From positions 1 through 25,139 of the IMG/VR virus record IMGVR_UViG_3300034105_000083: a stretch of 25,139 nucleotides of DNA. One strand, written 5' to 3'. The notes beneath the pieces are model-generated. The model made no database searches and was not told the DNA's origin. It was given only the letters and a program-made list of their open reading frames with translations. Position numbers and translations under genes: made by a program. Below, one piece after another: positions 1-25,139 of this stretch (within the stretch, counting starts at the first letter, position 1; the number at the start of each line of letters is the position of its first letter). This stretch comes from a virus.

Positions 1-221
1 CTACAGTATATGATCAGGTTCTTGGTAAAAACGCTAAACGTCCATTCTTACACGTACGTTACAGAGCTTCTGAGACAGAAGACAGACGTTACAAGACTTG
101 GATCACAGGTTCTGCAGGTGGAGCACAGACTTCTAGCTTAGATGCAATGGAGGTTCACTTCTTATCTGAGAGAGCTTTATGTACATTAGGAGCTAATAAC
201 TTCTTCTTGTTCACAAACTAG
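1..221 (+). CDS. Major capsid protein, C-terminal part (5' truncated)
   Basis: An open frame enters from the left edge and ends with TAG at 219-221; the first full codon is at position 3 and about 72 residues are visible. The readable end includes RPFLHVRYRASE, KTWITGSAGG and finally LSERALCTLGANNFFLF. This type of ending is one I associate with HK97-fold major capsid proteins of Bacteroidota tailed phages, including crAss-like ones. The position fits: a strong terminator follows directly, and head-tail genes come after it. Codon choice is also what a very highly expressed gene would show (ATC for Ile, CGT and AGA for Arg, GTT, TTA). The N-terminal and core parts lie outside the window, so the assignment rests on the C-terminal motif and on synteny. 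Confidence 0.7.
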   Translation, partial: TVYDQVLGKNAKRPFLHVRYRASETEDRRYKTWITGSAGGAQTSSLDAMEVHFLSERALCTLGANNFFLFTN

Positions 222-238
222 AATAAAAATAGTTAGGG

Positions 239-266
239 ATGCGGCGGTAATCGCCGCATTCTTTTT
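239..266 (+). terminator. Rho-independent terminator after the capsid gene
   Basis: A perfect 8-bp GC-rich stem, ATGCGGCG (239-246) and CGCCGCAT (252-259), with loop GTAAT, is followed by TCTTTTT. It lies 17 bases after the capsid stop. It probably sets a high capsid to low downstream transcript ratio by partial termination, since no promoter-like box was seen between it and the next start at 287. Confidence 0.85.
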
Positions 267-286
267 AATAAATTAAATCACATCAA

Positions 287-1027
287 ATGAAAAATCAATC
301 AGTACCAGTAGATAAGATCTACATTCTAAAGGGAGATACAACTCCACTTACTTACATGTTGTCATCAAGGAATACACGTAGAGCACCTCTACTTCACTTT
401 GATGGAAAATCAAACAGGGCATTACGATATGCTATAAACCAGAAGACACCATTCGAAGAAGAACAGGACGGAAACTCTATACTAGAGCCAATTGTCTTTG
501 TTGATGGTGCACTAATTGTTCCTAAAACAAATCCTGTGTTACAGGAGTTCTTATCTTTACATCCAGGTTATGGAGACATATTTGAGGAGGTAAACAATGA
601 GAAGAATGCTGCAAGCGATATCGAATACTTTAATGCAGAACTAGACGCTTTATTAGCAGCTAGAGAGTTAAACATAGAGATGCTAGAGGCAGTATCTAGA
701 GTATTATTAGGGGCAAACATCGAGAAGATGTCCACAGCAGAGCTTAAGAGAGACGTGTTTGTTTACGCTAAGTCGTACCCAACAGACTTCTTAAATATGC
801 TTAATGACCCTATGTTAAAGTTACAGAATACCTGTGCTAAGTTCTTTGAGTACAATATAATTGTTATGAAGAATAAGGACAGAGACATCTACTTTAACTT
901 ACCACAAAACAAGAAGAAGATACTTACCGTTCCATACGGAGAGGATAAGAACTATATACTGGCATCATACCTTCAGACAGACGAAGGGATTGAGGTCTTA
1001 AAGTTATTAGAGAATAACATCAAGTAA
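287..1027 (+). CDS. Conserved phage protein encoded next to the capsid gene
   Basis: 246 residues, soluble, no signal peptide or membrane segment. The N-terminal half is strongly patterned: ILKGDTTPLTYMLSSRNTRR, then LLHFD, NRALRYAINQKTPFEEEQDG and ILEPIVFVDGALIVPKTNP. The C-terminal half is helical and charged and ends in VPYGEDKNYILASYLQTDEG. I recognise this arrangement as a conserved protein found beside the capsid gene in Bacteroidota phages, but I know no experimentally assigned function; a capsid-associated or assembly role is inferred from position only. The ATG at 287 has an AT-rich leader and no Shine-Dalgarno, as expected for Bacteroidota. The gene is framed by two terminators (239-266 and 1036-1066), so it is a separately dosed transcription unit. 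Confidence 0.8.
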   Translation: MKNQSVPVDKIYILKGDTTPLTYMLSSRNTRRAPLLHFDGKSNRALRYAINQKTPFEEEQDGNSILEPIVFVDGALIVPKTNPVLQEFLSLHPGYGDIFEEVNNEKNAASDIEYFNAELDALLAARELNIEMLEAVSRVLLGANIEKMSTAELKRDVFVYAKSYPTDFLNMLNDPMLKLQNTCAKFFEYNIIVMKNKDRDIYFNLPQNKKKILTVPYGEDKNYILASYLQTDEGIEVLKLLENNIK

Positions 1028-1035
1028 TTGAAATT

Positions 1036-1066
1036 AAACACTCCAAAATAAGGGGTGTTTTTTTTT
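1036..1066 (+). terminator. Rho-independent terminator
   Basis: The stem AAACACTCC (1036-1044) pairs with GGGGTGTTT (1052-1060), nine pairs with one G-T wobble, loop AAAATAA, followed directly by a T run to 1066. It lies 8 bases past the stop of the 246-codon gene and directly before the promoter-like box at 1069. Confidence 0.8.
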
Positions 1067-1068
1067 GC

Positions 1069-1076
1069 TATCTTTG
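1069..1076 (+). promoter_or_regulatory. Possible Bacteroidota-type -7 promoter box
   Basis: TATCTTTG matches the Bacteroidota sigma-factor -7 consensus TAnnTTTG. It sits 15 bases before the ATG at 1092 and just after a terminator, a sensible place to restart transcription of the tail genes. No TTG at the usual -33 distance was found; that stretch is occupied by the terminator hairpin. Either the box works without a -33 element, or a phage-encoded factor recognises it, or the match is chance. Confidence 0.4.
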
Positions 1077-1091
1077 TAAAAAGTTTTTAGC

Positions 1092-1775
1092 ATGATAGAC
1101 TCAGTAAGAAATACGGTGCTCTCTGCTGTAAATAAAAATAATTTTGGCTATATAACACCAGATGATTTTAATTTATTTGCAAAGCAGGCACAGATAGATA
1201 TATTTGAAGATTATTTCTACCAGTACAATACCTGGATAAATAAGATGAATAACAGACAGTCTGGGACTGGATATGCTGACATGATAAGATTAGCCGAGGA
1301 CGTAATAGATAGCTTCTCTTCAACAGCTACTCTTGCCTATGCATCCAGTAAGTTTGCACTTCCTAGTGACTACTACTATATAAACACAATTAGGTACGGA
1401 TCAAAGGAGGTAGACAGGGTTTCACAAGATAAGGCATTAAATCTTTTATCTTCAAACCTAACATCGCCGTCTACTCTTTATCCAGCATACACGCAGGAGG
1501 GTAACAATATAACTGTATATCCAAGCACGATTATAACCAATGTAAAGTCTCAGTACATAAGGATACCAAAGGACCCTAAGTGGACGTATGCAATGGTGAA
1601 CGGTTCCCCTATATTTAACCAGAACAATGACTACCAGGACTTTGAGTTGCCACTTACTGACGAGCCTCTGCTTGTTGCTAAGATACTTATGTATGCTGGA
1701 CTTTCAATAAGAGAGGCTGACGTGTACCAGTTTGGTAATGTTGAGCAGACTAATAATAAACAAACACAGGGATAA
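1092..1775 (+). CDS. Head-tail connector / ring protein
   Basis: 227 residues. The N-terminus carries the pattern ITPDDFNLFAKQAQIDIFED followed by an aromatic YFYQYN stretch; the middle has SKFALPSDYYYINTI, and the C-terminus LTDEPLLVAKILMYAGLSI. This is the pattern of the small structural proteins encoded between capsid and tail-stabilization genes in crAss-like and other Bacteroidota podoviruses, where such proteins build the ring or adaptor stack under the portal. That role is inferred from resemblance and gene order. The N-terminal helical part and the mostly beta remainder are consistent with an adaptor. Only two bases separate its stop from the next start (TAATAATG), so translation is probably coupled. 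Confidence 0.7.
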   Translation: MIDSVRNTVLSAVNKNNFGYITPDDFNLFAKQAQIDIFEDYFYQYNTWINKMNNRQSGTGYADMIRLAEDVIDSFSSTATLAYASSKFALPSDYYYINTIRYGSKEVDRVSQDKALNLLSSNLTSPSTLYPAYTQEGNNITVYPSTIITNVKSQYIRIPKDPKWTYAMVNGSPIFNQNNDYQDFELPLTDEPLLVAKILMYAGLSIREADVYQFGNVEQTNNKQTQG

Positions 1776-1777
1776 TA

Positions 1778-2695
1778 ATGGCATACTTAACTGGATATCA
1801 GTACTATGAGAATGAAGGAAACAATCCAGAGGGAGAGAACTGGGGATCCTATCAGTACACATCGTTGGATGATATTGTGAATAACTTCATGTTGATGTAT
1901 GTTGGAAACGACAAGTTAATCAACAACGTGTCTAGATATAACGTACTGTTCCACGCAAAGAGAGGAATACAGGAGGTAAACTACGACGCACTTAAGGAGA
2001 TAAAGGTCCTTGAGATAAGCATATGTGATGACCTTAAGTTCGTTCTACCAGACAACTACGTGAACTACGTAAGAATATCGCTATATAAAGACGGTGTTCT
2101 TCGTCCACTTACAGAGAACATTCAGACAAACTACAGCAACAGCTACCTTCAGGACAACAACTGTAGAGTACTGTTTGATCAGGACGGAGATGTTCTAGAG
2201 GGAACCTCTATAATGGACAACGACAGGATCACAAACCAGCAGCGAACAATGTACCCTGGTGACGGACCGTTCAGCGGAAGAGAGGGCTTCAACTACAACG
2301 GCATGTGGTACTTCGACTACCCTATAGGGTCTAGGTTTGGTCTTAACACTGAGACTGCCAACATAAACCCTACATACAGAATAGACAAGAAGTCTGGAGT
2401 CATAAACTTTGGATCAGGGATGGCTGGAGAGCTTTGTATCCTTGAGTACGTGTCAGATGGTATGGAGGAGGGAGACGACTCTAAGGTGAGCATAAACAAG
2501 ATGGCCGAGGAGTTCCTGTACGCACACATAAAGTACCAGATACTGTCATCTAAGTTAGGTGTTCAGGAGTACGTTGTACAGAGAGCAAAGAAGGAAAGAA
2601 CAGCTATACTAAGGAATACTAGAATTAGATTAGGAAACATTCACCCAGGTAGACTCCTTATGAACATGAGGGGTAAAGATAAATGGATTAAATAG
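1778..2695 (+). CDS. Tail adaptor / tail tubular-type ring protein
   Basis: 305 residues. Visible blocks are LINNVSRYNVLFHAKRGIQE near residues 48-67, FVLPDNYVNYVRISLY near 89-104, and a C-terminal helix rich in Arg (IRLGNIHPGRLLMNMRGKDK). The combination of a helix pair with HAKRGIQEVNYD and a LPDNYVN beta segment is typical of the tail-tubular-A or ring-type adaptors of podoviruses. It most likely forms the dodecameric ring that carries the muzzle protein encoded next. The gene is two bases from its neighbours on both sides, inside the block 1092-7125. Codon use is comparatively G- and C-ending (AAC, TAC, GAC), suggesting an old core gene. Confidence 0.7.
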   Translation: MAYLTGYQYYENEGNNPEGENWGSYQYTSLDDIVNNFMLMYVGNDKLINNVSRYNVLFHAKRGIQEVNYDALKEIKVLEISICDDLKFVLPDNYVNYVRISLYKDGVLRPLTENIQTNYSNSYLQDNNCRVLFDQDGDVLEGTSIMDNDRITNQQRTMYPGDGPFSGREGFNYNGMWYFDYPIGSRFGLNTETANINPTYRIDKKSGVINFGSGMAGELCILEYVSDGMEEGDDSKVSINKMAEEFLYAHIKYQILSSKLGVQEYVVQRAKKERTAILRNTRIRLGNIHPGRLLMNMRGKDKWIK

Positions 2696-2697
2696 GT

Positions 2698-5600
2698 ATG
2701 GCAAATACACTAGAGACAGCTGAGGCATTATTCTACGCTGGAAGAATGAATAAGGACCTTGACGAGAGATTCATTAAACAAGGGGAGTATATCGATGCCT
2801 TGAATATAAGGATTGGATCTTCAGAGCTTGGTTCAACAACGAACTCAGATCTAGGAAGTGCTGGTGCTATAGAGAACACTAAGGGTAACACTAAACTTAC
2901 TGACATACAGTACGTTAGTGAGGACGCTAAGTGTATTGGAGCTTTTGAGGACGGGACCAATGAGACCATATACTGGTTTGTAGCTTCTGAAGATGCTGAT
3001 GTTGTTGTGTCTTACAATGTAAATAATAGCTCTACACTGTATCATCTAGTTGGAGATCTAAACTTTGATAGTAAGTACCTTATAAATGGCATAAATAAGA
3101 TTGACGACTTATTATTTTGGACGGACAACCTAAATCCTCCAAGAAGAATTAATGTAACAAAAACTTACACAAACTTTGATGAGAGTGACATATCTGTTAT
3201 AGTTGCACCTCCAATGAGCGCACCACTAGTTTCTCTATATAATACTCCAGATGAGGAGAACTATATACTAGATAAGTTTATATCATTCTCATACAGATAC
3301 AAGTACGACAACGGTGAGTACAGCGCGTTATCTCAGTTTGCAGACATAGCGTTTGAGCCAGGAGAGTTTGAGTTAGATTACACTAACTTTACTAATGTAG
3401 GTATGACAAACTCGTTTAATTCTGTGCTAATAGAGTTTAACACTGGACCAAGACAGGTTGTAGGAATTGACGTGTGTTTTAAGATTTCAGATTCAAATAT
3501 AATAAATGTTGTAGAGAAGTTTGACAAGAGAAAGGAGGGATGGTATGACAACGATCCAAATCAGTCTCTTACATTTACAAATAGAAAGATATATACTACA
3601 CTTCTAGAGAGCGAACTGCTTAGATTATACGATAATGTTCCTAGGACAGCAAAGGCACAGACATCTATCGGTAACAGGATAATGTATGCCAACTATGTTG
3701 ACGGTTATAATGTTGGAGAGATTGACTACTCACTAGAAGTTATAAGTAGCGATCCAGAGGATAACTCGCTTCCAGTTACTTATACTGATGGAATACCGTA
3801 TACAATAGATCCTGATTCAGAACCACTAACTATATCAGGTTCAAATATAGATATAGACTTTACGGGTTATTTATTAAAGAAGAACTTTGTACTATCAATA
3901 GACTTTAACATAATAAGCAACTCTTACTCTGGAGATGAGAACTTTAACGACGTTCCAGACTCTCCAGGTCCTGGAGCTTCAAATAATTTCTCGTATACTT
4001 TTACTTTCTTATTACAAAAAGATTATGGATCAGTATATGAACTAGCTAATAGCCAGGAGTTCATTGACGCTGTGTCTACACATAAGCCATACGCTGATGC
4101 AAATCCTCCTTTATCTCTTACAGATGCCTTTAATGCTGATAAGGTTGGAAAACCAGCAGATTCAGTAACAGGTTATGGAGAGTGGCTTGATATAAATAGC
4201 GGTATAACTGATGTAGATGGATCATTCTTAATTAGGTCTTTAGTAGGCAGCAACATACTTGGAATACAGTGTCCTGCGGTTAAGTTTAGTACTGAGTTTC
4301 CAGCAGAGTCTGGAACTTTTCTATACGGTTATCAGTACTTTAGTAATTCAATTACTGACGTATATTTAACAGAGTTAGGAGCTAAAAAGAGTCTTCATAG
4401 TAATAGGGATTATGAGGTTGCTATTGTGTATATGGATGATTATTTGAGGAGTTCTACCGCACTTGTAGATACGGAGAATACTGTGTTTATAAATGCTTCA
4501 AAATCAGCTAACATAAATAATATTAGGGTAACGCTAAATAGTCTTCCTCCAGAGTGGGCTACAAAGTATAAGTTTGTACTTAAACAGTCTCTGTCTTCTT
4601 ATGAGACAGTATACACTAACCTTTTCTTTAAGGATGACCAGGGTAACACATGGTTTAGGTTAGAGGGAGATAATAGACAAAAAGTTTCTGAAAATCAAAC
4701 TCTTATAGTTAAGAAGGACAGCATTGGAATTGTCTCTAATTTAGTTAATACTACTGTATTAGAGTTGGTTTCAAAGACAGAGGACTTTATAAGTAATAAC
4801 GAGAATGAAAATGGAGACTTAATAACTGAACCAGCTGGTCTGTACATGAGACTTAGACCATCTGGATTTACAGCAGAGTATGATCCTAACTCGTTTAGAT
4901 ATGACGGTATTAAAACTGAAAAGAACTATGCCACATATTATTTTGATGAACTAAATCCAGCGTTTGATCCAAATGCTACAATTGATCCAGACAATAGAAA
5001 GTATAGACCATTTAAGGTTCCAGCAGGAAGTCAGATTAAGTTTATAATTCGTATGGCCAGAGACGGTTCTGGAAACAGGTGTGACGACTTTAGTTATAAC
5101 TACGAAAAGACATTTATAGCTAATCAAGACTATGAAAATATGTTTCAGTGGTACCTTGACCAGGGAGTAAACTTTGATGATGGGATATTTGGAGGTGATA
5201 ATGAATATCCTGTAAACACACAGTTTTATACATTCAAAGACTATGACGTGAATATGGGTCCTTTGTATGGAGAGATGGTTAGTAATTACTTCTTTCAGGC
5301 TGAGAACGCATCTGATGGAGATATAGATATAGTTCCTGATCAGGGAAGGCTTAGATTCAGAGCTACAACTGGTATTCCTTGCTGTAGATGTGATGATATT
5401 ATTCCTATCAACAGAAAGTTTTCTAGGGTAACATTAGATATAACTGTACAGACTGGATCTGGTATGCTTATATTTGAGACACAGCCAGAGCCTTCTAACG
5501 GTGAGATATACTACGAGAATAGTCAGAGCTTTGATATCGCCAAAATTGGCGAGTCTTTGTACCATAATGGAAATATTCAGAATCAGGATGCAACACAACC

Positions 5601-7125
5601 TGCTGTAATTGACCTAGAGTTCTTCAACTGCTTCACGTTTGGTAATGGTGCAGAGAGTTACAAGATAGGAGACTCATTAACAGGAGCTCCATTCTACTTA
5701 GGTAGCAGGGTTACTGCTGTTTCACAGGAGGATTTCAAAGAAGCTGACAGGTACGCAACTATAACATACAGCGGTATATATAACGCAGAGACAAACCTAA
5801 ACAAGTTAAATGAGTTTAACCTTGCTCTTGTAAACTGGAAGGACTGCGAGAAGTCTTTCGGTCCAATCAATGTACTTCACGCAAGAAGAACGGACGTTCT
5901 TGTATTACAGGAGGATAAGATTTCAAATGTGCTTGTTGGTAAGAACTTATTATCTGACGCTGCTGGAGGAGGCGCTGTAACATCTAATCTAGAAGTGCTT
6001 GGAACTCAGATAGCTAGGATAGAGGAGTACGGAATAAGTAGCAACCCAGAGAGCTTTATTGTTAACGGATACGATTCCTACTTTACAGATACTAAGAGAA
6101 ACGCAGTGTTAAACCTAAAAGGTGAGGATCTTACTCCTATATCTAGTCTAGGTATGACAAACTGGTTTAGGTCTCAGTTCAAGGACAGGGTTGGATACCA
6201 GAACATTGGAGGTTACGACCCGTATATGAAGGAGTACGTCTTATCTCTTAATAATAATCCACTACCTTCAGATCCTATACTATATAGCTGTGGTGTAAAT
6301 ATATCTCAGTATAATTTTATTGGAACAAACACGTTTGATGTTGAGCTTGATAATGTGTTAGGTGATGTGGTTATTGACTACAACTTTCACTCTGGAGGTG
6401 CTGATATATTAGTGGTGTATGACGGAAGTAATGTTATAAATGAGGCTATAACTGGAGTTGGATCTAATTCATTCTACAAGTCATCACTAAATCCTACAAC
6501 TATAACTGTAACAATTAGTACAGAAATTGCTAGTAGTTATGATATAGTTATAAGCTGCCCAGAGACTCAGGAGATAACAGTTGTTAGGGTTGTTCTTAAC
6601 TCTGTTGATAACTTAGGGGAGACAATACATAACAAGTACAACTGGACACTTGATTCTATTCCTAGTGCCTACAGTACAGACTTCATAACTATGGAGGCTG
6701 ACGGTGTGTCACTATACGACTCTAATACTGGAATGTCTTCACGTGGACTACTTCCTGCGTTTGGAAGCACGGTTAAGATGAGTTCTAATAAGCTTACAGA
6801 TGACACGTTTGTGTTTGATGACAATAGATTCAAGTACCTAGTATCTGACACGTTGTACACAGAGGCTGAGATTGGTTTATTACGAGGAGAACTTCTTATT
6901 CCTACTAATCCTATTGTAAGTCCTTCTACTGGAAACTACGAGACTAGTTTTGTGTATGACAATCCAAGTGGGCATCAGTACCTTTACCTAGTTTGGGACT
7001 ACTCAACGAGCAGAGCTATAAATCTATGTTATGACGAAACATCTATATATGAAGCCTGCGACTGTGATTTACCAGACTATGAACTAGTAGACTACTCAGC
7101 AACAGATTATTCAGTAACAATTTAA
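2698..7125 (+). CDS. Tail stabilization protein (P22 gp10-like / crAss muzzle-like)
   Basis: 1475 residues, beta-rich and acidic. The N-terminal signature GRMNKDLDERFIKQGEYIDA (15-34) followed by LNIRI, and LLFWTDNLNPPRRINV near 138-153, are the marks of the P22 gp10-like tail stabilization family, the fold that forms the large muzzle in crAss-like phages. Further family-like blocks are EYGISSNPESF with YFTDTKRNAVLNL (about 1105-1140) and HQYLYLVWDY near 1425. It should close the distal tail and gate DNA exit. An unusual cysteine cluster, CCRCDD, occurs at 895-900, and the protein ends in a Cys/Asp/Tyr-rich tail (CDCDLPDYELVDYS). The module often found at the C-terminus of this family is encoded separately here, at 8112-8867. 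The start has no Shine-Dalgarno. Confidence 0.8.
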   Translation: MANTLETAEALFYAGRMNKDLDERFIKQGEYIDALNIRIGSSELGSTTNSDLGSAGAIENTKGNTKLTDIQYVSEDAKCIGAFEDGTNETIYWFVASEDADVVVSYNVNNSSTLYHLVGDLNFDSKYLINGINKIDDLLFWTDNLNPPRRINVTKTYTNFDESDISVIVAPPMSAPLVSLYNTPDEENYILDKFISFSYRYKYDNGEYSALSQFADIAFEPGEFELDYTNFTNVGMTNSFNSVLIEFNTGPRQVVGIDVCFKISDSNIINVVEKFDKRKEGWYDNDPNQSLTFTNRKIYTTLLESELLRLYDNVPRTAKAQTSIGNRIMYANYVDGYNVGEIDYSLEVISSDPEDNSLPVTYTDGIPYTIDPDSEPLTISGSNIDIDFTGYLLKKNFVLSIDFNIISNSYSGDENFNDVPDSPGPGASNNFSYTFTFLLQKDYGSVYELANSQEFIDAVSTHKPYADANPPLSLTDAFNADKVGKPADSVTGYGEWLDINSGITDVDGSFLIRSLVGSNILGIQCPAVKFSTEFPAESGTFLYGYQYFSNSITDVYLTELGAKKSLHSNRDYEVAIVYMDDYLRSSTALVDTENTVFINASKSANINNIRVTLNSLPPEWATKYKFVLKQSLSSYETVYTNLFFKDDQGNTWFRLEGDNRQKVSENQTLIVKKDSIGIVSNLVNTTVLELVSKTEDFISNNENENGDLITEPAGLYMRLRPSGFTAEYDPNSFRYDGIKTEKNYATYYFDELNPAFDPNATIDPDNRKYRPFKVPAGSQIKFIIRMARDGSGNRCDDFSYNYEKTFIANQDYENMFQWYLDQGVNFDDGIFGGDNEYPVNTQFYTFKDYDVNMGPLYGEMVSNYFFQAENASDGDIDIVPDQGRLRFRATTGIPCCRCDDIIPINRKFSRVTLDITVQTGSGMLIFETQPEPSNGEIYYENSQSFDIAKIGESLYHNGNIQNQDATQPAVIDLEFFNCFTFGNGAESYKIGDSLTGAPFYLGSRVTAVSQEDFKEADRYATITYSGIYNAETNLNKLNEFNLALVNWKDCEKSFGPINVLHARRTDVLVLQEDKISNVLVGKNLLSDAAGGGAVTSNLEVLGTQIARIEEYGISSNPESFIVNGYDSYFTDTKRNAVLNLKGEDLTPISSLGMTNWFRSQFKDRVGYQNIGGYDPYMKEYVLSLNNNPLPSDPILYSCGVNISQYNFIGTNTFDVELDNVLGDVVIDYNFHSGGADILVVYDGSNVINEAITGVGSNSFYKSSLNPTTITVTISTEIASSYDIVISCPETQEITVVRVVLNSVDNLGETIHNKYNWTLDSIPSAYSTDFITMEADGVSLYDSNTGMSSRGLLPAFGSTVKMSSNKLTDDTFVFDDNRFKYLVSDTLYTEAEIGLLRGELLIPTNPIVSPSTGNYETSFVYDNPSGHQYLYLVWDYSTSRAINLCYDETSIYEACDCDLPDYELVDYSATDYSVTI

Positions 7126-7135
7126 AAAATAAAAA

Positions 7136-7582
7136 ATGGCAACAAGAGCAGCTTTAACAGCATTAATAGAAACAAATTTAGAGTCTGGTACTAGTATTAC
7201 AGCTACAGAACACAGAGAGGTTGAGCAGGCCATTGTAGACTCCTCAGTTCCTTATAATGTAGGGTATTTTAATTTAGGAGATGTAGTAAGCTCAACTGGA
7301 CCTTTATCAGTATATGGAGCATTAAGTGCAACCGCTTTTAGTGTAGATAGCACATCTAAGATAGTGGTTGTTTTTAATACTGCAACACAAATGCCGAATG
7401 CAAATTATTATGTTAGGTTATTTGTTCAGGGGCTTCATACTACTACATCTCAATGGAAAGATGCTTGTATTTTAACGCCAATATTTATAAATCCAACTAC
7501 ATCTCAATTTGAAGTTTGGATTAGAGAAAGTCAGCCAATAGATCAAAACATAAGAATTTATTTCGAAGCAGTACCTTTATGA
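7136..7582 (+). CDS. Probable tail or head fibre-type protein
   Basis: 148 residues. The first 40 residues read ALIETNLESGTSITATEHRE followed by VEQAIVDSS, a pattern common at the attachment end of trimeric phage fibres (T-A-x-E/D-x-R-x-V). The remainder is a small beta domain with NANYYVRLFVQG and IYFEAVPL. I infer a small fibre or receptor-contacting protein attached to the tail; the exact role is not known. The gene starts 10 bases after the muzzle stop in an A-rich leader and overlaps the next gene by ATGA at 7579-7582. It is clearly more AT-rich and A/T-ending than the muzzle gene, which fits a swapped accessory fibre. Confidence 0.6.
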   Translation: MATRAALTALIETNLESGTSITATEHREVEQAIVDSSVPYNVGYFNLGDVVSSTGPLSVYGALSATAFSVDSTSKIVVVFNTATQMPNANYYVRLFVQGLHTTTSQWKDACILTPIFINPTTSQFEVWIRESQPIDQNIRIYFEAVPL

Positions 7583-8115
7583 ACGTATATATAGACTCAG
7601 AAAATTTTTCAACGGCAACTACAGTTTATCTTGATAGTTTGCTATCAGAGGTGGCTCCAGATGGGTACTACTCTGATAATATAGATTATAGAAGACAGGT
7701 GGATGGTAAGTTAACTGACATAGTTACGTGTCCAGTGATAACATCGTACTGTGTAAACTGGACAGCAGCAAATGAAGGAAACATAAAGATGTCTACTCAA
7801 GGCTATATTGATTTTACAGGAATATTAGCTGGTAGAACTATAGAGCCTGGACCTTTGTCTGCAGGAACAATTACTGGATATATAATTGCAGGAGTTGGAA
7901 CAATTAGTTGTTCTATTCCTATGACATTTACAACATCTCAAGCACAGTGGGATACAGATTCACTCCCTGTAGTTACGGATAAGGTGTTGACCTCTCTTAT
8001 ATATACTGTTGAGGTGGTATTTGATGACGCTAGCGAGTATTTAATAGCTGATGGGCAAACAAATGCTGTTGTAATACCTGGACAATTAACATCAGAATAT
8101 AATAACTGCATATGA
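7579..8115 (+). CDS. Probable fibre-associated structural protein
   Basis: 178 residues. The N-terminal block, SENFSTATTVYLDSLLSEVA with PDGYYSDNIDYRRQVDGKL, is one I associate with modules of fibre and adhesin-like proteins in Bacteroidota phages. The rest is beta-rich with many Thr, Ser and Gly and three cysteines in the middle and one near the end. No enzymatic motif is seen. It overlaps its upstream neighbour by ATGA and its downstream neighbour by ATGA (8112-8115), so the three genes are translated as a unit. Like the 148-residue protein before it, its codons are A/T-ending. A role as fibre base or receptor-binding accessory is inferred from context. Confidence 0.55.
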   Translation: MNVYIDSENFSTATTVYLDSLLSEVAPDGYYSDNIDYRRQVDGKLTDIVTCPVITSYCVNWTAANEGNIKMSTQGYIDFTGILAGRTIEPGPLSAGTITGYIIAGVGTISCSIPMTFTTSQAQWDTDSLPVVTDKVLTSLIYTVEVVFDDASEYLIADGQTNAVVIPGQLTSEYNNCI

Positions 8116-8867
8116 CACTAGCATACAGCGACGCATCTCAGGGATGGACATCATTCTTCTCTTACATACCAGAGAAGATGATAGGCATGAACAGCTACTT
8201 CTACTCTTTTAAGGGTGGGAACCTGTGGAGACATAATACAAATGATGAAAGAAATAACTTTTATGATGAACAGTTTACCTCAACAGTGACTGGTGTATTC
8301 AACTTAGAGCCAAATGTTGTGAAGAACTTCAACACGTTTGTAACTAACGACGATAACCCTTGGGACTGTACGTTCTACACGGACCTTTCTAATGGAACCG
8401 CTGCTGCGTCTCAGTTCGTTGAGAAGGAGGGTGGATACTTTGCGTATATACGTGGGGCATCAAATAACAACGACCCTAGGCTGAGATCTAACCACGGTAT
8501 TGGAGTTCCAGTGTCTGTGGTTTCAAATAATCCAGCAGCTGTTGTTGTTACATTTGCAGGAGAAATAGGCAGCATTATAAGTACAGGTAGTGACATATAT
8601 GCTGGAGCGATAGTGTCTAATGTAGTTGGATCAACTAGATTTATAGGGGTTATAGTTTCAAGGACTAGCAACTCTATAACAGTGAACACATCTGTTTTAG
8701 GAGGAAGCCTTCCACTTGTGACAGACCTAGTTCTGTGCTCTAAGAACCTACAAGCAGAGTCTTATGGTCTTAGGGGATACTTCATGCAGTTTGAGTTAGA
8801 GAACACAGCAACAAGTAGGGTTCAGTTGTATAACGTGCAGTCTAGTATTTTCAAAAGTTATCCTTAA
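8112..8867 (+). CDS. Detached C-terminal module of the tail stabilization / muzzle family
   Basis: 251 residues. The first part reads SQGWTSFFSYIPEKMIGMNS, YFYSFKGGNLWRHNT, RNNFYDEQFTSTVTGVFN, then a KEGGYFAYIRG block. The C-terminus reads ESYGLRGYFMQFELEN with a final SIFKSYP. I recall these blocks as the C-terminal region of tail stabilization proteins in related Bacteroidota phages; here they form a separate gene about 1 kb after the muzzle gene. Residues from about 135 to 205 are a Val/Ser/Ile-rich beta insert with a different composition. The likely role is an outer domain of the muzzle or the tail tip. Its start lies in the ATGA overlap with the preceding gene. Confidence 0.65.
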   Translation: MTLAYSDASQGWTSFFSYIPEKMIGMNSYFYSFKGGNLWRHNTNDERNNFYDEQFTSTVTGVFNLEPNVVKNFNTFVTNDDNPWDCTFYTDLSNGTAAASQFVEKEGGYFAYIRGASNNNDPRLRSNHGIGVPVSVVSNNPAAVVVTFAGEIGSIISTGSDIYAGAIVSNVVGSTRFIGVIVSRTSNSITVNTSVLGGSLPLVTDLVLCSKNLQAESYGLRGYFMQFELENTATSRVQLYNVQSSIFKSYP

Positions 8868-8875
8868 AAATTCAC

Positions 8876-8883
8876 TACCTTTG
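8876..8883 (+). promoter_or_regulatory. Possible -7 promoter box before the GNAT gene
   Basis: TACCTTTG, followed by C, matches the Bacteroidota -7 box TAnnTTTG in the 20-base gap before the ATG at 8888. Only four bases separate the box from the ATG, so a transcript from here would be nearly leaderless. No TTG element was found at -33. Chance is possible. Confidence 0.35.
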
Positions 8884-8887
8884 CAGT

Positions 8888-9292
8888 ATGTATATACGAA
8901 AGTTAGAGCATAGCGACTACGACGAGATACTAACCAAGTGGTGGAAGGACTGGAGATGGTCTGTACCACCAAGGGACTTCTTACCAGATGACGCTACAGG
9001 AGGACTTATTGCATATGACGGAGACGTTCCAGTATGTGCTGGATTTATATACATGAGCAACTCTAAACTTGGATGGGTAGAGTTTGTAGTTTCAAATAGA
9101 GACTACAGAAATAAAGAGAACAGGAAACTGTATTTATCTACTCTTATAGATTCTTTAGGAAATATATTAAAGAACGCAGGCGCTAAATACACTTACGTGT
9201 CTCTAAAGAACGAGAGTCTTATAAATATATACGAGGAACTTGGATATGTAAAAGGGTCCAAGGGATGTTTTGAAATGATAAAAATATTATAG
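8888..9292 (+). CDS. GNAT-family N-acetyltransferase (free-standing)
   Basis: 134 residues, the usual minimum for the GNAT fold. The start IRKLEHSDYDEILTKWWKDW leads to a LIAYDGDVPVCAGFIYM beta segment, WVEFVVSN, and a C-terminal half with YVSLKNESLINIYEELGYVK, the typical GNAT end where a helix is followed by a GF/GY strand. A canonical Q/RxxGxG/A acetyl-CoA loop is weak: the equivalent place reads NRDYRNKENRK. Similar GNAT proteins often occur inside phage structural operons, where their substrate is unknown; a modification of a virion or host surface component is only a guess. The start is fixed by a 20-base gap after the preceding stop. It is followed after one base by the next gene. Confidence 0.75.
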   Translation: MYIRKLEHSDYDEILTKWWKDWRWSVPPRDFLPDDATGGLIAYDGDVPVCAGFIYMSNSKLGWVEFVVSNRDYRNKENRKLYLSTLIDSLGNILKNAGAKYTYVSLKNESLINIYEELGYVKGSKGCFEMIKIL

Positions 9293-9293
9293 A

Positions 9294-10121
9294 ATGGCAA
9301 TAGCAACAATGACAGCTGGAACGGCAGCACTTATAAGCGCAGGTGTAGCAGCAGCAGGAACAGCAGCGTCAGTAGGTATGAACCTATCGGCAGCGGCCAA
9401 GCAGTCAAAGGCTCAGTCTGCCGCAGAGCAGGCGGCTAGTGAGGCTGCAGCAAAGGCAGAGGCATCATATCAACAAGAGTTTGCAGGTGGCGTACAGCTA
9501 CCTATGGAGGCATACCAGCAGGCTGGAAGAGAGGGAACAGCGCAACAGATGCAGGCCTTACAAGCCTTGCAGGAGGCTGACACACGTTCACTTGCAGCAG
9601 GTGTTGGAAAGGTTCAGGCGGCAGCCACAGAGGCTCAGGCTGGAATAACAGATCAAATGAGACAGGACCTTTTTGCGTTAGAGTCTACCCAGATGAAGGA
9701 GAAGATGGCAAACAGGGACGCTATCGCTAAGATGAACCAGGAACGTGCTATGGGTGCACAGGCTGCTGCAGCAAATGCAGAGGTTGCTAAGACAAGGGCT
9801 TATGGAAATATTGGACAGAGTATAACATCTCTTGGAGGAATGGCGTTACAGGCTGCTCCTTTGTATGGGACTGGTGGTGCAACAGCTACAAGTGCTTTTT
9901 CTAACAACCCTGCTAATACTCAACTACCTTCTACATTAAGTGGATTTACAAATACTACTCCTAGCGCATTTAATCCACCTCAAGTGCCAGGTCTTACATC
10001 TCCATCTGTATTATCTAGTGGATTTGATTTGAATAAGTTTAATCAACAAAATTTAGATCAGTTTAAACAAAATAACTATATGGATAATTGGCTTCAACAG
10101 CAACAAAACAAAGGTTTATAA
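9294..10121 (+). CDS. Ala-rich internal virion / DNA ejection protein
   Basis: 275 residues. Residues 1-29 form an Ala/Gly-rich hydrophobic helix, then a long Ala/Gln/Glu/Lys coiled-coil-like region (about 30-170) with LPMEAYQQAGREG and LAAGVGKVQAA, and a low-complexity Asn/Gln/Pro/Ser C-terminus. This architecture matches the small internal proteins of podoviruses (the T7 gp14 or P22 gp7 type) that leave the capsid and help to form the channel through the cell envelope. The evidence is architectural and positional. Codons are G/C-ending up to about 9880 and A/T-ending after it, where the low-complexity part starts, so the C-terminus may have a separate origin. It adjoins the next gene without a gap. 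Confidence 0.65.
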   Translation: MAIATMTAGTAALISAGVAAAGTAASVGMNLSAAAKQSKAQSAAEQAASEAAAKAEASYQQEFAGGVQLPMEAYQQAGREGTAQQMQALQALQEADTRSLAAGVGKVQAAATEAQAGITDQMRQDLFALESTQMKEKMANRDAIAKMNQERAMGAQAAAANAEVAKTRAYGNIGQSITSLGGMALQAAPLYGTGGATATSAFSNNPANTQLPSTLSGFTNTTPSAFNPPQVPGLTSPSVLSSGFDLNKFNQQNLDQFKQNNYMDNWLQQQQNKGL

Positions 10122-11609
10122 ATGGAATACTACGGATATAAGGACAGAGGTGAGGCAGGAACTCCTATAGTTGACTGGGGTAAGATTGCAAGCGACCTAA
10201 CAGAGAAGCTAACCACAGTTGAGGCTGGCAGGGAGGCAAAGCGTAAGGAGATCGATGAGGTAACCCAGGGATTTGTTAACGAGATAAATGCTGTAGATGC
10301 TGGTCACAGCCAGTCTATGGGCACGTTCATTCAGGACTCGGCAAACTCTACTAAGCAGTACACACTACTACAACAGAAGCTACTAAAACAGGGTAAGATA
10401 GATCCTAACCAGTACAAGATGAACCTTCAGAACCAGAAGGACTCCTGGACATCATTCACTAATGTTACAAAGAACTGGAACGCTAACTACGACAGGTTTG
10501 TGGATATGCAGGCTAAGGGATTGGTTGGACAGCAGGCAGCTGATCAGATGGAGCTTCTAGGTAATATGCAGAACTTCCAGAACAAGAAGTCATTCATTGA
10601 CCCAGCAAGTGGTAATCTATACGTTGCCGAGTATGACAAGAATGGAAACATAGATACCACAAAGTTTCAACCACAGAGTGCAACTGGTCTGTTCAAGATT
10701 ATGGGAGATATCCCTGTAAAGGTGAACGTAACCGCTGAGGTTGCTAAGAACAATAAGATAGCGGATTTCAAGAAGGTTGTTGGTAACAGAAGTATATCAG
10801 ATCCAACCATTAGACCAGAGTATGAAAAAATGTCTGACCAGATTGCTAACAGCGTACTATCTACAGACAGATCAATTGGAAGCGTTCTTATGGACACTGT
10901 GGGTGGATATACTACAACATATCAACCAGATCCTAGCAAGTATACAGCTGAAGAAAAAGCAGCCGATAAGGCAGGAAAACTGATTATATACAAGAGGGAT
11001 GGAACTGGGAACTATAACCCAGGTGACTTTACACCAGCACAGATTGAGGAGGCTAAGAAGGCTGTAAAGGACAACCTAAGGTCACAGCTTGGGTACGAGT
11101 CTGAAGTAATCAAGACCACAGGTGGTGGAGGTGGATCTGGAGGAGGACCTACTTGGTTACAGCAACAGAACTGGCAATCTAAACAACCTATTATTGGAGA
11201 GGTAGTTAAAGATGTTCGTGGATACAAAGGTAAGAATGTAGTTGCAATTGATAATGCAGCATTTCCAATAGGTAAGACTGGAGATTATAAAAATATTAGA
11301 GAGATAGGTTACTCTCCAAAACTTGGAAAGACATATATAAAGTATGACATGTATACTAAGGTACAGAATCCAGATGATTTTACTAGCGGTATAAAAAAGG
11401 GTGAGGTTGTGATTGAAGATGGAGATCCTGAATTTTCTACTACATTAACACGATTAGGATTAGTAAGAAGTCAACTTCAAGTATTAAAACCAGGAAGTAA
11501 TACTACAACTTCAGTACCTACAGCAACAAGAGCTGATTGGAAGGCATCTGGATGGACAGATCAACAAATAAATCAAGGAGTTAAAGAAGGTAAAATAAAA
11601 GTAAAATAA
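10122..11609 (+). CDS. Probable internal virion (cargo) protein
   Basis: 495 residues. The N-terminal two thirds are helical and charged (KLTTVEAGREAKRKEIDEVT; LLQQKLLKQGKIDPNQYKMN). A Gly-rich linker near 333-345 (GGGGGSGGG) separates this from a small C-terminal region that ends in ADWKASGWTDQQINQGVKEG followed by KIKVK. No catalytic motif is visible. Its place between the Ala-rich ejection protein and the giant polyvalent protein suggests that it is one of the proteins packed in the capsid or tail barrel and ejected with DNA. Base use changes right at the Gly-rich linker: before it AAG/GAG/AAC codons are common, after it AAA/GAA/AAT. It starts directly after the stop of its upstream neighbour. 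Confidence 0.65.
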   Translation: MEYYGYKDRGEAGTPIVDWGKIASDLTEKLTTVEAGREAKRKEIDEVTQGFVNEINAVDAGHSQSMGTFIQDSANSTKQYTLLQQKLLKQGKIDPNQYKMNLQNQKDSWTSFTNVTKNWNANYDRFVDMQAKGLVGQQAADQMELLGNMQNFQNKKSFIDPASGNLYVAEYDKNGNIDTTKFQPQSATGLFKIMGDIPVKVNVTAEVAKNNKIADFKKVVGNRSISDPTIRPEYEKMSDQIANSVLSTDRSIGSVLMDTVGGYTTTYQPDPSKYTAEEKAADKAGKLIIYKRDGTGNYNPGDFTPAQIEEAKKAVKDNLRSQLGYESEVIKTTGGGGGSGGGPTWLQQQNWQSKQPIIGEVVKDVRGYKGKNVVAIDNAAFPIGKTGDYKNIREIGYSPKLGKTYIKYDMYTKVQNPDDFTSGIKKGEVVIEDGDPEFSTTLTRLGLVRSQLQVLKPGSNTTTSVPTATRADWKASGWTDQQINQGVKEGKIKVK

Positions 11610-11612
11610 TAT

Positions 11613-14600
11613 ATGAAATTACCAAGTCCAGATCAAGTATTAGGAAATAAAAATACACTACCTAGCCCAAGTGATGTACTAGGAACAGTAAAAAAAAAAG
11701 TAGCTTCAAAGCCTCGTTCTCAAGAGGAACTGTGGGGATCAGAATCACAACCTCAAGATCTGTATACTTCTTTGGTTACAGGCGCACAGGAACCTCAACA
11801 GGAATCGGATGGTTTAGGTGGGCCGCCTAAAAAGTCAGGAGCAGACAATCGTATATCTCAGAGTTTAAGTAAGATAAATAAAGGTCTTATGAATGACACT
11901 GAGGAAAATGTTGTTGCTCAGTTATCAAAAGATCAAACTTTTAAAAACTTAGGGTTTTCATTTGAAGAGTCAGGATGGAGTGGAGACTATGTTACTGTTA
12001 CTGCTCCTAATAAAAAAACAAAAGAAATTTCATTAGATAATTTTTTAGATAGCAAGTCTGCTGCACAATCAGTAGAACTACAAAACTTTATAAAGCAGAA
12101 CACTACAAAAGAAAAGCGTGCAGAACTTGAACAAATTTCTCAAATAGAAGACTCTAATATTCAAAAACTACAGTCTGAAAAGAAAAAATTTGGGCAAGAA
12201 TTTGATCTAGGACTAGCTAAAGGTTTTGACAAAAAAAACAGTAAATATTTAAACGATAAACTACAAACTGTTAACTCTAAGTTGATCAATCAAAATGAAG
12301 AATATGTTGTTCCTCAAATGAATTATCAGTTTGGAGATTTAGGATTCAAATTTGAAGAGTCAGGAGCCACAGGAGACTGGATGATTGCTACTGCTCCTAA
12401 TGGAAAAAAAATGGAAATTTCTTTAGATCCACTTATGAGCTCTAAAGCAGTTTCTGAATCTGCAAAGTTACAACAATTTATAAGAGATAACACTCCTAAT
12501 AAGGGGTTATATGTTATTGAAAAAACAGCTTCAGATGAAAATCAAAAGATAAACTCTCAAAAAGATGTTGATACATCTATTAAAAGAATATCAGACGAAG
12601 CAAACTCGCTAAACACCGAATTAAAGGCTTTCCTTTCAAGAAAAAATGCGTTAGAAACTACTTTTGAAAAAGGGAGTGAAGGTTATAATCAACTGCAAGC
12701 ACAATTAATTACCGAGAGGGATGCTTTAATTCAAAAACAAAGCAATTTAAAAACAAAAGAGGTTCTTCTAAAAAAATCAGTTGGTAAATATACATCTATG
12801 AAATCTGAACAAGGTACTTGGTTAGCAGGTACTTGGAATGCTTTAATGGACGCCTCTGCTTCAGGAACAGCAGGATTTGTTGATATGATGATTGATATTG
12901 GTGCAGAAATAACACCGAACGAAATGATGATGAGTCCTAAAGATTTAAAAAATAGCTCATTAGGTATTTCAAAAAAATTAGGCATCAAACCTCCGTCAGT
13001 AAGTCAAACATATGCTCAATGGAAAGAATCGTTGACAGAAGACCAAAAAGATTCAGTTGAAGATGAGATGGATGATATTATAAAGAAGAGCATGAAGAAA
13101 GATGCAATTCCTATCATTAGAAAAGGTAATAGAGAAGTTTTTGGAAGCTCTACTGCTACACCTGAATGGGATCAATTAAAATCAGAAGGTTTTTGGGGAG
13201 GTGCTTATCTTGGGCTTGTAAAAACAGCACCTGCACTTATAGGTGGATCTGGACCAGCTGGTTGGGCACAAAGAACAGCTCAGATGTATGCACTTGTTAG
13301 TGATGGAATTAGACAGGAGATGGATAAAAACCCTGAATTTGATAACGTATCTGAAAACCAAAAACTTGCAGTAGTTTTGCCAGTAGGTATTACAGGAGCT
13401 ATATTAGAAGAGTTTGGTTTAAAAAATATAAAAGGAAGTACTGGTTTAATAAATAAAATAGCAATGAGTGCTCTTGGAAAAGCTGGCACACGAACTACTG
13501 CTAAGACATTTAGAGAACTAGTAGAGAATGAAGTTGAAAGTGGTTTAGCTAGAGGACTTCTTACTATTGGATCAGCAGGTCTTGCTGAGTTTGAATCTGG
13601 AGCTCTTCAAACAGCTACTGAATTAGGTATTAAAGAAATTTATAACCAAGTAACAGATAAAAAAATGTTTGAAACTCCTGAAACAATAGGAGAGTGGGTT
13701 AACGACATTGCTATTGCAGGTGCTCAAGAAGCTGTTGGAGGTTTTGTATTAGGTATGCCTACTGCTATAAGTGCTGCTTATTCTGAGAAAGGTTTTTTAA
13801 AAATGAGTGACGATAATTTTAGAATATTTGAAGCTGCTGCAAATGACGATAATATTCAAAAAGCATTTATAACTAATTTAAAAACTCAAATAACTCAAGG
13901 TATAATTACCACTGCTGAGGCTAAAGAACAATTAAACAACTATCGTAATTCAGTTGGTTTGTTTAAATCTTTACCTGAAGGTTTAAATACTCAACAGAAA
14001 AAAGAAGCTATGAATCTTTTAAAAGAAAAGAGAGATTTACAGAATCAAGTTGATGGAAAAGATCCTTCTTTAGTAAAAAAATTAACTGATAGAATAACTG
14101 CTATAGATGCGTCTCTTATATCAATATCTGAATCCACTGTTACAGATGAAAATGCTGCTGAAGCAGTAGAAGAGATAACTCCAGCAGTAGAAGAACCTGC
14201 AGTAAAACCATCAGGGCAGAAGGTAACAGATGTTATAAACAGACCTGCCACCCTTGAGTCACAGGCTGGTGTTAAGCTAGAGACTCCTATCGATGGTGAC
14301 GTGTACCAGGAGGGTCAGAGGGTTATATTCGAGGACAAGAACAAAAAAGTATACGACCTTGGAAATATCGATGAGATATCTGACAAGACCGTAGAGGAAC
14401 TAGGAATTAAGCCACAGGAGGAGATGGTAAGCGTCACTCCAGAGGGTAAGGTTAAGGTAGGAGAGAACGAGTGGAACATGCAGTCTGAGTTGCCTAACTA
14501 TGGTATCGAGTACGACAGCGACGGGAACGTAAAGGCTGTATCCCTAAAGGATGACGCTGGAAAGACCGTGATGTACGAGGGACAGGTTGCTGAAGACGCT

Positions 14601-17600
14601 GCGTATCAGGTCCTACTAAAGCAGACCGAGACACCAGAACAGAGACAAGCTATAAACGAAATATTAGAAAACGATGAAGAACTCAATCGACAACTTAGAG
14701 AGGCTGAAGAAGCTGCCAAAGCAGCAGCAGTTGAAGTTACTGAGCCAGGTGCTCCAAAAACTCAAGCAGAACAGTACTCCGAAGAGCTAGACAAGACCAA
14801 GGAGTCTGATCCAGAGGCCTACTGGTCCGTAAGTCCAGTCTCAGCTGCAGATGCTGCCAAGGGAACTATTATAGATACACCTGATGGTGCAGCTATAGTT
14901 AAGCCTGACGGTGACATCGCTGGTCTGTTCAAGAAGGCCACATCAAAGGCCAAGGGTGTTGCACAGGACCTACTAAAGAGAGCTGTAGCCGCTGGCGGTA
15001 AGAAGCTGGATAATTTTGATGGATACCTAACAAAACAGTACGAGAAGGCTGGATTCAGAATAGTCTCTAGAGTTCCTTTCAATGAGGAGTACGCTCCTCC
15101 AGGATGGAACAAGGAGATACACGGAACACCAGATGTGGTTGCAATGGTCTACGATCCAGAGGGTAAGCTAGACATAGAGGAGAAGACGTTCGACGACTAC
15201 GACGAGGCTATGGCTTACAGAGACTCGCTGCTTGAGCCGTCAATCGATGTGGAGCTTGAGGGCCTAGCAAAGTTATTTGATGAGAGTGACAAGGGCTTTA
15301 GAATATCACAGGTTGACAAGGCCAAGGAGGCTCTAAAGAGAATCCTTCCTGGTGTTGAGTTTATTGTTCACGAGACTAACGAGGCATATAAGAAGGCTAC
15401 AGGAGAGTCAGGTTCTGGTGGTATGTATATATATCGTCCAAAAACAGATAAAAAACCTGCTTCTAGAGTTATACATATAAATAAACAGAAGGCCAACGGT
15501 AGGACTGTTGCTCACGAGGTGTTCCATGCTGTGATCCTAGACAAGATAAAGGGTGACAAGGCCGTTCAGGAGATAACCGCCCGTATGGTTGACGCTGTCT
15601 ACAAGACTGCAAGTCCAGAGCTAAGGGCTGAGCTGGACGCGTTCGCTGCAAGGTACACAGACAAGACTATCAGGGATGAGGAGAGACTTGCAGAGTTAAT
15701 CGGTATCATAGCTGATGGGTATCCAAAGATGTCTCAGATTAACAAGGGTATTGTTAAGAGATGGCTAGAGGCACTGGCTAAGATGTTTGGACGTAAGCCA
15801 TTCACAGACAATGAGGTAATTGATTTGCTCAACACACTAGCTGGAAAGATATCCACTGGTGAGGTTATTAGTGAGGAGGATGTTAAGATTATAAAACCAA
15901 CAAAAGTAGATTCAAAAGGAAACTTACCAGAACCTACTGAAAAATCCAAAAATAATTTAAAAGCAAAAAGATCTCAGTTAACTGATGATACAAAATCAAA
16001 AGTAAAAATAGGAAGTATTGTAAGTACTAGAACTCCTGATACTGAAGGAATACATAAAACTAGTGATAGTATTGTAGATTTAAAATCATTAGAAAAGGAT
16101 GATGCATTAGTTATAAAAATAGCTAAAGAATTATCCAGTTATGGATTATCAAAAATAGAAGAGGTAAATAATATTAATGATGCAAGAAATTTAATACAAG
16201 ACTTTAAAAAATCTGTAAAGGATAATCTTAGGTTTTTACATGATAGTTTTGGAAAAGAAGTAAGAGATGTAGCTAAGTTATGGTATGATGGAGCTAATAA
16301 AATATCTAATGAAATAGCTGATAAATACGATTATTCAACAGATCAAGTTGCAGGAGTAATGGCTGTTCTTAGTCCACAGATGGACTGGTTTAGAAACTTG
16401 TCTCTTGGTAAAAGAGTTATAGATATATATAAAAATCAACAAGATACATTATTTGATTCTAAGATGAAGTCTTGGGTTGAAAATTCATCCAGTGGTACAG
16501 GTAAAAATAAAAAACCTTTACTTCCTGATTCAAAAGATATTATAAAAAGAGTTGATGGCAAAAAATTATCAGAACTTGATATAAAAGATAAGGCAATATT
16601 TATAAGGGCTTATGATGAAATGTATAATTCTAAAAACTATGAAAACATTTCTCCAAATGGAGAGATAAATGGATTAGTTAGAAATAAGAACGGATCTCCT
16701 GGAGCATGTGGATGGGGAGCTTTTCCTACTATAGAAAAATCAATATCTATACTAGAGGATGGATCTATAGAAAATATATCTAAAAATCTTGGAAATATGC
16801 ACAAGGTTAGAAACTTTTTCAATAATATATCTAATCCTAACGATCCTAATGCAGTAACTATAGATACACATGCTGTGGCTGCTGGATTATTATTGCCATT
16901 ATCTGGATCATCAAAAGAAGTATTATATAATTTTGGAGGAGCATCTAGTAAGTCAACTGGATCCAAAGGTTCTTATGCTGTATATGCAGATGCTTATAGA
17001 GAACTTGCTAAAGAACTAAAAATACTTCCTAGAGAATTACAATCTATAACATGGGAGGCTGTTAGAGGTTTATTTAAAGCTGATTTTAAAGCAAATAAAT
17101 CAAATGAGGAGAATGTAAAAAAAGTATGGTCTAAGTATAAAAATGGAGAGATAAGTATTGATAAGGCTCATTCAGATATTAATGATTTGGCTGGAGGAAT
17201 TAGTAAACCAGTATGGTATGAATATGTTGCTGATGATAATGTAAAATCATTAGATGAAAATTCAGCAGCTATGGATCAGGCAAATGAAGATTTATCAGAA
17301 CCAACAACTATAAAACGCTCACAGTTAACAGATGATGGAGTAACTATAAATGCTAAGAGCAATACATCTTACACTGTAACTGACAACGGAAATGTTGTAG
17401 GCAGTATGCAACTTACTAGTAATAAGGAACTTGGAAAAGGGTACCTGTCTGTAGATTTATCTAAACTTAACGAGAAGTATATTGGTAAAGGGATTGGATT
17501 GGAACTATATAGAACTGTTGCTAATAAACTTAAAGATAAGGGAATAGTTCTTACGTCTTCTATGTTCAGAAACGAGAAGTCAGACAGGGTTTGGAAGTCA

Positions 17601-20600
17601 CTAGAGAAGTCTGGTGAGGCTGTTGAAATATATAGTGATCCAAAACTAAAGAGAACTGTATACGCACTTGTTAATCCAGAGGTTAGAAGATCACAGAAGG
17701 TAGAGTGGGAGGAATCTAAGTTAGGAAAGGGTGACAAGGCTATAACAGATAGACAGCCAGTACTTCAGAATGCTGCTGAGAGGTACGCAAACAAGGAGAT
17801 AAGTTACGAAGAGTACCTAAAGATCAAGGATGTAACAAGTCCTATCAAGCCTATAACTGACTTTATAGAGCCAGCTAAGGAGGAGGATATTAGGTTTGCA
17901 GTTGGTATAAATGCAGAGGGAAAGACTAACTTGAAATTTGATAAGGGAACACTTCTTGGTCTTAGACTAGATATAAATGCATACATAAATAAGAATATAT
18001 GGGCTATAACAATACATGCGCCAGGTAAAGGAAAGGTGCTATCTTATAATAATGTAGCTAGACTAAAGAATGTAACATTTGGATCTAATGCTAAGGACGC
18101 ACTAAACATAGCAAGACACAAGATAAACAAGGCTACTATTGCTAGGATGCATGGAGAGTGGATACCTATAGAGGGAAATACTAGCGAGGAGAAGGGTAAG
18201 AGCGCTATGAAGTTTGTTGAGTCTATCGTTAATAATCCAGAGTGGTCTCAGGTTGGAATGAACCCGTTCAGACACTCATGGTTCTATGACAGAGCTGACG
18301 GTAAACCAGTTCTTGCTGCTGATGAACTTATCCAGATTGGTGGTCTAGTGTATGCAAAGAATGTAGTGAAGACTACACCATACGACAAGGCGTTTGAGTT
18401 CTTGGATCAGGAGGGAGACGTTATGAGATTCCAAGAAGCTAAAGGAATAGACGAGATTGTTAGGATAGCCAAGGAGGCAAAGTACTCTGACGCTGCTATA
18501 TCCGCATTCCTTAAGGCTAAGGGCTTCTCTGATGCAGAGATAACTAGTGCTCTTGCTACTGATAGACCATCTGTAAATAAGATATACGAAGACAGTAAGA
18601 AGGCTATAGATGACAAGAAAAGAAGGGTATCTATAAAGGATCTTGCTCCGTTCCTTAGGAAGTCACTTCTTGACAGACAGGCTTACATAAAGAGAGTAAT
18701 AAACAGGATAGACAACAAGTCTGCTAAGAAGGCTTACGACCTACTTGTAACAAAGGCTGGGGCATCTGCACTTGCATCTGAAAGATTTAAGCGTGCAGAG
18801 AAGAAGATATACGGAGGACTAAGTTCTGAGGATGTGAGCACACTTGACAAGATTATATATGCCAAGAGGATGGTTGCAGTTAACGAGAGCAGAGCCAAGC
18901 TAGGTCTTGAACCATACAAGGGTATGGACGGGTACTCGATAGATGATGCCAATAGAGATCTTGCAGACTTTAAGAACTCGCTAGGAGATAAGAAATTCAA
19001 TGATCTGAGTAACAGAGCTACGGAATACTTTGATGTATTTAAGTTAAACCTTAAGAAGCTGTACGAGTCTGGTAGAATTAGTGAGGAGACCTATGAGTCT
19101 CTAAAGGATACCGAGTACTCTCCAATAAAAACCATCAAGTACATCATAGGTGACAACCTAAGCGTTGACGAGATAGACACCCAGGCAAAGTCATTGGGTA
19201 TATCTAGAAACGATATAATGAAGTTGTCTGACAACAATGAGAACGAAATAATATTGGACTCTAAGTGGCTTCTTGCTATGAGTATAAATAGCGTAGAGGG
19301 TAGAGCATTTGAGAACAACATGCTGAGAGAGTTTGACAAGGCCATAAAGGAAGCAACTCCAGAGGAGAAGAAGGCATTTGAGGATATAATACTTGACAAC
19401 CCAGTTGTAGGTACTAAGAAGGATGGTGGTTTGAAGTACAAGTACGACGACACTAGGTTGCCAGTTGGATACACTAAGGTGTCATACTTCAATGACGGTA
19501 ACAAGGTGGAGATTGTACTTAAGGATCAGTACGCAAAGCAACTTCTTGACGTAAAGAATAAGAACAAGGCACTAGAGACACTAGGTAAACTAACTGGAAC
19601 TAAGATACTTAGATTCTTTGCTACTGGTGGAAACCCGTTGTTTATTATTGGTAACACCGCTGTCGATTTCCAGAACATCGCGTTCTTCTCTGACGTGTAC
19701 TCTAAGTTCAAGCCTATGGCCACAGCTCAGTTGGCCAGAGACTATACCAAGAACTTTGTAAAGAAACTGTTTGTCTCTAACGAGTACAACAAGATATTTA
19801 ACGAGTACATAAACCACGGTGGTGCGTTAGACTATATGGCCAGTGATGGTCTTAGATCTCTAGAGTCAATGAACCCAGTTAAGGGGGTTACCAAGGCAGT
19901 TCAGAAGGGTCTTATTGCGTACGGAAGGGCTATGTCATTACTTGGTGAGACATCAGAGGTTGCGTTTAGACTGTCTGTGTTCCAGAAGGTTAAGGAGGAC
20001 TCTATAAAAGAGTTTAAGAAAGAGAACAACAGAGAACCAAACGCGCAGGAGCTTGATGACATCATGTGGAACGCTGGAAGACAGTCTAGAGAGACTATGG
20101 ACTTTAGTCAGGGAGGCGATGTAGCTAAGAACATAGATGCTGTGTTCCCTTACTTTAACGCTGCGCTTCAGGGTATAAGAAGACCAATAGACTTTGCTAA
20201 GAAGGATCCTGTTGGGTTCTCAAGCAGCGTGCTTCAGTACACGGTTATGGCCTCAAGTTTAGCAGCTGGTTCGTTCGCAATGCTTATAAATGCAGTAGGT
20301 GGTGATGATGACGAGGACAGAACTAAAAAGATAATGGACGCTATGAACTCTTTGAGTGAGTACGAGAAGGCCAACTACCATATCATGTTCACTGGTGAGA
20401 AAAATAAGGATGGTGAGTACGAGTACTATAGAGTTAAAAAACTTCCAGTACTATCTGTCATCAGTACAGTTGCAGAGCAGCTAATATATAAGGAGTTCTT
20501 TAATTCTAAGGGTATAGATTACGACATGGACTCTAAGGTTATGCTAGAGGCAGTCAACAAATCAAATCCTTTACCAGTCACTGTTCAGGAGGTAGCTGGT

Positions 20601-21395
20601 AAGAACCCTGTAGCGTCTGGTCTTGTTAGTTACTGGGCAAACAAGGACACGTTCACTGGAGATAAGATCTTCAGAGAGCCTGACAACAAAAAAATATTAC
20701 CAGAGGCAGAGGGGATGTTTGATGACAGAGTTGATCAGATATACAAGGACCTGGCTCCTGGATTTGGATTGTCACCAGCTAGAACTAAGGTTATGGTAGA
20801 GAAGGTTATAACAAGTGCGAACACTAACCCTACAATTCCTTTGATATACTCTGCGTATGATGGACTGTTCAATAAGAGTGACGGACTAGGTTCTGAGGTT
20901 AAGGAGGCGATGTCAGGTGTTGGTGATGCCTTCGGAAAGAAGGTTGTAAGGTACACTGACAAGAAAATTATAAGGTATAAGGATCAAGACGAGAAAGAGT
21001 ACCAGGAGAGCGTATTAGAGACTAAGGTATGGAATAGCGAGCAGAAGGTCTACAACGAGATAAAGAAGAAGTACGATGGAGGAGGTAATCTAACAAATAA
21101 GGAGCTTATTGATCTTGTAAAAGAAAACTTCGAGCCTATGGACTATAGGAAGTATGCTAAAAAATATAACGCATACATACACAATATGAACATAGACAAG
21201 TCTGTTCTAGACATTATATTCGAAGATGTTCCAGAGGTACAGGCTATGAAGTTAAATCAGAGGTACGGACCTAACTTAGAGGGTGAGGAGTTGAAGGAGT
21301 TGGGAAGAGCTATGAACTCAGCTGGTAAGAGGATAAATAACAAGTCTATCTATATATACAATAAAAAATATAAGAACAGAAAGAACGCCCAGTAA
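11613..21395 (+). CDS. Giant polyvalent virion protein with metallopeptidase, GNAT and LPD38-like regions
   Basis: 3260 residues. In order: LPSPxxVLG twice (3-11, 16-24); a duplicated 55-residue unit (110-164, 240-294); charged helices; an Ala/Gly-rich helical region (about 520-730); an acidic linker (about 850-870); a region with GDIAGLFK, LDNFDGYL and GFRIVSR (about 1070-1200); a metallopeptidase with HEVFH at 1301-1305 and a likely third ligand in ERLAELIG (1357-1364); a domain with VMAVLSPQMDW and TIDTH (about 1490-1880); a GNAT domain with IGKGIG at 1957-1962; a block with NPFRHSWFYDR (about 2215); and an LPD38-like region with GGNPLFIIGN (2672-2681) and MDFSQGG, followed by a hydrophobic stretch (about 2869-2895). 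Such multi-domain proteins are known as phage polyvalent proteins, ejected with DNA to act on the host. That role is inferred. KRSQ/RRSQ linkers occur at 1452, 1901 and 2025. No DxDGD RNA polymerase motif was seen. The stop codon lies in the terminator loop. Confidence 0.8.
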   Translation: MKLPSPDQVLGNKNTLPSPSDVLGTVKKKVASKPRSQEELWGSESQPQDLYTSLVTGAQEPQQESDGLGGPPKKSGADNRISQSLSKINKGLMNDTEENVVAQLSKDQTFKNLGFSFEESGWSGDYVTVTAPNKKTKEISLDNFLDSKSAAQSVELQNFIKQNTTKEKRAELEQISQIEDSNIQKLQSEKKKFGQEFDLGLAKGFDKKNSKYLNDKLQTVNSKLINQNEEYVVPQMNYQFGDLGFKFEESGATGDWMIATAPNGKKMEISLDPLMSSKAVSESAKLQQFIRDNTPNKGLYVIEKTASDENQKINSQKDVDTSIKRISDEANSLNTELKAFLSRKNALETTFEKGSEGYNQLQAQLITERDALIQKQSNLKTKEVLLKKSVGKYTSMKSEQGTWLAGTWNALMDASASGTAGFVDMMIDIGAEITPNEMMMSPKDLKNSSLGISKKLGIKPPSVSQTYAQWKESLTEDQKDSVEDEMDDIIKKSMKKDAIPIIRKGNREVFGSSTATPEWDQLKSEGFWGGAYLGLVKTAPALIGGSGPAGWAQRTAQMYALVSDGIRQEMDKNPEFDNVSENQKLAVVLPVGITGAILEEFGLKNIKGSTGLINKIAMSALGKAGTRTTAKTFRELVENEVESGLARGLLTIGSAGLAEFESGALQTATELGIKEIYNQVTDKKMFETPETIGEWVNDIAIAGAQEAVGGFVLGMPTAISAAYSEKGFLKMSDDNFRIFEAAANDDNIQKAFITNLKTQITQGIITTAEAKEQLNNYRNSVGLFKSLPEGLNTQQKKEAMNLLKEKRDLQNQVDGKDPSLVKKLTDRITAIDASLISISESTVTDENAAEAVEEITPAVEEPAVKPSGQKVTDVINRPATLESQAGVKLETPIDGDVYQEGQRVIFEDKNKKVYDLGNIDEISDKTVEELGIKPQEEMVSVTPEGKVKVGENEWNMQSELPNYGIEYDSDGNVKAVSLKDDAGKTVMYEGQVAEDAAYQVLLKQTETPEQRQAINEILENDEELNRQLREAEEAAKAAAVEVTEPGAPKTQAEQYSEELDKTKESDPEAYWSVSPVSAADAAKGTIIDTPDGAAIVKPDGDIAGLFKKATSKAKGVAQDLLKRAVAAGGKKLDNFDGYLTKQYEKAGFRIVSRVPFNEEYAPPGWNKEIHGTPDVVAMVYDPEGKLDIEEKTFDDYDEAMAYRDSLLEPSIDVELEGLAKLFDESDKGFRISQVDKAKEALKRILPGVEFIVHETNEAYKKATGESGSGGMYIYRPKTDKKPASRVIHINKQKANGRTVAHEVFHAVILDKIKGDKAVQEITARMVDAVYKTASPELRAELDAFAARYTDKTIRDEERLAELIGIIADGYPKMSQINKGIVKRWLEALAKMFGRKPFTDNEVIDLLNTLAGKISTGEVISEEDVKIIKPTKVDSKGNLPEPTEKSKNNLKAKRSQLTDDTKSKVKIGSIVSTRTPDTEGIHKTSDSIVDLKSLEKDDALVIKIAKELSSYGLSKIEEVNNINDARNLIQDFKKSVKDNLRFLHDSFGKEVRDVAKLWYDGANKISNEIADKYDYSTDQVAGVMAVLSPQMDWFRNLSLGKRVIDIYKNQQDTLFDSKMKSWVENSSSGTGKNKKPLLPDSKDIIKRVDGKKLSELDIKDKAIFIRAYDEMYNSKNYENISPNGEINGLVRNKNGSPGACGWGAFPTIEKSISILEDGSIENISKNLGNMHKVRNFFNNISNPNDPNAVTIDTHAVAAGLLLPLSGSSKEVLYNFGGASSKSTGSKGSYAVYADAYRELAKELKILPRELQSITWEAVRGLFKADFKANKSNEENVKKVWSKYKNGEISIDKAHSDINDLAGGISKPVWYEYVADDNVKSLDENSAAMDQANEDLSEPTTIKRSQLTDDGVTINAKSNTSYTVTDNGNVVGSMQLTSNKELGKGYLSVDLSKLNEKYIGKGIGLELYRTVANKLKDKGIVLTSSMFRNEKSDRVWKSLEKSGEAVEIYSDPKLKRTVYALVNPEVRRSQKVEWEESKLGKGDKAITDRQPVLQNAAERYANKEISYEEYLKIKDVTSPIKPITDFIEPAKEEDIRFAVGINAEGKTNLKFDKGTLLGLRLDINAYINKNIWAITIHAPGKGKVLSYNNVARLKNVTFGSNAKDALNIARHKINKATIARMHGEWIPIEGNTSEEKGKSAMKFVESIVNNPEWSQVGMNPFRHSWFYDRADGKPVLAADELIQIGGLVYAKNVVKTTPYDKAFEFLDQEGDVMRFQEAKGIDEIVRIAKEAKYSDAAISAFLKAKGFSDAEITSALATDRPSVNKIYEDSKKAIDDKKRRVSIKDLAPFLRKSLLDRQAYIKRVINRIDNKSAKKAYDLLVTKAGASALASERFKRAEKKIYGGLSSEDVSTLDKIIYAKRMVAVNESRAKLGLEPYKGMDGYSIDDANRDLADFKNSLGDKKFNDLSNRATEYFDVFKLNLKKLYESGRISEETYESLKDTEYSPIKTIKYIIGDNLSVDEIDTQAKSLGISRNDIMKLSDNNENEIILDSKWLLAMSINSVEGRAFENNMLREFDKAIKEATPEEKKAFEDIILDNPVVGTKKDGGLKYKYDDTRLPVGYTKVSYFNDGNKVEIVLKDQYAKQLLDVKNKNKALETLGKLTGTKILRFFATGGNPLFIIGNTAVDFQNIAFFSDVYSKFKPMATAQLARDYTKNFVKKLFVSNEYNKIFNEYINHGGALDYMASDGLRSLESMNPVKGVTKAVQKGLIAYGRAMSLLGETSEVAFRLSVFQKVKEDSIKEFKKENNREPNAQELDDIMWNAGRQSRETMDFSQGGDVAKNIDAVFPYFNAALQGIRRPIDFAKKDPVGFSSSVLQYTVMASSLAAGSFAMLINAVGGDDDEDRTKKIMDAMNSLSEYEKANYHIMFTGEKNKDGEYEYYRVKKLPVLSVISTVAEQLIYKEFFNSKGIDYDMDSKVMLEAVNKSNPLPVTVQEVAGKNPVASGLVSYWANKDTFTGDKIFREPDNKKILPEAEGMFDDRVDQIYKDLAPGFGLSPARTKVMVEKVITSANTNPTIPLIYSAYDGLFNKSDGLGSEVKEAMSGVGDAFGKKVVRYTDKKIIRYKDQDEKEYQESVLETKVWNSEQKVYNEIKKKYDGGGNLTNKELIDLVKENFEPMDYRKYAKKYNAYIHNMNIDKSVLDIIFEDVPEVQAMKLNQRYGPNLEGEELKELGRAMNSAGKRINNKSIYIYNKKYKNRKNAQ
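11940..12104 (+). repeat. Tandem protein repeat, unit A (55 codons)
   Basis: Codons 110-164 of the polyvalent gene. They align without a gap to unit B at 12330-12494; I count 30 of 55 identical residues, including LGF-F-EESG, TAPN, EISLD and the ending NT. Confidence 0.85.
12330..12494 (+). repeat. Tandem protein repeat, unit B (55 codons)
   Basis: Codons 240-294 of the polyvalent gene, 130 codons after unit A. It shares the GD-aromatic, TAPN, EISLD and SK-x-x-S pattern. The function of the repeated domain is unknown. Confidence 0.85.
15966..15989 (+). repeat. KRSQLTDD linker repeat, copy 1
   Basis: Codons 1452-1459 of the polyvalent gene encode KRSQLTDD. At DNA level 20 of 24 bases match copy 2 at 17313-17336. 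It lies between the metallopeptidase and the TIDTH domain, near the left edge of an AT-rich segment. Confidence 0.8.
17313..17336 (+). repeat. KRSQLTDD linker repeat, copy 2
   Basis: Codons 1901-1908 again encode KRSQLTDD, between the TIDTH domain and the GNAT domain and close to the right edge of the AT-rich segment. A third, shorter RRSQ (codons 2025-2028, 17685-17696) follows the GNAT domain. Confidence 0.8.
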
Positions 21396-21405
21396 CCCTG
21401 GGCGT
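21385..21405. terminator. Shared bidirectional terminator hairpin between convergent operons
   Basis: ACGCCCAG (21385-21392) and CTGGGCGT (21398-21405) form a perfect 8-bp stem with loop TAACC. The TAA at 21393-21395 is the stop codon of the 3260-codon gene. The leftward operon ends at 21413, on the other side. The rightward trailing tract is only weakly T-rich (CTTGCCTTT), and the leftward one becomes T-rich further on. Confidence 0.7.
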
Positions 21406-21412
21406 CTTGCCT

Positions 21413-21688
21413 TTAAAGTGGTGTCTTGCTTGAGATCTCGTACTTCGCTGGGTCTATTATCAGCTTCAGAAGGATGAACAGTTGCTCTGCCTCCGAGTAG
21501 TCGATCCTGCCCTTCTCGTTGAACCTGACAACCAGTCCGTTACCGTCGTCTTCAATCTTCAGTGCCACCTCTCCTCTTACGTGTTGAGACCACTGTGAGG
21601 CGTAGCTCCTGCTTAGCGTGTGCACGTTGTCATTTACTACCTCGTAGTCGTAGTCGTAGTTATCATCTACAAATATCTGCTTTTTCAT
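21413..21688 (-). CDS. Small acidic phage protein of unknown function
   Basis: 91 residues. The N-terminus is very acidic and aromatic (DDNYDYDYEVVND), the middle has a SYASQWSQHVRGEVALKIED beta-like segment, and the end has DYSEAEQLFILLKLI, an amphipathic helix. I do not recognise it. The general plan, a beta region followed by an E-L/A-E-x-F/L helix, resembles that of the 99-residue protein two genes upstream (TDELETFFACLNHF), but the similarity is too weak to claim homology. It is the last gene of the leftward operon, and its start lies 26 bases inside the end of the preceding gene, which points to coupled translation. The hairpin at 21385-21405 follows. Confidence 0.7.
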   Translation of the reverse strand: MKKQIFVDDNYDYDYEVVNDNVHTLSRSYASQWSQHVRGEVALKIEDDGNGLVVRFNEKGRIDYSEAEQLFILLKLIIDPAKYEISSKTPL

Positions 21689-22085
21689 ATAATTCGTATA
21701 TTGAGTTTGTTGTTTTGAATTTAATATAGTCCTCTCTTTGTTCTATAATCTCTTTTATGTCTGTCGTCTGCCAGGTAAAGAACTGACTGAATGGAGACAT
21801 CAGTAGGCTTCTTCCTACAGCTATGTCCTTGTGCTTTGCTTTGAACTTACCGTTCTCATCAAACTCTAGCCAACAAATATCCTTGGACTGTTTTTTCAGG
21901 CCGTCTTCTCGAACTAGTTTGTAGTTATACTGCTGCTCGCTAAATTCTTCATAGCTCCAGTTTTCCTTGACAGCACACTCTTGGCTACAAAATAAAGCGT
22001 CAGTTAATCCAGTGGGTATAATCTTACTACAATGGTTGCAAAGTGTTGCCCCATTACCGTTGTTTAATTTATGAATTGGTTTCAT
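21663..22085 (-). CDS. Small zinc-ribbon-type phage protein
   Basis: 140 residues. The N-terminal 40 residues begin MKPIHKLNNGNGATLCNHCS and continue to ALFCSQEC, giving a CxxC...CxxxC set (Cys 16, 19, 33 and 37) that should bind one zinc ion. Short proteins starting MKPIHK-NNG-GATLC are common in phages, usually as a bare zinc finger; here about 100 further residues follow, with QFFTWQTTDIKEIIEQREDY and a charged C-terminus. The role is unknown; zinc ribbons in such small phage proteins probably contact nucleic acid or host proteins. The start overlaps the stop of the 99-residue gene by ATGA (22082-22085). Confidence 0.75.
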   Translation of the reverse strand: MKPIHKLNNGNGATLCNHCSKIIPTGLTDALFCSQECAVKENWSYEEFSEQQYNYKLVREDGLKKQSKDICWLEFDENGKFKAKHKDIAVGRSLLMSPFSQFFTWQTTDIKEIIEQREDYIKFKTTNSIYELYEKADICR

Positions 22086-22381
22086 TTTCCAAAGTATTTA
22101 AAGTGGTTTAAACAAGCAAAGAATGTTTCTAGTTCGTCTGTATGAAGTTCAATTCTCTTACTCTCCCACCTTCCTTTACTGACTTCACTTTCGAAACTTA
22201 TATCATAGCCCTCTCCATTTGCCCACTGAGTTAATTTACAGAAGGACTTTTTCATTCCATCAATCTCGTACTCAACAGTCTTTCCTTCACCAAATAGCTT
22301 TGGCATGTAGTACTCTTCCTCAATGGCTTCTTCATTTTGTTTTACAAGAAACCTACCGATCTTACTTAATAATTTTTTCAT
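22082..22381 (-). CDS. Small phage protein of unknown function
   Basis: 99 residues, with a Lys-rich N-terminal helix (MKKLLSKIGRFLVKQ), an acidic stretch, then a compact region KLTQWANGEGYDISFESEV and ESKRIELHTDELETFFACLN. The NGEGYDI and ELHTDELETFFACL elements look like a small alpha/beta domain. No known motif was recognised. It is joined to both neighbours by ATGA overlaps (22378-22381 upstream, 22082-22085 downstream), so it belongs to the co-translated set of accessory genes in this operon. Confidence 0.7.
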   Translation of the reverse strand: MKKLLSKIGRFLVKQNEEAIEEEYYMPKLFGEGKTVEYEIDGMKKSFCKLTQWANGEGYDISFESEVSKGRWESKRIELHTDELETFFACLNHFKYFGK

Positions 22382-22620
22382 TCTATCAATTTATCAATGT
22401 TAATATTATGTTCCTCAAGTATCTCTCCAATTCCATTAGCCATGAACTGGATGCCGTCAAATATGTCAGCGGTGTTATAGGCTATGTTCTCGCACTGTCT
22501 CTCTACCTTCTTACGAAGTTGTAGTATATCAAACAATGCACAGGCCATATCAAATGACTTTATAGACCTGTAGAACTCCATCTGTTGTTCTGGTAGTTTA
22601 AACTCTAGCTTTGCTTTCAT
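22378..22620 (-). CDS. Small conserved phage protein, LEFKLPEQQ type
   Basis: 80 residues, largely helical: MKAKLEFKLPEQQMEFYRSI, then ACALFDILQLRKKVERQ and a C-terminal GEILEEHNINIDKLIE. Short proteins with an N-terminal LEF-LPED/EQ strand, an ALW/ALF-x-IxQ-LR helix and an LxEHxI end are widespread in phages; I know of no established function. The ATG overlaps the stop of the GIY-YIG gene by ATGA (22617-22620). If the homing cassette is a later arrival, this gene was originally coupled in the same way to the phosphoesterase gene. Confidence 0.75.
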   Translation of the reverse strand: MKAKLEFKLPEQQMEFYRSIKSFDMACALFDILQLRKKVERQCENIAYNTADIFDGIQFMANGIGEILEEHNINIDKLIE

Positions 22621-22667
22621 AACGTGGTGTACTTATTATTAATGATGTGCTGTGACTTTCCGTTAGG
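22617..22667 (-). repeat. Duplicated coding tail, copy at the end of the homing endonuclease gene
   Basis: Encodes PNGKSQHIINNKYTTL plus stop, with codons AAC, AAG, CAG, CAC, TAC and ACC resembling the phosphoesterase gene. It ends TTATGA, overlapping the next ATG. It is probably the original 3' end of the phosphoesterase gene. Confidence 0.8.
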
Positions 22668-23372
22668 GTTATAATTTTCTAAATACATTATTCCATACTT
22701 ATATATTTTTTTATTTATATCAGATTTCAATGTATTTCTATTTACGCTTATTTTTAAAGATGCATCTCTTATGTTTACATATTTCTCATGTGTTTTAATA
22801 TTTATACAAATTTTGTTTTTACTTTTATCATATGAATTATTTATATTAAACATATCTTGATTGTACTTCCCTATTGGTTTATTTAAATCATCTATATATA
22901 CATACGGAGTTTTATTTTTAGACGCTCCTCTTAACCTAGTTTTCATTGACGCATATATTAAACTATTTATTTTACAACAATCAACTAAAGAGATATATAT
23001 CTCTCTTGTATCCATATTCATTACGCGTTTTGACATATGAGATTTTACTCCAGATCTATTTTTTAAAGATTCAAAAGAAGGATTAAAAACACCATCTCCA
23101 CCATCAGTCATATTAACTAGACAACCATTACCTAAATCTTTTCTACCATACTCTTTTATTAAGAAAATTTCTAATTCAATTGCGTCTTCTTCAGAAAGAT
23201 TTTTAGATACTATATCTACACTATATCCATACTTACTAACAGTATTTAGCCAATAATTATTTCTATATCTATTAGAAAATGCGCGTCTAAAATTATTTTC
23301 TTTACCCATTCCTATATAAAAAACATCATTTGTATCTAATTTATAGTGTCTATATACGTAGTATGGTGTCAT
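22617..23372 (-). CDS. GIY-YIG homing endonuclease with two NUMOD-like repeats and a captured C-terminal tail
   Basis: 251 residues. The nuclease domain has YVYRH (5-9) and FYIGMG (18-23) as the GIY and YIG motifs, Arg 29/30 as probable catalytic Arg, a Glu in ELEIFLIKEYG (66-76), and Asn 87 in LVNMTDGGDG. Two NUMOD-like DNA-binding repeats follow: about 115-160 (RVMNMDTREIYISLVDCCKI) and 186-232 (KICINIKTHEKYVNIRDASL). This is the make-up of phage homing endonucleases that cut an allele lacking the gene. Residues 236-251 (PNGKSQHIINNKYTTL) lie beyond the last repeat and copy the end of the upstream phosphoesterase. The gene is much more AT-rich than its neighbours except in this tail. Start and stop are both in ATGA overlaps (23369-23372 and 22617-22620). 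Confidence 0.9.
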   Translation of the reverse strand: MTPYYVYRHYKLDTNDVFYIGMGKENNFRRAFSNRYRNNYWLNTVSKYGYSVDIVSKNLSEEDAIELEIFLIKEYGRKDLGNGCLVNMTDGGDGVFNPSFESLKNRSGVKSHMSKRVMNMDTREIYISLVDCCKINSLIYASMKTRLRGASKNKTPYVYIDDLNKPIGKYNQDMFNINNSYDKSKNKICINIKTHEKYVNIRDASLKISVNRNTLKSDINKKIYKYGIMYLENYNPNGKSQHIINNKYTTL

Positions 23373-23425
23373 AGCGTTGTATATTTATTATTTATTATAT
23401 GGATATGTTGATGTTTTCCATTAGG
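23369..23425 (-). repeat. Duplicated coding tail, copy at the end of the phosphoesterase gene
   Basis: Encodes PNGKHQHIHIINNKYTTL plus stop, with A/T-ending codons (AAT, AAA, CAT, CAA, TAT, ACA). It carries two additional residues (HI) relative to the other copy. It ends CTATGA, overlapping the ATG of the homing endonuclease. It is probably a recoded replacement tail supplied by the cassette. Confidence 0.8.
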
Positions 23426-24934
23426 AAATATAACTATATTACTGTGTAGCCACGAACTGAGCCCACGATTATACCCAACCCTTAGGTGTGTTAATGTACC
23501 TACAGATGAGTGACCATCAAGCCTAATTGGTGAATGAGTGTGACCAGTTATGTTTTTAGTATTCATATCTTTAAACTGTATAGCCGATCCTCTGCTACCG
23601 TTAGTTCCTATGTGTCCGTGTACACCGCACTCTATGTTAGCAACCCTGAAACTTTCATCTATACCTAGGCAGTTCACGTTTGTAACTTGGTACTTGTTCA
23701 GTATTGCAGGTATGATACCCTTACCAATTGTATCATTCTTAAGTACATGCGCCAGCTCCAGGTAGGTACTCTTGTTGGTACTCTTTCTCCAGTCCACGTC
23801 GTTAAGCCACCTATCAAGGAACTCGTCGTGGTTACTCCTGACCATCACAAAGTTAAAGTCTGAGTACCTGTCAAAGAACGCGGCCATGTTGTTTAGCTCC
23901 AGCATAAGGTCACCAGAACCGTCCTCCTCCCTGGCCATCACCTGGAATGGTTGGTTACGCTCGTGGTGTGATATGGAGTGCCCGTTGAACACGTCGTGTA
24001 GTACTATATCCTCACAGTTCAGGTTCTCAGCCATCCTGAATGAGACATCAAGAACGTCGTCGTTAGTCTCACCAAGGTGTAGGTCACCAAACACCATAAC
24101 AGTCTTGCTTGTCTCACGTATGGATCCAGCTATTACATTGTAGTGCAGGTCATAGAACGACCCGTCTTCGTCAGCAGTGACCTGTCTGATATGGAAGTCG
24201 TCATCGTCCAGCTCTATGATAACAAATCCTAGCGTGTGGTGGAACTCACCCTTCTTGCCAGACTTGGTGTCAGTGTAGTTCTGTAGCGATATGGCTCCTG
24301 TAGTCACCAACAGCTTGTGAGGGTAACCGTCAAGTATTGGCAGTGACTTAAGGTGTACCCTAGGGTGCCCAACGACGCAACTTTCAAGCCCTGTGAGGCC
24401 GTTAATCCCAGAAAGAGGAGTAGATGCTGTCGGTTGAATTTTAAGGTCTGAGAGGATGCACAAGTGCTTGTGTACCTTGTGCCTGTTTGCGTCCAGGTAC
24501 TTCTCTACCCTTGGCGACCACGAGTTCCTCTCCTCCTTCTCCTTGACCCTCTTGCTTGAGTTAAGTGATGTAGGGTTCTTGTACCTTCCAGCTATTATGG
24601 ATATCTCTGCGTCTATCTCTTTGGCGTACGCCTCTATGTTTGTAAGGAACTGCTCGTGTATCTCTGTGTCAGACTGACACCATGACACTATAAACCTCTG
24701 CTTGGTCTTGTCGAGCTCCCTCTTCTGGGCCTCTAGGAACATGTCCGACTCTGGCAGTTCTTTATTATCGGTTACTCCTGTCCTCTCTAGGTGCTTAGAC
24801 ATTGTCCTACGAACCTGATCCTCGTAAGGGATGCCGAACTCAATGCACGCCATCTTTGTGGCGTGTGTAATGTTATGACCTAGAGACAAGGCTGTCTCTA
24901 TATACTGCTTAAACTCTTCTGAATACTTTCCCAT
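23369..24934 (-). CDS. Calcineurin-like metallophosphoesterase, resembling phage T5 A1 DNA transfer protein
   Basis: 521 residues. The metallophosphoesterase motifs are in order: GDLHLG (283-288), HDVFNGHS (313-320), RSNHDEF (366-372), GVHGHIG (437-443) and GHTHSP (464-469), which supply the Asp, His and Asn ligands of a two-metal centre. The first 60 residues look helix-turn-helix-like. The long middle region with LPILDGYPHKLLVTTGAISL resembles phage proteins annotated as T5 A1-like; T5 A1 takes part in host DNA degradation and second-step DNA transfer. Whether this protein does so is an inference, and another nuclease or phosphatase role is possible. Residues 504-521 (PNGKHQHIHIINNKYTTL) match the end of the following endonuclease. 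The ATG overlaps the stop of the preceding gene as TAATG. Confidence 0.8.
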   Translation of the reverse strand: MGKYSEEFKQYIETALSLGHNITHATKMACIEFGIPYEDQVRRTMSKHLERTGVTDNKELPESDMFLEAQKRELDKTKQRFIVSWCQSDTEIHEQFLTNIEAYAKEIDAEISIIAGRYKNPTSLNSSKRVKEKEERNSWSPRVEKYLDANRHKVHKHLCILSDLKIQPTASTPLSGINGLTGLESCVVGHPRVHLKSLPILDGYPHKLLVTTGAISLQNYTDTKSGKKGEFHHTLGFVIIELDDDDFHIRQVTADEDGSFYDLHYNVIAGSIRETSKTVMVFGDLHLGETNDDVLDVSFRMAENLNCEDIVLHDVFNGHSISHHERNQPFQVMAREEDGSGDLMLELNNMAAFFDRYSDFNFVMVRSNHDEFLDRWLNDVDWRKSTNKSTYLELAHVLKNDTIGKGIIPAILNKYQVTNVNCLGIDESFRVANIECGVHGHIGTNGSRGSAIQFKDMNTKNITGHTHSPIRLDGHSSVGTLTHLRVGYNRGLSSWLHSNIVIFPNGKHQHIHIINNKYTTL

Positions 24935-25139
24935 TATATCTTTGTGTAAAATGTTACTAAAACTTTTCTTATTCCCTCTGTTATCTCCTCTGGATACTTT
25001 GAGTGGAAGTAGTCTGCATCATACGTCAGCATCCTATTCGGCCTTGACGATATGTAGTCCTTCTTTAACCAACTGGATCTGTTATCGGCATCCTCAAGTA
25101 GTATCTTATCAAAGTCTGAGTTCGTGCAGTCCTTTGGTA
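24934..25139 (-). CDS. Unknown protein, C-terminal part (5' truncated)
   Basis: On the reverse strand one frame is open from the right edge to a TAA whose last base is the first base of the next ATG (TAATG, 24932-24936). The visible end, about 67 residues, includes KDCTNSDFDKILLEDADNRS, SWLKKDYISSRP, MLTYDADYFHSKYPEEI and a final RKVLVTFYTKI. I do not recognise the family. The coding frame is supported by the one-base stop-start overlap with the phosphoesterase gene, as in the rest of this operon, and by G/C-ending codons similar to that gene. The other two reverse frames contain stops in this stretch. Confidence 0.65.
   Translation of the reverse strand, partial: PKDCTNSDFDKILLEDADNRSSWLKKDYISSRPNRMLTYDADYFHSKYPEEITEGIRKVLVTFYTKI

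Follow-up and report, generated by a model that had tools for sequence, protein, structure and literature searches.

Introduction

The closest described counterparts of the locus analyzed here are the WHO elements of yeasts (Torulaspora/Lachancea, FBA1). The mobile unit of these elements consists of an endonuclease gene and the 3' end of the upstream host gene; upon homing, the recipient's host gene receives a new 3' end, and a fragment with its former 3' end now follows the endonuclease gene, where it has been proposed to serve as a second homology region (PMC7282813). Allele-specific cleavage has been demonstrated for WHO6/FBA1 (PMC7282813). Similar rearrangements are found in mobile ORFs of fungal mitochondria (Allomyces macrogynus atp6; Glomus sp. 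atp6, atp9, cox2, and nad3), where a foreign C-terminal end takes the place of the native one, which is shifted downstream and agrees with that of close relatives; in the atp9 case, the endonuclease is of the GIY-YIG type (PMC3630166).

In phages, free-standing homing endonucleases (T4 Seg/Mob; Aeh1 mobE in nrdA) are of the GIY-YIG or HNH type, several overlap the upstream stop codon, and their flanks are co-converted between coinfecting phages; however, a replaced host 3' end together with a displaced native tail is not described for them (PMC2988022). The T4 types lie between genes, while Aeh1 mobE splits its host gene (PMC2988022), both unlike the present locus. Another unorthodox insertion without an intron or intein is the ShiLan domain, an HNH insertion in a phage methylase, but there the endonuclease is encoded out of frame inside the host ORF, and no tail is replaced (PMC11855218).

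Here we analyze a viral locus that is probably a phage homing element of the WHO type. It shares with the WHO elements a chimeric host gene, a foreign and presumably resistant 3' end, and the old end left behind the endonuclease gene; the tandem clusters that WHO elements form by repeated events (PMC7282813) we count as a further likeness. The WHO elements differ in residing in a nuclear yeast genome, in encoding an HO/intein-type LAGLIDADG endonuclease with a zinc finger, and in having 3' parts of ~400 bp and a fragment that need not keep the reading frame (PMC7282813), whereas the phage element encodes a GIY-YIG protein with NUMOD1-like repeats, and its tail of 51–57 bp is fused in frame and holds the start of the next gene. 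The fungal ORFs differ in residing in mtDNA, and their described features do not include a displaced C-terminus joined to the endonuclease frame (PMC3630166).

Host gene and endonuclease

The window is the whole analyzed stretch of viral DNA, 25,139 nucleotides in length; loci collected for comparison are denoted by L with a number. The genes of interest are the following:

23369..24934, minus strand: T5 A1-like DNA transfer protein gene (the host gene, A1), metallophosphoesterase-like, 521 aa, PHROG 1745
22617..23372, minus strand: GIY-YIG homing endonuclease gene, 251 aa, its start overlapping the A1 stop (ATGA)
23088..23372, minus strand: GIY-YIG nuclease domain, residues ~1–95 (pLDDT mostly 84–97 over residues 1–80; Foldseek matches)
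22680..23033, minus strand: two NUMOD1-like DNA-binding repeats, residues ~114–160 and ~188–231 (strand-helix-helix-strand in the model)
22378..22620, minus strand: native downstream gene, 80 aa, with 100% amino acid identity to the L001 gene, its start overlapping the stop carried by the endonuclease gene's tail

The host gene belongs to the family PHROG 1745, "DNA transfer protein" (E = 5.8e-146). The nearest cultured phages are Flavobacterium elemo phages, whose homologues carry an A1-like annotation. The structural model of A1 has a terminal hairpin (strands 498–502 and 508–512, with PNGK at the turn) whose last strand is provided by the tail, hence A1 very likely needs its tail.

The endonuclease has the GIY-YIG fold. 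The YVY..YIG, R, E, and N motifs are conserved across 16 homologues, and the best solved neighbors of the AF2 model are the GIY-YIG nucleases PD-T4-3 and UvrC, with weak but consistent E-values of 0.003–0.1. The Pfam search did not reach the GIY-YIG model itself, and the sequence search of PDB yielded no match. The homologue in L008 matches PHROG 314, homing endonuclease, and, weakly, NUMOD1 (E = 0.013). Among cellular genomes, one partial relative was found, and it is uninformative.

Two other assignments were rejected. Membership in the WHO sequence family (HO-like LAGLIDADG proteins with a zinc finger) is ruled out by the GIY-YIG fold. A group I intron or an intein does not fit, as the A1 ORF is complete without any removal, and the endonuclease gene lies after the A1 stop codon. 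Elsewhere in the window, the plus strand carries a single 3260-aa ORF (11613–21395) with a match to DUF7178 and a weak acetyltransferase-like stretch.

Two copies of the gene end

One and the same tail is present in two copies, as the last 18 codons of A1 (tail 1) and as the final 16 of the GIY-YIG gene (tail 2):

23369..23425, minus strand: tail 1, foreign A1 tail, PNGKHQHIHIINNKYTTL and stop
22617..22667, minus strand: tail 2, native A1 tail as an in-frame extension of the GIY-YIG gene, PNGKSQHIINNKYTTL and stop
22646..22647, minus strand: site of a 6-nt deletion relative to the native tails (GTACAC lost, between CAC repeats), from the tail alignment

GC3 equals 0.55 in the A1 body and 0.11 in the A1 tail, and, conversely, 0.15 in the body of the GIY-YIG gene and 0.56 in its tail. 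The values for bodies and tails are crossed, hence the swap of codon style between the tails, which an earlier note on this DNA had reported with exact coordinates and sequences, is real.

Tail 2 agrees with the native tails of the endonuclease-free relatives L001, L002, and L004 in 50 of 51 bases, aside from the 6-base deletion, whereas tail 1 agrees with the A1 tails of the same relatives in just 40–42 of 57 positions. Hence, tail 2 is the A1 tail that this lineage had before, now displaced; as in the WHO elements, the native 3' end is found directly behind the endonuclease gene and matches element-free relatives. Judging by its sequence, tail 1 appears to be the copy that travels with the GIY-YIG gene. 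Its best match is tail 1 of L008 (51/57), while all other A1 tails reach at most 46/57. The results bear out the earlier note in several respects: the tail of the endonuclease is the displaced native one, that of A1 is foreign, the endonuclease-free relatives carry the predicted tail at the DNA level, and the AT-rich A1 tail is absent from the endonuclease-free relatives (best 46/57). Neither is the tail a normal part of this GIY-YIG family, as among the best 80 relatives only the L008 homologue has it, likewise at A1.

Due to the in-frame fusion, tail 2 retains the ATGA stop/start overlap with the downstream gene, which may preserve translational coupling. In the predicted structure of the endonuclease, the tail 2 region (residues 234–251) has pLDDT <50 and is predicted to be unstructured behind a complete nuclease. 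At 22617–22620, tail 2 runs straight into the 80-aa gene; a 28–31-aa ORF of the MKYLLVLMAYEF type, located directly behind A1 in L001–L004, is absent from the window.

Mosaic structure of A1

Upstream of tail 1, the A1 gene of the window falls into two parts:

23627..24934, minus strand: native A1 part, codons 1 to ~436, with ~95% nucleotide identity to the L001/L002/L004 lineage
23426..23626, minus strand: imported A1 tract, codons ~437–503, L005-like, a co-conversion tract by informative sites, tree, and identity drop

Informative sites were defined as positions where L001, L002, and L004 agree and L005 differs. In codons 1–425, 417 such sites are L001-like and 5 are L005-like, versus 11 and 31, respectively, in codons 437–502 (Fisher p = 7e-34). 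Identity to L001/L002/L004 falls to about 65–66% after codon ~436. The tree of the A1 body places the window inside the L001 clade (support 100), and the tree of codons 437–502 makes it a sister of L005 (SH-aLRT 95). A grouping of the window with the L001-type sequences is not rejected by the AU test on this short, 198-nt tract (p = 0.129), although the site counts disagree with that placement.

As a control, the identity drop in codons 437–502 relative to the nearest body relative was calculated for 28 A1 loci. The window shows the largest drop, 0.30 (from about 0.95 to 0.66), followed by L030 (0.09, with L018 as the partner) and L032 (0.08), both with an endonuclease gene behind A1; in the remaining loci the drop does not exceed 0.06. 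No such drop is seen in L008, hence only the tail itself looks foreign there.

By sequence, A1 of the window looks like three pieces, i.e., a native body, an L005-like stretch, and the element's own tail. As in the WHO elements, the host gene is chimeric, with its own 5' part and, next to the endonuclease gene, a foreign 3' end. The foreign part comprises ~85 codons (~437–521) rather than 16–18, diverges throughout, and resembles other natural alleles. Therefore the "recoding" of 16 codons, as the earlier note had it, has to be abandoned in favor of imported allelic divergence.

Empty and occupied sites in related phages

Element-free alleles, characteristic of WHO-type systems, are found in close relatives, namely in L001–L004 and in L014/L046. 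A1 without the GIY-YIG gene is present in the viral contigs L001–L004 (A1 86–95% identical to that of the window) and in the more distant L005 (67%), the A1 tail being PNGKSQHVHIINNKYTTL; the GIY-YIG gene was not found anywhere in the records of L001, L002, L004, and L005. In L001–L004, at least one small ORF lies between the A1 tail and the downstream gene, and the small ORFs behind A1 differ among close relatives.

The second occupied site is L008. Its GIY-YIG gene, 67% identical to that of the window over the full length, is flanked by A1 and a 95-aa gene; it ends with IFPNGKHQHIHIINNKYTTL, its own copy of the A1 tail. The sisters of L008, L014 and L046, lack the GIY-YIG gene, and their A1 tail leads through ATGA directly to the 95-aa gene. 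The prediction of a direct ATGA junction at the empty site thus holds for L014/L046 as compared to L008, but fails for the closest relatives of the window, L001–L004, due to the intervening small ORFs. A1 of L008 is L014-like up to codon 502, and its tail 1 agrees with tail 1 of the window in 51 of 57 positions versus 45 of 57 for the L014 tail. Tail 2 of L008 has 49 of 57 positions in common with the L014 tail, and just as many with either copy of tail 1, hence the similarity does not single out a native origin. The presumed donor, an L005-like A1 with the GIY-YIG gene, was not found in IMG/VR, and a search with L005-like and L008-like A1 yielded no further occupied sites.

Different small ORFs behind A1 in L001 (6655–6834), L004 (2701–2904), and L005 (6903–7355) have a common C-terminal motif, WFEQFKKK / ETFKKK. 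Possibly, these ORFs form a small paralogous family, or the motif is another sequence repeated at gene ends.

Other genes at A1 3' ends and specificity of tail copies

In L032, A1 is followed by a different GIY-YIG gene, belonging to the intron endonuclease family TIGR01453 (group I) with NUMOD3. Here, a displaced A1 tail of 24 bases, AACAACAAATACACAACGATATGA (NNKYTTI), is located at the endonuclease stop, before the next gene and out of frame; hence, the fusion (and the kept overlap) is not essential. In L030 (5072–5611), an HNH/NUMOD4 endonuclease gene lies between A1 and the MSKAVI gene, and the A1 lineage shifts at codon ~471 (Fisher p = 2.7e-6).

We scanned both strands of the collected loci (3.6 Mb) with 24-nt A1 tails, considering sites outside A1. 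Matches of at least 21/24 are the ends of the GIY-YIG genes in the window (24) and L008 (23), the last 24 nt of the 95-aa gene in L014 (22) and L008 (21), and the L032 remnant (21), over a background maximum of 20/24. Among 11,510 ORF ends, the GIY-YIG genes of the window and L008 score 29/30 and 28/30, respectively, and none exceeds 21/30 apart from A1 and the known tail copies. At the protein level, no copy of the upstream-gene tail was found in ~57 other testable GIY-A-type loci or in 28 GIY-B-type loci outside L032; the L032 copy is too short for this test and was found by sequence reading and the 24-nt DNA scan. As these loci lack tail copies, the feature is peculiar to the 3' end of A1 and does not characterize phage GIY-YIG genes in general.

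The 95-aa gene behind A1 (MISSE...) is not a nuclease gene; in L014 (5333–5362) and L008 (5017–5049), it ends with VIDNKYTTL and ATGA. From the similarity to A1 tails, this end is possibly an older tail capture, giving a tandem array A1–GIY–MISSE in L008.

These data also bear on the alternatives. An ordinary free-standing homing endonuclease might have co-converted A1 in the normal way, with the tail duplication being a one-off by-product of sloppy repair that has no role in mobility. Such co-conversion is the rule with the homing endonucleases of T4 (PMC2988022); the right junction is indeed sloppy, with the 6-nt deletion in the window, and differs from that of L008; most phage GIY-YIG genes have no tail copies, and neither do the distant A1 loci L075, L076, L080, and L083, where yet another GIY-YIG gene lies ~55 bp after A1. 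However, a chance by-product is not expected to recur at one and the same place, whereas the duplication recurs with the 67% identical GIY-YIG gene of the distant L008 and with a different GIY-YIG gene in L032, so we consider this explanation unlikely. It is highly improbable that the 16-residue tail is a selected functional part of the endonuclease, e.g., one contacting some partner of A1, rather than a relic or homology arm: the tail is absent from GIY-YIG homologues, is predicted to be disordered, has lost two residues in the window, and by its near identity to native A1 DNA is a recent capture, even though its frame is intact in the window and L008, and tail 2 of L008 differs from the L014 tail mostly by synonymous changes. 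Least probable is an assembly artefact or a chimera of two phage populations, a thought prompted by the lineage switch within a gene of a metagenomic contig, as L008, a separate contig, provides a second, diverged case whose sisters have the matching empty site, the ORFs are intact and joined through ATGA on either side, and the downstream gene is native.

Other gene ends in the collected loci may be of interest. In L075, L077, L080, and L082, the RNase HII gene behind A1 apparently starts frame-shifted (RWAEGRGCLSG versus VDEVGRGCLSG in L084 and others), and in L075/L080 a GIY-YIG gene is inserted immediately before it. In L009/L104, L190–L195, L197, and L198, GIY-YIG genes are repeatedly located at the 3' ends of seemingly structural genes ending with ...LTT/LTS or overlap these ends, which suggests a general preference of these GIY-YIG genes for gene ends.

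Proposed homing mechanism

The mosaic A1, the displaced native tail, the foreign new tail, the empty-site relatives, and the second occupied lineage together are best explained by a WHO-type homing element, with the A1 3' end and the GIY-YIG gene as the mobile unit. We infer the following course of events. Two related phages would meet in one cell, and in the native-type A1 allele the endonuclease would make a cut close to the conserved 3' end, to be repaired with the element-bearing genome as the template. On the left side, recombination would extend back into A1, in this case to codon ~436, so that the recipient A1 gains the divergent, presumably cleavage-resistant 3' end of the donor and keeps its function. 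On the right side, the tail copy at the 3' end of the GIY-YIG gene would be the only homology, and recombination there would join the GIY-YIG frame to the old tail of the recipient, which retains the ATGA overlap with the downstream gene.

Two details of this scheme deserve mention. As the small ORFs behind A1 vary, dependable homology on that side would be offered only by the tail copy that the element brings along, i.e., tail 2 may act as a homology arm. The cleavage site would have to be split or damaged in tail 2, at the junction at codon ~503 or by the loss of GTACAC, as the element would otherwise cut its own genome.

Replacement and capture of the host gene's 3' end, the core of the earlier interpretation, therefore stand, while recoding and the lack of a precedent do not. 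That no such case had been described is wrong in general, given the yeast WHO elements (PMC7282813) and the fungal mitochondrial ORFs, including the GIY-YIG one in atp9 (PMC3630166). The mechanism is not categorically new, and the present locus seems to be a variant of WHO-type homing that is new for phages; no earlier description from a phage was found in the open-access papers searched, by a search that was not complete and is no proof of absence.

Tentatively, the observations could be extended to a broader picture, in which A1 3' ends are a recurrent docking site for WHO-type elements with at least three nucleases (GIY-YIG/NUMOD1-like, GIY-YIG/NUMOD3, and HNH), and the same exchange also captured the 95-aa non-nuclease gene (DNKYTTL–ATGA); this is possible, although we would not yet lean toward it. 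If true, tail capture would be a route for phages to add tandem genes behind an essential gene without damage.

More generally, our findings suggest that phages, too, have come to use the unorthodox homing known from yeast WHO elements and fungal mitochondrial ORFs, with other nucleases. By supplying a divergent working end and displacing the old one, a selfish gene can occupy the conserved terminus of an essential gene and need no splicing device. Immunity by allelic divergence becomes testable here in a simple phage cross, and in essential phage genes the history of the 3' end can differ from that of the remainder of the gene.
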